DNA of 64,000 bases, from the NCBI RefSeq assembly GCF_902764455.1, contig NZ_CACWVY010000002.1:1-64000 (forward strand), read 5' to 3'. The notes under the pieces were generated by a model, which ran no database searches, had not been told where the DNA came from, and saw only the letters and a list, made by a program, of their open reading frames with translations. Positions 1-64,000 of this stretch are shown piece after piece (positions within the stretch are counted from its first letter, which is position 1; the number at the start of each line of letters is the position of its first letter). Position numbers and translations under genes: made by a program. This DNA is from an uncultured Methanobrevibacter sp. Lineage in GTDB: Archaea > Methanobacteriota > Methanobacteria > Methanobacteriales > Methanobacteriaceae.

Positions 1-300
1 TTCAATCATTACTTCATCGTGTTCATCGATAAATCCGATAGCTCCGTCACCCGGTGCGAAAGCAGTTAATTGTTTACCGTTTTTAATTAATTGAACACGT
101 ACACATTTACGAATAGCAGAGTTAGGTTGTTTTGCTTCTATCCCTACTTTTTCGATTACAATACCTCTAGCTTGAGGAGCTCCTTCGAGAGGGTCCGCTT
201 TAACATCTAATCTTAAAGCTCTTCTTTTGTAATCTACATCTTTCCACTTAAAATTTTGTCTATTCCTTTTAAGTTTTTTTGCAGCAAAAAGTCCTGGCAT
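1..300 (-). CDS. rps12: 30S ribosomal protein S12 (uS12), C-terminus cut by window edge
   Basis: Small-subunit protein of the decoding centre. About 100 residues are visible from [19 protein letters not shown] onward; the conserved [13 protein letters not shown] segment and the [15 protein letters not shown] stretch are typical of archaeal/eukaryal uS12. The ATG is preceded by AGAGGAAATATT, a good Shine-Dalgarno. The gene continues off the left end. In related methanogens it directly follows nusA in the RNA polymerase operon; here an acyltransferase gene and about 270 bp of AT-rich DNA lie between, and rps12 seems to have its own TATA element. Confidence 0.96.
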
Positions 301-352
301 AATATTTCCTCTAATCTTTTTGTTAAAAATATATCTAAGAATCCACCGCTGC

Positions 353-374
353 GATTTATACTATAGTCTATAGT
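353..374 (-). promoter_or_regulatory. Putative rps12 promoter with small inverted repeat
   Basis: Read on the minus strand, TATAAATC lies about 53-60 bp upstream of the rps12 ATG, which would put the start site near 330 with a leader of about 30 nt. A perfect 7-1-7 inverted repeat (ACTATAG-T-CTATAGT, 360-374) abuts the TATA element on its upstream side. The promoter role is inferred from sequence alone. Confidence 0.4.
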
Positions 375-510
375 ACAATCTAAATTCAAAGATATTAATC
401 AGTAATAATAATTTATTAGATAAAAAAACTAATTATCTAAAAAAAAGATATCTTGAAATAAAATTCAAAACATTGACAAAAAGCACACATAGTCAAGTTA
501 TAAAAAGTAC

Positions 511-563
511 AGATATCTTATAATAAAATATATATTTCAACCTTTATAAAGGTATGTTTTTTT
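511..563. repeat. Left copy of ~53-bp direct repeat flanking the acyltransferase gene
   Basis: The plus strand begins AGATATCTTATA, then has TTCAAC, TTTATAAA and a T7 run, in the same order and nearly the same spacing (one base different) as the copy at 1701-1752. It includes the 14-bp palindrome ACCTTTATAAAGGT. On the minus strand the TTTATAAA is a plausible TATA box directed towards rps12. A more degenerate third copy (AGATATCTT at 446-454, TTCAAAACATT at 464-474) lies beside it. Confidence 0.6.
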
Positions 564-572
564 GGGAAAAAT

Positions 573-1673
573 TTATTTCGCACCAATCCACTGGTTTAGA
601 TGAGGAACCCTGTTTAAAACAGCCAACATTCCCCAAGAAAGAATTAATGTAATTATTGGTAAAATTACCATTAAAATAGAATGTTTTACATGATTTGTCA
701 GCATTATAATCATAATATTCAATATAAATTGGTGTGTCAAATAAATTCCATAACTGTACTTTGCTATTGAAAATACTGATCTTTTGAAAAGTGAATCCGG
801 GTTGTTTAAAAATCCGAAATTCAGATTCAACTGATTGAAATTTTTAAATATACAAAATATTGCTGCAACTTCAATGGCATAAAGTATTGCATACCTGTGG
901 AAAACAAAGAATGTTGTGCCTTTTGAAAAGAAATAACTGAAACCCATCAATGCAACAGCAGATGCCAAAAAGATTGCAATTGCCCAATAGATGCTGTTGA
1001 ATATCTTACGGTCAGTATGCCTTAAATAATATCCCAGTACAACAAGACCTATAGGACTTGCGAAGAAATTCAGTTTAATTATGAAATCAGTCTTAAGGGT
1101 ATATGTGAATAAACAGGTTATTAACCAGAATACCAGGAAATATTCAGCTTCCTTCAAGTCTGAATGAAGCAACCATCTATTGATAATTGGCATAGCCAAA
1201 TAAGTACCTAAAATCATCCAGAAGAACCAATAAGGAGTAAACCACACTGTATCTCCCATAATTGCATTATATAGGAATGTCAATATAGTCATGACGTCGA
1301 AATTAGGGAAATAATTAAACATATGTATTGGCAGGAAGTAATACATCAGGATAATGATAGCTGACAGTACCAATACCCAGAACGTGAAAGGCATGGCAAT
1401 TCTTGGAAGCCTCTTTGAGAGAAACGGCCTGATTTCCCATTCTCTACCCAACGACAATGCACCGGATAACATTAAAAAAATAGCTACACCACACCTGGCA
1501 ACAGTTGCATAAAAGTCTGTCAGAAACCAGGTGAATGAAGGAACAGGAGTCCAATTAACAGGTCCGTTAACACTATATCTGAGATAAACATGAAACATTA
1601 TCACAGTTATGATAGCCAATGCACGCAATGCATCAAAATAAAAAATTCTTTTAGACCGTTTATTGGAAGCCAT
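573..1673 (-). CDS. Acyltransferase family 3 membrane protein
   Basis: Predicted polytopic membrane O-acyltransferase of 366 aa. The N-terminus YFDALRALAIITVIMFHVYL has the RA...H signature of acyltransferase family 3, whose histidine is the proposed catalytic residue, followed by about ten hydrophobic segments (for example TPYWFFWMILGTYLAMPII and SYGIYLTHQFILNIMIIML). Family members O-acetylate or otherwise acylate surface polysaccharides; the substrate here is unknown. It sits in the same direction between nusA and rps12, where related genomes have no such gene, and is bracketed by near-identical ~53-bp repeats, the upstream one carrying its likely TATA box. No clear Shine-Dalgarno precedes the ATG. 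Confidence 0.9.
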   Translation of the reverse strand: MASNKRSKRIFYFDALRALAIITVIMFHVYLRYSVNGPVNWTPVPSFTWFLTDFYATVARCGVAIFLMLSGALSLGREWEIRPFLSKRLPRIAMPFTFWVLVLSAIIILMYYFLPIHMFNYFPNFDVMTILTFLYNAIMGDTVWFTPYWFFWMILGTYLAMPIINRWLLHSDLKEAEYFLVFWLITCLFTYTLKTDFIIKLNFFASPIGLVVLGYYLRHTDRKIFNSIYWAIAIFLASAVALMGFSYFFSKGTTFFVFHRYAILYAIEVAAIFCIFKNFNQLNLNFGFLNNPDSLFKRSVFSIAKYSYGIYLTHQFILNIMIIMLTNHVKHSILMVILPIITLILSWGMLAVLNRVPHLNQWIGAK

Positions 1674-1700
1674 AATATCAAATAATTCTATTTTTAAAAA

Positions 1701-1752
1701 AGATATCTTATATTATGTATTTTGTTCAACATTTATAAATGTATCTTTTTTT
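1701..1752. repeat. Right copy of ~53-bp direct repeat, probable acyltransferase promoter
   Basis: Matches 511-563: AGATATCTTAT, TTCAAC, TTTATAAA and T7 in the same order, with the palindrome ACATTTATAAATGT at 1729-1742. On the minus strand TTTATAAA lies 58-69 bp upstream of the acyltransferase ATG, so the conserved AGATATCT block would fall at or near the transcription start. This is either a duplicated promoter module or the footprint of an insertion. Confidence 0.6.
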
Positions 1753-1913
1753 AAAGAATATCATTCTAAAAAATTTCTCTATATTATAAAGAATATTTAA
1801 AACAAGAAATATTTCAAAAATAAGGCATTAATGAAAAAAAAAATAAAAATTTTACAGAAATTTATCAAAAAAAAATTAATTAAAAAAATAAAATTTATAA
1901 AATAGCTCGAAAG

Positions 1914-2345
1914 CTATTTTAAAATAATATTATCAATATTATGTTGTCTATTTGCTAATAATTTAGCTCTTTCAATATTGATTCCATTTTTACCGATAGC
2001 AATACGTTTGTTGGTATTGTCTGCTGTTACAGTAGCTATTTTTTCACCTGACTGTTTTTGACTTACTTTAACACTTTGTAATTTTGCAGGGGATAAAACA
2101 TTCTTAATAAACTGTATCGGATCATCATCCAATTCGATAATCTCAACACCTTTATCTACTGCTCTTTGAACTTTAGATACGGAACTTCCTTTTTTACCTA
2201 TAGCAAGTCCCATGTCACCATTCTTAACAACGAAAGTAACTTTACCATGTTCATCATCGATAATGCAATCTTTTACCATTGCTCCAGTCATATTTTCGAA
2301 AAGAGCTATGTATCTAATTTCATTTGCACTAAATTTAATAGACAC
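1914..2345 (-). CDS. nusA: NusA-like transcription factor with KH domains
   Basis: Archaeal NusA homologue of 143 aa, about the usual archaeal length, made only of two KH RNA-binding domains; it lacks the N-terminal and S1 domains of bacterial NusA. The GxxG loops are visible as IGKKGSS (about residue 50) and IGKNGIN (about 117). The start is a GTG a few bases after the rpl30e stop, with a weak GAGGTAG Shine-Dalgarno overlapping the end of rpl30e, which indicates translational coupling. It is probably the last original gene of the RNAP unit before the acyltransferase insertion. Confidence 0.95.
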   Translation of the reverse strand: MSIKFSANEIRYIALFENMTGAMVKDCIIDDEHGKVTFVVKNGDMGLAIGKKGSSVSKVQRAVDKGVEIIELDDDPIQFIKNVLSPAKLQSVKVSQKQSGEKIATVTADNTNKRIAIGKNGINIERAKLLANRQHNIDNIILK

Positions 2346-2351
2346 TTAAAT

Positions 2352-2651
2352 CTACCTCAAATCGTCTAATATTGTAGAATCTCCTGGATCGTTTACGATT
2401 AATGTAGCAACAGTAAAAGGTTTACCACAAACAGAACCCAAATCTACACTAGTTCCATCATATACTAAGGATGGAATTTCGGAAAGATTTGCATAATATT
2501 CAACATCTTCAAGAATTTCTTTAGGAGCGTTAGCAGCAACAACAACAAGTTTGCCTTTTCCTAATTTTAAAGATTGAATTGATTTTTCAGAGCCTAAAGT
2601 TACATCACCAGTATCTACAGCTACTCTGATTCCTCTATCTACGTCCATCAT
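2352..2651 (-). CDS. rpl30e: Ribosomal protein L30e (eL30)
   Basis: A 99-aa L7Ae/L30e-superfamily RNA-binding protein of the large subunit. Features include DVDRGIRVAVDTGDVTLG at the N-terminus and KLVVVAANAPKEI in the middle, as in archaeal eL30. Two ATGs are adjacent; a GGAGG site 5 nt upstream favours the first. It lies between rpoA2 and nusA, the standard place in Euryarchaeota, with only 8 bp separating it from rpoA2. Confidence 0.96.
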   Translation of the reverse strand: MMDVDRGIRVAVDTGDVTLGSEKSIQSLKLGKGKLVVVAANAPKEILEDVEYYANLSEIPSLVYDGTSVDLGSVCGKPFTVATLIVNDPGDSTILDDLR

Positions 2652-2659
2652 CTAGCCTC

Positions 2660-3809
2660 CTATTCATTTTTATAATCCATTTTGACACCGACTGAACCGG
2701 TACCAAGAGGTATTGGTTGTCCAATAATAATATTTTCGATGATACCTGTTAAATCATCTACTTCCCCACGAATACTTGCGTTAAGTAAATGTTTACCAGT
2801 TTCTTCAAAAGCTGCACGAGCTAATACACTTGATTTTTCACCACTAATACCATGTCTTCCAATAGATTTTACAACACCTTCGGATGTCATAATATCTGCA
2901 ACCAACATGATATGTCTTACATCTACACTAAGACCTTGTTCTGATAAGGTTTTCTGAGCTTCGTCAATGATAGCCTGACGAGCTGCCTCAATACCTAAAA
3001 CTTCACCGATTTCGTGAATATTGTTGGTAGTAGTTCTTACATGGTCAATACCGTCCATGTCAAGAATTTCTTTGAGGTTGGATCCTTCTGTGTGAATAAT
3101 CCATTCCCTATCATCTTTACGAATAATAACTTTACCGATACCTTTTATACCACTAATCTGTAAATCACGAACCTTATCTGCTAAAAGACGAAGTTCACGT
3201 ATTTCAAATCTAGTGTCTGACTTTTCATTTTTGGAAGAAGGTATGATAATGTGGTTATTATTGATTGTGGCCTTTTTGAAAGACTTTCCAATAATGGCGT
3301 CAATTTCTTCTCTATCAAGTCTTTTTTCTCTTATTTTTTTATCATCCAGAACAGCTTCTACTTCCATAGTAGCATAATTTAAATTGAAATCTGAAAGAAC
3401 ATCATTTATAGTACTTTTACCAATCTGGTTAGCTAAAGTTCTAACAAATTCTTCATCATTACGTCTTTCTTCATCAAAATAAATATCCATAGTTGGTGTA
3501 GCAATATCCTTTCTAGCGTCAACGATTTCAATAAGTCTTGGAAGACCTAATGTTACGTTTAACTCAGTTACCCCTGCATAGTGAAAAGTACGCATAGTCA
3601 TCTGAGTACCAGGTTCACCAACAGATTGTGCAGCTACTGTTCCAACAGCCTCTGCGGATGAGTTTAGTTAATTCATCATCAGTTAAATCTTGTTTAATGT
3701 ATGACTCAGCTAATTCTTCAATATAACTATCTGGAAAAGCTATACCAAGATTTTCTTCTTCATTAAGTTGAGCAATAATATCATTTACTTTATTTATAAC
3801 ATCTTCCAT
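2660..3809 (-). pseudogene. rpoA2: RNA polymerase subunit A'' with internal deletion/frameshift
   Basis: Encodes the C-terminal part of the largest RNAP subunit (end of the cleft, jaw, part of the active-site rim). It reads in two pieces: 64 aa from MEDVINKVNDIIAQLNEEEN to LTKLIRR, then a different frame resuming at [20 protein letters not shown] and running intact to the end (MDYKNE). The join is near 3652-3656. Archaeal A'' proteins have roughly ten more residues between the RR and the [10 protein letters not shown] motif (a Y...EPGEAVG-type stretch), so about 32-35 nt seem to be missing, not merely one base gained. The subunit is essential, so this is either an assembly/sequencing error, a lethal-looking lesion compensated elsewhere, or an unusual A''. 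All other family motifs are intact. Confidence 0.9.
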
Positions 3810-3817
3810 AGTTACAC

Positions 3818-6649
3818 CTACTTACCTTCCATACTTTCCATTCTTATCTCAGTAATAAGTTTGTTTAAGTCTGCCGGTTTACCGAAGTCAGATTTTGCAG
3901 GGTCTACACCATCTTCTCCAAACATAGTTTGAATAACGTTTCCTTGATTGTCTGTAACAAGTCCGGATGGTTTAACTTGCAAGTCCTGTAGAGCGTTTAC
4001 AAGTCTTCTTTGCATGTAACCGGATTGTGCTGTACGAATCGCGGTATCTACAAGACCTTCTCTTCCACCCATTGCGTGGAAGAAGAACTCGATTGGGTCA
4101 AGACCAGATTTGTAACTTGAGTGTACAAATCCTTTCGCTTTAGCCCCTAACTCACCTTTCTTAAAGTGAGGTAAGGTTCTGCCTAAGTATCCCCTTTCGA
4201 TACGTCCACCCCTAACCGCTTGTTGTCCTACACAAGCAGTAATCTGAGTAAGGTTCAACATAGATGCCCTAGCACCAGTACGTGCCATTACTACAGAGTG
4301 GTTTTCAACTGCCATTACATGGTCATATGAATCGTCCATGAACTGTTTACCCATGGTAAGGTAGTTTTCAGCAATGTTACCGGACATATCCCTAGCTTCC
4401 CCGAGAACCTGCATGATTTTCATCTCTAAAGTTTCTTCAAGGCTTCTACCAGGCAATGCTTGGAGGTATCCTTCTTCATAAGATTGAACAAGCATATCTA
4501 CTTCATCCATTTTCTTATTCAAGTGCTCGTTAATACGGTCTTGAGCTTCTTCAGGAATTTCTTCATCATTTAAACTGGTAGTAATACCTGTTTTCATGAT
4601 TCCACAAATTGCAAGGTCAGTAGATCTGTCTAAGAATTCTTTTGCTCTTCCAGGACCATATTCCTTAACGATTTTATCCAGGATTTTACCTGAAAATGAA
4701 CCGTAAGCGGATTCATCTATACTTCCCTGTTCGAGAATACCGTTTTTGATAACTACATAACCGTCTGTAGGTGGATAAATACCCTCGTGACCTAATCTGG
4801 TTTCAATTACTTCATCAGTTTCATCATCCTTGATTTCAACATCAATGATGTTTTTACCTTTAGCGATTTCAGCACTGTAGGATAAGTTCAAGTCATTAGG
4901 CAGTAATAATGAGAATAACTCTTTACCGGTCCATTTTTCTCCTTTCGGTTTGAAGATATAGGTTTCTTCACCATAGTCAGGGTCATATTTTAAAATCCAT
5001 TCATTGGATTTTAATGGTGGAATTGCAAGGTGTGATTTACGGATGATTTGTAAAGCTTCTTCTTCTGTGAATTCCACACCGTCTCTTGTCAAGAGGTATG
5101 CTCCTGAAATGTGGTCGTGAATAGCACCGATAATTGGTCCACCGAACCTAGGAGATAAAATGTGTTCCTGAACACGCATTAAGGATTTTGCTTCTGCACG
5201 TGATTCATCAGTCTGGAAAACGTGCATGTTCATTTCGTCCCCGTCAAAGTCCGCATTGTATGGAGGACATACACATAAGTTTAATCTGAAAGTTTTATAA
5301 GGCAATACTCTTACTTCGTGAGCCATCATACTCATTCTGTGAAGGGAAGGTTGCCTGTTGAATAAAACCATATCTCCATCTTTCAAATGTCTTTCGACAA
5401 TGTAACCTGGTTCTAACTGTTCTAAAATGAACTCTTTAGTTTCATCAGTTACCCTTCTTTTGGTTTTGCCGTCATTTGAAATAACATAATTTGCACCAGG
5501 GTGAATATCCGGACCGTTTTCAATGAACTCTTTCATTTGATCAATGTTCCATTCATTTACATGTACAGGTACAGTCACTTCTTTTGCAATCATTTCCGGT
5601 ACACCGACCTCATTGATACTGATGTTTGGGTCAGGTGAAATTACTGTACGTGCAGAGAAGTTTACACGTTTACCTGAAAGGTTTGATCTGAATCTTCCTT
5701 CTTTTCCTTTTAACCTTTGAGTCAAGGTTTTAAGAGGTCTTCCTGATCTGTGTCTTGCAGGAGGAACACCTGATGCTTCATTATCAAAGTAAGTAGTAAC
5801 GTGATATTGTAATAACTCCCATAAATCTTCAACGATTAATTGTGGAGCTCCAGCTTCCATATTTTCAAGTAAACGCTGATTGATACGTAAGATATCTACA
5901 AGTTTGTGAGTCAAATCGTCTTCTGATCTCTCACCAGTATCCAAAGTAATTGAAGGTCTTACAGTTACAGGAGGAACTGGAAGTACGGTTAAAACTAACC
6001 ATTCAGGTCTTGCCACTTCAGCATTTACTCCTAAGATGTATGCATCATCATCTGTAATTTTTTCAAGTCTTTCCCTTACTTCAGAAGGAGTTAATTTGTA
6101 ATCGCCTTGACGAATTGTGACAGGTTTATCTAAAATAATAGCTTCCTGAGGTGTACCGCAATGAGGGCAGCAATGTTTTAAGTCAATATCCTCATCATCT
6201 TCAGGCATCTGTTTTAATTCCCTTTTTGCATCTTTGTAAACCTCTTTCAAGATATTGTTGATGCTTTCCTTGTTGTCCATTGCTTCGCTGATTTTTTCGG
6301 TGTAGTATTCGATTTGTTCATCATTTAAAAGAACACGTCCACATTCATTACAGGTGGAACGTAAAATCTTGTGGATGATGTCACCAAAACCGACATGAAT
6401 AACAGGTCTTGCAAGTTCAATACTACCGAAGTGACCTTGACAATCTCCACCTTTAAAACCACAGGTCCTACATACTAAACTAGGGTCAATAATACCTAAA
6501 CGAGGGTCCATTAAACCTTTTTCAATAGGAAAACCATCATCCCCATAAGTATCAGGATATTCAACAGTAACAACAGACATTTTACGAATATCCTCAGGAG
6601 ACATTAAACCAAAGTTAATTTGTTCAATTTTTTTAATATAATGTGTCAT
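3818..6649 (-). CDS. rpoA1: RNA polymerase subunit A'
   Basis: N-terminal two thirds of the largest RNAP subunit (943 aa). The clamp zinc site is present (C60, C63, C70, H73 in CRTCGFKGGDCQGH), with a second Cys cluster near residue 100 and CCPHCG near 160. The catalytic Mg-binding NADFDGDEMNMHVF motif is at about 464. The C-terminus ends where A'' begins, the usual archaeal split. An ATG preceded by AAAGGAGCCAGTAC sets the start. Eight bp separate it from rpoA2 and 24 bp from rpoB1. Confidence 0.98.
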   Translation of the reverse strand: MTHYIKKIEQINFGLMSPEDIRKMSVVTVEYPDTYGDDGFPIEKGLMDPRLGIIDPSLVCRTCGFKGGDCQGHFGSIELARPVIHVGFGDIIHKILRSTCNECGRVLLNDEQIEYYTEKISEAMDNKESINNILKEVYKDAKRELKQMPEDDEDIDLKHCCPHCGTPQEAIILDKPVTIRQGDYKLTPSEVRERLEKITDDDAYILGVNAEVARPEWLVLTVLPVPPVTVRPSITLDTGERSEDDLTHKLVDILRINQRLLENMEAGAPQLIVEDLWELLQYHVTTYFDNEASGVPPARHRSGRPLKTLTQRLKGKEGRFRSNLSGKRVNFSARTVISPDPNISINEVGVPEMIAKEVTVPVHVNEWNIDQMKEFIENGPDIHPGANYVISNDGKTKRRVTDETKEFILEQLEPGYIVERHLKDGDMVLFNRQPSLHRMSMMAHEVRVLPYKTFRLNLCVCPPYNADFDGDEMNMHVFQTDESRAEAKSLMRVQEHILSPRFGGPIIGAIHDHISGAYLLTRDGVEFTEEEALQIIRKSHLAIPPLKSNEWILKYDPDYGEETYIFKPKGEKWTGKELFSLLLPNDLNLSYSAEIAKGKNIIDVEIKDDETDEVIETRLGHEGIYPPTDGYVVIKNGILEQGSIDESAYGSFSGKILDKIVKEYGPGRAKEFLDRSTDLAICGIMKTGITTSLNDEEIPEEAQDRINEHLNKKMDEVDMLVQSYEEGYLQALPGRSLEETLEMKIMQVLGEARDMSGNIAENYLTMGKQFMDDSYDHVMAVENHSVVMARTGARASMLNLTQITACVGQQAVRGGRIERGYLGRTLPHFKKGELGAKAKGFVHSSYKSGLDPIEFFFHAMGGREGLVDTAIRTAQSGYMQRRLVNALQDLQVKPSGLVTDNQGNVIQTMFGEDGVDPAKSDFGKPADLNKLITEIRMESMEGK

Positions 6650-6673
6650 GTACTGGCTCCTTTATAAATCTAA

Positions 6674-8899
<2,226 letters not shown>

Positions 8900-8902
8900 G
8901 AA

Positions 8903-10456
8903 TTACACCTCCTTAATTAAATCGACATCCATTTGCTCGATTACATCAATAATTTCTTGTTCATCGGAACCTTCAGAAATATTACACATCAATGCCAAGT
9001 TTTTTACCAACCCACAGTTAGGTCCTTCCGGAGTTTCGTTAGGACAGATTTTACCAAACTGAGTTGGGTGCAAATCTCTTGCTTCAAAGTGAGGTTGGCT
9101 TCTTGTTAACGGAGATACAACACGTCTTAAGTGAGAAAGGGTACCCATGTAACTGGTTCTATCTAACAATTGACTTACACCAGCTCTTCCACCTACCCAG
9201 TTACCAGTAGCAATAGCGTGTTTAATGTTTTCAGTTAAAACATCACTACGAACTGCCTGTTTGATTGAAAGTTCTTTACCACGGGAAAGGCTTCTTTCAA
9301 GTTGATAGCTCATATCTCTGGTCAAGTTAGTGAAAGCTACTCTGAATAAATCTTCCATTAAGTCACCAGAAACTCTAAGTCTTTTGTTAGTGTAGTGGTC
9401 CTTATCGTGAGGTTCTCTTCTTTCTTCAATAACTTCAAGTAACATTTCAGTCATTTCAGCTAAATAAATAGCTTTATCATAACATTTATCTTCTTCAGTA
9501 CCCATGTGAGGTAATAAATAACGATTTATGACATCTTTTGCACGTTTGATACGATAATCTTTAGGCATGTTTTTAGCTACTCTATTTCCAATGTATTTAA
9601 TAGCAGCATCTTGCAAGTATTGTTTTCTTTCATCAAGAGTCATGCCATCCATTTCATTTTGATCTAATTTCAATGCTTCAAGAGAAACTTGAATATCGTC
9701 TGCAACCATCATTTGGAAGTTGTTGTCATCAGATATTTTTGTAATGATTTCTTGATCTGTAGATAATCCAAGTGCCCTTAATAATATAACCAGTGGAATT
9801 TCTCCAGGAAGGTATGGGAAAGAAATTCTTAAAAATACACCATTTTTACGAGGTTTTTTGTATTCTAAAGTAATTCTTGCTCTGAAACCACTTTTAATGG
9901 AAGTAACGACAGCTTTAGCATGTCTTTCTTCAACTTCTCCTAAACGTTCAAGAATAATTTTGTTTGGAGCAATTTCTTCCATTGTAACAACAGCCCTTTC
10001 GGAACCGTTTACAATAAAGTAACCTCCTAAATCTTGAGGGTCTTCATGTTTTTCTTTTAATTCTTCAGCAGTCAGACCATTAAGATGGCAAATGTCTGAT
10101 TTGAGCATTACTGGCAATTCACCAATATATACTTCTTCCAAAGGATTTTCCTCTCCTTCTTCATTTAATGCCATTTCAAGGTACATGTCTGCGGAATAAT
10201 TCAAGTTTCTAAGTCTTGCTTCAGTAGGATCAATTTCACTACTGGACCCATCTGCTTCTTTATTAGACGGTTTTTCAATACGAACTTTACCAGTCTTTAA
10301 AGTGTATTTTCCATCATCTAATGTGATAGGTTCAGTAATATCAATGATATTTTGAATCCTATTGTTTACAAAATCATTGTATGATTTTATATGGTGGTCA
10401 ACCAAATCATACTTATCAAAAAATGCATCAACTAATTTCCAGTTATTCTCTGTCAT
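8903..10456 (-). CDS. rpoB2: RNA polymerase subunit B''
   Basis: N-terminal part of the second-largest RNAP subunit (517 aa): protrusion, lobe and fork-loop regions. Conserved segments include GGYFIVNGSERAVV, SFPYLPGEIPLVILLRALG and HPTQFGKICPNETPEGPNCGL, the last next to the B'/B'' split. Two in-frame ATGs occur; GGAGG directly abuts the first, so the second, 6 nt away, is the better start. A 246-bp AT-rich gap with no clear gene separates it from rpoH, so it may have its own promoter. Confidence 0.97.
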   Translation of the reverse strand: MTENNWKLVDAFFDKYDLVDHHIKSYNDFVNNRIQNIIDITEPITLDDGKYTLKTGKVRIEKPSNKEADGSSSEIDPTEARLRNLNYSADMYLEMALNEEGEENPLEEVYIGELPVMLKSDICHLNGLTAEELKEKHEDPQDLGGYFIVNGSERAVVTMEEIAPNKIILERLGEVEERHAKAVVTSIKSGFRARITLEYKKPRKNGVFLRISFPYLPGEIPLVILLRALGLSTDQEIITKISDDNNFQMMVADDIQVSLEALKLDQNEMDGMTLDERKQYLQDAAIKYIGNRVAKNMPKDYRIKRAKDVINRYLLPHMGTEEDKCYDKAIYLAEMTEMLLEVIEERREPHDKDHYTNKRLRVSGDLMEDLFRVAFTNLTRDMSYQLERSLSRGKELSIKQAVRSDVLTENIKHAIATGNWVGGRAGVSQLLDRTSYMGTLSHLRRVVSPLTRSQPHFEARDLHPTQFGKICPNETPEGPNCGLVKNLALMCNISEGSDEQEIIDVIEQMDVDLIKEV

Positions 10457-10702
10457 GGACATCCTCCAGCATTACGTAAACGCAATAAAAATAATAAATA
10501 AATAAAAATAACACACACTAGGGTTTAACCTAACTAATTCATTTAATCATTATTCTTAATTTACTCATAACTATCTCCAATTTAAGATAATTCCTCTCAA
10601 ACTAAGTTCAAATTTATTATAATGAATTTCTAAAAAAGTAAAAAAATACAGAAATCAAAATATATTAAATTTCACTCTCTAAAATTATATTAAAAACTAA
10701 TA

Positions 10703-10936
10703 CTACCCTTCTACAATCCTATAAGTGATAAATACTCCTGCAGTTTGACTTTCACGAGTAATTCTTAAAACATTACCTGGTTTAGCACCGATAGTTTCTA
10801 CAACAGGATCGTTAGCCTTTATTTTAGGAAGGTCTTTAAAATCATAATCTACGTCACTAAATTCTTCAGAAATTTCTTCTTCGGTCATGATTTCATGTTT
10901 AGGTACGAGTTTATGGTTTTGAATATCTATTTTCAA
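10703..10936 (-). CDS. rpoH: RNA polymerase subunit H (Rpb5-like)
   Basis: A 77-aa homologue of the C-terminal domain of eukaryotic Rpb5, the usual size for archaeal RpoH, which helps open promoters. The hallmark HKLVPKH and the AKPGNVLRITRESQTAG core are present. The start is TTG with GGAGG 8 nt upstream; no ATG fits. It is first in the RNAP cluster and lies downstream of the tRNA genes on the same strand. Confidence 0.96.
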   Translation of the reverse strand: MKIDIQNHKLVPKHEIMTEEEISEEFSDVDYDFKDLPKIKANDPVVETIGAKPGNVLRITRESQTAGVFITYRIVEG

Positions 10937-10988
10937 ATTATTTTCCTCCAGATAGAAAAGTTAAAATATTAAAATATAAAATTAGAAA

Positions 10989-11062
<74 letters not shown>

Positions 11063-11084
11063 AAATGATATAACATAATAGAAG

Positions 11085-11156
11085 CGCCTTGGCCGGGATT
11101 TGAACCCGAGTCGCGGGCTCGACAGGCCCACATGATAGCCCCTACACCACCAAGGC
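11085..11156 (-). tRNA. tRNA-Asp (anticodon GTC)
   Basis: Acceptor GCCTTGG/CCAAGGC with discriminator G, anticodon loop CTGTCGA closed by GGGC/GCCC, and T-arm CGGGTTTGAATCCCG. CCA is not encoded. It lies 22 bp upstream of tRNA-Lys on the same strand. Confidence 0.96.
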
Positions 11157-11200
11157 AACTCACTAATAAATTATACACTATCAATTACTATAACTTTCAT

Positions 11201-11212
11201 CATATATAAATG
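11201..11212 (-). promoter_or_regulatory. TATA element of the tRNA-Asp/tRNA-Lys unit
   Basis: On the minus strand CATTTATATATG, an archaeal TATA box, starts 45 bp upstream of the mature tRNA-Asp 5' end. An identical 12-mer is found at the same kind of distance upstream of tRNA-Pro. Confidence 0.6.
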
Positions 11213-11273
11213 TTTCTGAAAAATCATAAATTTTTCAAAAAAATTACAGATGAAATAAATAATAAATTGAGAA

Positions 11274-11347
<74 letters not shown>

Positions 11348-11352
11348 AAAAA

Positions 11353-11427
<75 letters not shown>

Positions 11428-11476
11428 ACATACATAAAGTATGTAGATGACATACTAATGATAATATATAATCACT

Positions 11477-11488
11477 CATATATAAATG
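11477..11488 (-). promoter_or_regulatory. TATA element of the tRNA-Pro/tRNA-Tyr unit
   Basis: Minus-strand CATTTATATATG, identical to the element in front of tRNA-Asp, starting 50 bp upstream of the tRNA-Pro 5' end. Confidence 0.6.
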
Positions 11489-11542
11489 TTACTATATTTT
11501 AAATCATATATTAAAAAATTCAAATATATTAATATAAATAAA

Positions 11543-11616
<74 letters not shown>

Positions 11617-11700
11617 AATTTATTAATATAATATAACAATATAAATTATATTCAAAGTTATTTAAATACTTTACTATAAATTAAAAAAATTCTATTAAAA

Positions 11701-11708
11701 TATAAATA
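11701..11708 (+). promoter_or_regulatory. TATA box of thiM-thiE
   Basis: TATAAATA lies 25-32 bp upstream of the thiM ATG and there is no Shine-Dalgarno, so the transcript is probably leaderless. No TPP riboswitch fits in the short upstream region. Confidence 0.5.
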
Positions 11709-11732
11709 ACAAAAAATTTATAATTAATAATC

Positions 11733-12599
11733 ATGACAATTATTAATGAAGACATCCAGAAAAAGCTTGAAGAAACTCTAAAATCAGTTAATAAGAAGAA
11801 TCCATTAACCCATTGCATAACCAATTCTGTGACAATTAATGATTGTGCAAATGCAGTTCTTGCAATAGGAGGATCCCCATTCATGGCAGAAGATGTAGAA
11901 GAAATGGAAGAAGTTGTAACAATTGCAGACGCATTAGTCATAAACATTGGAAAATTAAGCAAAGACCAAGTAGACGCTATGAAAGTCAGCGCAAAAGCAG
12001 CAAATAAAACTGACACACCAATAATACTCGATCCGGTAGGAGTTGGAGTAACTGAACTTAGAAACCGGACCACAATGGATTTAATAGACAATTACCAAAT
12101 AGCAGCAATTCGCGGAAATATTAGTGAAGTAAAAGCAATAGCAAAATTAATTGGAGTCATCGATGAAAACAATGCCGCAAAGGGCGTTGACGTAAATACT
12201 GATGATATCATTACAGAAGAAAACTTAGCTGACAACGGAAATCTCATAAAAGAGATTGCAAATAAACTAAACACAACCGTTCTTGCCAGCGGCCCGATAG
12301 ACATATTAAGTGATGGTGAAACTACAATAGCCATTGACAACGGTGATGAAATGATGCCATTGATTACCGGAAGCGGATGCATGTTATCTTCCATCGTTGG
12401 AAGTTGCATTGGAGCTTCAACACCTCTTGATGGTAGTCTTGCTGCAATTTTAGCAATGAACATTGCAGGTGAAAAAGCAAGAGCAAAAGTTGATGAAAAA
12501 GATGAAGGAACAGGCTCATTTAGAGCATATCTAATTGATTATCTTTATAAGACAACTCCAGAAAGTTTAATCAATGAATCAAATATTATGATATTATGA
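11733..12599 (+). CDS. thiM: Hydroxyethylthiazole kinase
   Basis: Phosphorylates 4-methyl-5-(2-hydroxyethyl)thiazole for salvage of the thiazole half of thiamine (288 aa). Ribokinase-like motifs: THCITNSVT near residue 27, ILDPVGVG near 95, and the anion hole/catalytic MPLITGSGCMLSSIVGS near 210. The final ATGA overlaps the thiE start, so the two are translationally coupled. The transcript looks leaderless. Confidence 0.97.
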   Translation: MTIINEDIQKKLEETLKSVNKKNPLTHCITNSVTINDCANAVLAIGGSPFMAEDVEEMEEVVTIADALVINIGKLSKDQVDAMKVSAKAANKTDTPIILDPVGVGVTELRNRTTMDLIDNYQIAAIRGNISEVKAIAKLIGVIDENNAAKGVDVNTDDIITEENLADNGNLIKEIANKLNTTVLASGPIDILSDGETTIAIDNGDEMMPLITGSGCMLSSIVGSCIGASTPLDGSLAAILAMNIAGEKARAKVDEKDEGTGSFRAYLIDYLYKTTPESLINESNIMIL

Positions 12600-13216
12600 A
12601 CAGCATAGACTTATCACTGTATCTCGTTACAGACAATAGCGATGATGTGGAAAAATTCCTAAACACAATAGAAGAGGCAATAAAAGGCGGAACCACTGTT
12701 GTGCAGATTAGAGAAAAAACTGCAGACACATTGGATTTCTACAATTTAGCACTGAAAGTTCAAGAAATAACAAAAAAATATGATGTCCCTTTAATCATTA
12801 ACGACAGAGTGGATGTTGCAATGGCAATTGATGCTGACGGAGTTCATGTAGGCCAGTCAGATATGCCTTGTGATGTAACAAGAAAACTTATCGGTGCAGA
12901 CAAGATACTAGGAGTTTCAGCTGCCACAATTGATGAAGCAAAAAAAGCACAAAAGGACGGTGCGGACTATATAGGCACAGGCGCAGTCTTTCCAACACAA
13001 ACCAAGGATGATGCGCCCAAAATTACTAAAAATGAATTGAAAGAAATTGTTGAATCAATTGATATTCCAGTTGTTGCAATAGGAGGAATCACTTTAGAAA
13101 ATGCCCATGAATTAAATGACACAGGAATTGCAGGATTATCTGTTGTAAGTGCAATAATGAGTTCCGACAATCCTAAAAAATCATCCGAAGAGCTGTTGAA
13201 TATTTTCAATAGTTAA
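12596..13216 (+). CDS. thiE: Thiamine-phosphate synthase
   Basis: Joins hydroxymethylpyrimidine pyrophosphate and thiazole phosphate to thiamine phosphate. This 206-aa TIM barrel begins LYLVTDNSDD and shows TTVVQIREKTAD, PLIINDRVDVAMAIDADGVH (pyrophosphate/Mg site), GTGAVFPTQTK and VVAIGGIT, all family signatures. It overlaps thiM by 4 bp; together they form a thiazole-salvage operon. Confidence 0.97.
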   Translation: MNSIDLSLYLVTDNSDDVEKFLNTIEEAIKGGTTVVQIREKTADTLDFYNLALKVQEITKKYDVPLIINDRVDVAMAIDADGVHVGQSDMPCDVTRKLIGADKILGVSAATIDEAKKAQKDGADYIGTGAVFPTQTKDDAPKITKNELKEIVESIDIPVVAIGGITLENAHELNDTGIAGLSVVSAIMSSDNPKKSSEELLNIFNS

Positions 13217-13256
13217 TATTATTTTTTAAAAAAAAAGTTTTAAAATAGTAAAGAAA

Positions 13257-14471
13257 TTATTTTTTACTATTTTTTAAAGCTTCTACAGCTGCAAGCTCTT
13301 TACCAGCAAGCATGCTAATACAAGCTCCACCACCACTGCTTAAATGGCTCATGTGACTTTCCAAACCAAGACCTGCAGTAGCAGCTGCAATATGACCTCC
13401 ACCAATTAATGAAAATCCAGTAGAACTTGCCATTGCATTAATTAAATCTTCAGTACCCATAGAAAATTTAGGATCTTCAAATACTCCTGCCGGACCATTT
13501 GCAAATATATATTTAGCTTCCCTAATTTCTTTGGCATAAAATGAAATTGTTTTTACACCGATATCAAAAATAGCTTCATTAGGAATATCATCCAAATCAT
13601 AATCTACACGTTCACCATCAATTTCACAAGCGACATCAATAGGATATTTAACCTTATCACCAAATCTTTCAATTAAATCTTTTGATTTTTCAACCATATC
13701 TTCATATCCTCTGCTTGCAATGAAATCACGATTTACCTGACCGATATCAACACCTGCCGCCCATAATACAATATTTCCAACAATACCTGTTGTCAATATA
13801 GAATCGGCAGTACCGTTGCTTAATACATTTTCCATAACGTCAATGGAATCTTCAGGTTTCATTCCACCAAGCAAGAATACACAAGGATGTTCTACATTAT
13901 CCAAAGCATTTTGAATAACAGTCAGTTCATCTTCCATGACACGGCCTGCAGCGGAAGGAGTATTTACTGTAAATCCAACCAATGATGCCTGAGAACGATG
14001 AGCCGCCGCAAATGCATCATTAATAAAATAATCGATTAATGGAGATAATTGCCTTACAAGTAAAGTTTTGGATTGTTCCAGAGGACTTCTTGAAAGAGTT
14101 TCCTCTGAAAAGAAACGTGCATTTTCCAATAATAATATATCATGTGGTTTTAAATTACGGATAGCCTCTTTAGCGGAACTTGAAAACAGAGAATCAACAT
14201 ATTTTACTCTTAAATTTAAAATATCTGATAACACATCAGCATGCTGAGATAATGTTGTGAAATCCTTCTTTCCAGGTCTGCTTTGGTGAGCAAGAATAAC
14301 AACTTTAGCCCCTTTGGCAGATAACTCTTTAATTGTCCTTGCATGTAATTTTAATCTTGTATCATCCAAAATAATTCCAGAACCCGGATCAACCGGTGCA
14401 TTAATGTCTACCCTTACAAGCACAGTTTTGTTTTCCAAATCAAAATCATCAATTGTATTAAATTCAGCCAT
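13257..14471 (-). CDS. pgk: Phosphoglycerate kinase
   Basis: Interconverts 1,3-bisphosphoglycerate and 3-phosphoglycerate with ADP/ATP; in methanogens mainly gluconeogenic. 404 aa. The N-terminal VRVDINAPVDPG, the HQSRPG substrate loop, ENARFF, and the C-terminal nucleotide-binding GGGHIAAA are present. The start is an ATG after GTGGAGAAAA. It lies 19 bp downstream of tpiA. Confidence 0.97.
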   Translation of the reverse strand: MAEFNTIDDFDLENKTVLVRVDINAPVDPGSGIILDDTRLKLHARTIKELSAKGAKVVILAHQSRPGKKDFTTLSQHADVLSDILNLRVKYVDSLFSSSAKEAIRNLKPHDILLLENARFFSEETLSRSPLEQSKTLLVRQLSPLIDYFINDAFAAAHRSQASLVGFTVNTPSAAGRVMEDELTVIQNALDNVEHPCVFLLGGMKPEDSIDVMENVLSNGTADSILTTGIVGNIVLWAAGVDIGQVNRDFIASRGYEDMVEKSKDLIERFGDKVKYPIDVACEIDGERVDYDLDDIPNEAIFDIGVKTISFYAKEIREAKYIFANGPAGVFEDPKFSMGTEDLINAMASSTGFSLIGGGHIAAATAGLGLESHMSHLSSGGGACISMLAGKELAAVEALKNSKK

Positions 14472-14490
14472 TTTTCTCCACTCGCAATAA

Positions 14491-15159
14491 TTATAATTTG
14501 CTTACCAAATCAATTAAAGCATCTTTTGGACTTTCTGCCTTTATAATTCCTGATGCCAACAATACTCCGTCAGCACCCAAATCCATAGCAGCTTTCATAT
14601 CATCTCCAGTGGTGATTCCAGCACCACATAATACCTTAACATTTTTATTAATGGATTTGACTTCCTTTACACTGTCTTCAACAACTTCAGGTTGTGCCTG
14701 AGATACAGGAATTCCAGTACCTATTAATTCCGGAGGTTCTACAGCCACAGCAGTTGGAGAAAGTGCAGCAACAGCTTTAGAAGTCTCTATATTATTGGTA
14801 CAAACGCAAGATTCTATTTCATTTTCCCTGCATAACTTAACGACTTCTGCAATGTCAGCCAATTTCATCCTTTGTTCTGAATGGTTAATTAATGAACCGC
14901 TTACACCGGCTTCAATTAAAGTATTAATTAAATTAGATCCAGTATGGCCTCCAGGAGCGATTGGATCGATATGTTGAGCAAAAATTGGAATGGAGGCTTC
15001 TTGATTTATCCTGTAAATGTCAGCTGCTTGAGGAGCTGCAACCATAGTAATTCCAGTTTCGCTAGCAGCACTTTCCAAATCATGTGCAAGTTCTAAAGCC
15101 TTTATACCGCTTGATTCTAAATATGTTTTATAATTCAATATTACTATTGGTGTATCCAT
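14491..15159 (-). CDS. tpiA: Triosephosphate isomerase
   Basis: Archaeal-type TIM of 222 aa, shorter than bacterial enzymes. NYKTYLES carries the catalytic Lys, NHSEQR the catalytic His, and VEPPELIGTG the catalytic Glu loop; the phosphate loop is CGAGITTGDD. An upstream in-frame TTG would add four residues, but the ATG giving MDTPIVILNYK matches the family. It forms an operon with pgk. Confidence 0.97.
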   Translation of the reverse strand: MDTPIVILNYKTYLESSGIKALELAHDLESAASETGITMVAAPQAADIYRINQEASIPIFAQHIDPIAPGGHTGSNLINTLIEAGVSGSLINHSEQRMKLADIAEVVKLCRENEIESCVCTNNIETSKAVAALSPTAVAVEPPELIGTGIPVSQAQPEVVEDSVKEVKSINKNVKVLCGAGITTGDDMKAAMDLGADGVLLASGIIKAESPKDALIDLVSKL

Positions 15160-15215
15160 AATATCCCACAATAACTTTATTATATATTATATTTATCTTA
15201 CACTATTAAATAAAT

Positions 15216-16085
15216 TTATGATTTTTCTATTCTATTTTGAGACAAACTGACATATTCCGGATTAATCTCATAGGCAATATAATTTCTATTATTTTTTAAA
15301 GCTGCAATGCAAGTTGTTCCGCTTCCGCAAAAGGGGTCAAGAACAACATCCCCTTCATAGCTGTAAAGATTAATTAACCTGTGAGGAAGTTCAACAGGAA
15401 ACGGAGCAGGATGGCCAATTTTTTTAGCGTTGACTGCCGGAAACGTCCAGAGGCTTTTTGTCCATTGGATAAAATCATCCCTTTCAATTGTGTCCCTTTT
15501 CTTTTGAGTCTTATTTTTGGAATACGACAGTTTTGAAAAGACCAAAATATATTCATGATAATCCCTCAAAACAGGATTTGACGCCGACATCCAACTTCCC
15601 CATGCACATGAGCCACCTGCACTTGCAGACTTATCCCATATTATTTCACCGCGCATTAAAAATCCCAAATCAAGCATTATTTCTATTACCATTGCATGAA
15701 GAGGAATATATGGTTTGCGGCCAATATTAGCAATGTTAATGCAGGCCCTGCCTCCTGGAACCAGTTTCTTATAAGTCTCGCCAAAAACAGATGTAAGCAG
15801 ATTCAAATATTCGTCCAGAGACAAATCCTCATCATATTCCTTGCCAACATTGTAAGGAGGTGATGTAATCATCAGATGAACGCTTTCATCAGGTATTTCG
15901 CTCATGTTTTCACTGGATTTGCAGTATATCCTGTTCAGATTTCCTTTTTCAATTTTATTCTCTTTGAATTCAACTTTTTCAGGTATTTTGTATTCTTCAA
16001 ATAATTTTGCACTATAAAATTTTTTTGAACTGTGAGATTCCCTTAAGACCGAACCGAATGAAGAAGTTTCCGTTTTTCTAACCAC
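15216..16085 (-). CDS. Type II DNA methyltransferase (beta class)
   Basis: S-adenosylmethionine-dependent DNA modification enzyme of 289 aa. Motif IV TSPPYNVG (about residue 89) precedes motif I DPFCGSGTT (about 253), the beta-class order; the SPPY form is most often found in N4-cytosine enzymes. The start is GTG two bases after the stop of the partner gene, with AAAGGGG as Shine-Dalgarno. Paired with the putative endonuclease upstream, it would protect host sites. The recognition sequence cannot be read from the protein. Both genes sit as a cassette between tpiA and taw1. Confidence 0.92.
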   Translation of the reverse strand: MVRKTETSSFGSVLRESHSSKKFYSAKLFEEYKIPEKVEFKENKIEKGNLNRIYCKSSENMSEIPDESVHLMITSPPYNVGKEYDEDLSLDEYLNLLTSVFGETYKKLVPGGRACINIANIGRKPYIPLHAMVIEIMLDLGFLMRGEIIWDKSASAGGSCAWGSWMSASNPVLRDYHEYILVFSKLSYSKNKTQKKRDTIERDDFIQWTKSLWTFPAVNAKKIGHPAPFPVELPHRLINLYSYEGDVVLDPFCGSGTTCIAALKNNRNYIAYEINPEYVSLSQNRIEKS

Positions 16086-16086
16086 A

Positions 16087-16956
16087 TTAAGACCCCTTTA
16101 GGAGATTTAAAAATTTCAATCCCTTATTTTCATAACTTTTTTCCCGATTAGCTATATCAATCATTTGACCCAGATTTTCAGGAGACTGCATCCCTGAAAA
16201 GAAATTTAAATCCCTGTTAAATAATTGATTCAAATGCAATTTTAACTCATCAGTATTGTCAAATCTGTAAAAACCATTTTTTGGAGTTGATTTGCGAGTA
16301 TTGCCGTGATTAAGTGGAAATGGATTGAGGGACCAAAATCCCTGGATTAAACCTGCATGCTTTAGATAATCAGCCTTTTTTGAAAATCCGTTTGAGAGAG
16401 GTGCATTTCCAACGACTATTATTGGTATTTTCGTAGATTCCAAATTTGAAACACGAATATCTATACATTTGCCAATAGCTTTCAGAACTGAATCCGAACG
16501 TGTGAAACTCGGCTTTCCCTGATGAGTCCTGTAGTCGCCAATCTCATGAATCCTGTCCAGGCCAGGGTCATATTCCCAGTTCCACACCAAAGACATTTTA
16601 ACTTCACATATTAGTTTTACCTGTGAAGCCTTTAAAATTTTTTTATCTTCAGTGGCAACAACAATGTCTGCAGGAGACTTTGAAGTTATTCCAACAGAGG
16701 GAATTCTCGCCTGGCGAACGATGCAGAGATTTTCATCTTCAATCAATTCACCGAACAAATCACAGACCCAATTTTCTGTGTAATTTCCTATAAGTGAATT
16801 TCTAGATTGGAGAGTGGTTTTTCTGCCTTTATATCTCTTTGGCCAATATGCCAGATATCGTCCATCATCTGTTTTATAGAAAAGCTGCTTTGTTGAAGCG
16901 AAATCTTTCGAGTTTAAAAAAAATAATTTTTCTTGATGTTTATTCCATAATCTCAT
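16087..16956 (-). CDS. Putative type II restriction endonuclease
   Basis: 289-aa protein directly upstream of, and coupled to, the methyltransferase. A PD-(D/E)xK-like signature is visible: SPADIVVAT (about residues 113-121) followed by KLICEVKMS (about 133-141), which fits the metal site of restriction nucleases. The rest is not recognised. Its position with a solitary modification enzyme is the main reason for the call; cleavage specificity is unknown. It is divergent from taw1 with 131 bp between the starts. Confidence 0.7.
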   Translation of the reverse strand: MRLWNKHQEKLFFLNSKDFASTKQLFYKTDDGRYLAYWPKRYKGRKTTLQSRNSLIGNYTENWVCDLFGELIEDENLCIVRQARIPSVGITSKSPADIVVATEDKKILKASQVKLICEVKMSLVWNWEYDPGLDRIHEIGDYRTHQGKPSFTRSDSVLKAIGKCIDIRVSNLESTKIPIIVVGNAPLSNGFSKKADYLKHAGLIQGFWSLNPFPLNHGNTRKSTPKNGFYRFDNTDELKLHLNQLFNRDLNFFSGMQSPENLGQMIDIANREKSYENKGLKFLNLLKGS

Positions 16957-17052
16957 ATTAAATTATATTATTATTAAACATATAAATAATTTTTATTAAT
17001 AAATTACAATATTGTTCAGAATTTATAATATTTATGTGAGCTTGTAAAAATG

Positions 17053-17062
17053 TATATATAAG
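17053..17062 (+). promoter_or_regulatory. TATA box of taw1
   Basis: TATATATAAG centred about 30 bp upstream of the taw1 ATG. There is no Shine-Dalgarno before the ATG, so a leaderless or very short-leader transcript is likely. Confidence 0.5.
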
Positions 17063-17087
17063 CAAAACTAAAAATAACTTTGATTTT

Positions 17088-18005
17088 ATGTCATTCAATG
17101 AAAGCCAAATAGAAAAATTAGAAAAAAGCGGATACAGATTCCTTGGGACACACGGCCATGCGGCCGCCAAGATTTGTCATTGGACCCGTCAAAGTATTGT
17201 GGATAAAGGAGTATGCTATAAGGAAAAATTCTATGGAATCAAATCCCACAGATGCCTTCAAATGTCCCCTTCAGTTCCAAACTGCCAACAGGAGTGCGAA
17301 TTTTGCTGGAGAGACCTGACATATACCCAAACCACATGGGAAGATGACGAATATGATGATCCTAAAACAATAATTGATGATGCAATCAAAGCCCAATATA
17401 ATCTGCTGTGCGGCTTTTTTGGAAATGATAAGGCAAATAAAAAGAAACTTGAAGAACTTAAAGACCCAACCAATGCCGCAATTTCACTTGCCGGAGAACC
17501 AACACTCTATCCGAAAATCGATGAATTAATTGGCGAGTTTAACAGAAGAGATTTTACAACATTTGTTGTAAGCAACGGACAATGTGTCGACAGATTGAGG
17601 AATCTTGAAAACGATCCATATCAACTATACCTTTCCTTGGATGCACCTAACGAGAAAATATTTAATGAAGTGTGCAGACCTAGAATAAATGATGCTTGGA
17701 GTAATTTAAATGAATCACTTGAAACATTGGCCAGTTTTAACTCCCGCACATGTATACGAAACACCTGCGTTCGTGGAAGGAATATGGAAAATCCCGAAGA
17801 ATATGCAAAATTGATAAAAAAAGCGGACCCCGATTTTGTAGAAGTGAAAGCATATATGTGTGTCGGCTCATCACGTAAACGTCTAACTCTCGACAATATG
17901 CCAACATTCGATGAAGTTAAAGAATTTGCTAAAAAAATAGGTGATGAGTGCGGTAAAGAATTAGTAAATGAATCTGAAATTAGTCGAGTTGTTCTTCTCG
18001 AATAA
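17088..18005 (+). CDS. taw1: tRNA 4-demethylwyosine synthase (radical SAM)
   Basis: Condenses pyruvate carbons onto N1-methylguanosine-37 of tRNA-Phe to form the tricyclic wyosine base. 305 aa. The radical-SAM cluster is the CX3CX2C variant typical of Taw1/TYW1 (CQQECEFCW near residue 65), and the first-cluster cysteines occur in the N-terminal KICHW and VCYKEKFYGI and the RCLQ region. SLAGEPTLYP is the conserved GEPT-type motif. It is a single gene, without the flavodoxin domain of eukaryotic TYW1. Confidence 0.95.
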   Translation: MSFNESQIEKLEKSGYRFLGTHGHAAAKICHWTRQSIVDKGVCYKEKFYGIKSHRCLQMSPSVPNCQQECEFCWRDLTYTQTTWEDDEYDDPKTIIDDAIKAQYNLLCGFFGNDKANKKKLEELKDPTNAAISLAGEPTLYPKIDELIGEFNRRDFTTFVVSNGQCVDRLRNLENDPYQLYLSLDAPNEKIFNEVCRPRINDAWSNLNESLETLASFNSRTCIRNTCVRGRNMENPEEYAKLIKKADPDFVEVKAYMCVGSSRKRLTLDNMPTFDEVKEFAKKIGDECGKELVNESEISRVVLLE

Positions 18006-18463
18006 CAACTCTTTTTTAAAGTTCAAATGCATTTTCTAAATCTTTTGGAAATTGTGTTTCACGGACATATTTCTTTTCAGTCACGTCAAAGTGTCGAAAA
18101 CATATTTTGAATAATCTCTAAATTATTAGGTGTTATATGCATAGAGATGTTCAGGATTTGTAAATATAGCTTCCAAATCCCTTTCAAAACTGTCATGAAG
18201 ATTCAGATAGCCCATCTGATAAAATACTCATTCCAAACTTATTTAAAGGTTTAAATTTGTAATTAACACTGTTTTTAGCATCTTAGAACAGTTAATCACT
18301 TATCATAGAGATTGGAACTGGGATTAAACATCCCAGGCCCCTATAAATATTTTTGAGTAATGTGGACAAAAATTCTTTTGTCTTTGTATATTAAACTAGT
18401 GGACTTGCAGATATTCTAGAAAATCCACAACCTCCGCAGGCTATAGTAGTTTATATTATATTC
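18006..18463. other. Intergenic region with gene remnant and hairpins
   Basis: 458 bp between the 3' ends of taw1 and sucC. The first ~210 bp hold a degraded minus-strand reading (listed separately). Further on are two short hairpins: CTGGGA/TCCCAG (18318-18336, 7-nt loop) and GACAAAA/TTTTGTC (18365-18382, 4-nt loop). Between them is CCCCTATAAATATTTTT, which resembles a TATA region. A structured RNA is possible but no known family was recognised. Confidence 0.4.
18016..18215 (-). pseudogene. Degenerate 3' remnant of an unidentified gene
   Basis: Three short readings in successive frames follow one another on the minus strand: MGYLNLHDSFERDLEAIF... to a stop at 18126, then ITPNNLEIIQNMFSTL, then FRHFDVTEKKYVRETQFPKD... 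to a stop at 18016. Codon use and amino-acid composition look like real protein, and joining them gives one uninterrupted C-terminus of about 65 residues. This suggests a gene tail with two frameshifts. The family was not recognised. Confidence 0.4.
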
Positions 18464-19573
18464 TCAGGCTTTCAATTCTTCACAAAGTTCAACAGCTTTT
18501 TTAGCCGCTTTTTCCATTGAAGTCTCATATGGAATTCCGGCTTCATCTAAAAGTCTTTGACCTTCTTTCTCATTGGTTCCGGTCAATCTGATTACAATGT
18601 GAACATCACGGTCAATATTTTCTAAAGCTTTAATTACACCCCTTGCAACATCATCAGCTTTGGTAATACCTCCTAAAACATTTAAGAATACTACTTTAAC
18701 AGGCTCATAGTTCAATACAATACTCAAAGCCTGATTGATGATTTGCTCTGAAGCTCCACCACCAATATCAAGGAAAGTTGCAGGTTCTCCACCATTGAGT
18801 TTAATCATATCCATAGCAGTCAATGTCAGACCGGCACCATTACCTATTACAGCAATGTCCCCATCCAATTGGACAAAGTCCACAGCTTTCTTTTTATAAT
18901 GAAGCATTTCAACAAGGTCCTGATGTCTGAACAATGAATCATTTTCAACAACTAATTTAGCATCAGCTGCAATAATGCCGTCAGGAGTTAACACTAACGG
19001 ATTTATCTCAGCAGTATCTGCGTCATATTTTTCAAAGACCCGATATAATTTCCAAATAATGTCTCCAATTGGTGAAATCAATTCAGAATCAACACCCATT
19101 TTACGTGCGATTTCACGTGCTTCATATGGTAAGAATTCAAGTAAAGGATTAGGATAATATTTGATAATTTTTTCAGGGTTTGTTTTAGCAAGGTTTTCAA
19201 TTTCAACCCCACCTTCCTTACTTGCAAGAATTACAGGTTTTCTAGCACCTCTGTCAACAGATACTGTTACGAAAAATTCATTTAAAATATCAGCTTTTTC
19301 TTCGATTAAAAGATGATTTACTTTTTCGCCTTTAATTTCCATTCCTAAAATTTGTTCTGAAACTTTAAGTGCTTCACCAGGGTTATTTGCAAATTTTACA
19401 CCTCCGGCTTTACCTCTTCCACCGGTTAAAACCTGTGCTTTAATAACAACAGGAACGCCCATTTCTGAAGATATAGCCATTGCTTCTTCAGGGTAATTTG
19501 CGACATGGCCTTCCAAAATTGGAATACCTTCCTTTTTAAAAATTTGTTTTGCTGCATTTTCAAAAAATCTCAT
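18464..19573 (-). CDS. sucC: Succinyl-CoA synthetase beta subunit (ADP-forming)
   Basis: ATP-grasp subunit of succinyl-CoA ligase, 369 aa. N-terminal VVIKAQVLTGGRGKAGGVK is the nucleotide-binding motif, AEINPLVLTPDG is the Mg site, and LDIGGGAS and FLNVLGGITK are C-terminal signatures. In methanogens the enzyme makes succinyl-CoA for 2-oxoglutarate synthesis. It is the last gene of the kor operon, 8 bp after korC. The alpha subunit (sucD) is not in the window. Confidence 0.97.
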   Translation of the reverse strand: MRFFENAAKQIFKKEGIPILEGHVANYPEEAMAISSEMGVPVVIKAQVLTGGRGKAGGVKFANNPGEALKVSEQILGMEIKGEKVNHLLIEEKADILNEFFVTVSVDRGARKPVILASKEGGVEIENLAKTNPEKIIKYYPNPLLEFLPYEAREIARKMGVDSELISPIGDIIWKLYRVFEKYDADTAEINPLVLTPDGIIAADAKLVVENDSLFRHQDLVEMLHYKKKAVDFVQLDGDIAVIGNGAGLTLTAMDMIKLNGGEPATFLDIGGGASEQIINQALSIVLNYEPVKVVFLNVLGGITKADDVARGVIKALENIDRDVHIVIRLTGTNEKEGQRLLDEAGIPYETSMEKAAKKAVELCEELKA

Positions 19574-19581
19574 TGTAACAC

Positions 19582-20130
19582 CTATTCTGCAAGAGCATAT
19601 CCGGCTTCGAAAGCATTAATATTTTTCTCTTCAGTTCCTTTAGGAACACTTGCTTCAATAGCTTTCATAGCTGATTCTTTAGATATGACTCCAGTTATTT
19701 TTGTAATTGCTCCGACCATTACAATATTTGCTACGATTTTAAGACCGATTTCATCAGTAGCTGTTTTGGTTGCAGGAGCTTCATAAACTTTAATATTATG
19801 TTCATCTATAAAATCCTTAACATCTTCAACATCTGTTGTTCCAGGATCAACAATTAAAGTTCCATTATCCTTTAAATCAACAATATATTTAAGTAATGCC
19901 TCATTAGACATTGCAACAAGGATATCAGGATTTTGAACTTTAGGATAATCAACTGTGCTGTCACTGATAACAACTTCACATTTGGAAGCTCCACCACGAG
20001 CTTCAGGACCGTAAGATTGAGTTTGAACCGCTTCTTTGCCGTCGAAAAGGCATGCAGATTTACCTAAAATAATACCTGCAAGAATAATTCCCTGACCTCC
20101 AAATCCACAAATTCTAATTTCAGTTCTCAT
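19582..20130 (-). CDS. korC: 2-oxoglutarate ferredoxin oxidoreductase, gamma subunit
   Basis: 182-aa gamma domain. GFGGQGIILAGIILG and SYGPEARGGASKCEVVIS are its standard motifs. The true start is the ATG 5 nt after AGGTGG; an upstream GTG would add three residues but overlaps that site. It follows korB closely and precedes sucC. Confidence 0.96.
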   Translation of the reverse strand: MRTEIRICGFGGQGIILAGIILGKSACLFDGKEAVQTQSYGPEARGGASKCEVVISDSTVDYPKVQNPDILVAMSNEALLKYIVDLKDNGTLIVDPGTTDVEDVKDFIDEHNIKVYEAPATKTATDEIGLKIVANIVMVGAITKITGVISKESAMKAIEASVPKGTEEKNINAFEAGYALAE

Positions 20131-20139
20131 ATTATCCAC

Positions 20140-21003
20140 CTATAACTCTGTTTCATATGCAGAATTGATAAGAGTTTTCTTACCAGATTTTTCTACACTA
20201 ATCTTATCAATGCTTTGTGTGAATTCATCTTTTTGAGTTTTAGCAAATTCACCAACAACAATTTTACCTTCCAAGTCTTTTGGCCTCATCCTATCTGCAG
20301 CAGATTTATATACAGTGTTTGCTTTCATTACTGCAGCCATTGCAGTAGGAGTTCTGAGTTTATTCTTACGACCATAATATGTTGGACACTGGGTTGCAAC
20401 TTCAATAAATGAAAATCCAGGATTTTTTAAACCTTCCTTAATGGACAATACAAGGTTTTCTATTTGAACAGTTGTCCATCTTGCTGAATAAGTCGCACCT
20501 GCTGCCGCAACAAGTTCCGCCAATTTAAATGGAGCGTCCTGATTACCGTATGGAGCGGTTGTTCCGAAACTGCCCTTAGGAGATGTAGGGCTGATTTGAC
20601 CTCCAGTCATACCATAAATATTATTATTGATACAAATTACAGTCAGATTAATATTTCTTCTGGCTGCATGAATTAAATGATTACCACCGATGGAAGCCGC
20701 ATCACCGTCACCAGTAAATACAACAACATCCAAATCCTTATTAGCTGTTTTTAAACCGGTAGCAAAGCTTAATGCTCTTCCGTGAGTAGTGTGAAGTGAA
20801 TCACATTTCAAATAACCTGGAATTCTTGAAGAACATCCAATACCGGAAACCATTGCAATATTGTCAAAGTCCATTTCCGCCTTTTCCATAGCTGCAAGGA
20901 ATGCATTGATGATTGCTCCGTTTCCACAGCCCGGACAGAAAATATGAGGTAATCTGTCTTCTCTTAAATATGGGAGAAATCTATTTTCCTTATATTGAGC
21001 CAT
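20140..21003 (-). CDS. korB: 2-oxoglutarate ferredoxin oxidoreductase, beta subunit
   Basis: Thiamine-diphosphate-binding subunit, 287 aa. FCPGCGNGAI binds the active-site side and GDGDAASIGGNH...NINLTVICINNNIYGMTGG is the ThDP/Mg motif. The ATG preceded by GGAGGAAACTAAA is chosen; it comes one base after the korA stop, so translation is coupled. A longer reading would start inside korA. Confidence 0.97.
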   Translation of the reverse strand: MAQYKENRFLPYLREDRLPHIFCPGCGNGAIINAFLAAMEKAEMDFDNIAMVSGIGCSSRIPGYLKCDSLHTTHGRALSFATGLKTANKDLDVVVFTGDGDAASIGGNHLIHAARRNINLTVICINNNIYGMTGGQISPTSPKGSFGTTAPYGNQDAPFKLAELVAAAGATYSARWTTVQIENLVLSIKEGLKNPGFSFIEVATQCPTYYGRKNKLRTPTAMAAVMKANTVYKSAADRMRPKDLEGKIVVGEFAKTQKDEFTQSIDKISVEKSGKKTLINSAYETEL

Positions 21004-21004
21004 T

Positions 21005-22135
21005 TTAGTTTCCTCCTTTCTTATCAATTACATCCAAGATTTCATCAGGAGTTGGCAACAGACCTCCAATAACTCCCAATAAATGAACATTAGCGTCTCT
21101 TTTAAGTACACGGTCAACTTCATAATACATTTGACCTAAATTCATTTCTACTACAATAACATCATCAGCATTTGCAGTCAGTTCCTTCAACTGTTCTTCA
21201 GGGAACGGCCATGGAGTGTCTATTTTAACATAACCCACTTTTTTACCGTCAGCTCTTGCTTTTCTTGTTGCTTCAACAACAGACCTTACAGGAGCCCCAT
21301 AAGAAACAAGAATAATGTCTGCATCTTCACAATGTTCTGATTTGACAGAGCAGATTTTGTCTCTGTTATTTAAAACCTTATCACAAATTCTTTGAACAAG
21401 CTTATCATGAGTTTCAGGATTGTTAGTGTCAGGATAACCTCTTTCATCGTGAGTAAGGCCGGTTACGTGAATATTGAATCCGTCACCAAATGACGGCATA
21501 GGATTTGTACCGTTTTCAACATTTTCAAACGGCAAGTAATTGTCTGTTTTTTCTGGTCTTTTTCTAGGAACGATTTCAATATCGTCCTCTACGATTATTT
21601 TTTCCCTCATGTGCCCAATAACTTCATCAGCCATTACAAATACTGGACATCTGAATTGTTCTGCTAAATTAAATGCTTTGATTGTGAAATCAAAAAATTC
21701 CTGTACGCTTGAAGGAGATAACGCAATAGGTTCATAATCCCCGTGAGATCCCCAACGTGCCTGCATCATATCCCCCTGTGCGGCCATGGTTGGTTGAGCT
21801 GTTGAAGGAGAACCCCTTTGAACATTGACAATGACTATCGGAGTTTCGCTTATGAATGCATAACCTATATTTTCCTGCATTAAAGAAATACCCGGACCTG
21901 ATGTTGCAGTCATTGATTTGGTTCCTCCCCAAGAAGCACCGATGATAGCACCCGCAGAAGCAATTTCATCTTCCATTTGAACAAATGAACCGCTGACTTT
22001 TGGCAATTCTCTTGCTAAAGTTTCTGCAACCTCGGTAGAAGGAGTAATTGGATAACCTGCAAAAAATCGGCAGCCCGCAGCTATTGCTCCTTTAGCACAT
22101 GCTTCATTTCCTTGAATAAAAAATTCTTCAGCCAT
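21005..22135 (-). CDS. korA: 2-oxoglutarate ferredoxin oxidoreductase, alpha subunit
   Basis: 376 aa. GNEACAKGAIAAGCRFFAGYPITPSTE is the start of the pyrimidine-binding domain (split here: GNEACAKGAI, GYPITPSTE). TATSGPGISLM and NVQRGSPSTAQPT are conserved in KorA-type alpha subunits. With KorBCD the enzyme carboxylates succinyl-CoA to 2-oxoglutarate using reduced ferredoxin, the end of the incomplete reductive TCA cycle. Confidence 0.97.
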   Translation of the reverse strand: MAEEFFIQGNEACAKGAIAAGCRFFAGYPITPSTEVAETLARELPKVSGSFVQMEDEIASAGAIIGASWGGTKSMTATSGPGISLMQENIGYAFISETPIVIVNVQRGSPSTAQPTMAAQGDMMQARWGSHGDYEPIALSPSSVQEFFDFTIKAFNLAEQFRCPVFVMADEVIGHMREKIIVEDDIEIVPRKRPEKTDNYLPFENVENGTNPMPSFGDGFNIHVTGLTHDERGYPDTNNPETHDKLVQRICDKVLNNRDKICSVKSEHCEDADIILVSYGAPVRSVVEATRKARADGKKVGYVKIDTPWPFPEEQLKELTANADDVIVVEMNLGQMYYEVDRVLKRDANVHLLGVIGGLLPTPDEILDVIDKKGGN

Positions 22136-22143
22136 TTTAACAC

Positions 22144-22410
22144 CTACTTTCTCCCTTTTGTGAAATTAGGATTAAAGTTAATATCATTACCATCTTTCAT
22201 CCACCAGTTTTCAGGCATGTCCACGGTAATAGCCTGGTCAGGACATGCAACTTCACATGTACCGCATTTGTTGCATCTCTCTTCGAACTTGACAAAAGGC
22301 AATTGTACTCCTTTTTTGTTAACATCCGGAGATATTGCATATACGTTCTGAGAACACATGAATAAGCAAAGATGACATCCTTTACACAAATTTTCATCAA
22401 TAATAATCAA
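22144..22410 (-). CDS. korD: 2-oxoglutarate ferredoxin oxidoreductase, delta (ferredoxin) subunit
   Basis: Small 2x[4Fe-4S] electron-transfer subunit. The two clusters are CKGCHLCLFMC and CNKCGTCEVACP. Two starts are possible: an ATG at 22437, or a TTG at 22410 with AGGAG 8 nt upstream, giving MIIIDENLCKGC, which matches the usual KorD N-terminus. The TTG (88 aa) is preferred. It is first in the kor operon and divergent from fumB. Confidence 0.93.
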   Translation of the reverse strand: MIIIDENLCKGCHLCLFMCSQNVYAISPDVNKKGVQLPFVKFEERCNKCGTCEVACPDQAITVDMPENWWMKDGNDINFNPNFTKGRK

Positions 22411-22548
22411 TTTATAATCTCCTAATATATTTATCATAAATAAATATAGAATGTATTATATCTATGTTAATAAACATTTAAATAACTTGTGAAAAACAGG
22501 GATAAATTCAAAAATTTTAAAATTATAAAAAAATAAAATATTATCCAT

Positions 22549-23040
22549 ATGATAAAATTGACTACACCAATCACGGACGATGAACTTGAAAATCTTAATG
22601 TAGGCGATAAGATTTCAATTTCAGGAACTATCTACACAGGCCGTGATGCTGCTCTGCCGCAGCTTGTCAGACTAATTGAAAAAGATGACGTGCCATTTGA
22701 ATTAGAGGGATCAGTCATCATGCATACCGCATTCAGCGATGCAGGAATTGCTCCAACAACAAGCAGCAAAGTGGAAATCGAATCAACTATTCCAAAATTA
22801 AGCGAAAGCGGCGTTAAAATCCATATCGGTAAAGGAATGTTAAGCGATGAAAGTGCGGAAGCACTGAATAAAAACAATTCAATTTTTGTAATAACTCCAC
22901 CTGTTGCAGCATTGCTTACAAATAAGGTGCTTGAAAAAAAATGTGTTTTATTTGAATGGGAAGGAATTGAAGCAATGTATGAGCTGAAAGTGAAAGACAT
23001 TCCAGGAATTATAGCCATCCATAAAAATAAAAAAATATAG
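22549..23040 (+). CDS. fumB: Fumarate hydratase (class I), beta subunit
   Basis: 163-aa C-terminal-type subunit of the two-subunit Fe-S fumarase. GDKISISGTIYTGRDAALPQL and GMLSDESAEAL match the family (GRDAA is a typical motif). It supplies fumarate for the reductive TCA branch whose last steps are encoded by the divergent kor-suc operon. TTATAAAAAA about 20 bp upstream and no Shine-Dalgarno suggest a leaderless message. The alpha subunit is elsewhere. Confidence 0.94.
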   Translation: MIKLTTPITDDELENLNVGDKISISGTIYTGRDAALPQLVRLIEKDDVPFELEGSVIMHTAFSDAGIAPTTSSKVEIESTIPKLSESGVKIHIGKGMLSDESAEALNKNNSIFVITPPVAALLTNKVLEKKCVLFEWEGIEAMYELKVKDIPGIIAIHKNKKI

Positions 23041-23054
23041 GATAAGCATAATAA

Positions 23055-24365
23055 CTAAATTATGCTTATTTCATCAACCAATACTTTATCCTCTTCGTTC
23101 ATCTCTTTTTTACCCTTGAATACATCAACATCCATAGAGTTGTTTTTAAATGCCACAATAATGGTACATATTGCATCACCAGCAACATTTACTGCAGTTC
23201 TGAACATGTCCAGGATATGGTCTATTCCAAAAATAATTCCGATTGCCTGAACAGGAATGCCTACAGAATTGAATACCATAGTTAATGTAATAAGACCAAC
23301 AGACGGAACACCGGCTGTTCCAATAGACGCCATTACGGCTGTGAAAATTACAGTTAAAAGTGCTGATGTTCCTAAATCCATACCATATGCCTGAGCTGCA
23401 AACATGACGGCAACTCCCTGCATGATTGAAGTTCCATCCATATTAATAGTTGCTCCCAGAGGAATTGTAAATGAAGAAACATCCTTTGAAACTCCCATCT
23501 CGGCTAATTTTTCCAAATTCAACGGGATTGTAGCATTTGAAGTTGAAGATGAAAATGCGAAAAACATGACTGAAATGAATTTTTTAAAGAATGTTATCGG
23601 ATTCAGTCTTGTGAAAATAACAAGCAAGAACGGATAGACTATGAATGCCTGAATCGCCAATCCAAGTAAAACACATGAAATATATTTTCCCAAAGGAAGC
23701 AAACCATCAAATCCTAATCCTGCAAATGTTCTGGCCATCAAACAGAAAATACCAATTGGAGCAAATTTCATGACTATGGAAGTCATCTCCATCATGATCC
23801 TGTTTCCTTGATTGAAAAAAGTATTAATAACATCAGTTTCTTCCCTTAATTTAGCCAATATTACCCCAATGAGCAATCCAAAAATAATTACAGGGATCAT
23901 ATCTCCACTTGCAAGAGAATTTAAAGGATTGTCAGGAACCATATTCAAAATTGTATCAGTCATTGTCTGATTAAGAGTAACATTTCCCGCTTGAGAGGTT
24001 ACAGCCATGTTTAAACCCACACCAGGTTTAATTAACATACCTATTCCAAGAGCAATTGTAACAGCTAATGCAGTAGTTATAAGATAAATAAGAATTGTTC
24101 TCCCACCAATTGTACCAATTTTTCGTATATCCGAAATTGATGACGCACCGACAACAATCGAACAGAAAACAAGAGGTACAACAAGCATTTTCATTAATTT
24201 AATAAATAAATTTCCACCCAAATAAAAAACATTATCTACAAGAATAATATTTTTAAAAAATGAATCAGGTACAAAAAAATTAAGTATCAGACCAGTGGCC
24301 ATACCTAAAATCATCCCAATCAATATCCAATTACTGAGACTTATACCCTTCTGTCTTCCAAACAT
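23055..24365 (-). CDS. Dicarboxylate/amino acid:cation symporter (DAACS family)
   Basis: 436-aa membrane transporter of the glutamate/dicarboxylate symporter family. The serine-rich re-entrant loop (FAFSSSTSNATIPLNLEKL) and NMDGTSIMQGVAVMF are the substrate- and cation-binding signatures, and about eight hydrophobic segments precede and surround them. The substrate could be glutamate, aspartate, succinate or fumarate. It converges on fumB with 14 bp between stops, and a link to C4-dicarboxylate metabolism is possible. Confidence 0.93.
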   Translation of the reverse strand: MFGRQKGISLSNWILIGMILGMATGLILNFFVPDSFFKNIILVDNVFYLGGNLFIKLMKMLVVPLVFCSIVVGASSISDIRKIGTIGGRTILIYLITTALAVTIALGIGMLIKPGVGLNMAVTSQAGNVTLNQTMTDTILNMVPDNPLNSLASGDMIPVIIFGLLIGVILAKLREETDVINTFFNQGNRIMMEMTSIVMKFAPIGIFCLMARTFAGLGFDGLLPLGKYISCVLLGLAIQAFIVYPFLLVIFTRLNPITFFKKFISVMFFAFSSSTSNATIPLNLEKLAEMGVSKDVSSFTIPLGATINMDGTSIMQGVAVMFAAQAYGMDLGTSALLTVIFTAVMASIGTAGVPSVGLITLTMVFNSVGIPVQAIGIIFGIDHILDMFRTAVNVAGDAICTIIVAFKNNSMDVDVFKGKKEMNEEDKVLVDEISII

Positions 24366-24511
24366 TATTTTTCTCCTTATAAATTATATAATATAAGTTA
24401 TATTTTATATAGAATATAATATTTTAGGGCAAAACAGTGTGAAAAAAATAGTAAAAAAAGAGGGAGTTAATAATTATTCAAAAAAAAGTAAAAGAAAAGT
24501 TATTGAATAAC

Positions 24512-25246
24512 TTATTCTTCATCTTCTTCGTCGTCGGATTCTTCTCTTTTCTCGAATTCATCGACGAAGTTAACTTTGGTAATATCTTCGATATTATCCC
24601 AGATGTCTTTAGCTATTCTGAATCTTGCAAAGGTAACGTCCATGTAAGATTGTTGGTCGAATTTAGCCATTTCATCTAATTTGATGTTTGCAACACCATC
24701 AACGATGTTAATTTCAGTTTTATCAATATCAACATTAGGATTGGAGTAGTGTAACTCAATCATACTTTTGATTTTTTCTTCTTCATCAGAAATGATTTCA
24801 GTAACTTCAACATCGTAAACTAAGTCTTTTCCTGCTAATTCGTGGTTGAAGTCCACTTTTACTCTTCCACCATTGACAGTTAAGATTTTACCAGATGTTC
24901 CTTCAGATTGAATTCTCATACCAGGAACAGGAGTCATGCCTTGTTTTTTGAATTCTTTCATAGGGACTAATTGAATTAATTTAGGATCCCTTGGTCCAAA
25001 TGCACTGTCAGAATCAACTTCAATGTGTTTGGTGTCTCCTTCTTCTAAACCAATGATTGCTTCTTCGATTGCAGGTAATAAATGGTTTCCACCAACAACA
25101 ATTGGAATTGGTTTGTAAGTTTTATTTTCATCAAAAATACCTGTTTCCTGTGCAATTTCATCATAAGTAGTATCAAATACGTCTTCAGTTTCTTTTATTT
25201 TACCAGTAAAGTTTACTCTTACAAAATCTCCGTTATCTATAGCCAT
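24512..25246 (-). CDS. FKBP-type peptidyl-prolyl cis-trans isomerase (SlyD-like)
   Basis: 244 aa. The FKBP core ([21 protein letters not shown]..., [15 protein letters not shown]) contains an inserted IF domain ([18 protein letters not shown] to [18 protein letters not shown]), the archaeal long-FKBP layout. A further ~100-residue C-terminal domain and an acidic tail ([10 protein letters not shown]) follow. It acts as a folding catalyst and chaperone in the cytoplasm. The ATG after AAGGAGCTATTATT is the start; an upstream ATG 25 codons earlier has no site. Confidence 0.94.
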
Positions 25247-25385
25247 AATAATAGCTCCTTTATAATTTTGATTAAATAATTTGTTAAGAAATATAACACT
25301 AATAATTTTAGTAACCATCATTTATTAAAGTTTTGTTTAATAGCAACATTAGTGTAAAAAATAGATGTAATTTAAAAAAATAAAA

Positions 25386-27731
25386 TTAAAATGGAAGACT
25401 TACATATCTGCTGTGCAATCCGTATGTATGAGTATTCCAATTTTTAATTTTACCCAAGGAATTTCCATAGCTAATCGGATCACCGGCAAACCATGTTGTA
25501 CCAATTAAAACCTGAGTCCAGACATGACCATACCAATGCTGGCCAAAGAAGCATGTTCCATGAACGTATCTGGCCTTCAAACCAGCTGTCCTATACATTG
25601 AAATCAATAAATGAGACTGGTCAACACAATTACCTCTTTTAGCATTTAATGTGCCTGTTGCACCATGTTTGGTGTCATAATAATAACTATATCTAACATT
25701 ATCCCTTACATAGTTGAAAATTGCCTTAGCCTTATCCATATCACTTGTTAAACCACTAGTCAATGATTTAACCAAGGATTTAATTTTAGGGGCATTAACC
25801 TGACAATGACTTGATGGCTGGAGATATTCATTTGAATAATATCCTTCATCTTTCACATTAAGTCCGCCGCCATATTTGGAAGATTTGACATTGATATTTT
25901 TAGATATTGAAACCGGAAGATAATCATTGCTTCCAATAAAACTGACTGAAATCTCGTATTTACCTGAAGGCACCTTGGTTTTTATGGCAGCATATCCATC
26001 TGATGAGGTTTTGACATTGTAGGTTTTACTACCTACTGTCCATATTATTTTCCCACCTGAAACAGGCGTTCCATCAGAATTGACCAGTAACACTCCAAAT
26101 GATTGTAAATCATTATTATATACACCACCACATTCCCATGTAAGTTTAGGATTGCTTCTTTTAAAAACATCAATATCACATGATCCTGAAGCTGCCTTCA
26201 CAATGGAATCTGCAGGAGCAGTAAAATTAACAGTATAATTGCCGATATCCAAATTAATTGGAATTGAAGCAATTCCTCCATTATCCGTTGTTGCCAAGTA
26301 AGTCTGATTTGCAACATTAAAAGACACAGTCTTTTTGGCCAAAGGAACATTGCCTGCCTTGAAAATAACCTTAAATAAGCTGCCTGCACCATAACCGAAA
26401 GATTTCAGCCCTTTGACACTCAGTTGAGTGTCATTGGTTTTAAGTACAGTAACGGAAGTTGTCATTTTAACCGGCTTGAAAAATTTATCTCCCACATACC
26501 AGTAATCAACAGCGAAAATGCCCTCAGTTACAGGCAAGTTAAAATTAACAACACCTTTACTATCAGTGCTCCTGTAATATGTTTTTTCATTGATTTTGAT
26601 TCTTATGGACTTTCCGACATTGGAATCTCCACCCAAACTGGTTGAGAACTTGATTTTAACATTTTTACTGCCATTTGGAAGTATAATATAATCATCAGGA
26701 ACATTAACAGACAATTTAGTGGTTGCAATATTATAAATCTTAACGGTACTGGTCTGTGACAACCCGTCATTATTATATGAAGTCACAGCATATGTTCCTT
26801 TTTTAAAGGCATTGAAAGACAATTTTATCTTGCCGTATTGATTTGTTTTGTAGTAATATACTTTGGAATTGATTTTGACTTTAACCTGCTTTTTGACCAA
26901 TGCCTTTCCGTTGCTTTTCAAAAATTTCACAACAAAGCTTTTGCTGTCTCCCCTTACCTTTTTAAGATCAGAAGCACTGACGGTTGTTAAAATTTTAAAA
27001 GTAGTTGTTAACTGCTCGCCAGTGACAGGATTAGTTGCGGTTACCTTATATGTGCCAGGTTTAAGATTTATTGCAAGGCTTGCAACACCGTTGGCATCGG
27101 TTTTTCGGGTGTATTTTTTCCCGTTGACCGTTATTGCAACATTTTTATTCTTTAATGCTTTCCCATTTGAGTCCAGATATGTTGCCTGATAATTTTTACT
27201 TCCCTTATAATATTTTGTAACATCCTTTGCCGTGATGGTATTTAATAGCTTAACCTGACCTGACAGGTTATTGCTGGCATTGAAATTGTCATCACCTGCA
27301 AAATAGGCAGTTGCAAGATAACTTCCAGGATTCAATTTCAGATTAACACTTGCAACACCATTGGAACTAGTATTTACAGAATATTCTACATTATTTATTG
27401 AGAAAGTAACTGTTTTATTAGCCAAGGATTCACCAGTGTTTGAATCAATTAGAGTTACCTCATAATTTCCACCATAATATGTCTTGGATGTTGGTGATGT
27501 CAATTCTGTCCGGTTTTTTTGCTCCTCTGCACCATCATTAATTACAGATTCTCCATCAATTTTCAATAGAGCATCATCTTTAATAAAAAAGGTAGAATCA
27601 TCATTAGAATTCAATATGGTTTCATTTACATCACCTGCATGAATAGAACTGAGTGAAATAAATAAAATCAATAACAATAACCCTGCAAAAGATATTCTTT
27701 TAGCTAAATTAAATGAATTCATTTTAATCAT
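25386..27731 (-). CDS. Secreted Ig-like-repeat protein with C-terminal transglutaminase-like domain
   Basis: 781 aa. A signal peptide (LLLLILFISLSSIHAGDV) is followed by an acidic linker and about six ~85-residue Ig-like repeats, each with a G(V/G)ASI-type and PG(T/S)Y-type signature (residues ~80-610). The last ~150 residues are a transglutaminase/cysteine-protease fold with Cys in RGNCVDQSHLL, His in YGHVW and Asp in AGDPISYG. Methanobrevibacter adhesin-like proteins and pseudomurein peptidases share such C-terminal triads, so it probably works on the cell surface, on cell-wall peptide or on bound protein. Substrate is unknown. A TATA box 24-33 bp upstream of the first ATG suggests leaderless expression. 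Confidence 0.85.
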   Translation of the reverse strand: MIKMNSFNLAKRISFAGLLLLILFISLSSIHAGDVNETILNSNDDSTFFIKDDALLKIDGESVINDGAEEQKNRTELTSPTSKTYYGGNYEVTLIDSNTGESLANKTVTFSINNVEYSVNTSSNGVASVNLKLNPGSYLATAYFAGDDNFNASNNLSGQVKLLNTITAKDVTKYYKGSKNYQATYLDSNGKALKNKNVAITVNGKKYTRKTDANGVASLAINLKPGTYKVTATNPVTGEQLTTTFKILTTVSASDLKKVRGDSKSFVVKFLKSNGKALVKKQVKVKINSKVYYYKTNQYGKIKLSFNAFKKGTYAVTSYNNDGLSQTSTVKIYNIATTKLSVNVPDDYIILPNGSKNVKIKFSTSLGGDSNVGKSIRIKINEKTYYRSTDSKGVVNFNLPVTEGIFAVDYWYVGDKFFKPVKMTTSVTVLKTNDTQLSVKGLKSFGYGAGSLFKVIFKAGNVPLAKKTVSFNVANQTYLATTDNGGIASIPINLDIGNYTVNFTAPADSIVKAASGSCDIDVFKRSNPKLTWECGGVYNNDLQSFGVLLVNSDGTPVSGGKIIWTVGSKTYNVKTSSDGYAAIKTKVPSGKYEISVSFIGSNDYLPVSISKNINVKSSKYGGGLNVKDEGYYSNEYLQPSSHCQVNAPKIKSLVKSLTSGLTSDMDKAKAIFNYVRDNVRYSYYYDTKHGATGTLNAKRGNCVDQSHLLISMYRTAGLKARYVHGTCFFGQHWYGHVWTQVLIGTTWFAGDPISYGNSLGKIKNWNTHTYGLHSRYVSLPF

Positions 27732-28085
27732 ATTAATTTTATATTATTTGAAATAATTTATATAGTTTAATTTAATTTTAGAATTTAGAAATTGAACCCA
27801 TATATCTTTCACTGAATTCGCCAAAAAGGCATTAACTGAAATATTATTTGCAAAATCACTTGATAGTGCTTAAAGTTTAAAAAAGAAAAAAAATTATGAT
27901 TATCTGATAAAACTTAATATCAATCAAGATTATGCTGTTCAAATTATAATTAAGTTCCAAAAAGCCAAATGATTAAGAAGCATTCTTACACCTATAGATA
28001 AAAACTGTTTAAATTGACAACCGAATAATACTTGTCAGATGCTCTCGGCAAAATGCTATTATTTATAAAAAATATATTATATTTC
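27732..28085. other. Divergent promoter region
   Basis: 354 bp between the transglutaminase-like gene and the DUF763 gene. Minus-strand TATATAAATT lies at 27755-27764 for the former, and plus-strand TTTATAAA at 28062-28069 for the latter. The middle part is AT-rich with no convincing gene, RNA or repeat. Confidence 0.5.
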
Positions 28086-29180
28086 ATGCAAAGAAGAGGC
28101 GCAGTCAATTTACCACTACATGGAGGACATCCTCCAAAATGGTTGTTTACAAGAATGGTAGACCTGTCAGGAGCGCTAGCTTCAGTTATCATTGAAGAGT
28201 ACAGCATATCCGAATTTTTAAATCGTATTTCCAATCCTTACTGGTTTCAGGCATTTTCCTGCGTTTTAGGTTTTGACTGGCATTCTTCCGGAACCACAAC
28301 AACCACACTTGGAGCGCTGAAAGCATCACTTGACCCAGAAGAGCATGGAATTTATTTAACCGGAGGAAAAGGTGCCAAATCCAGAAAAACACCGCAAGGT
28401 ATTGAGCATGCAGGAGAAGTGTTCAACCTAAAGACAAAAACAACCGAAAAGCTGGTTGAGACAAGCAAACTGTCTGCAAAAATCGATAATTCCTGTATTC
28501 AGGATGGATACACTTTATATCAGCATAATTTTTTTGTTACAGAAAAGGGAGACTGGGCTGTCGTCCAGCAGGGCCTAAACACAGAAAACAAGTATGCCCG
28601 AAGGTATCACTGGCTTGGAAGTGAAGTTGAAGATCTGCTAAATGACCCTCACAGCGGAATTTCATGTGACCAAATGACTCCTCAAACATTGAATATGCCT
28701 TCCGAAGAAAGCAAAGAGGCTCAAAAGATAAGTGTGGATTTAATTAATGACAATCCCAATCATTTAAGACAATATTTCAAAAGAAAAGACAATCAGTCAT
28801 TGCTGGAAGATTTTACCATGCCTGCACATCACCCCGTTTTGGACATGGACATTTCCGATAAGGAATTTGAAGTTTTAACAAAAGCATGGGAAATACAGCC
28901 TGAAAACTATGAAGAGCTTATACTGCTTCAGGGAATTGGGCCTAAAAAAATAAGAGCACTTGCATTAATATCTGACCTTGTCTACGGAGAGCCTGCAAGC
29001 TGGAAGGATCCTGTAAAATACAGTTTTACACATGGAGGAAAGGACGGTTTTCCATATCCTGTCGACAGAGAAGTCTATGACAATTCAATCGAAACTATAA
29101 GAGATGCTCTTGACCAGGCACGTATAAAAAAAGAAGAAAAATTGAAAGCCATCAAAAGACTGGATGACTTCATATCCTAA
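28086..29180 (+). CDS. DUF763 family protein
   Basis: 364-aa protein of an archaeal/bacterial family of unknown function. Family features visible are QRRGAVNLPLHGGHPPKWLF at the N-terminus, GKGAKSRKTPQGIE, CIQDGYTLYQHNFFV, and a helix-hairpin-helix-like LLQGIGPKKIRALALISDLV near the C-terminus that could bind DNA. The ATG giving MQRRG is chosen; TTTATAAA is 17-24 bp before it, so the message is probably leaderless. It overlaps the convergent aTrm56 gene by 4 bp. Confidence 0.9.
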   Translation: MQRRGAVNLPLHGGHPPKWLFTRMVDLSGALASVIIEEYSISEFLNRISNPYWFQAFSCVLGFDWHSSGTTTTTLGALKASLDPEEHGIYLTGGKGAKSRKTPQGIEHAGEVFNLKTKTTEKLVETSKLSAKIDNSCIQDGYTLYQHNFFVTEKGDWAVVQQGLNTENKYARRYHWLGSEVEDLLNDPHSGISCDQMTPQTLNMPSEESKEAQKISVDLINDNPNHLRQYFKRKDNQSLLEDFTMPAHHPVLDMDISDKEFEVLTKAWEIQPENYEELILLQGIGPKKIRALALISDLVYGEPASWKDPVKYSFTHGGKDGFPYPVDREVYDNSIETIRDALDQARIKKEEKLKAIKRLDDFIS

Positions 29181-29716
29181 CGATTTTCATTGTGGATATT
29201 AACGTTTTTTCCATGAGCAGTAGGAATGACTTCCAAAACAGGATTTTCAAATTCCAGTTCAAATTCCTTGCCGTCCATCAGAAGGTGCTGGAAAACTGCC
29301 AAAGATGACACTTCAGAGTGAGGCTGTGTTGTTACAGATACATTCCAGTCAGCTGCTTTATAGACTTTTCCAGGAACTTTGGCTCCACCAACAACTATTA
29401 AAATATCAGAACCGTCTTCACGAATTTCAGGAGCAACTTCATGAGCCTGTGAACCATACATTGTCAGGTGAACTACTTTTCCGCCATCAGCTTTCCATTT
29501 ATTAATAACACCCATGTAGCTTTCTGTGTATTCTATTTCAAAGTTTCCGCCGAATCTTGAAGCAGTATCCCTTACATTTTCCATAAGCTTATTGTCTCTT
29601 TCTCCTGCAAGGTAAATTTTGCTTGCTCCAAATGCACGTGCGGTCAAACATACATGAGTTGTTATACGAGTATCCCTTTTTAATCTGTGGTCCAATCTTA
29701 AAACATTAACATTCAT
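29177..29716 (-). CDS. tRNA (cytidine-56-2'-O)-methyltransferase aTrm56
   Basis: Archaeal SPOUT-family enzyme that 2'-O-methylates C56 in the T-loop of tRNA. 179 aa, the usual length. RLDHRLKRDTRITTHVCLTARAFGA is the family N-terminus (RLDHRLKRD, THVCLTARAFGA), and VVGGAKVPGKVYKAADWNVSV contains the SAM knot region. It converges on the DUF763 gene with a 4-bp overlap. Confidence 0.95.
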   Translation of the reverse strand: MNVNVLRLDHRLKRDTRITTHVCLTARAFGASKIYLAGERDNKLMENVRDTASRFGGNFEIEYTESYMGVINKWKADGGKVVHLTMYGSQAHEVAPEIREDGSDILIVVGGAKVPGKVYKAADWNVSVTTQPHSEVSSLAVFQHLLMDGKEFELEFENPVLEVIPTAHGKNVNIHNENR

Positions 29717-29765
29717 AATATCATTAATAGATTAAGCATGAAAATATATAATAATTTCTAAAAAA

Positions 29766-29877
29766 GATGAGATTACCACTGAAATCAAATTTGGGGAGGC
29801 AAATTCAATCAAATGAAATGATAATTGAAAATTAATGAAAATATGTTAATTGAGTTTGGAGAGTGGTAAATCTCATC
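29766..29877. repeat. Inverted-repeat-bounded 112-bp segment
   Basis: GATGAGATTACCACT at 29766-29780 is matched by AGTGGTAAATCTCATC at 29862-29877, an inverted repeat of 15 bases with one extra A. The ~80 bases between are AT-rich, with GGGGAGGC inside. It lies between the end of cobS and the start of aTrm56. It may be a long hairpin in the cobZ-cobS 3' region, a small RNA, or a MITE-like remnant. Confidence 0.45.
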
Positions 29878-29956
29878 AATACTACTTTTAAACATCATAT
29901 TATTTAAATTAATGCTTTTTAAAACTTCAATATTGATTTAGAGTTGTAAAATTGCT

Positions 29957-30739
29957 TTAAAAGTAGAATAACATGACTGCCATGAACAATAATGAAAACA
30001 GACGGCCAACTTCATTACTCATTCCAAGCACATCACCGTTCGCCAGAACAAAATTTCTCCTTGCAATGGCGGCAATTATTACACCTGAAATCATGGCACC
30101 CACAACACCTGCCAAACCTACATAACTGCCCAGAAGAAATGCAATAACCAAAATAACTGCTGTTGATGCAAAATAATTGACAGCATTGGTTTCATTTATA
30201 AAATAACTGCCTATTCCAGGAGTCAGAGGTTTTGAAAGAAGTGCAGTTGTAAGCAAAGATGTTTTAGCAGACATTTCACAGATTATTATTCCAAAAATGA
30301 AATGATAATCCAAAATGTTATAAAGACCTGCAATTGTCAGGCTGGCTACTAAAAATAATGTGGCAACACCACCTGACCCTACAGAAGAATCCTTCATGAC
30401 TCGGATTTTCTTTTCAGGAGTTCCATGAACCATAACCCCATCGGCCATGTCCATTACACCGTCAAGATGATTATATCCTGTGATAAGCATTAAAAATGCA
30501 TAAACAATGACTGCAGTGAAAAATGAATTCAGATGCAGCAAATCAAGAGAGACATATCCGCAAATAGCCGCCAGAATCCCGACAAATATATGTAAAAACG
30601 GCCAGCACCATGTGAGTTTGGTCATATATTCAATAGATGTAAATACATTAATCGGAAGAATTGTTGAGAATGTTAAAAGTCCTAAAAGAGACCTTACCGG
30701 TGAGAATTCCTCATCTTCAAAATAATCGTCATTTTCCAT
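29957..30739 (-). CDS. cobS: Adenosylcobinamide-GDP ribazoletransferase (cobalamin synthase)
   Basis: Membrane enzyme joining AdoCbi-GDP to alpha-ribazole(-phosphate) in the last steps of B12 assembly. 260 aa. The signature GYNHLDGVMDMADGVMVHG followed by KIRVMKDSSVGSGGV is diagnostic, with several hydrophobic segments after it. The ATG giving MENDDYFEDEEF is preferred. It lies 5 bp after cobZ, so the two are coupled. Corrinoids are essential for methanogen methyltransferases. Confidence 0.95.
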   Translation of the reverse strand: MENDDYFEDEEFSPVRSLLGLLTFSTILPINVFTSIEYMTKLTWCWPFLHIFVGILAAICGYVSLDLLHLNSFFTAVIVYAFLMLITGYNHLDGVMDMADGVMVHGTPEKKIRVMKDSSVGSGGVATLFLVASLTIAGLYNILDYHFIFGIIICEMSAKTSLLTTALLSKPLTPGIGSYFINETNAVNYFASTAVILVIAFLLGSYVGLAGVVGAMISGVIIAAIARRNFVLANGDVLGMSNEVGRLFSLLFMAVMLFYF

Positions 30740-30744
30740 AATTA

Positions 30745-31824
30745 TCACTCAAATATTTTTGACACACATCCTGCAATCAGACCTGCAAAAACATCATCCA
30801 GAATTGGAGGAAGTCCATAAATTATTCCAGGTTTAGCTTCATCATATCTTTTAAAGTTAAAGGCAGCTTTAGTTCCGGCAATCTGATTTGCAACGGCAAG
30901 CCCCAAAACTTTGCGAAAGTATAAACTTCCAGAATCATTACCCATGTCCACTTCCCTGATGCGATTGCCTGCAAGATCATGTTCTGTTCTTAATGCCGCT
31001 ACCAAAAGTGCAATAACATTGATGTCACTTAAAGATTTTAGAATTTGGGTTTCAAGCTTACTTTCCAGTTCAGGCGTTACTTCGACATCTTCAAGAAGTT
31101 CCACTCCAGCCTCCACCAAATCCCCAATCAGGATTCCTTCAGAAACAAAATAATCCAAAATTCCAAAAGTCAAATCCATTCTCTCAAATGCATCCTCAAT
31201 ACTTATTTCGACAGCCTCTTCGATTTGTATTTTTAACTCTTCATAGTCAAATTCATCAAATTCGGCATTGTTAATGTCCAGACTTTCATCATTAACATTA
31301 ACATTTGATAATACTGCAAGAAAATCATCACAGTTCAATATATTCTGAATATGAAACGGCAGCGCAATGTTGGAGAGAACCTTTGCCTTGATATTTGTTA
31401 TGACTTTAAACAGCTTAAGCAAATTCTTTGGAGACAATAGCTTGTCTATGTAAACCACATGACTTATATTGATTTTTGCATCCACAAATCCCTTTGGAGA
31501 GTTTGCAACCTTAAGACTGTCTGTAAACTCTTCAATTACAACATCATTTGAAAGAAATGTAAAAATAGTCAAATCACCATAGGAATTTACAAAGTAATTT
31601 ATGGAATCTGTTGCCTGTGCAATATATGCTCCCTGAGATTGGTTAAATGCCTCGGCCCTTTTTGCAGTAGCTTCAAAATCATCTTTTGCCTTTAGAACAT
31701 TTATATTTTCCACAATATCAATGCCGTCACTTACAGTAAAATCACTGAAGGCCAAAAAATGATTCGAATTGTTAATGCACATTCCATAATCCTTTTCTAT
31801 AATCTCAATTTTTTTACTTTCCAT
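30745..31824 (-). CDS. CobZ-like alpha-ribazole phosphatase with N-terminal extension
   Basis: 359 aa. The C-terminal ~150 residues match the PgpA/CobZ family: [20 protein letters not shown] and [15 protein letters not shown] are the conserved segments. CobZ removes the phosphate from alpha-ribazole phosphate in archaea. The N-terminal ~200 residues are not part of that family and were not recognised with certainty; in Methanopyrus a fused enzyme (CbiS) carries CbiZ amidohydrolase there, and this should be compared. It is coupled to cobS. The ATG giving MESKKIEI is chosen over an upstream TTG. Confidence 0.8.
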
Positions 31825-31912
31825 AACAATGACCAAACTATCATTAATACATATAATATATTAATTATTTAATTTAAATTTTATATTAACTGAATGGAAA
31901 AGGAACTATTTT

Positions 31913-33082
31913 ATGACAATTATTATTGACCCGCAATCTAGCGGAATAGCTGGAAATATGATTATTGGTGCTTTTGCAGATTTAGGCGCCGACTGTGAAA
32001 AACTTAAGCAAATCATGGAAAAATCGGCCCATGAATTTGGAGAAGTGGAAGTGAAATTTGAAAAAGTGCTTAAACATGGAATCAGCTCAACATACTGCCA
32101 TGTTGAAATGCTTGAAACAAAACCTCCAATTAATTATCCTGAATTTATCAAAAAGATTGAAAATTTGGATTTGGATGAAAAAGTTAAAAAGACTTCCGTT
32201 AAAGTATTTGAAAGAATTGCAAAAGCTGAAGCAAAAGTGCATGGTAAAGACCTAAGTGAAGTTCATTTTCATGAAGTTGGAGCAAGTGATGCAGTTGCAG
32301 ATGTAGTCGGGTCAATATATGCATACTATTCACTCAATTTGGACAAACAAAAAATAATCGGCCTTCCGATTGCTGTTGGAGGTGGAAGAGTCAAAACAGC
32401 TCATGGAATAATTCCTGTTCCGGCACCTGCCGTTGTTGAAATTCTAAAAGATGCAAAAATTGTTGGAGGACCTGTTGCCAGTGAACTTGCAACACCTACA
32501 GGTTCGGCAATCTATGCAGAAATTTGTGACGAAATCAAGGAATTCATTCCCCTTGTAAAGCCTGAAAAGGTAGCATATGGAGCGGGCAAAAAAGACTTTG
32601 ACCATCCGAACGTTTTAAGAGTCATTGAAACATCAGATATTACCGAAAGTGATAAGATTGATGTTATTGAAACCAATATCGACCATTTGACCGGAGAGGA
32701 AATCGGTTATTTGTTTGACAAGCTTATGAGTCTTGGAGCAAGTGACGTTTCCATCACTCCAATAATTATGAAGAAAAATCGTCAGGGAAGCCTTTTAAAA
32801 GTGATTTCAGCAAGGAAAAATAGAGAAAAACTGGTTGAAGCCATATTTATTGAAACCGGAAGTCTGGGAATCAGAATATCTCCAAATCTGCACAGAGGAG
32901 TTGCCAAAAGAGAATTTGTTAAAGAAACATTCAACATTAACGGCAACGATTATGAAGTTACATTTAAAATAGCTTACATTAACGGAGAGATAATCTCAAA
33001 AAGACCAGAATATGAAGATTTAAAAAGAATTGCAGAAGACAGTGAAATCCCATTAAGAAAAGTTAAAGAGATGATAGAATGA
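31913..33082 (+). CDS. larC: LarC-like nickel-insertion protein (DUF111 family)
   Basis: 389 aa, family of the nickel-inserting cyclometallase that makes the nickel-pincer cofactor of lactate racemase. DPQSSGIAGNMIIGAFADLGA, HFHEVGASDAVADVVG and ETNIDHLTGEEIGYLFDKL are conserved. Methanogens widely carry this family without LarA, so its client here may differ. The ATG has AAGGAA upstream. Its last ATGA overlaps the queC start. Confidence 0.9.
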   Translation: MTIIIDPQSSGIAGNMIIGAFADLGADCEKLKQIMEKSAHEFGEVEVKFEKVLKHGISSTYCHVEMLETKPPINYPEFIKKIENLDLDEKVKKTSVKVFERIAKAEAKVHGKDLSEVHFHEVGASDAVADVVGSIYAYYSLNLDKQKIIGLPIAVGGGRVKTAHGIIPVPAPAVVEILKDAKIVGGPVASELATPTGSAIYAEICDEIKEFIPLVKPEKVAYGAGKKDFDHPNVLRVIETSDITESDKIDVIETNIDHLTGEEIGYLFDKLMSLGASDVSITPIIMKKNRQGSLLKVISARKNREKLVEAIFIETGSLGIRISPNLHRGVAKREFVKETFNINGNDYEVTFKIAYINGEIISKRPEYEDLKRIAEDSEIPLRKVKEMIE

Positions 33083-33756
33083 AAAAAGCAATTGCCGTAC
33101 TTTCAGGAGGTCTTGACTGTACTGTTGCAACAAGCGTTTATGCAGAAGACTATGAAATTCATGCAATAACATTCAATTATGGTCAAAAAGCATTTAAAAG
33201 AGAATTGGAAGCTGCAAAAAAGATATGTGAAAAAATGAATTGGACACATGAAGTCATAAATCTGGACTGGCTTTCAAAAATAAGCACATCAAGCCTCAAT
33301 ACCTCAGAAGAAATACCCGAAGTATCTCTGGATGATTTGGACGATGTTGAAAAAAGCAGTGAAAGTGCAAGCAGTGTCTGGGTTCCTGCAAGAAACACTG
33401 TTTTTACTTCAATTGCCCTGTCATATGCTGAAAGCATAGGTGCAGAAATCATAATTGTCGGATGGGATGCAGAAGAAGCTGCAACATTTCCGGACAATTC
33501 AAAAAAGTATCTGGAAAAATTCAATGAATTGATTGGTGTTGGTTCACCAGACAATATTAAAATTGAAGCACCAGCCATTGATTTAGATAAAGAGGAAATA
33601 GTAAAGTTAGGAGTTGAGGTTGGTGCTCCAATGGAATTGAGTTATTCCTGTTATAAAGGAAATGACAAACATTGTGGTGTTTGTGAAAGTTGTATGAGGC
33701 GAAAAAGAGCCTTCAAGACATCAGACATTAAAGATTTAAGCGAATATGAAAATTAA
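33079..33756 (+). CDS. queC: 7-cyano-7-deazaguanine synthase
   Basis: Makes preQ0, the precursor of archaeosine at tRNA position 15. 225 aa. The PP-loop ATP site is VLSGGLDCTVATS, and the zinc site is in HCGVCESCMRRKRAF. VWVPARNTVF and GWDAEEAATFPDNS are also conserved. It overlaps larC by 4 bp (coupled) and the convergent VWA gene by 4 bp. Confidence 0.97.
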   Translation: MKKAIAVLSGGLDCTVATSVYAEDYEIHAITFNYGQKAFKRELEAAKKICEKMNWTHEVINLDWLSKISTSSLNTSEEIPEVSLDDLDDVEKSSESASSVWVPARNTVFTSIALSYAESIGAEIIIVGWDAEEAATFPDNSKKYLEKFNELIGVGSPDNIKIEAPAIDLDKEEIVKLGVEVGAPMELSYSCYKGNDKHCGVCESCMRRKRAFKTSDIKDLSEYEN

Positions 33757-34367
33757 TCATATTTTTTTAAATCTTTTTTCCATTCCCCATCATCCAAACT
33801 TCTATCTGATCTCATATACAGGGATGCATTTTCAACTGAAGAGAATAAGTCATTTACACCATTTTTAGTTTTTTTGTAATGTGCAGCTCTTGATTTTCTA
33901 ATGCCTATTCCATTTGCTTCTGAGTAGGAGTCAATGTCAGCACCAATAAACAGGAATTCCCATTTATGATTGTTAATCATGTTCTTAATTTGGGATTTTG
34001 AAAATTCAATTGAAGCATTTTCTTTTCCATCAGTCATTATTACAAATAACGCCTTATTTTCAATCTCCCTATCTAGAGAAGTTATTGTTTTACCGATTGC
34101 ATCCAGAAGAGCAGTTGTACCTCTGACATAGTATTCATCACTTGTGAGTTTTTCAACTTCATCAATAGTTTTTCTTTTGTATAAAACTTCATATTCATCG
34201 TCAAAAAGAACAACAGTTACTTTTGTATCTAATTTTTTTGCCCTTTCCTTTTCAATAAAAGAGTTAAACCCGCCGATTGTGTCTTCTACAGAGTTATACA
34301 TGGATCCACTTCTGTCGATTAAGAAAATCAAATCCAATTTTTCATCAAATGGTCTTTCTTTTTCCAT
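33753..34367 (-). CDS. von Willebrand factor A domain protein
   Basis: 204-aa single VWA domain. The MIDAS metal site is complete: LIDRSGSMYNSV, the Thr of VRGTTALLDAIG, and MTDGKENAS. No signal peptide or other domain is present, so it is probably cytoplasmic. A GGAGGATG site precedes the ATG. It lies downstream of a winged-helix regulator and an M48 protease on the same strand; a functional link is possible but unproven. Confidence 0.9.
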   Translation of the reverse strand: MEKERPFDEKLDLIFLIDRSGSMYNSVEDTIGGFNSFIEKERAKKLDTKVTVVLFDDEYEVLYKRKTIDEVEKLTSDEYYVRGTTALLDAIGKTITSLDREIENKALFVIMTDGKENASIEFSKSQIKNMINNHKWEFLFIGADIDSYSEANGIGIRKSRAAHYKKTKNGVNDLFSSVENASLYMRSDRSLDDGEWKKDLKKYD

Positions 34368-34488
34368 TATTTCATCCTCCAGTCATGTGGTTAATAAGTT
34401 GTTAATAACTTACACACAATATATTAACTTGAGGGTGTATATAAACTTTTCTGTTTTGAGAAAAAAAATTAAAGAATAAAAAAAAGAT

Positions 34489-34743
34489 TTAAACCAGCTT
34501 GTCTATTATCTCTTCGCCTTCTTCAGAAAGCCTGTATACACGACCTTTTTTAGCATCAGGATTAATACATACTATTAAACCCAAATCCCATAATTCAGCC
34601 AAGACAGTAGATATGTGGTTTTGTAATATGCCACAGTCAGCGGCAACATTTTTCGGTATTTTTGGCTCATCATTCAGAGATTTTAATACTTTAACCCTAT
34701 AAGATGATTTATTAACGTGATGTATAACTTCTTCATCAATCAT
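34489..34743 (-). CDS. Winged-helix DNA-binding protein
   Basis: 84-aa archaeal transcription regulator. IPKNVAADCGILQNHISTVLAELWDLGLIV is the helix-turn-helix (split here: AADCGILQNHISTVLAELW) and KGRVYRLSEEGEEIIDKL the wing and C-terminal helix. A strong AAGGAGG precedes the ATG. It begins 12 bp after the M48 protease, probably co-transcribed. Confidence 0.85.
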   Translation of the reverse strand: MIDEEVIHHVNKSSYRVKVLKSLNDEPKIPKNVAADCGILQNHISTVLAELWDLGLIVCINPDAKKGRVYRLSEEGEEIIDKLV

Positions 34744-34754
34744 ATTGTTCCTCC

Positions 34755-35771
34755 TTAAAGTTTATTTCCACAATTTGTACAAAATTTATCGCCTTTTTCA
34801 ATAGAAGCGCCACATTTCAAACATTTCAACTCATCAACAAATTGAGCTCCACAATTAGTACAGAATTTAGCATCAATATCTTCCTGATTACCGCAATTCT
34901 CACAATACTTCACAATATTTTCCCCAACCATATGGGAAGACTTATATTCTTCTTTAGGTTTTGGAACATCCCCCAGAACAGGAGCAGAATAAAAATCTTT
35001 CTGATTTTCAATTTCATCAATAAGTTCATTCATTACAGCTATCCTTTTTGAATCTGCAGGATGTGTTGAGAAAAAATCATGGTTATTAGGATTTCCTCCT
35101 GCCATGGACTGCCAAAATGCAGGAATTGAAGATATGTCATAACCTGCCCAGTGAATTATCATCATACCCAGTTTATCTGCCTCGAGTTCCTGATCTCTTC
35201 CCCAAGGATTCATCAAAAGAAATTGAGAACCAACACTTGCAACATTGGTTGCAGCTCTTGTAAGGTCTCCCATTCCTCCCAAACCGACAAGGTCCAGTGC
35301 AAAGCTTCCAATCCAGGCAGCAGAAGTGATTGCATTTTGAGCATTTTGAGCACTGAGCCTGGTTCTAGAGTGGTCAAGAAGTGCATGAGCCATTTCATGG
35401 CCTAAAATAAATGCAACCTTTTCTTCAGTATTTGCAACTGAAAGAATTCCTGAAAACATTACTATTTTTCCACCAGGCATGCAAAACGCATTTACAGTAT
35501 TGTCTGCTACCAGATGGAAATCCCAATCATAATAATCTGCCGTATAATCACTTCTTCCAATTTGAGCCAAATAATTTTCAACAGCCTGAATCAAATTGAT
35601 GGCAACGTTTCTAACAATCTGACCATTTGGAGTATTATCCAGAAGTTGCGCCTGATTAATCATGGCGTAATATTCATTATAAGACTCCTGAAGAAATTTA
35701 TCATCATTGACAATATCAAAATGTGACTTTCCAGTAAATGGATTGACACTGCTTCTATCATCCTTTGCCAT
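34755..35771 (-). CDS. M48-family metallopeptidase with C-terminal zinc ribbons
   Basis: 338 aa. The catalytic helix is LGHEMAHALLDHSR (about residue 125), with the third ligand in the QELEADKLGM region. Unlike HtpX it lacks clear N-terminal membrane spans. Two C-terminal zinc ribbons, CENCGNQ...FCTNCG and CLKCGAS...FCTNCG, form the last ~60 residues. Likely a cytoplasmic or membrane-associated protease; the ribbon may recruit substrates. Confidence 0.9.
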   Translation of the reverse strand: MAKDDRSSVNPFTGKSHFDIVNDDKFLQESYNEYYAMINQAQLLDNTPNGQIVRNVAINLIQAVENYLAQIGRSDYTADYYDWDFHLVADNTVNAFCMPGGKIVMFSGILSVANTEEKVAFILGHEMAHALLDHSRTRLSAQNAQNAITSAAWIGSFALDLVGLGGMGDLTRAATNVASVGSQFLLMNPWGRDQELEADKLGMMIIHWAGYDISSIPAFWQSMAGGNPNNHDFFSTHPADSKRIAVMNELIDEIENQKDFYSAPVLGDVPKPKEEYKSSHMVGENIVKYCENCGNQEDIDAKFCTNCGAQFVDELKCLKCGASIEKGDKFCTNCGNKL

Positions 35772-35833
35772 AATAATATATTTGTAAGTTGTGTATAAAA
35801 AGTTTTTTAATTATCAAAAAACAATAGATAAAT

Positions 35834-36436
35834 ATGAAAAAATTTTTACTTGCATTAACATTAACATTGCTGCTATTAGGCTGCGTTTTTGCAAGCTCAA
35901 ATGTTACAGTCAACGGAGTTGATTTTGAGATTCCTTCCAAATATCAGGGCGGAGAGCTTAAAAACGATATGTACAGATTAGACAATGATTTTTCAATCCG
36001 ATGCGTCAGTGATAATGTAGTTAATGCAATCGGCCTTTGGGCGGAAGAACAGGATTCAAGTGAGGATTTGTCAATAGACAACCATCCTGTGAGGCATTTC
36101 TATCAGTACAGTAAAATCCACCATGGAAACTGGTCACATGCATATTTTGCAAGTGGCAAAGAAATCTATGAAATTACATGGCCCGGCGAGAAAATTGACA
36201 ATGACATTGAAAAATTAATCAAAAATACTCCTCCAAGTAAAATTGATGAAGATGCATTCTACGATACATTGGACAAATCCTATGAGATATACAAAACGCA
36301 AAAAATTTATCAATTAAATCATGACGGAGAGTATAACTACAATGATGCCAAACACCAATCACAATACAAACAAATTGAAAAACAGGAAAACAAAAAATTT
36401 AATGAAATATTGCTGACATATCACAAAAATAATTAA
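35834..36436 (+). CDS. Small exported protein of unknown function
   Basis: 200 aa. The N-terminus MKKFLLALTLTLLLLGCVFA is a signal peptide with a possible lipobox (LLGC) or a signal peptidase site after FA. The mature part has no recognised domain; it is followed by a charged, Gln/Lys-rich tail (KHQSQYKQIEKQENKKF). It is divergent from the M48 protease with 62 bp between the starts. Probably on the outer face of the cell. Confidence 0.75.
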   Translation: MKKFLLALTLTLLLLGCVFASSNVTVNGVDFEIPSKYQGGELKNDMYRLDNDFSIRCVSDNVVNAIGLWAEEQDSSEDLSIDNHPVRHFYQYSKIHHGNWSHAYFASGKEIYEITWPGEKIDNDIEKLIKNTPPSKIDEDAFYDTLDKSYEIYKTQKIYQLNHDGEYNYNDAKHQSQYKQIEKQENKKFNEILLTYHKNN

Positions 36437-36453
36437 GACTCTGGAGATCCAAC

Positions 36454-36772
36454 ATGGCTTCAAGTAAAGAATATCTAGACTATATACTGGAACAGTTATC
36501 CGATTTAGATGAAATAACCTACCGAGCAATGATGGGAGAATACATCTTATACTACCACAAAAAAAATCATTGGCGGAATTTACAACGACCGTTTTCTTTT
36601 AAAACCTGTTAAAGTAGCAAGAGAAATGATGCCTGATGCAAATATGGAATTGCCATATGAAGGTGCAAAGGAGATGCTGCTTGTGGATGATGTAGAAAAC
36701 AAAGCGTTTTTAAAAGAGTTGGTGGAAGCAATGTATGAAGAACTTCCATCTCCAAGAAAAAGGAGCAAATAA
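36454..36772 (+). pseudogene. TfoX N-terminal-domain gene with a +1 frameshift in an A8 run
   Basis: Reads MASSKEYLDYILEQLSDLDE...MMGEYILYYH, then shifts frame at eight A's (36559-36566). With seven A's the reading continues IIGGIYNDRFLLKPVKVARE...MELPYEGAKEMLLVDDVE to a stop at 36770-36772, giving a complete ~105-aa TfoX-N protein (YRAMMGEYILYY and KPV are family features). A GGAGATCC site precedes the ATG. It is either a sequencing homopolymer error or a recent lesion. The function of these small proteins in archaea is unknown. Confidence 0.85.
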
Positions 36773-37199
36773 ATTTAATTTTTCCACATCAAATTATTTT
36801 TTCTGCAAATACCTATTATTCTTTTTCAGTTCAAAAATGTAACTTACCTACATTTAATAGTAATATTGAGTAGTTTATACTGTCAATTTGATAGTTTAAA
36901 CCCAATTCCGCATAATATTTCCATTAGTATGACATTGTTTGTTTCATCAGAATTAAATAATCTATTTCTTTAGCACATTCATTTACAAGTTCATACTTAT
37001 CAGTTTTATTAAAGAACACACTTACCATTATTTCACCATTAGATCAATATTTTCATTTAAAGTCTTTTAAACAGATTTTGTTTATAAATATGATTAAACA
37101 ATACTAGTTTAAGCGATTTTAAGTTTCAATAATACCCTATAAGACAAAAATCTAAAAGAAAATATTAATTTTATTTCCTAATTTTAGTTTTTCAAAACA

Positions 37200-37207
37200 T
37201 TTATATA
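37200..37207 (+). promoter_or_regulatory. TATA box of glnA
   Basis: TTTATATA followed, at the usual ~25-bp distance, by the palindromic operator. The predicted start site (~37230) leaves a leader of about 115 nt before glnA. Confidence 0.6.
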
Positions 37208-37226
37208 TCACTAAAAATAGAATATT

Positions 37227-37252
37227 AGTCGGAAGGAAGTTTCCTTCCGACT
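37227..37252 (+). promoter_or_regulatory. NrpR-type nitrogen operator of glnA
   Basis: A 12-2-12 palindrome, AGTCGGAAGGAA-GT-TTCCTTCCGACT, containing two overlapping copies of GGAA-N6-TTCC, the operator bound by the nitrogen repressor NrpR in Methanococcus. It covers the predicted glnA transcription start, where a bound repressor would block RNA polymerase. The glutamate synthase operon downstream has no such site. Confidence 0.75.
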
Positions 37253-37346
37253 ATGTATTTAATTAAATTCATTAAGTCAAAAAGGGTTTTCCACTTCCCA
37301 TATTTTCAAGAAAATGGAAAATAGACTCTAAAAATGAAGTGAAAAA

Positions 37347-38684
37347 ATGTCAGCAAAAGATAACAAATTAGACCAAATAATCAAAACAATTGAAGTAAAT
37401 GACATAAAATTCTTAAAACTAGAATTTTCAGACATACATGGACTGCCTAAAAGCATGGCAGTACCTCTTAAAAAAGCTAATGATGTTGAAGATATAGTAA
37501 AAGACGGATTATTATTTGACGGATCATCAGTAGCAGGATTAGCTTCAATCAACGACAGTGATTTACTTGCAAAACCGGATATTGATACATTCTCAACTAT
37601 CCCTTGGAGGCCTGAATCAAAAGGTACAAGCAGATTCATATGTGATATTTTCACCACAGAAGGAAAACCGTATGACGGAGATCCAAGAGGCGTACTCAAA
37701 AAATCATTACAGATTGCAGAAAAAAAAGGATACCAGTTTAATATGGGTCCTGAACCGGAATTCTTCATTATAAAAGAAGATGAAAACGGAAACTACATCC
37801 CTGCTGATGAAGCCGAATACTTTGATGTGGAACCTCTAGACCAAGGTACAGATATCAGAAGAGAAATCGTACTGGGATTAGAAAAACTAGATTTCAATGT
37901 AGAAGTAAGTCACCACGAAGTAGCAGCAGGACAGCACGAAGTTGATTTTAAATATGCAGACGCTTTAAAAACAGCTGATGCAGTAATAACATTCAAAGAA
38001 GCTGTTAAAGCATTAGTAAACAAATTAGGATTTAAAGCAACATTCATGCCAAAACCATTTATGGGAATCAACGGTAGTGGAATGCACTGTAATCAAAGTC
38101 TTTTTAAAGACGGGAAAAATATTTTCTATGATCCTGATACTGAAACTCAAATATCACAGGAAGCATTATACTTCATTGGAGGATTGCTAAAACATGCACC
38201 GGCATTATCATCAATCTTATCTCCTACCGTCAACTCATATAAACGTTTAGTGCCTGGTTACGAAGCACCATGTTACATTGCTTACGGTTTTAAAAACAGG
38301 TCAACATTATTAAGAATTCCTGCATCCCGTGGATTAGGTACAAGAATTGAATGCAGATCTGCTGACCCATCATGTAACCCATACTTAGCATTCGCAGTAT
38401 TGCTTGAAGCAGGTTTAGACGGTATGAACAATAAAATTGACCCAGGTGAACCAACAGAAGAAAACCTATTCGCATTCACTGAAGATGAGATTGCAGAAAA
38501 AGGAATCAGCAGTTTACCAACAAGTTTATGGGAAGCATATCACTCACTCGAAGAAGACGAAGTTGTTAAAAATGCTCTTGGAGAAAAAGTATTTAATCAA
38601 TTCTACAACATCAAAAGAGCTGAATGGGATGCTTATAGAATACAAGTATTCGATTATGAAAGGGACGAATACCTAAACGTGTAA
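37347..38684 (+). CDS. glnA: Glutamine synthetase (type I)
   Basis: ATP-dependent amidation of glutamate, 445 aa. [70 protein letters not shown] (metal and ammonium sites) and the C-terminal region are those of a GSI-alpha enzyme. The adenylylation-loop Tyr region of the beta type is absent, as usual in archaea. It is controlled by the NrpR-type operator upstream and followed by the glutamate synthase genes, giving a GS-GOGAT unit. Confidence 0.98.
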
Positions 38685-38988
38685 ATATTCATTATTGGAG
38701 TCAAATTTTTGACTACCAATTAATTCTAAATTTTTTGGAGGTAATAAACAAGAAATGATAAATACGCTCAAATTTGGCAGTTGAATTTCAGAATTATTAT
38801 TTTAAGGCATATGGTAATTTCAGAGAGTTAACGTTTAAAGGCATATGAAAAAGTATTTTATGATTATTATTTTAAAAGGCATATGAGAATTTTTGGATAT
38901 TAATTTTAAGGCATATGATAAAAATATCCGTTTAAAATAAGATTAACTTAAAATACGTGTATTCACCGATTATCTTGGAGGTAGAAGA
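38685..38988. other. glnA-gltB1 intergenic region
   Basis: 304 bp. It contains GGAGGT at 38737-38742 followed by a nine-codon frame (ATG 38755, stop 38782-38784), then the four AAGGCATATG repeats, and finally the GGAGGTAGAAG ribosome-binding site of the amidotransferase gene. No intrinsic terminator is obvious, so read-through from glnA cannot be excluded. Confidence 0.45.
38804..38917 (+). repeat. Four direct repeats of AAGGCATATG upstream of the glutamate synthase operon
   Basis: Exact copies at 38804-38813, 38838-38847, 38876-38885 and 38908-38917, most within a longer TTTTAAGGCATATGR context, separated by 22-28 bp. Starts are 34, 38 and 32 bp apart, near three helical turns, so the sites lie close to one face of the helix. 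CATATG is itself palindromic. This looks like an array of sites for a transcription regulator; the regulator is unknown. The 10-mer was not noticed elsewhere in the window. Confidence 0.7.
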
Positions 38989-39906
38989 ATGTGTGGAATA
39001 GCAGGTGTAATATACAAAGATAAGAAAACTTACCCCGTAGGAGAAGCATTAACATCAATGCTTGAATCCCTACAACACAGAGGTCCTGATTCAGCAGGTT
39101 ATGCAATCTACGGCAGTTTAGATTTTCCTGATAATTATTATCAATTAAACATTGAAGTACAAAGAAAAAGAGGAGCATTAGATAATTTAAAATCATTATT
39201 AAATCAAATAAGTCCAATATTCGAAGAACAGTTAATTGAATCCGTAGGAGACTCAGACGTATACAAATGCAAAATATCACTGAACGAATATTCCCGTTTA
39301 AAACCCTGCATAAGAGAAATTGACGAACTGGAAAATGTACGGGTCATCAACGGGTCACATTCATTTGAAATGATAAAGGACGTTGGAAAAGTAAAAGACA
39401 TTGCAGAGAGATTTGATGTCAAAAGCAGGATGGGAACCCATGGAATAGGACATACCCGTTTTGCAACAGAAAGTGGTGTGGACCGCTATCATGCACACCC
39501 ATATCAAAGCTACATCATACCTGATATAACCGTAGTGCACAACGGACAAATCACCAATTACTGGAAAATAAGAGATCCTCTAGAAAGAAAAGGACATAAA
39601 TTTGAATCATTCAACGATACCGAATGCATTGTTCATTACATGGCTGACAAACTCAATCAAGGATATAAATTAGAAGAAGCCTTAGATCAGGCAGTGATTG
39701 ATTTGGACGGACCATTTTCAATATTGGTAGGAACACCTAATGGAATAGGCATTGCAAAGGACAAACTCGGTCTCAGACCAGGAGTAATGGTGGAAACTGA
39801 TGAAATCTTTGCAATAGCTTCAGAGGAAATGGCATTGCATAACGTAACAGATTCTGATAAAATTGAACAAATTGCTCCAGGAGAAACAAGAGCATACACA
39901 ATCTAA
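38989..39906 (+). CDS. Glutamate synthase amidotransferase subunit (archaeal GltB1)
   Basis: Class II glutamine amidotransferase, 305 aa, corresponding to the N-terminal domain of bacterial GltB. The start MCGIAGVIYKDK exposes the catalytic Cys2 after Met removal; LQHRGPDSAGYAIYG, GIGHTRFAT, VVHNGQITNYWKIR and ESFNDTECIVHYM are the classical glutaminase motifs. It releases ammonia from glutamine for the synthase subunit. Preceded by GGAGGTAGAAG. First of the four-gene archaeal glutamate synthase set. Confidence 0.95.
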   Translation: MCGIAGVIYKDKKTYPVGEALTSMLESLQHRGPDSAGYAIYGSLDFPDNYYQLNIEVQRKRGALDNLKSLLNQISPIFEEQLIESVGDSDVYKCKISLNEYSRLKPCIREIDELENVRVINGSHSFEMIKDVGKVKDIAERFDVKSRMGTHGIGHTRFATESGVDRYHAHPYQSYIIPDITVVHNGQITNYWKIRDPLERKGHKFESFNDTECIVHYMADKLNQGYKLEEALDQAVIDLDGPFSILVGTPNGIGIAKDKLGLRPGVMVETDEIFAIASEEMALHNVTDSDKIEQIAPGETRAYTI

Positions 39907-39921
39907 TAAGAGGTTTTGTCT

Positions 39922-40575
39922 ATGAAAGAATATGTTATAAATGCAAAGGACATGGACGAGAAAGAATTAAACCGTACCATAAAACAACAGGCTACAAATC
40001 ATGATACACTCCTTATTAATAATCCAGAATCAATGCACAATATCTGTGCAGGCCTAAGTGAAGATGTTGAAATAAAAATAAACGGATCTGCAGGTTATTT
40101 TGTTGGGACTATGGTCAACGGACCAAAAATACACATCGACGGAAATGCCGGTTGGTTTGCTGGAGACAATATGACCAAAGGAGAACTGATTATTGAAGGT
40201 ACCGCAGGTGACGGTGCAGGACAGGGAATCTATGGTGGAACCGTTATTGTAAAAGGAAATACAGGTTCAAGAACCGGAGAAATAATGAAAGGAGGAACCG
40301 TAATAATTGGAGGAAACAGCGGATATATGACAGGACTGTTAATGATGGGCGGCAGACTCATAATACTCGGCGATGTTACCGATGATGCAGGCGAATCAAT
40401 CATGAGAGGTAGCATTTATGTTCTCGGAGACGTGAAAAGCCTAGGCAAAAATGCCACCATGGAAAAAATCACCGCTGAAGATCAAAATGAACTAAAAGAA
40501 ATTCTGACAAAATACGGTTTTGAATTAAGCGACAAAGATTATACAAATTTTAAAAAAATCGTTAATATACAATAG
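39922..40575 (+). CDS. Glutamate synthase GXGXG-domain subunit (archaeal GltB3)
   Basis: 217-aa right-handed beta-helix corresponding to the C-terminal domain of bacterial GltB. Repeated GG/G-rich turns are visible: GSAGYFVGTMVNGPKIHIDG, GTAGDGAGQGIYGGTVIVKG, GNTGSRTGEIMKGGTVIIGG. It has a structural and ammonia-tunnel role. An ATG 6 bp inside the longest frame is preferred, with AAGAGG upstream; the upstream TTG is less likely. Confidence 0.93.
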   Translation: MKEYVINAKDMDEKELNRTIKQQATNHDTLLINNPESMHNICAGLSEDVEIKINGSAGYFVGTMVNGPKIHIDGNAGWFAGDNMTKGELIIEGTAGDGAGQGIYGGTVIVKGNTGSRTGEIMKGGTVIIGGNSGYMTGLLMMGGRLIILGDVTDDAGESIMRGSIYVLGDVKSLGKNATMEKITAEDQNELKEILTKYGFELSDKDYTNFKKIVNIQ

Positions 40576-40586
40576 GAGCTAAAAAA

Positions 40587-41660
40587 ATGAGCGACAATAG
40601 AATAGCTATGGTTGGAACACCATGTGAAATTATGGCAGCATCCAAACTGCAACATTATACCGATAGCCCTATTGATGTTAAACTGGGCTTATTCTGTATG
40701 GAGAACTTTTCATACAAATACTTTGAAAACCTCCTGGAAGAATACGATTTGAAAATGGACGACATAGAAAAATTCCAGATAGAAAAAGGTTATATATTCT
40801 TATTATTGAAAACAAAGGAAACAGTAAAAATACCTTTATCAGTAGCTAAAAGAGTAATCAGAAAGAATTGCAGCATATGTGTTGAACTGACATCAGAGAC
40901 ATCAGATATCTCAATAGGTTCTATTGGATCAGAGGAAGGATGGTCTACATTAATTATCAGAACCGAAAAAGGCGAAGAAATAGTTAACGGAGCATTAGAA
41001 CAAAAGTTCATTGAAGCAAAAGAGCTTAATGAAACACAATTCGAATTACTAAACAGAATTGCAGAAACAAAAATAAGCAAAAATATGGAAGAAATTGAAA
41101 AAAGAGAATTTTTGGCTAGGCCTGTACTATATCAAAGGAATAAATCAGATGATGAAATTGCAAAAGAAATCTCAGAATCCCAATTCTTAGATTTAAAATC
41201 AAACGTTATTGATGTTGGTGCATGTGTTCTGTGCGGAGCATGCGAATATGCATGTCCGGATAACCTAATTACAATTGACGATACAAAACCGATAATGAGA
41301 GGTGAATGCCTAGAGGACTGCCACCTATGCTTTGCGGTTTGTCCAAGAACTTTTATACCTGAAAATTTACGAAATGACAACACAAAAGTAATCGGAGACT
41401 ACATAAAAGTATTGACAGTGAAATCCATAAAACACAGTCAGGGTCAAGACGGTTCAATCGTTACAACATTGCTGGATTACTTATTGGCAAATGGAATTAT
41501 TACTGAAGCAGTCATTGTTGATAAAGAAGATCATTTAGCTTGGAAACCTTATGCAAAGCTAACAAATGCCATTGATGATATCATCAAATCCGGAGGAACA
41601 AAATATTCAGTCTGTCCGGTATTCAAGCCATTGAAAAATATTAAAGAGGAGGCAAATTAG
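40587..41660 (+). CDS. FrhB-like F420/ferredoxin protein with circularly permuted domain order
   Basis: 357 aa. Residues 1-165 match the C-terminal two thirds of FrhB (MVGTPCEIMAASKLQ, GLFCMENFSY, CSICVELTSETSDISIGSIG, EGWSTLIIRT). Residues 210-255 are a 2x[4Fe-4S] ferredoxin (C213, C216, C219, C223; C241, C245, C248, C252). Residues 271-354 match the N-terminal third of FrhB (HSQGQDGSIVTTLLDYLL, SGGTKYSVCPVF). The FrhB halves are thus swapped around the ferredoxin. FrhB proteins bind FAD and coenzyme F420, so this could pass electrons from F420H2 to the synthase. It is coupled to neighbours by an AGGAG site and 11-bp spacing. Confidence 0.85.
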   Translation: MSDNRIAMVGTPCEIMAASKLQHYTDSPIDVKLGLFCMENFSYKYFENLLEEYDLKMDDIEKFQIEKGYIFLLLKTKETVKIPLSVAKRVIRKNCSICVELTSETSDISIGSIGSEEGWSTLIIRTEKGEEIVNGALEQKFIEAKELNETQFELLNRIAETKISKNMEEIEKREFLARPVLYQRNKSDDEIAKEISESQFLDLKSNVIDVGACVLCGACEYACPDNLITIDDTKPIMRGECLEDCHLCFAVCPRTFIPENLRNDNTKVIGDYIKVLTVKSIKHSQGQDGSIVTTLLDYLLANGIITEAVIVDKEDHLAWKPYAKLTNAIDDIIKSGGTKYSVCPVFKPLKNIKEEAN

Positions 41661-43148
41661 ATGTCATTTACTGTTGAGAGAAAAATCGAAATATGCAGAC
41701 AGAGCAATAATAGACCTGGCTGCTGCTGGTATCTGTGTGACAATCCGAAAAAATCAGCATGTAAAAACTGTTACAGCTGCTATTCAAATTGCCCCCACAA
41801 CGTATATGAAGTAATCAATGACGAACCATTACCGATTCGTCAGGAAAATTGTGTTGGATGTAAAATCTGTGAAGAAATGTGTCCGACACATGCAATATAC
41901 GTAAGACCCCTTGTTGATGAAGGAAGAGGAGTCTGGTCAAATTCAACAATGGTTGAAATCAAACGTAAAAGCCAGACAGGATCATATAAAGTGAGAGGTT
42001 GTGGATTAACCCGGAAAATCCCAACATTTGATGATTTAAGCATATTGCCCGCCCAGGTTTCAAGACCTCCGATTGATTCCTACAGAGAAACATGTAAAAC
42101 ATCCGTCGTTCTTGGAGACAGATTTGCTGAAAATCCTATTGAAATAGACACTCCAATTATGATTGGAGCAATGTCTTTTGGTGCATTAAGTAAAGAAGCT
42201 AAAATAGCATTAGCTATTGGAAGCAGCAAAGTTGGATCAATTGCCAATACCGGTGAAGGAGGAATGCTTCCAGAAGAAAGACATTATGCTGATAAATTAA
42301 TTGCACAATATGCATCAGGCCGTTTTGGAGTTTCAGCAAGCTACCTGAATAATGCAGAAGCAGTTGAAATAAAGATAGGTCAAGGTGCAAAATCAGGTAT
42401 GGGAGGACATTTGCTTGCCCATAAAGTAACAGCAGAAGTAGCTAAAGTAAGAAATATCCCAGAAGGAACCTCCGCATTAAGTCCTGCAAGACACATGGAT
42501 ATTGTCGGACCTGAAGACTTGGGTATGAAAATCAATCAGTTAAGAGAAATTACTGACTGGAAAATACCTATTATCGTAAAATTCGCATCAGGCAGAGTAG
42601 AGCAGGACGTAAAGATTGCAGCAAAGGCAGGTGCTGATATTATTGTAGTTGACGGCATGCAGGGCGGAACCGGTGCAGGACCCGAAGTAGTTACAGAACA
42701 TGCAGGTATTCCAACAATAGAAGCTATAGTTAAAGCTGATGATGCACTTAAAGACATTAATTTAAGAAGTGAAGTGAGCCTTGTAGCAGCTGGAGGAATA
42801 CGATCCGGAGCAGATGTTGCAAAAGCAATAGCTTTAGGTGCAGATGCAGTATATATCGCAACTTCAGCATTGATTTCAATAGGATGTAAAGTCTGTCAAT
42901 CCTGTTCTGAGGGCATTTGTCCGAAAGGAATTGCAACACAGGACAGAGTGCTTAGAAGAAGATTAGATCCTATAAGAAAAGGTCAGCAAGTCGCAAATTA
43001 CATTGAAGCAATGACTCAGGAAGTAACATCACTAACCCAGCAAGCAGGAAATACCGATATAGAAAATCTTGAACGTGAAGACCTTGTTGCATTGACTATG
43101 GAAGCTTCACAATTGACTGGAGTGCCGATGGTGAGCAAACAGCATTAA
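41661..43148 (+). CDS. Glutamate synthase, FMN-binding catalytic subunit (archaeal GltB2)
   Basis: 495 aa. An N-terminal ferredoxin-like part (CKNCYSCYSNCPHNVY, CVGCKICEEMCPTHA) precedes the FMN-binding TIM barrel, with PIMIGAMSFGALSKEAKIAL, NTGEGGMLPEE, VVDGMQGGTGAGP and VAAGGIRSGADVAKAIALGA. A cysteine cluster, CKVCQSCSEGICPKGI, matches the 3Fe-4S site of GltB. It converts 2-oxoglutarate plus ammonia from the amidotransferase to glutamate. It begins directly after the FrhB-like gene with GAGGAGG as ribosome site. Confidence 0.96.
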   Translation: MSFTVERKIEICRQSNNRPGCCWYLCDNPKKSACKNCYSCYSNCPHNVYEVINDEPLPIRQENCVGCKICEEMCPTHAIYVRPLVDEGRGVWSNSTMVEIKRKSQTGSYKVRGCGLTRKIPTFDDLSILPAQVSRPPIDSYRETCKTSVVLGDRFAENPIEIDTPIMIGAMSFGALSKEAKIALAIGSSKVGSIANTGEGGMLPEERHYADKLIAQYASGRFGVSASYLNNAEAVEIKIGQGAKSGMGGHLLAHKVTAEVAKVRNIPEGTSALSPARHMDIVGPEDLGMKINQLREITDWKIPIIVKFASGRVEQDVKIAAKAGADIIVVDGMQGGTGAGPEVVTEHAGIPTIEAIVKADDALKDINLRSEVSLVAAGGIRSGADVAKAIALGADAVYIATSALISIGCKVCQSCSEGICPKGIATQDRVLRRRLDPIRKGQQVANYIEAMTQEVTSLTQQAGNTDIENLEREDLVALTMEASQLTGVPMVSKQH

Positions 43149-43175
43149 AACAAATGAATATTAGGAGACAATATT

Positions 43176-45821
43176 ATGGCAGCATTCGAAAGAATCAAAT
43201 CAGGGATTCCCGGGCTTGACGAAGCTTTAGACAACATTCGTTTAGGAGATAACGTGGTTTGGAACGTTACAAACTTAAATGAATTTTCATACTTTGTCAA
43301 TCCTTATGTAAGACAAGCAAAAGAGGATAACAGAAACTTAATATACATTCGGTTTGCCAATCATCCTCCATTAATAGAAATGACAGAAGAAGACTTTAAA
43401 CTGCTTGAAATCGAACAGGAAAATCCTGACACCGAATTTTGCATGATAGAACGTGACGGGATTAAAATATATAAAGTAAATCCCTATAACCAGTTTGAGA
43501 CATTTACCTTAGAAGTTCACAGAATTATAGAAAAGGAAGGATTTGACGCATTTTATGTATTTGACTGCCTAAGTGATCTTCAGGCAGTATGGTCAACAGA
43601 TTTAATGATGGGGAATTTCTTTAAGGTTACCTGCCCATTTCTGTTCCAGCTGGATACCGTAGCATATTTCCCTATTATTCGAGGAAGACATTCATATGAC
43701 GCCATAGCAAAAATTCGTGAAACTACCCAGCTATTCCTGAATGTGTATTCCAATTCACCAGAAGAACTTTATGTTTCTCCTTTAAAGGTATGGAACAGAT
43801 ATTCACAAACCATGTTTTTGGGACATAAGTTCAACCCTCAAACCGGTTTCGTTAAAGTCCTTCAGGACGGCCAGGAAGTAAGCAAATACTATAAGACTAT
43901 CAACGATTCAGACAAATATCAGAACGGACAGATTCTGGACAGCTGGGAAAGGTACATGCTTCAGGTCAGAATGAAGTATGAAGAAGGCGAAAATATCGAT
44001 GACGAGTGCGACAAAATATGTGAGCTGATGATGACCAAAGACGAAAGGATGCTTTCCAAGATTAAGGAATATTTTACCTTTGAAGACTACATTACCATCT
44101 ATGACCGTCGTGTGGGAAGCGGATTGGTCGGAGGTAAATCCTGCGGAATGCTGCTTGCAAGAAAAATAATCGAGAAAAACTGTCCGGAAATATACAACAA
44201 TAGCTTTGAACCTGATGATTCATTCTATATAGGCTCTGATTTATTTTACACTTATATCGTTTCTAATGACCTCTGGGATTTACGAGTAAAACAGAGAACA
44301 CCCGAAGGTTATTATGAATATGGAAAAAAACTGGAAGATGCTCTTAAAAATGGAACATTTTCTGATGAAATAAAAAAAGAATTCATACACATATTGGACT
44401 ATTTCGGACAGAATCCTATCATTGTGCGCTCAAGCAGTTTTCTTGAAGACGGATACGGAAATGCATTTGCAGGTAAATACGAATCAGTATTCTGCGCAAA
44501 TAGAGGAAGTCTTGAAGAACGTTTAGATGCATTTGAAGAAGCTGTAAAAATTGTATATTCCAGTACCATGAATATTTCAGCTTTGGAATACCGGAAATTA
44601 AACGATTTGGACGATACTGATGAACAAATGGGTCTTTTAGTTCAAAGGGTTTCAGGATCATATTATGGAGACTATTTATTCCCTACCGCCGCAGGAGTAG
44701 GTTTTTCATACAGTCCATATTCTCCGCTTCCAGACATGGACAACAGCAAGGGAATGTTAAGACTTGTAATGGGTCTCGGTACAAAGGCTGTTGACCGGAC
44801 CAAAAAGGATTATCCCAGAATAATCAATCTTGACAAACCGGAAGTAACTCTAACAAAAGATATTAAAGAAAAACACAGATATTCCCAGCATTATCTTGAT
44901 GTTATTGACCTTAAAAATATCAATCAGCACGACATCCCCGTTGATGACGGTTTGAAGATAATTCCAAGATATGCTAAAAAAGTTCTGGTTGAGCATGACA
45001 GAGAAGCAGAAAGGATGTTTCGTGACAGAGGACAACGCCGTGAAATTGTATTTGTAAACTGTGAAGGAATTGTAAAAAATCACGAATTCATTGAGGTAAT
45101 GAAAGAAATTTTAAGCACATTGGAAACCGCATATGACTATCCTGTCGACATTGAATATACAGTTAATATCGGAGAGGACAATTCCTTTAACATAAACCTG
45201 CTGCAATGCCGCCCTCTTCAAGTATCAACAAATAACGAATCAATAGAAATGCCTGAAGACAAAAATGTTTTCTTCCATATTAAAGAATCCTCAATGGGAA
45301 TGTCCCGAAAAAATAAAATAGACACCATATGCTATGTCGACCCCCATAAGTATTATGAGTATCCATATGCTCAAAAAAGTTCAATATCCCGTGTGATAAG
45401 TGACGTGAATACCTACTGTAAAAACAATGACAAAACAGCAATTTTAATAGTTCCCGGAAGAATCGGTACATCTTCACCTGAATTAGGTATTCCAGTAGTA
45501 TTTGCAGACATAAGTCATTTCACAGCAATTCTAGAGGAATCATATAGCGAAGTCGGATACATGCCAGAATTATCATTTGGAAGCCATATGTTCCAGGATT
45601 TGGTAGAAGCGGAAATATACTATGGTGCACTGTTTGAAAATGAGAAAAAAATAGAATTCAACAGAGACATGGTATTTGAGCGTCAAAACATCCTAAAGGA
45701 CATCAATCCTAATTTAAATGAGGAAGTATATCAGATGATACAAGTCATAGACTTCGATGAAAATAAAGCGGAACTATACCATGACATGAACAAAGACGAA
45801 ACACTGTGTATTTTCAAATAA
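43176..45821 (+). CDS. KaiC-like / PEP-synthase ATP-grasp fusion protein
   Basis: 881 aa. Residues 1-245 resemble a KaiC/RadA-type fold, starting IKSGIPGLDEALDNIRLGDN, but the Walker A loop (GxxGxGKT) is absent, so this domain should not hydrolyse ATP. About 300-690 is a pyruvate-phosphate-dikinase N-terminal ATP-binding domain: GSGLVGGKSCGMLLARKI, PIIVRSSSFLEDGYGNAFAG, NINLLQCRPLQ. The catalytic His domain and PEP-binding barrel of true PEP synthase are absent. Its substrate is unknown. It is 27 bp after gltB2 with its own TAGGAGA site, so it may be the last gene of the nitrogen operon. Confidence 0.85.
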   Translation: MAAFERIKSGIPGLDEALDNIRLGDNVVWNVTNLNEFSYFVNPYVRQAKEDNRNLIYIRFANHPPLIEMTEEDFKLLEIEQENPDTEFCMIERDGIKIYKVNPYNQFETFTLEVHRIIEKEGFDAFYVFDCLSDLQAVWSTDLMMGNFFKVTCPFLFQLDTVAYFPIIRGRHSYDAIAKIRETTQLFLNVYSNSPEELYVSPLKVWNRYSQTMFLGHKFNPQTGFVKVLQDGQEVSKYYKTINDSDKYQNGQILDSWERYMLQVRMKYEEGENIDDECDKICELMMTKDERMLSKIKEYFTFEDYITIYDRRVGSGLVGGKSCGMLLARKIIEKNCPEIYNNSFEPDDSFYIGSDLFYTYIVSNDLWDLRVKQRTPEGYYEYGKKLEDALKNGTFSDEIKKEFIHILDYFGQNPIIVRSSSFLEDGYGNAFAGKYESVFCANRGSLEERLDAFEEAVKIVYSSTMNISALEYRKLNDLDDTDEQMGLLVQRVSGSYYGDYLFPTAAGVGFSYSPYSPLPDMDNSKGMLRLVMGLGTKAVDRTKKDYPRIINLDKPEVTLTKDIKEKHRYSQHYLDVIDLKNINQHDIPVDDGLKIIPRYAKKVLVEHDREAERMFRDRGQRREIVFVNCEGIVKNHEFIEVMKEILSTLETAYDYPVDIEYTVNIGEDNSFNINLLQCRPLQVSTNNESIEMPEDKNVFFHIKESSMGMSRKNKIDTICYVDPHKYYEYPYAQKSSISRVISDVNTYCKNNDKTAILIVPGRIGTSSPELGIPVVFADISHFTAILEESYSEVGYMPELSFGSHMFQDLVEAEIYYGALFENEKKIEFNRDMVFERQNILKDINPNLNEEVYQMIQVIDFDENKAELYHDMNKDETLCIFK

Positions 45822-46391
45822 TCAGGCCATGATTAAAACACGATTATAATGGAAATTATTTCATTATTAGGGCAGGCGGGTGGGACATATGCCTTTTTAT
45901 TTGATAATTCTTTTAAACAAAAAAGATTTTTCAAATAACGAAAACGTATGACAAAATCTTTGATGTGATTAACGGCCCTATTGAAATTTTTACAATAGGG
46001 CTGTTTCACATGTTTTTTAAGCTATTTTATTTTAATATAAAACCAACATCAAAACCATTTAAAAAAAACAAATTATTGAAAATTCATATATCTTCGATTG
46101 GAAAAGATTGATGAAATAAATAACCCACACCAATATATGAAATTAATAATGATTTAAATTAAAAATTTTAATTAAAAATACAATTTAATGTTACTCAGAT
46201 TTAATTTAAATTAGGTTTCAAAATTAGCAGTACCAAGACCAAGTATAACCTGCTTACAATGATGTTTAAAAAAAATAATGGAGACACAAATTAAATTTAC
46301 CCCATCGTAATTTTAACAGGACCAAATTTTGAATTTTAACAATTTTTTGATTTTTATCCCTTAAAAAGAAAAAAAGGAGAAAAATACTTGT
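45822..46391. other. Intergenic region with terminator-like hairpin
   Basis: 570 bp between the 3' ends of the PEP-synthase-like gene and the OYE-like gene. The first 200 bp hold a GC-rich patch (GGCAGGCGGGTGGG, ~45871-45884) followed by a T run, and the strong hairpin listed separately. The remaining ~380 bp is AT-rich, with no gene, RNA or repeat that I can support. Confidence 0.5.
45973..46003 (+). terminator. Stem-loop, probable bidirectional 3'-end signal
   Basis: GCCCTATTG (45975-45983) pairs exactly with CAATAGGGC (45993-46001) around a 9-nt A/T loop; the stem extends two more pairs (C73-G46003, G74-T46002). A T-rich run follows a little later. It lies between converging genes, as expected of a terminator. 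Confidence 0.5.
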
Positions 46392-47390
46392 TTAATATTT
46401 AAAACAAGTACTAGTCTTTTTAGAATAACAGTTATTGCAACTTTGACAAATTGCAACCCCTTCACCATTAGCTTTCCAGTCAGCCAAAAAGTCAGCCTGT
46501 GCTACAAAAGGTTTAGACATTGAAACAAACTCTACTTTTGAGTTATTAAGCACATCATTGATTTTAGACATTTCCCTTAAAGATCCTCCCAATACGACAG
46601 GAATATCAACAGCATCAATTAAATCATCGACATATATCAAAAATGGATGTTTAACACCTTTATCATAAATCTGTGAAATTGTACGTGCGGTTAACTGGAT
46701 GCTATCTGCACCTGCCTTTTCAAGTTCACATGCAATAGCTATACTTTCATCAGCTGTAATTCCGCCTTTTCTAACATCCCACGGATTGATTCTGCAGCTT
46801 ACATGCATATCCATTGTCTTTTTAATGACCTTGATAATTTCAGCAGAAATTCTAACACGATTTTCAGTATTTCCCCCATATTTATCGGTTCTTTGATTGA
46901 AATAAGGGTTCATAAAACGAGCTAAGTAAAAATTATTTCCCATATTTATTTGAATTCCGTCAAATCCTGCAAATGAGAATTTTTTAGCAGCCATTATTAC
47001 TTCTGCCTGCAATTTTCTGATTCCATCCTGAGATATATCATTAGCCTCCACCTTTTGGTTTTCACCATCATCATAGTAGAAAAATGCCAGTTGACCTAAA
47101 ATTGGAACATCATGATTGTGTGCAATATCAGTAACCATCTTATAATCCTTAATAAAACCTCTGTAATTCAAACTTGTTGAATAAGGGAAAAATCTGTCTT
47201 TATGGTCAAGGGCAAATATCTCAGATACAATTAAACCTGTGCCGCTACCTGCTATTTTTTCATATCTGTCAAATATTGCAGGGGTTAAAAATCCGCCTTC
47301 TTCTGTTTCTGTTTCCCAAGTACCTGTTCTGACTATGCGGCTATTAAGTTTTAAATCTCCAAATTGACATTCATCAAAAATATCCTTCAT
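46392..47390 (-). CDS. Old Yellow Enzyme-family flavin oxidoreductase
   Basis: 332-aa FMN-dependent TIM barrel. RIVRTGTWETETEEGGF at the N-terminus, FAGFDGIQINMGNNFYLARF (the usual H-x2-N is replaced by N-M-G-N), NPYFNQRTDKYGG and NRVRISAEII are typical of NADH:flavin oxidoreductases. Only the barrel is present; the C-terminal Fe-S and NADH domain of dienoyl-CoA reductase types is missing, but a C-terminal cysteine cluster (CQSCNNCYSKKTSTC) remains. Electron donor and substrate are unknown. Confidence 0.88.
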   Translation of the reverse strand: MKDIFDECQFGDLKLNSRIVRTGTWETETEEGGFLTPAIFDRYEKIAGSGTGLIVSEIFALDHKDRFFPYSTSLNYRGFIKDYKMVTDIAHNHDVPILGQLAFFYYDDGENQKVEANDISQDGIRKLQAEVIMAAKKFSFAGFDGIQINMGNNFYLARFMNPYFNQRTDKYGGNTENRVRISAEIIKVIKKTMDMHVSCRINPWDVRKGGITADESIAIACELEKAGADSIQLTARTISQIYDKGVKHPFLIYVDDLIDAVDIPVVLGGSLREMSKINDVLNNSKVEFVSMSKPFVAQADFLADWKANGEGVAICQSCNNCYSKKTSTCFKY

Positions 47391-47455
47391 AAAAAAACAC
47401 TCTCACAAAAAAAGAATTGAAAAAAATAGAATTAAAAAAAAAGAATTTGGGTAAT

Positions 47456-49177
47456 CTATTTGATTACCATTAAAATATCGCCATTACTTACTGCGTCACC
47501 TTCTTCAATAAAGATTTCCTCAACAACACCGTCAACTTCGGATTGAATGTCATTTTCCATCTTCATAGCTTCAATAACACAGATTGTAGAACCTTTTTCA
47601 ACTTTATCTCCAACATTTACGTTGAGTTTGATTATCATACCCTGCATTGTAGAGATAACTCCGCCTTCAATTTCTCCAACAGGTTTGGCTGGTCCGCTTT
47701 CGCCTTCGCCAATTTCCATGAATCCTGTAGGCATGATTTTAACTTCAAAGACATCTCCATCAACTTCAACATTATATTCTGTTGGAATTCCGATAGCTTC
47801 GTTTTCATCGAGAGATACTGGGGGTTTGAGAGGTTCTTCCACACCTTCACCTTTAAGGAATTTAGGAGCGATTGGTGGGTATAATGCATAGGTCAATGCA
47901 TCTTCATCAGATTTGACAAATCCTTCTGATTCACCTTCTGTTTTATATTTGTCAAATTCAGGTTCAAGTAAATCTGCAGGCCTGCATGTGATTACTTCAT
48001 CATCACCAATGACCCTTTTAGCAACTTCCGGATTTACAGGTGCAGGAGGTTTACCGTACATTCCTTTCATGTATTCTTTTACTTCATTGGACACAGTTTT
48101 ATACCTTTCTCCACCTAACACGTTCATTACTGATTGAATACCAACAATCTGACTTGTTGGAGTTACGAGTGGTGGATATCCCATATCTTTTCTTACACGA
48201 GGCATTTCATCCAATACATCACTGTATCTGTCAAGAGCATTTTGCTCTTTGAGTTGAGATATGAGGTTTGAAAGCATTCCTCCAGGAATTTGGTATAACA
48301 ATACATCCGCATCAATACTTTCAGAAATCGGATCAAGGATTCCTGCATATTTCAATTTGATATCATCAAAGTATTTTTTAATATGAGACAATAATTTTAA
48401 ATCAAGACCAGTGTCATAAGGAGTTCCTTGAAGAGCGGCAACAAGACTTTCTGTTGGAGGCTGACTTGTTCCCCATGCAAGAGGTGAAATTGCTGTATCC
48501 AAAACATCAACGCCTGCCTGACATGCAGCATAATAACTGATTGGAGTCATACCACTGGTACAATGACTGTGCAAATCTACAAGCAAATCAGTTTCTTCTT
48601 TAAGTTTTGATACCAATTCATAAGCTGCAGTCGGAGTGATTAAACCGGCCATATCCTTAATAGCTACTGAATCACAGTCAAGTGCTTCCAAATCTTTTGC
48701 CAGACTGACGAAGTCATCGATTGTGTGTACCGGACTTATGGTATAACTTATAGTACCCTGAACATGTGCCCCTTGGTCTTTAGCAACTTTAATTGCTTTT
48801 TCCATGTTCCTAATATCGTTTAAAGCATCAAAAATCCTAAATATGTCAACCCCGTTTTCATATGATTTTTCTACAAATTTGGTAACAACATCATCAGGAT
48901 AATGTTTATAACCAACAAGGTTTTGTCCCCTTAAAAGCATTTGAATAGGAGTTTTGTTAAATTCAGATTTTAATTGCCTTAATCTTTCCCATGGATCTTC
49001 GTTCAAATATCTAATACAAGTATCAAAAGTAGCTCCACCCCAAGCTTCAACAGAGAAATATCCTACATTATCCATCTCCTCAGCAATAGGAATCATATCT
49101 CTTGTTCTCATTCTAGTTGCAAGCAAAGATTGGTGAGCATCACGAAGTGCTGTTTCTGTAAATCTTACTTTTGCCAT
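47456..49177 (-). CDS. pycB: Pyruvate carboxylase subunit B (carboxyltransferase and biotin carrier)
   Basis: 573 aa. The N-terminal carboxyltransferase barrel begins FTETALRDAHQSLLATRMRT, with metal ligands in DLHSHCTSGM, and RGQNLVGYKHYPDD. The last ~70 residues are a biotinyl domain with the acceptor Lys in VIEAMKMEND. Together with PycA, which is not in the window, it makes oxaloacetate for the reductive TCA branch. Preceded by GAGGTGTAATATTA. Annotation as oxaloacetate decarboxylase alpha chain would be misleading in this context. Confidence 0.95.
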   Translation of the reverse strand: MAKVRFTETALRDAHQSLLATRMRTRDMIPIAEEMDNVGYFSVEAWGGATFDTCIRYLNEDPWERLRQLKSEFNKTPIQMLLRGQNLVGYKHYPDDVVTKFVEKSYENGVDIFRIFDALNDIRNMEKAIKVAKDQGAHVQGTISYTISPVHTIDDFVSLAKDLEALDCDSVAIKDMAGLITPTAAYELVSKLKEETDLLVDLHSHCTSGMTPISYYAACQAGVDVLDTAISPLAWGTSQPPTESLVAALQGTPYDTGLDLKLLSHIKKYFDDIKLKYAGILDPISESIDADVLLYQIPGGMLSNLISQLKEQNALDRYSDVLDEMPRVRKDMGYPPLVTPTSQIVGIQSVMNVLGGERYKTVSNEVKEYMKGMYGKPPAPVNPEVAKRVIGDDEVITCRPADLLEPEFDKYKTEGESEGFVKSDEDALTYALYPPIAPKFLKGEGVEEPLKPPVSLDENEAIGIPTEYNVEVDGDVFEVKIMPTGFMEIGEGESGPAKPVGEIEGGVISTMQGMIIKLNVNVGDKVEKGSTICVIEAMKMENDIQSEVDGVVEEIFIEEGDAVSNGDILMVIK

Positions 49178-49326
49178 TAATATTACACCTCTTTTAAATT
49201 CGATTTATAAATAATCTTAAAATATCCAACTATACTATATGTTTTTTGTATTATATAAATTAATTATATAAAAAACTTAAAATGTGAAAAAAATAGTGTT
49301 TTAAAAAAAAAGTAAAGATTGAAAAA

Positions 49327-50430
49327 TTATCTTTCCAATTCGCCGGAAATGAATTTTTCAACATTTTCATATGCTTCATCATCAGTGTATTGTACTGGAG
49401 GGTGTTTCATGGTGTATGAAGAAATAGAAGTTAATTGTCCACCAATACCTCTTTCCAAACCAATTTTACAGCATCTTACAGCATCAATAACACATCCTGC
49501 AGAGTTTGGAGAGTCTTCAACACTTAATCTGAGTTCAATGTTCATTGGAACATCCCCAAATGTACGGCCTTCCATCCTGAGGAAGCATAATTTATTATCA
49601 TTTTGCCATGGGACATAATCACTAGGACCAATGTGAATATCTCTGTCATCCATTCTTTGAGTTAAAACAGACTGAACCGCTTCGGTTTTAGATTCTTTTT
49701 TAGAGTCCAATCTTTCACGATTGAGCATGTTTAAAAAGTCAGTGTTACCACCAGTATTGATTTGATAGGTTTTATCTAATTTTACACCCCTATCCATGAA
49801 TAAGCTAGCTAGTGTTCTGTGAGTGATAGTAGCACCAATTTGAGCTTTAATATCGTCACCAACAATAGGAATACCTTTTTCTCTGAATTTAGCATCCCAT
49901 TCATCATCACTTACTATAAATACAGGCATACAGTTTACATATGCAATTCCTGCATCAAGAGCACATTGAGCATAATATCTTGCGGCCTCTTCAGAACCTA
50001 CAGGCAAATAGTTTACCAAAATTTCAGCACCGCTTTGCTTTAAAACGCTTACGACATCAACAGGCTCTGCGTCACTTACAACAAAAGTATATTCATCATC
50101 ATAATTAGACATGTGGTCAGCAACACCATCTAAAACATGTCCCATACTTACTTTAACATCATATTTAGGAATATCCTCTTGGAAAACAGTTGTACAATTA
50201 GGTTTTGCAAAAATTGCTTCATCTATAGTTTTTCCAACTTTCCTTGCATCAACATCAAAAGCTGCAACAACATCAATATCGCTTGGTTTGTATCCTCCAA
50301 TTTCCCAATGCATGAGCCCTATTGCATCTTCTGGATTTTTACCATCATAATAATGAATTCCTTGAATAAGTGAACTTGCACAGTTACCTATTCCAACAAT
50401 AGCTATTTTAATTTTCTCCAAATTTAACAC
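49327..50430 (-). CDS. ino1: Inositol-3-phosphate synthase (archaeal type)
   Basis: Converts glucose 6-phosphate to 1L-myo-inositol 1-phosphate, precursor of archaeal phosphatidylinositol-type lipids. 367 aa. The NAD site is IAIVGIGNCASSLIQG; VVAAFDVDARKVG, GDDIKAQIGATITHRTLA and NTGGNTDFLNM are family motifs. The start is either GTG (50430, MLNLEKI) or TTG three codons later; no ATG fits. It is divergent from the UbiA-type lipid gene, which fits a lipid role. Confidence 0.94.
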   Translation of the reverse strand: MLNLEKIKIAIVGIGNCASSLIQGIHYYDGKNPEDAIGLMHWEIGGYKPSDIDVVAAFDVDARKVGKTIDEAIFAKPNCTTVFQEDIPKYDVKVSMGHVLDGVADHMSNYDDEYTFVVSDAEPVDVVSVLKQSGAEILVNYLPVGSEEAARYYAQCALDAGIAYVNCMPVFIVSDDEWDAKFREKGIPIVGDDIKAQIGATITHRTLASLFMDRGVKLDKTYQINTGGNTDFLNMLNRERLDSKKESKTEAVQSVLTQRMDDRDIHIGPSDYVPWQNDNKLCFLRMEGRTFGDVPMNIELRLSVEDSPNSAGCVIDAVRCCKIGLERGIGGQLTSISSYTMKHPPVQYTDDEAYENVEKFISGELER

Positions 50431-50573
50431 CAGCTAACAATTTTTATTAGTAATAATTTTAATAAATAAAATACTAATATTATGTTATATAATATACTTT
50501 ATAAAATTATGCTTTGTATAGTAATACTTTAATAATATTAAAACTTATAGAAAAATGATTTGAGGAAAGTATA

Positions 50574-51416
50574 ATGAATCCATATATTGAAATATTAAGA
50601 CCAGGAAATGCTCTAATGGGTGCGATTATTGTGGTTTTAGTTGCAATAATCGACAGAAGTTTTACTTTACCCACCATACTTGCAATGTTGGCCGTGTTTT
50701 TTGAAACTGCCGCTGGAAACGTGATTAATGATTATTTCGACTATCAAATTGATTTAATCAACAAGCCGGAAAGGCCAATTCCCTCTGGAAGAATATCATT
50801 AAATGCCGGGAAAAACTATGGATACCTATTGTTTTTGCTTGGAACAATCTGCGGATTATTAATCAGCTTATTGACAGGCAATTGGATCCCTTTTATCATT
50901 GTATTAATTGCCGATGTTGTTCTTTACTTATATGCATATAAACTAAAAGCAACTCCATTGATTGGAAATCTTGCAGTAGGATTCATGACAGGTTTCGGTT
51001 TCGTATTCGCAGGATTCTCTCTAAACAACCCAAATATCATCATGATTTCAATGTATCTGGGTTTCTTTGCATTCGTAATGACAACCGCACGCGAACTTGT
51101 AAAGGACATAGAGGATATGGAAGGAGACAAGGCAGAAGGTGCCAGAACACTGCCTATTCTATATGGAGAAAAAATAACTGCAATATTAGCATCCATACTT
51201 ATAATTGTTGACTGTGCATTATGCCCCTTATTATACTACATTAACATTTTCGGTTTTTATTATTTAATGGTAATAGCAGTTGCAGTGATATTATTTATCT
51301 ACTCAGCAATATTGATTATTAGAAATCAGGACAGAACCACAGCGGCCAAGGTTTCAAAATATCTGAAAATTGGAATGCTGATTGCATTTGTAGCATTCAT
51401 ATTTGGATCATTTTAA
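50574..51416 (+). CDS. Digeranylgeranylglyceryl phosphate synthase (UbiA family)
   Basis: Attaches the second geranylgeranyl chain during archaeal ether-lipid synthesis. 280-aa polytopic membrane protein. The first Asp-rich motif is NDYFDYQIDLINKPERPIPS and the second is DIEDMEGDKAEGARTLP. About eight hydrophobic segments are visible. GAGGAAAGTATA precedes the ATG. The next gene follows after 12 bp with its Shine-Dalgarno (AAGGAG) overlapping the end of this one. Confidence 0.94.
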   Translation: MNPYIEILRPGNALMGAIIVVLVAIIDRSFTLPTILAMLAVFFETAAGNVINDYFDYQIDLINKPERPIPSGRISLNAGKNYGYLLFLLGTICGLLISLLTGNWIPFIIVLIADVVLYLYAYKLKATPLIGNLAVGFMTGFGFVFAGFSLNNPNIIMISMYLGFFAFVMTTARELVKDIEDMEGDKAEGARTLPILYGEKITAILASILIIVDCALCPLLYYINIFGFYYLMVIAVAVILFIYSAILIIRNQDRTTAAKVSKYLKIGMLIAFVAFIFGSF

Positions 51417-51428
51417 GGAGCAGAACAA

Positions 51429-53144
51429 ATGAACCTACAAGAACATAAAAGAGATTTAATAGCAATATCTTCATTATTGGCAATTGTTATTGTGATTACA
51501 TTATTATTGCTTAATATTGATGGAAAAGTAGGCGTCTATTATGTTCGAGATGTCTTTTTCTATTTAAATAATGCTCTTTTTTATGCAGGATATGATGTAG
51601 GACTGGCCAATACAAGAGGACTGTCACCCCTAATTCCAATGATAACATCCATATTTTTCAGAATGGGATTCATATCAGACTTTACAATAATTGCTGTAAG
51701 CAGCACATTTTACATATTTGCAGCTCTTGGAATGTATTTTTTATTGAGATTGAGATTCGATGAAGTCTTAAGCTTTACAGGCTCAATGATTTTTTCAACA
51801 TTTCCTCTAGTAATAGTATGGGTTACAAAAGGAATGCTTGATATTCCAGGATTATGCATTGCAATATGGGCAGTTTATTTCATGATGCTGGCCTTTAGAA
51901 GAAATACAAAGTATTTTTATGTCGCATTTCCACTCATAATATTAGGATTTTTTACAAGATACACCGTTCTACTTATGGTTCCGGTGCTGCTAATACAATT
52001 TTTCTTAACTGAAAACCCAATTTCATTTATAAAAACCAATATTAAGGACATAGTTATAGGAATAGGAGCAGGAGCCCTCGTTTTTGCTGCGTTCATTGGA
52101 ACCTACATATATTTAAATATTGGAATATTCTTTTTAACACAGGGCTCTGATGTTGCAAGCTCATCCCACAACGCTCTTTATGACATGAGCAACAATGTCT
52201 TTTACTACTTTAATAACTTTTTAATATACATAGGAGCTAAAAACTTCATTCCATACTCATTAAAACCCGGTGCATACTTAATAGATACAATGAAATGGGT
52301 CGGAGGCCGACCTTCAAAAATATCATATACATTTGCGGCAATATCCATAATTGGAATAGTTTTATACCTTACAAAATTATTCAACGCAGAAAATAGAGAG
52401 ATTATTAGAAATAACTGCAATAAAGTGAGACTTGCAATATTCATTGTTGGTCTTGCAGTATTTTTCCTGACATTTATGAAAGTTTCAATTGTCCTATCCG
52501 TAATAATCATCTCAATTGCACTAGTTGCACTTTATAGAATACTATCAAAAACAGATATGGATGATTTAACATTTGATTTTATAATGTTCTACTGGTTTGT
52601 GGTCAATTTATCATTTATAACCTATTATCACATCAATGTAGACAGATATTTCATGCCTGTCCTTCCAACCGTGGCATTTTTCATAGTCTTATCAATGAAA
52701 ATGATTTTTGATAAATTAAAATCTGTAAAATATATGGACAAAGTCAGGGTAATTGTACCAATCGGACTGGTTTGCCTGATACTAATATGCAGTGGAGTAT
52801 ATGCCATGTCAAACTCCCCTCACAGCTTTGACAATAATATGCATCCGAACTTTGAAACTGCAGCCCTTGAAGAAAAAACCGTCGGAGGATGGTTAATGGA
52901 ACATGACCCACAATACATGAATAAAACAATCTGGGCAGATAGAGGAGGAGACATGTCATTCATATTGAGAACGGAAATTCCGTCATATGAAAAAGAGTCA
53001 AATGCTACAAATTTTACTGAGAAAATGATAAACGAAAATGTAACTTACTTTATTGCAAAAGACAATAAAACCATTGCAGAACCATATAATCTGATATACA
53101 AAAATGGAGAAGTTCACCTATACTATTATAAAAACGACAAATAA
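51429..53144 (+). CDS. Membrane glycosyltransferase, GT39/ArnT-like
   Basis: 571 aa with about twelve hydrophobic segments and a C-terminal ~90-residue soluble part. YYVRDVFFYLNNALFYAGYD (an RD/D motif in the first loop) and LSPLIPMITSIFFRMGF resemble PMT/ArnT-type glycosyltransferases that use polyprenyl-phosphate sugars. The donor and acceptor are unknown; a role in glycosylating surface protein or lipid is likely. Probably co-transcribed with the DGGGP synthase gene. Confidence 0.8.
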   Translation: MNLQEHKRDLIAISSLLAIVIVITLLLLNIDGKVGVYYVRDVFFYLNNALFYAGYDVGLANTRGLSPLIPMITSIFFRMGFISDFTIIAVSSTFYIFAALGMYFLLRLRFDEVLSFTGSMIFSTFPLVIVWVTKGMLDIPGLCIAIWAVYFMMLAFRRNTKYFYVAFPLIILGFFTRYTVLLMVPVLLIQFFLTENPISFIKTNIKDIVIGIGAGALVFAAFIGTYIYLNIGIFFLTQGSDVASSSHNALYDMSNNVFYYFNNFLIYIGAKNFIPYSLKPGAYLIDTMKWVGGRPSKISYTFAAISIIGIVLYLTKLFNAENREIIRNNCNKVRLAIFIVGLAVFFLTFMKVSIVLSVIIISIALVALYRILSKTDMDDLTFDFIMFYWFVVNLSFITYYHINVDRYFMPVLPTVAFFIVLSMKMIFDKLKSVKYMDKVRVIVPIGLVCLILICSGVYAMSNSPHSFDNNMHPNFETAALEEKTVGGWLMEHDPQYMNKTIWADRGGDMSFILRTEIPSYEKESNATNFTEKMINENVTYFIAKDNKTIAEPYNLIYKNGEVHLYYYKNDK

Positions 53145-53313
53145 TCCAATAATATTTCATGAAAAATCCCAATAATATTAAATATTAAGTTAATTTAAGC
53201 AAGATAATGATTGAAAAAATTATTAAATTCATCTCAAAATTACATTAAGATTAGAAACATATATAATAAAAAACATAAAAATGTAATATCATAAAGGAAT
53301 TAAAGAGGATAAT

Positions 53314-54870
53314 ATGAAAGTTGTATGCTGTAAGAACTGTGGTGCCAAGTACCAACTCGATGATAATGATGACATATCCACATTCGAGTGTTCTACATGT
53401 GCAGGTGACTTAGAATATTTGGAAGAATATTCCGATGATGAAAGTAACTCCCGTTCCTCATTTATTAACACATTCAAATATGATAATTCACAAATCGTTC
53501 AATGTGAAGACTGTGGATTAAAATTTAAAATTAAAAGTAGCGACAGCATACTTGATTATGAATGTGATAGCTGCGGAGGTTCTTTAAGATATCTTGATGA
53601 AGAAATGAATAAAGAACTTGACAACTATATTGAAGAGAGACGAAAAGAAGTTAGCTACATCAAACAAGAATCAGAACCAATGCCTGAGGAACCAATCATT
53701 GAAGAACAAACAAAAGATAGTCCACGCTCTTTTAAATCAATTACTGGCAGAATAGAAAATTTCTTCTCAGAAGAGAATATGCGAGAAATAGCTAATTTTG
53801 AAAAAAGAGAAGAAGAGCTTAACTTCGAAGAAGAATCACCATCTAAAACTGCTAGAACAACAATTCCTGAAAATGTGTTATCAAAATTTGGAAAGGAATT
53901 CGCACTTCCAAAAACTAATGATTACACAATCTTGAAAAATTTCCTTAAAGATGAATTCTTTAAAGGAATGAAAGAATATTATCCAGATAATACTAATGAA
54001 AAACCTAGTGAAAGATCAGTGGGAAGTTTCTTTGAAAGACTTAAAATACCTGAACCGGATGAAAAAACCGGTGAAATTTCAGGTTCCCTCTTTGACCCTG
54101 AAAATAATGATTTTAGTTTTTCAAACATGGATACAAATACCATAGTACTTCTTATTGGAGCAGTGATTTTTATTTTAAGTATTATTGAGATATTATTAAT
54201 TAACAGCGGTATTGGAATCGTTGCTCTATTAATTGGCGTAATTATCTTATGTTATGGACTTTACAAAACAAGAGATGTAAAAGAAACTGAAAAAAGAACC
54301 AGAATTATCAGAGAACACTTACTGACATTACCTGATGATTACTATGTATTTTACAATGTAAAAACTCCAACATCAAAATCCAGTATAAACCATTTAGTTG
54401 TAGGTCCAACTGGAATTTATGCTCTTTTATCACAAAAATACAATCCTAAACTCAGATTAGAATCCGAAAATGAAAATCTAAACTTAATCGGATCAAGCGA
54501 TTTGGATGAAGATAAAATTGAAGAGTTCCACGACGATGATGAAAACGTCAAAAAATTCAGATATACCACTAAACAGGCTAAGTTCTCACAAGACAACAAA
54601 ATCAAACAAAAAGCTTTAAGTTTAGGAGAAGATTTAATTAATTTCCTCAATGAAAATAACATTAAAAATTGCTTTGTTGAACCTCTTGTAGGTTTTATAA
54701 ACAATGAAGTTGTTGTAATCAATCTGCCATTGACAGATGAAGACCTGTTTATTGAAGAATTATTAAATCAAATACAAACCAGTACAATTAAATTAGACTC
54801 TGAAACAATTGACAAATGTGCTGTTTTAATTAACAACTATTCTGCAGATTGTTCTTCAGAAATAATTTAA
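53314..54870 (+). CDS. Zinc-ribbon membrane protein with NERD-like domain
   Basis: 518 aa. Two N-terminal zinc ribbons (CKNCGAKY...CSTCAGDLEYL; CEDCGLKF...CDSCGGSLRYL), then a ~160-residue acidic, low-complexity linker. Two membrane segments follow (TIVLLIGAVIFILSIIEIL, GIVALLIGVIILCYGLY; ~275-320). After these is a NERD-type region (YYVFYNVKTPTSKSSINHLVV, GPTGIYALLSQ) of ~190 residues. NERD domains are nuclease-related; the catalytic residues were not traced. It may be a surface- or DNA-linked membrane protein. AAAGAGGATAAT precedes the ATG. Confidence 0.78.
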   Translation: MKVVCCKNCGAKYQLDDNDDISTFECSTCAGDLEYLEEYSDDESNSRSSFINTFKYDNSQIVQCEDCGLKFKIKSSDSILDYECDSCGGSLRYLDEEMNKELDNYIEERRKEVSYIKQESEPMPEEPIIEEQTKDSPRSFKSITGRIENFFSEENMREIANFEKREEELNFEEESPSKTARTTIPENVLSKFGKEFALPKTNDYTILKNFLKDEFFKGMKEYYPDNTNEKPSERSVGSFFERLKIPEPDEKTGEISGSLFDPENNDFSFSNMDTNTIVLLIGAVIFILSIIEILLINSGIGIVALLIGVIILCYGLYKTRDVKETEKRTRIIREHLLTLPDDYYVFYNVKTPTSKSSINHLVVGPTGIYALLSQKYNPKLRLESENENLNLIGSSDLDEDKIEEFHDDDENVKKFRYTTKQAKFSQDNKIKQKALSLGEDLINFLNENNIKNCFVEPLVGFINNEVVVINLPLTDEDLFIEELLNQIQTSTIKLDSETIDKCAVLINNYSADCSSEII

Positions 54871-54879
54871 TTTCTTTTT

Positions 54880-55926
54880 TTATTTTAACATTTCAAATTT
54901 AATTAAGGCATCTTTAGGAATGTCATTATCTGCAATTCTGCCAACTACATCATCAGCATAAATAGGCGCAATACCTATACCTGGGCGCTTAAATGTAATA
55001 TCTGCCTCAGTTATAGTATCACCTTTCTTAATATCATTTTTTGCAACAATAGATTTTCGATATTCCTTACGGGCATAAGACTCACAAATCAATGGCTGCT
55101 TATTTTTACGACCACTGATTTTTGATAAAAAGAGAGCATTTCTTTTAAATCTAATAACATCATCGCCGTCCATCGCATAACATGAATCCACGCCATTCAA
55201 TTTTTTATCAAAAGTGAAATGCTTTTCCAAAACATTTGCTCCATAATTGTATGCAGTTGTCAAAATCAGCATGTCATCATCAGGTTTTGTGTGATCAGAA
55301 TATCCTACTTCATATTCAGGGAAATTTTCAATCAAATCCTTTATCATCAGCAGATTAGCATCTTCATAACTAGTAGGGAAAGACATTATTGAATGCATTA
55401 TTACAATATCAACTGTAGAAACATCTTCAATGGCTTTGATAGCATTTTTAATTTCCATTAAGGTTGCTGCACCAGTTGAAAGCAATATCGGTTTATTCTT
55501 GCTTGCAACATGTTTAATGAATGGAATATTATTAATGTCTGATGAAGCAATTTGATAAACGTCCAAAAATTCATCCAGATAATCAACAGATTCAAAATCA
55601 AGAGGAGTTGATAAAAAAGTCATTCCGATGCTTCGACAATGCTCCGCCAACTGCTTGAATTCACCAACACCAAATTTATCAAGATTTTTTAAAGAATCGA
55701 AATAATCCATTGAGAGACCCAATTCATCAAGTGCAGAGCTATCTCTTGAAAGAACATTTTCAGCTTTGAATGACTGAAACATTACTGCATCCACACCGCA
55801 TGATTGTGCTTCGTCAATTAAAAATTTAGCAGCTTCAATATCTGCTATTTCTTCCTGCTTGGCAAATTCATAATATGCAAGACTTATATCGGCTATAATA
55901 AATGGCTTTTTATTAAATACTAACAT
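54880..55926 (-). CDS. Nonulosonic-acid synthase (NeuB/PseI family)
   Basis: 348 aa. Condenses a 6-deoxy- or N-acetyl-hexosamine with phosphoenolpyruvate to a nine-carbon sialic-acid-like sugar. FIIADISLAYYEFAK, QIASSDINNIPFIKHVASKNKPILLSTGAAT, HSIMSFPTSYEDANLL and GYSDHT (barrel motifs) precede a C-terminal SAF/antifreeze-like domain (RKSIVAKNDIKKGDTITEAD). It is 4 bp downstream of the cytidylyltransferase-PseG fusion, so they work together. Whether the product is pseudaminic, legionaminic or sialic acid cannot be told. Confidence 0.9.
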   Translation of the reverse strand: MLVFNKKPFIIADISLAYYEFAKQEEIADIEAAKFLIDEAQSCGVDAVMFQSFKAENVLSRDSSALDELGLSMDYFDSLKNLDKFGVGEFKQLAEHCRSIGMTFLSTPLDFESVDYLDEFLDVYQIASSDINNIPFIKHVASKNKPILLSTGAATLMEIKNAIKAIEDVSTVDIVIMHSIMSFPTSYEDANLLMIKDLIENFPEYEVGYSDHTKPDDDMLILTTAYNYGANVLEKHFTFDKKLNGVDSCYAMDGDDVIRFKRNALFLSKISGRKNKQPLICESYARKEYRKSIVAKNDIKKGDTITEADITFKRPGIGIAPIYADDVVGRIADNDIPKDALIKFEMLK

Positions 55927-55930
55927 GATT

Positions 55931-57598
55931 TTACCTTAGTCTGTTTTGGAATTTCCTATACTCATATTCAACAACGGCAAGCATATTTTCAAATCCGTAT
56001 CTCAACTCAACGTTTAACATTCTCTTATTCAATTCAAGTCTCCACTCATAGTTATTGACAAGATTAATAAACTTCTCAACAATTTCCTGACTTTCAACAT
56101 CATTACCCAAACCCAAATTTATAAATCCTTTTTCAGGATTGACAAATGTATGAGACAATTCACGCTCGTTTTGACATAAGCAGATTGTCGGAACACCCAA
56201 AGAACAGATTTCATAAACGGATTTATCTGAAGATGTGAAAACAAGATCAGCCCTGAATATGAATTCACTGACATTGGAAACATTCCTGTAAAATTGAATT
56301 AAAGGATTTGATTCATATTTGGCTATTAAATCCTCCAAACGATTATTGCCCAAACCTACAATAACATCGATTCTGCCTTCAAAGTTTGTAGTTAAAATCG
56401 CATCGATTACCTTTTCTGTAAAATTATTGCTATCAACATTACCAAAATTAACTAAAACCCTATTAACCTCATTAGTTATTATTTTGGACTGCTGATAATA
56501 GAATTCATCATTTAAAATGAAATATCTGCTGCCCTGAAATACATTTTTCTCTTCAGAAGCATGTTCATACAAATCGTCAAATACAACATCCGCAATACCG
56601 CTGCCAAAACCAATGTCTTCAAAATTAACTACAAAATAACCGTCTGTTTTTAAAGAAGATATGTATTCACCAGAGGTATCCAATATATCATTAATTATTA
56701 TATTAGGACCATATTGATTAAAAATTTCAAACAACTCTTCAAAATCTTCATATGTCCTGTAAGAATAATTGAATTTATCAAGAATATCAACGCCCAGCGG
56801 ATAATGTTCGTCGATTAAAAATAAAACTTCATGGAACACAAGCTTTGAAGCTATTGTTACGCACCTGCTGAGATGACTTGTTCCAATTTCATCATTGGCA
56901 TTAACAACGATGGCTATTTTTTTCTTTTTGAGATAGTTTTCAGCAAGCCACCAATCTTCATACTCTTCAATACTGACACTTTCTTCACGTGAAACTTCAA
57001 CAATGTCTATATTGGTACCTAAACGGGAATTTTCCTTGACAAACGATCTTCTGGTAGCTAAAATAGCACCAGTTTCCCTGAATGATTTTGGCAGGTCAAC
57101 TTTTGCGACCCTGTCAATGTAATTAGGGAAATATCTATGATTATTCTCATCATATCCCCAACTTAAGTGTCTGTCGTCAACAACGGAAATTACACTGTCA
57201 ATACTGAAATCTTCAAATTTTTCAATCACTGCATCCAAAGATTTAGTTTTGACTAATGGAGAAGTAGGTTGAAGAGTTATTACAATATCATATTCATCAA
57301 AAGCTAATTTTTCTTTTTGAATCATTGCATCATGAATAACAGGATCAAGCAGGACATTATCTGTAGACAATTCTTCAGAACGCCTAACAACACTGGCTCC
57401 AAACTTTTCAGCTATCAATGCAATTTGAGAATCATCAGTAGTTACTACCACATCATCAACATATTGAGAAGATTTGGCAACATCTATAGCATAAGTAATG
57501 AGGGGTTTGCCGTGAAGCAGTCTCAAATTTTTACGAGGAATGCCTTTTGAACCTCCTCTTGCGGGAATAACTACTAAAATCATATTATTATTAAACAT
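55931..57598 (-). CDS. CMP-nonulosonate cytidylyltransferase fused to PseG-like domain
   Basis: 555 aa. Residues ~1-225 are a NeuA/PseF-type cytidylyltransferase: VVIPARGGSKGIPRKNLRLL, LQPTSPLVKTK, SFRETGAILATRR. Residues ~230-555 resemble PseG/glycosyltransferase-like UDP-sugar hydrolases (IGTSHLSRCVTIASKL; FTSSDKSVYEICSLGVPTIC). Thus one chain may release the sugar from UDP and later activate the product with CTP. The ATG with AAAGGGG upstream is the start; an earlier ATG has none. Confidence 0.88.
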   Translation of the reverse strand: MFNNNMILVVIPARGGSKGIPRKNLRLLHGKPLITYAIDVAKSSQYVDDVVVTTDDSQIALIAEKFGASVVRRSEELSTDNVLLDPVIHDAMIQKEKLAFDEYDIVITLQPTSPLVKTKSLDAVIEKFEDFSIDSVISVVDDRHLSWGYDENNHRYFPNYIDRVAKVDLPKSFRETGAILATRRSFVKENSRLGTNIDIVEVSREESVSIEEYEDWWLAENYLKKKKIAIVVNANDEIGTSHLSRCVTIASKLVFHEVLFLIDEHYPLGVDILDKFNYSYRTYEDFEELFEIFNQYGPNIIINDILDTSGEYISSLKTDGYFVVNFEDIGFGSGIADVVFDDLYEHASEEKNVFQGSRYFILNDEFYYQQSKIITNEVNRVLVNFGNVDSNNFTEKVIDAILTTNFEGRIDVIVGLGNNRLEDLIAKYESNPLIQFYRNVSNVSEFIFRADLVFTSSDKSVYEICSLGVPTICLCQNERELSHTFVNPEKGFINLGLGNDVESQEIVEKFINLVNNYEWRLELNKRMLNVELRYGFENMLAVVEYEYRKFQNRLR

Positions 57599-57683
57599 GT
57601 GCGTCCCCTTTAAATACAATAAAATATTAATTAATATAGTACTAAATATATTTATAATATAATATTAAATCTTCGGTGTTAAT

Positions 57684-58736
57684 ATGAATATGAAAAATAT
57701 GTCTGAAAAGTTAATAGGAAAAATTAATGAATTAGCTACACCCGTTAAAATAATGCACGTGTGTGGTTCCCATGAACACACTATAATGGAAAATGGAATC
57801 AGAAGCCTGCTTCCTGACGATGTGGAAATTATTGCAGGTCCAGGATGTCCGGTTTGTGTTGTGCCATCACGTGAAATTGATGAAGCATTAGAACTTATTG
57901 ATAAAGGCGTGACAATAACCACCTTCGGAGATATGCTGAGAGTACCAGGATCTGAAAGATCACTTGCAGATGCTAAAGCAGAAGGAGGAGACGTAAGAGT
58001 AGTTTATGGAATAAACAGAGCTATTGAAATAGCTGAAAAAGAAGACAATGATGTTGCATTCATATCTGCAGGCTTTGAAACAACCGCACCTACAACCGCA
58101 GCGGAATTATTAAGTACCCCTCCTGAAAACTTCTCAGTGCTTTCATGTCACAGACTAATACCTCCTGCAATTGATTTTCTAATCAACTCAGGAGAAACCA
58201 GCTTAAATGCATTAATCCAGCCAGGACACGTATGTACAATTATTGGAACAAAACCTTTCGAATACTTCTCAACTGACTTTGGAATTCCACAGGCAGTAGC
58301 AGGATTTAACCCACTTGACATTTTAATGTCAGTTTACATGATTTTAAGACAAATTCACAATGAAACACCGAAAATTGAAAATGAATACAAAAGAGCAGTT
58401 CGTGAAGAAGGAAATGTTGTAGCTCAAGAGATGATGGAACAGGTATTTGATGTAACCTCAAGAGAATGGAGAGGATTTCCTAAAATACCAAATTCAATCT
58501 TAGAAATTAAAGATGAGTTCAGCGAGTTCAATGCAAGGGAAAAATATGACATCGAAGTAAAAGACGTTAATGAAGCCCCTAAAGGATGTATTTGCGGACC
58601 AATTTTAAGAGGCCTTGCAAGACCTGAAGACTGCAAACTCTTTAGAAAAGCATGCAATCCACTACATCCTATCGGAGCATGTATGGTAAGTAAAGAAGGA
58701 ACCTGTAACATCGCACACAGATATTCAAGAGGATAA
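57684..58736 (+). CDS. hypD: Hydrogenase maturation protein HypD
   Basis: [4Fe-4S] protein that with HypC builds the Fe(CN)2CO unit of [NiFe]-hydrogenases. 350 aa. Key motifs: MHVCGSHEHTIMENGIRSLL, GPGCPVCVVPSREID, FETTAPTTA, QPGHVCTIIG, and the C-terminal Cys set CICGPILRGLARPEDCKLF and GACMVSKEGTCNI. Start by GGTGTTAATATG. Followed one base later by the phosphoglycolate phosphatase. Confidence 0.97.
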   Translation: MNMKNMSEKLIGKINELATPVKIMHVCGSHEHTIMENGIRSLLPDDVEIIAGPGCPVCVVPSREIDEALELIDKGVTITTFGDMLRVPGSERSLADAKAEGGDVRVVYGINRAIEIAEKEDNDVAFISAGFETTAPTTAAELLSTPPENFSVLSCHRLIPPAIDFLINSGETSLNALIQPGHVCTIIGTKPFEYFSTDFGIPQAVAGFNPLDILMSVYMILRQIHNETPKIENEYKRAVREEGNVVAQEMMEQVFDVTSREWRGFPKIPNSILEIKDEFSEFNAREKYDIEVKDVNEAPKGCICGPILRGLARPEDCKLFRKACNPLHPIGACMVSKEGTCNIAHRYSRG

Positions 58737-58737
58737 T

Positions 58738-59442
58738 ATGACAATAGAAGCAATCGCAGTAGATATCGATGGAACAATAACTGACGAAAAAAGACAAATC
58801 TGCATATCCGCAATTAAAGCTCTAAGAAAAGCAGAAGCAGCAGGCATTCCCACAATTATCGTTACCGGAAATGTGGTAAATTATGCATATGCCACCGAAG
58901 TACTTATCGGATGCAGCGGAGGGATCGTATGTGAAAACGGAGGTGTCGTATTTAAAGAAGGTGAAAACAACAATGCTGTTGAAACATTAGTTGACAAAGA
59001 TTTCGTCACATCAGCAGAAAACCACTTAAAAGAGAAATTGGGTGAAAAATTCGACCAGCACGCATCCCATGACAACATGTACCGATTAACAGAAACCGTT
59101 TTTTACAAAACTCTAAAGAGAGAAGAACTTGAAGAGGCCTTAAAAGATTTTAAATACCTTGACGAACTTGAAATTTATGACAGCGGTTTTGCACTCCACA
59201 TTACAGATAAAAGAGTCAACAAAGGAACTTCACTAAAATATTTATGTGAAAGAAACGGCATCAACATGGAAAATGTGATGGCTATTGGAGACAGCCAGAA
59301 TGATGAGGATTTCCTTAGGCAAGCGGGATATAAGATAGCAGTTGGAAATGCCGAAGAAAAACTAAAAGAAATAAGCACTTATACCTGTGAAAATCTATTT
59401 GGAGACGGAGTGGCAGAAGCTATTGAAAAATTTGCACTGTAG
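58738..59442 (+). CDS. Phosphoglycolate phosphatase (archaeal HAD)
   Basis: 234 aa. HAD phosphatase of the Cof-type with catalytic AVDIDGTITDEKR at the N-terminus and AIGDSQNDEDFLRQAGYKIA near the C-terminus. The archaeal enzyme dephosphorylates 2-phosphoglycolate, though other sugar-phosphate substrates are possible. Translation is coupled to hypD (GAGGATAATATG contains the hypD stop). Confidence 0.93.
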   Translation: MTIEAIAVDIDGTITDEKRQICISAIKALRKAEAAGIPTIIVTGNVVNYAYATEVLIGCSGGIVCENGGVVFKEGENNNAVETLVDKDFVTSAENHLKEKLGEKFDQHASHDNMYRLTETVFYKTLKREELEEALKDFKYLDELEIYDSGFALHITDKRVNKGTSLKYLCERNGINMENVMAIGDSQNDEDFLRQAGYKIAVGNAEEKLKEISTYTCENLFGDGVAEAIEKFAL

Positions 59443-59449
59443 TGATAAT

Positions 59450-60754
59450 ATGATATATGAACTAGCTGAAAAAGCAGAAAAAACAGTTAAAGGCAAATGT
59501 GATGCTTACGAAATTTATATTGACGAAGATAAAACCATAGTACTTGATTCGGAACAGAATGAATTGAACTTTGTAAAAGAGGAGATTGAACAGGGAATTG
59601 GAATAAGAGTAATTAAAGACAAAAAAATCGGATTTGCATTTACTTCAAACTTGGATAAAATTGAAGAAACTGTAAATCAGGCCATAGACAATGCAAAATT
59701 AACAAAACCTGATAATTATGCATTTTCTGAAGTCAGCAAAGTAAATGACGTTAAAGGAGTCTATGATAAAAAATTCAATGACCTTGACCTTGATGAATCA
59801 ATTGAACTTCTGAAAACCACAATCCAAACAGCAACAGACAGCGGATGTGAGGTAACAGGTTCAGGATTTGATGCCAGTGAAGGAAGGTCATTAATAATAA
59901 ATTCCAATGGAGTTTCAATAGAAAATCAGGGAACAGGATTTGGACTGGGATTATCAGTAACCATACAAAAAGATGGTGAAATTGCAACTGCATACAATTC
60001 ACAATCTTCAAGGTTTTTTGAACTGGACGGTGAAAAATTGGCAAATGAAGTATGTGGCCTTGCCAAAAGTTCTTTGAATACCAAAAGCATTGAAACTGAT
60101 GATTATGATGCGGTTTTAGATTATTATGCTGCAATCGGACTTCTGCAAACATTCATGGGAGCATTCAATGGTGAAAATGTAATGAGAGGAAGATCCATTT
60201 TGAAAGATAAACTCGGAAGCGAAATAGCTAATCCTACACTGTCAATCATTGACAATCCTCTTTTGGAAAAAGGAATGCATACCACAAAATGTGACGGTGA
60301 AGGAAGCGTATCCCAAAAAACAGATTTAATTAAAAACGGTGTTTTAAACTCATTTATCTATGATATTTACACCGCAAACAAGGAAAACGTTAAAACAACT
60401 TCCAATGGATATAGAGGATCTTATTTTGGAACACCGCAAATCAGTCCAAGCAATTTAGAATTCAAATTTAGTGAAATGAGAGATTTATCTGAAATCCACA
60501 AAGGAGTCCAGATAACAAGTGTCCTAGGGGCCCACACAGCAAATCCAATATCTGGAGACTTTTCAGTTGAAGCAAGTAATGCATTTAAAATTGAAAATGG
60601 TGAACTGACAGACCCTATTAACAAAGCAATGGTTTCTGGAAATATCTTTGAAATCATGAAAAAAGTAGAAGGAATAAACTCTGAAATTAAACAATACAGC
60701 TCATTCATAATTCCTAAACTGTTAGTACATAATTTAAGAATAGTGGGACAGTGA
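59450..60754 (+). CDS. TldD/PmbA-family metallopeptidase
   Basis: 434 aa. Archaeal PmbA/TldD-related protein, which in bacteria forms a protease complex that matures peptides and CcdA. Family features: EIEQGIGIRVIKDKKIGFAF near the N-terminus, NGVSIENQGTGFGLGLSVTIQ, and C-terminal NSFIYDIYTANKENVKTTSN and FSVEASNAFKIENGELTDPI. The ATG after GATAAT is used; an upstream in-frame ATG lies in the previous gene and lacks homology. Eight bp separate it from the phosphatase. Confidence 0.92.
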   Translation: MIYELAEKAEKTVKGKCDAYEIYIDEDKTIVLDSEQNELNFVKEEIEQGIGIRVIKDKKIGFAFTSNLDKIEETVNQAIDNAKLTKPDNYAFSEVSKVNDVKGVYDKKFNDLDLDESIELLKTTIQTATDSGCEVTGSGFDASEGRSLIINSNGVSIENQGTGFGLGLSVTIQKDGEIATAYNSQSSRFFELDGEKLANEVCGLAKSSLNTKSIETDDYDAVLDYYAAIGLLQTFMGAFNGENVMRGRSILKDKLGSEIANPTLSIIDNPLLEKGMHTTKCDGEGSVSQKTDLIKNGVLNSFIYDIYTANKENVKTTSNGYRGSYFGTPQISPSNLEFKFSEMRDLSEIHKGVQITSVLGAHTANPISGDFSVEASNAFKIENGELTDPINKAMVSGNIFEIMKKVEGINSEIKQYSSFIIPKLLVHNLRIVGQ

Positions 60755-60774
60755 AAAAAAAAGGGAAAGAAAAA

Positions 60775-61026
60775 TTAAATCTTTTTTAATTTTTCCCTAT
60801 ATCTTTTGATTGAATCATCTGTATAGTTTATATTTAAATACTCAGAAGTCAACTCTTTATTTTTATCAAACTCTTTAAACTTATTTTTCATAACATTATC
60901 TATTTCTTTATCTAAGTTTTTTAATTGAGTTTCAAAAGCAAATTCTGATTTTCTAATGTTAACATTAGATTTATGAGCAAGTCTTTCAATTTCTTTTTCA
61001 AATTCTGCTTCTTTATCTTTAGCCAT
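60775..61026 (-). CDS. Small charged coiled-coil protein of unknown function
   Basis: 83 aa, about a third Lys/Glu/Asp, nearly all predicted helix (KEAEFEKEIERLAHKSNVNI, NLDKEIDNVMKNKFKEFDKN). No domain recognised. The ATG is preceded by AAGGTGATTTG. It lies 9 bp downstream of the GyrI-like gene on the same strand, so it is probably co-transcribed. Confidence 0.7.
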   Translation of the reverse strand: MAKDKEAEFEKEIERLAHKSNVNIRKSEFAFETQLKNLDKEIDNVMKNKFKEFDKNKELTSEYLNINYTDDSIKRYREKLKKI

Positions 61027-61035
61027 CAAATCACC

Positions 61036-61497
61036 TTACATCTCAATAATAGGCAACTGAATTTCAGTGATGAAATCATCTTCATCATCACAATTATAGA
61101 ACCCTTTGATTAAAACTTCCTTAGGAGATCCTATAATATCATAATTATTGGCCTGTGCAACTTCAACCAACTCAGCATAGGTATCCATGATATTGTCAGT
61201 TGAACCAAAGTGTTTTCCTGCAAGAACCTTGTTTTCAATCATGTCAACGACACGAATCCTGTCAGTTTCATCCGGATCACCTTTAATGGCAATGCTTACA
61301 TCATATACAACATCACCTTCATTAACTTCATGCCTTGGTGAAAAATAAACAATAAATGGTTCTCCTTCAGTTTCAATATCTTCAGTATCAACCCAATCCA
61401 TCAATATGGAAAGGAATATTCCTAAATCTCCAATTGGAGTTTTACAATTAATCACTCCCAATTTTTGTTCTGGAATTACTTTTACTTCATAATCCAT
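61036..61497 (-). CDS. GyrI-like / AraC effector-binding domain protein
   Basis: 153 aa. YEVKVIPEQKLGVINCKTPI at the N-terminus and KVLAGKHFGSTDNIMDTYAELV followed by SPKEVLIKGFYNCDDEDDFI (split to key parts: GKHFGSTDNI, EVLIKGFYN) resemble stand-alone GyrI-like small-molecule-binding domains. It has no DNA-binding domain. It lies between moeA and the coiled-coil gene. Ligand unknown. Confidence 0.8.
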   Translation of the reverse strand: MDYEVKVIPEQKLGVINCKTPIGDLGIFLSILMDWVDTEDIETEGEPFIVYFSPRHEVNEGDVVYDVSIAIKGDPDETDRIRVVDMIENKVLAGKHFGSTDNIMDTYAELVEVAQANNYDIIGSPKEVLIKGFYNCDDEDDFITEIQLPIIEM

Positions 61498-61524
61498 TAT
61501 TACACCTACTTAAATTTTATAATC

Positions 61525-62748
61525 CTAATTAAATAAATAAACTTCTACTTCTTCTCCCTCATCAACAAGTTCGACTAATTTTGGAATTTTTACATAACCG
61601 TCAGCAGTTGAAAGTGAAAAAATTGCACCGGAATCCTTAAATATCGGTTGAATATTATCTCCATCAACTTTAACAAGCTGGTATTGCATTCTTCCAACCT
61701 GAGAGTGGATTCTTTTAGTGATTTTGCCTTTAACAACTTCAAGTTCAAAGTTTCTATTGATACCTGAAAGTCTTGTTAAAGGTTCAGCTACAAATGCATT
61801 GAATATCATTAAAGCGGAAACTGGATTACCTGGTAGTCCAATGACCAATTTTTCATCAATAACACCAACAATAGTAGGTTTTCCCGGCTGAACTGAAATA
61901 CCATGAATGTGAACTTCACCCAATTCATCCAAAACATGCTTTAAGACATCTCCAAGACCTGCAGAAGTTCCGCCAGAACAGAACAGAACATCCACTTCTT
62001 TAAGGGAATTGATGATTTTTTCCTTTACTTCATCATAGTCATCTCTCATGACCCCTAAGAATTTAGCATCTGCACCACAGGAAACAGCATCATTCTTAAT
62101 CATCCCACCATTTACATCATAGATTTTTCCATAATCTAACTCCTGACCCTGAAGAGTAATTTCATTACCTGATGAAAGTATACCAACACTAGGTTTTTTG
62201 TAAACTTCAATAGTTTCGAAACCTTGAGAAAGTAAAACTCCAATTTTTCCAGAATTTAAAAAGTCTCCTTTTTTAAGAATCAATTTGCCTTCTTCAATGT
62301 CAGAACCTTTTTTTGCAACATCTTGAGAAGGAGTAGCAGTAGTCAAAAGGTTAACTTTGCCGTCCATCTTTTCTGCATATTCAACCATTACAACAGCATC
62401 AGCACCCTCAGGCATGGCTGCACCAGTGCTTATTTCAATACATTTACCTTCTTCAACCTTCTTGTCAGTAGTAGAACCTGCTTCCAAAAAGTCAATAACA
62501 TCCAAAGTATTCGGACTTTCTTCAGACGCGCCAAAACTGTCACTGGACAGAATTGCAAAACCGTCCTTTAATGCTTTGTCAAATGGAGGAAAATCCATTC
62601 TTGAGTAAACATCCTCAAATAAAATCCTACCATAAGCTTCACTTACATCAATCTCTTCACTTTGTGGCTTTAAATTTTCATTAAATAAATTTTGAATAAT
62701 ATCAATAGCTTCATCGCATTCCTTAATTTTTAAAAATTCAGTTCCCAT
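61525..62748 (-). CDS. moeA: Molybdopterin molybdenumtransferase (MoeA)
   Basis: 407 aa. Inserts molybdate or tungstate into adenylylated molybdopterin, needed for formylmethanofuran and formate dehydrogenases. Motifs: EDVYSRMDFPPFDKALKDGF, IEISTGAAMPEGADAVVMVE, VGILSSGNEITLQG and the MoaB-like FCSGGTSAGLGDVLKHVLDE, then GLPGNPVSALMIF. The ATG giving MGTEFLKI is used; an upstream GTG adds three residues. It is divergent from aIF1A. Confidence 0.96.
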   Translation of the reverse strand: MGTEFLKIKECDEAIDIIQNLFNENLKPQSEEIDVSEAYGRILFEDVYSRMDFPPFDKALKDGFAILSSDSFGASEESPNTLDVIDFLEAGSTTDKKVEEGKCIEISTGAAMPEGADAVVMVEYAEKMDGKVNLLTTATPSQDVAKKGSDIEEGKLILKKGDFLNSGKIGVLLSQGFETIEVYKKPSVGILSSGNEITLQGQELDYGKIYDVNGGMIKNDAVSCGADAKFLGVMRDDYDEVKEKIINSLKEVDVLFCSGGTSAGLGDVLKHVLDELGEVHIHGISVQPGKPTIVGVIDEKLVIGLPGNPVSALMIFNAFVAEPLTRLSGINRNFELEVVKGKITKRIHSQVGRMQYQLVKVDGDNIQPIFKDSGAIFSLSTADGYVKIPKLVELVDEGEEVEVYLFN

Positions 62749-62855
62749 TATTACCACTTTATATTAAATCCAATAACTTAATATATAATATATTCATATA
62801 AATATAAATAATTTAATCTTATGGAGAAACGTATTATTATTTTGGAGGAGAGTAT

Positions 62856-63161
62856 TTGTCAAAACCAAATCAAAATCAACAACAAGAGTACAGAAGAGTA
62901 AGGACTCCTAAAAAAGGAGAAATACCTGGAGTAGTTGAACAAATCATGGGACACGGAAAATTAAAAGTCCGCTGTGCTGATGGAAATATAAGAATGACCA
63001 GAATCCCTGGAAAAATGAAAAAACGTATTTGGATTCGTGAAGGTGACGTGATCCTTGTAAAACCATGGGATTTCCAATCAGATGAAAAAGCTGATGTAAT
63101 TTGGAGATACACAAAAACCGAATCCAATTGGCTTGAAAGAAAAGGCTACTTAAAAATGTAG
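62856..63161 (+). CDS. Translation initiation factor aIF1A
   Basis: 101 aa S1-like OB-fold factor that binds the ribosomal A site and promotes scanning/start selection. The core GVVEQIMGHGKLKVRCADGN and IRMTRIPGKMKKRIWIREGD are nearly invariant. The start is TTG, with a perfect GGAGGAG 5 nt upstream; no ATG fits. It lies upstream of the RIO kinase gene, a conserved archaeal pairing. Confidence 0.97.
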   Translation: MSKPNQNQQQEYRRVRTPKKGEIPGVVEQIMGHGKLKVRCADGNIRMTRIPGKMKKRIWIREGDVILVKPWDFQSDEKADVIWRYTKTESNWLERKGYLKM

Positions 63162-63187
63162 TCTTATTACTTATTTTTTTGATTTTA

Positions 63188-63961
63188 ATGGACCCTAAAG
63201 TAGCTAAAGCTGATGCAAAGCATCAAAAAATTCATTCTGAAAAACGTAGAAAAGACAATTCAGAAAGAAAAACCGGAAATGAAATTTTTGATAAAATAAC
63301 ATTAGAAACATTATACAAATTAGCTAATCAGGGACATATTGATATTTTAAATGGCGCCATAAGTACAGGTAAGGAAGCTAATGTACTTACAGGCATTACA
63401 GATGATGAAAAATTTGTTGCAGTTAAAATCTACAGAATTGCAACATCTGATTTTAAGAAAATGGACTATTACCTCAAAGGCGATCCGAGATTTAATGTGA
63501 AAACCAAAAATAAACGCAAAATCATTTATTCATGGGTTACAAAAGAATTCAAAAATCTAACAAGACTTTATGATGCCGGAGTAACCGTTCCAAAACCAAT
63601 AACCAGTGCAAATAATGTGCTTTTAATAGAATTCATCGGTGATAAAGACGGAAATCCTGCACAACCAGTTAAAAACCAGCCCCCACAAAATCCCGACGAA
63701 TTTTGGAATAAATTGCTTGTTGAGTTGAAACTGTTTGTAAGACAGGCAAAATTAGTTCATGGAGATTTATCCAACTATAATATTTTAAATTTAAATGAAA
63801 AACCAGTTATAATTGATGTTTCACAGTCAGTAGTGCTGGATAATCCAATTTCAAAAGAATTGCTTGAGCGAGACATTAACACCCTTGTTCGGGAATATAC
63901 AAAACTAGGTGTAGAAACTAATTTTAAAGAAGTTTGGGAATATGTGAATCCAAAGTTTTAA
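63188..63961 (+). CDS. RIO1-type serine/threonine protein kinase
   Basis: 257 aa. Lacks the winged helix of Rio2, so Rio1-like. The glycine-poor loop is STGKEANV, catalytic Lys in FVAVKIYRI, catalytic loop LVHGDLSNYNIL and metal-binding IIDVSQSV. In archaea and eukaryotes RIO1 acts in late 40S/30S maturation. The ATG is chosen over an upstream TTG. It follows aIF1A by 26 bp, in the common aif1A-rio1 cluster whose next gene would lie past the window edge. Confidence 0.96.
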   Translation: MDPKVAKADAKHQKIHSEKRRKDNSERKTGNEIFDKITLETLYKLANQGHIDILNGAISTGKEANVLTGITDDEKFVAVKIYRIATSDFKKMDYYLKGDPRFNVKTKNKRKIIYSWVTKEFKNLTRLYDAGVTVPKPITSANNVLLIEFIGDKDGNPAQPVKNQPPQNPDEFWNKLLVELKLFVRQAKLVHGDLSNYNILNLNEKPVIIDVSQSVVLDNPISKELLERDINTLVREYTKLGVETNFKEVWEYVNPKF

Positions 63962-64000
63962 ATAAAAAATATAATTGCAGATGGAATCATATTAACTCCA

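Follow-up and report, generated by a model that had tools for sequence, protein, structure and literature searches.

The 64,000-nucleotide stretch of an uncultured Methanobrevibacter sp. analysed here (the window) carries, between genes for glutamate synthase subunits, a gene of the FrhB family whose two halves stand in exchanged order. Does this gene encode a genuine circular permutation of FrhB, and does its product link glutamate synthesis to F420H2? The gene (40587..41660, + strand) shows an ATG start and an open frame of 357 aa and is preceded by a Shine-Dalgarno-like AGGAGC. Pfam and structure-chain matches give the order C-domain, ferredoxin, N-domain, all on the + strand. FrhB_FdhB_C (PF04432) covers residues 4-149 (40596..41033; 152.5 bits, E 1e-44, curated cut-off 23.3 bits), a 2x[4Fe-4S] ferredoxin occupies residues 207-257 (41205..41357; Pfam Fer4_9 at 212-256, likewise above its curated cut-off), and FrhB_FdhB_N (PF04422) covers residues 283-350 (41433..41636; 61.2 bits, E 1e-16, curated cut-off 22 bits). 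A linker of residues 174-206 (41106..41204, + strand) leads from the old C-terminal tail to the N-terminus of the ferredoxin. By both domains the protein belongs to the FrhB/FdhB family, and since its C-domain lies ahead of its N-domain instead of behind it, it is a permuted member. It scored below the cut-offs of the hydrogenase FrhB equivalog models TIGR03289 (184 vs. 331.5 bits) and NF006807 (217 vs. 269 bits). FdhB, the beta subunit of F420-dependent formate dehydrogenase, would be expected to show the order N-C plus extra clusters and to be encoded beside fdhA, whereas here the N-domain follows the ferredoxin and the neighbours are glutamate synthase genes.

Solved protein chains were compared with the permuted protein by phmmer. 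Residues 7-164 of chain 8riu_B correspond to residues 198-346 of the query and residues 176-347 to residues 4-171. Each strong match to an FrhB-family structure consists of two blocks in exchanged order, including those to Fsr (9tn7, 7npa) and Frh (9r51). Because the structure-chain matches split in this way, the protein represents the Fd-N-C arrangement in complete circular permutation, rather than two loose pieces that have changed places. A canonical N-C FrhB from the same genome, which also encodes further FrhB_FdhB_C proteins, served as control. The first-pass annotation had described swapped FrhB halves with a ferredoxin between them, which was confirmed by the Pfam order and by the matches to FrhB-family chains. 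It had placed the halves at residues 1-165 and 271-357; the halves themselves hold, while their limits were revised to about 1-175 for the C-part and about 266-354 for the N-part. The role of the ferredoxin as the piece that bridges the former C- and N-termini is likewise supported, with about 30 aa separating it from the C-domain.

In the permutation the old C-terminus would have become fused to the ferredoxin, and new chain ends would have arisen between the N- and C-domains; most simply, an Fd-N-C unit may have been duplicated in tandem, after which the outer parts were lost. The opening lies in the short connector of the N- and C-domains, which is shortened at the new ends of the permuted family compared to the canonical SALKEATRQYGLEK. 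The new internal joint is composed of the old C-terminal tail, 17 residues and the old N-terminal lead of the ferredoxin (F-x-D-L). The tail of FrhB (...GLPVPY) resembles the RPVLY of the sequence ...ARPVLY that precedes the linker in the permuted family.

For comparison only, the permuted chain was re-ordered and aligned with the organism's own FrhB. C13, C37, C95 and C98 align with the [4Fe-4S] cysteines C106, C135, C194 and C197, and the flavin-site residues Q287/G289 and K339/Y340 match those of FrhB. The FAD site thus lies in the N-domain, at the start of the QDG helix (287-289) and in the KY loop (339-340). In FrhB of M. marburgensis the cluster ligands are C104/C134/C192/C195, and K75-Y76 is the counterpart of the KY loop (PMC3591093). 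All eight ferredoxin cysteines are kept (C213, C216, C219, C223, C241, C245, C248, C252), and a profile search showed that the internal ferredoxin resembles the C-terminal ferredoxin of FrhG. An alignment of 12 divergent permuted proteins (11 from Methanobacteria plus L124, see below) contains more than 50 invariant columns, spread over the two halves and the ferredoxin.

From an alignment of only 12 sequences, AlphaFold2 yielded a model (pLDDT 80.5, pTM 0.83) in which both halves are confidently predicted to form one compact body. The best Foldseek matches were Frh, a subunit of the Elp-Hdr complex, Fsr, and the F420-linked CODH and formylmethanofuran dehydrogenase modules. Good superpositions are confined to a single half (about 180 columns, rmsd mostly 2.4-3.1 Angstrom), because a sequential aligner cannot score permuted alignments.

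The first-pass annotation had supposed that the swap might alter the access of F420 and FAD to the ferredoxin. This is not supported: every cofactor ligand is retained and a single compact fold is predicted, so the electrons are expected to take an unaltered path. Fsr and Frh carry their ferredoxin at an identical position on the FrhB fold despite different chain connections (PMC10229431), so a moved covalent joint would be expected to leave the relay intact. Known systems differ in how the parts are connected. The N-terminal half of Fsr and FpoF/FqoF combine ferredoxin and FrhB fold and share the cofactor residues, but in the order Fd-N-C instead of C-Fd-N. FrhB with the ferredoxin of FrhG has the same fold and cluster ligands, but the ferredoxin is located on the other chain and the order is N-C. 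The ethanotroph F420-linked CODH and formylmethanofuran dehydrogenase modules (8riu, 8rja) also place an FrhB-type module on another enzyme, but in canonical order. The permutation is expected to rewire the chain with fold and cofactor relay unchanged, and would represent a clean natural case of such rewiring in a multi-cofactor redox protein without loss of the electron relay.

The survey of other Methanobacteriales proposed in the first-pass annotation revealed the C-Fd-N order in one frame in at least 123 of 151 genomes, counted among those listed. One genome (G151) lies outside the order surveyed and its permuted gene was read directly; in two others (G008, G140) the permuted gene is present in pieces at contig ends. 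The C-Fd-N arrangement spans three families of the Methanobacteriales and also occurs in one genome from a different order of the class (L048). Conservation of this extent in one frame rules out misassembly or a chance order, and conserved residues in both halves together with the AlphaFold model rule out a fusion of unrelated genes. A truncated tandem repeat could yield such an order; nevertheless, a random or misassembled fusion of two unrelated fragments, with halves that form no single FrhB fold, is extremely improbable given the occurrence across the class, the invariant columns that constrain both halves in divergent members, and the pTM of the model.

Among 96 genomes with a completeness of at least 90%, 88 encode the permuted protein together with a GltB orthologue, seven encode neither and one encodes GltB alone. 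Joint presence or absence was thus observed in 95 of 96 near-complete genomes (Fisher p ~7e-10, a count that ignores phylogeny). The seven genomes without both genes are near-complete Methanobacteriaceae (G021, G029, G040, G045, G101, G110, G114). The single exception, G010, is an assembly of 300 contigs, in which the permuted gene perhaps falls into a contig gap. In G014, G017 and G046 the FrhB-like gene is unlinked from GltB, and both the permuted order and the co-occurrence are kept; in several lineages the permuted gene has been relocated outside the operon. The first-pass annotation had considered that homologues might show the unpermuted order. No unpermuted glt-type copy was seen within Methanobacteria, and the canonical protein of Methanococci belongs to a distant, separate clade.

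In the window, glnA (37347..38684, + strand; TIGR00653 573.7 bits), encoding a glutamine synthetase of 445 aa as the upstream pathway partner, is followed by four genes in the order GATase-GXGXG-permuted FrhB-GltB, with gaps of 9, 11 and 0 bp. The first gene (38989..39906, + strand) encodes a class II glutamine amidotransferase (GATase) subunit with the N-terminus MCGIAG (GATase_7, 57 bits), and the second (39916..40575, + strand) a GXGXG subunit related to the C-terminal domain of glutamate synthase and to FwdC (PF01493, 110 bits). The last gene (41661..43148, + strand) encodes a GltB-type FMN subunit of glutamate synthase of 495 aa (PF01645, 438 bits) with an N-terminal 2x[4Fe-4S] ferredoxin (Fer4 domains). 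Its start codon abuts the stop codon of the FrhB-like gene, and its ribosome site GAGGAGG lies within that gene.

The permuted protein probably oxidises F420H2 as one of the four subunits of an F420-dependent glutamate synthase, in line with the F420H2-dependent route proposed in the first-pass annotation; the operon, the phylogenetic co-loss and the conserved cofactor residues all point to this function. The company of GATase, GXGXG and GltB genes fits the F420-dependent glutamate synthase of the Methanobacteriales type, and the halves are swapped as in ADL58239, judged by the legend in PMC3591093. Within the FrhB fold, FAD would accept a hydride from F420H2, and single electrons would then pass through the FrhB-type [4Fe-4S] cluster to the two internal ferredoxin clusters. 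From there they would reach the ferredoxin domain of GltB and its [3Fe-4S]/FMN site, where 2-oxoglutarate and ammonia would be converted to glutamate. The ammonia would be released from glutamine by the GATase subunit and guided by the GXGXG subunit.

The permuted FrhB-fold flavoprotein could also be served in the cell by reduced ferredoxin or another carrier, or work in reverse from glutamate to F420, F420 being secondary. The two ferredoxin clusters and the ferredoxin domain of GltB make an entry of electrons from ferredoxin possible, and the open-licence papers searched contained no biochemical demonstration of F420H2:glutamate synthase activity. This reading is nevertheless quite unlikely: the residues for FAD and the FrhB cluster that are common to known F420 enzymes are kept, profile scores favour FrhB, and Methanobacteriales rely on F420 as a main hydride carrier.

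The putative F420-dependent glutamate synthase of Methanococci, of the FGltS(I) type (e.g. L246), unites the same four functions in one operon as the glt genes of Methanobacteriales. Its genes are arranged in the order GATase-GltB-GXGXG-FrhB, and its GltB and GATase are about 40% and 25% identical to the window proteins, respectively. In contrast to the permuted C-Fd-N protein, the FrhB of Methanococci shows the canonical order Fd-N-C and forms a separate clade (support 100/100). The window subunit, which lacks this order, does not belong to type I. Methanococci thus offer a ready unpermuted comparison for both the effect of the permutation and the electron donor. They also bear on the idea that the permutation was retained for a change of function, with the new termini near the flavin providing a new docking surface for GltB. 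The shortened connector at the new ends would fit such a surface, but Methanococci run apparently the same enzyme with an Fd-N-C protein, and the unlinked copies hold the permuted order, consistent with simple inheritance. We regard a docking function as rather unlikely and favour a rewired chain with an unchanged relay.

Parts of this picture are already on record. MTH193/MTBMA_c06440 was listed as F420-dependent glutamate synthase with the activity still to be proven (Kaster 2011; PMC3087415), and FGltS(I) and FGltS(II) were defined by Susanti & Mukhopadhyay (2012), who filed FGltS(II) as FdhB homologue. FGltS(II)-alpha appears to be the same protein as MTBMA_c06440 (ADL58239)/MTH193. The FdhB label would fit if C-Fd was read as FrhB with C-terminal clusters and the trailing N-domain was missed. 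Furthermore, the swap is not unreported: according to the legend of Fig. 9 in the eLife 2013 paper on Frh, the last 83 residues of the protein from M. marburgensis correspond to the N-terminus of FrhB and the first 182 to its C-terminus (PMC3591093). Hence both the idea of the F420-dependent glutamate synthase (2011-2012) and the swap in the M. marburgensis orthologue (2013) precede our analysis, and text searches of the open-licence literature revealed no papers following up the permutation. From order, description and conserved family we infer that ADL58239 is orthologous to the 357-aa protein. The MTBMA_c06440/MTH193 protein resembles it in its Methanobacteriales host, glutamate synthase set and swap, without a difference in architecture. 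Our analysis adds the order-wide conservation, the co-loss with GltB, the unlinked yet permuted copies, the unpermuted counterpart in Methanococci and a permuted FrhB linked to pyruvate synthase. The permutation is fixed across a methanogen order, in a central enzyme of nitrogen assimilation with F420H2 as putative donor.

The further permuted FrhB was detected in a genome of the Halobacteriota (G195; L124/L205). It comprises 344 aa in the order C-Fd-N (G195:C1:27671-28684, - strand) and is 36% identical to P0001. Its gene lies directly upstream of porG, porD and porA (NCBIfam names), which are followed by a porB-like gene and an HdrA-like gene of 658 aa, both named from sequence alone. As ribosomal-protein and SecY-like genes can be read on the same contig, it is not a stray fragment. 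The model of this protein (pLDDT 67.5, pTM 0.71) is weaker than that of the window protein. A tree of the N- and C-domains separates L124 from the Methanobacteria form without rejecting a single origin (AU p 0.448, dlnL 1.7), and addition of the ferredoxin joins the two with weak support (62/89). The linkers have similar lengths (16 residues in L124 vs. 17 in Methanobacteria) and the chains are broken at almost the same point. In its central part, though, the L124 linker is no closer to that of Methanobacteria than shuffled sequences are (700/2000), and the linker was rejected as a marker of common origin.

Neither the 36 genomes from the phylum of a Methanocaldococcus genome nor the 238 from the class of a Methanoperedenaceae genome yielded a permuted FrhB. 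Across 393 genomes of Halobacteriota, 59 of the class of G195, 58 of the Syntrophoarchaeum class and the 238 just mentioned, the G195 protein was the one permuted protein found; these large surveys scored the best 5-8 candidates per genome, so that weak ones could be missed. FrhB6 of ANME-1 is linked to pyruvate (PMC9012536). It was discarded as a further permuted form, as the 58 genomes of the Syntrophoarchaeum class match the C-domain part of the profile only and those loci that were read are canonical. A pyruvate-linked permuted FrhB of the G195 type was not found in the open-licence papers searched. We tentatively consider it possible that the permutation of FrhB arose more than once or gave rise to a portable module, the G195 form, opened at almost the same position, heading a porGDAB and HdrA-like operon for an F420-linked pyruvate oxidoreductase. 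If true, such rewiring would not be confined to glutamate synthase.

Two other loci (L043, 5579-8116; L052, 5427-7968) encode a second GltB-like protein of about 620 aa, which contains two ferredoxin-like stretches and is accompanied by a GXGXG gene of its own; no FrhB-like neighbour was detected there. In the window, the gap between glnA and the glt genes contains four exact direct repeats of AAGGCATATG (38800..38921, + strand) with spacings of 34, 38 and 32 bp. Closely spaced pairs of AAGGCATATG occur only at this site in the genome, and an array of this type was also present in seven of eight relatives read. The array looks like a candidate operator. A block ACGTGTATTCACCGATTATYTT (about 38955-38985), just 5' of the ribosome site of the GATase gene, is nearly identical in several relatives; Rfam gave no match on 37000-44000, including this block. 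The glt operon is directly followed by a gene for an 881-aa protein (43176-45821) which, by eye, partly resembles PEP synthase/pyruvate phosphate dikinase. Just past the end of this gene a further exact copy of AAGGCATATG is located at 45886-45895 on the - strand.
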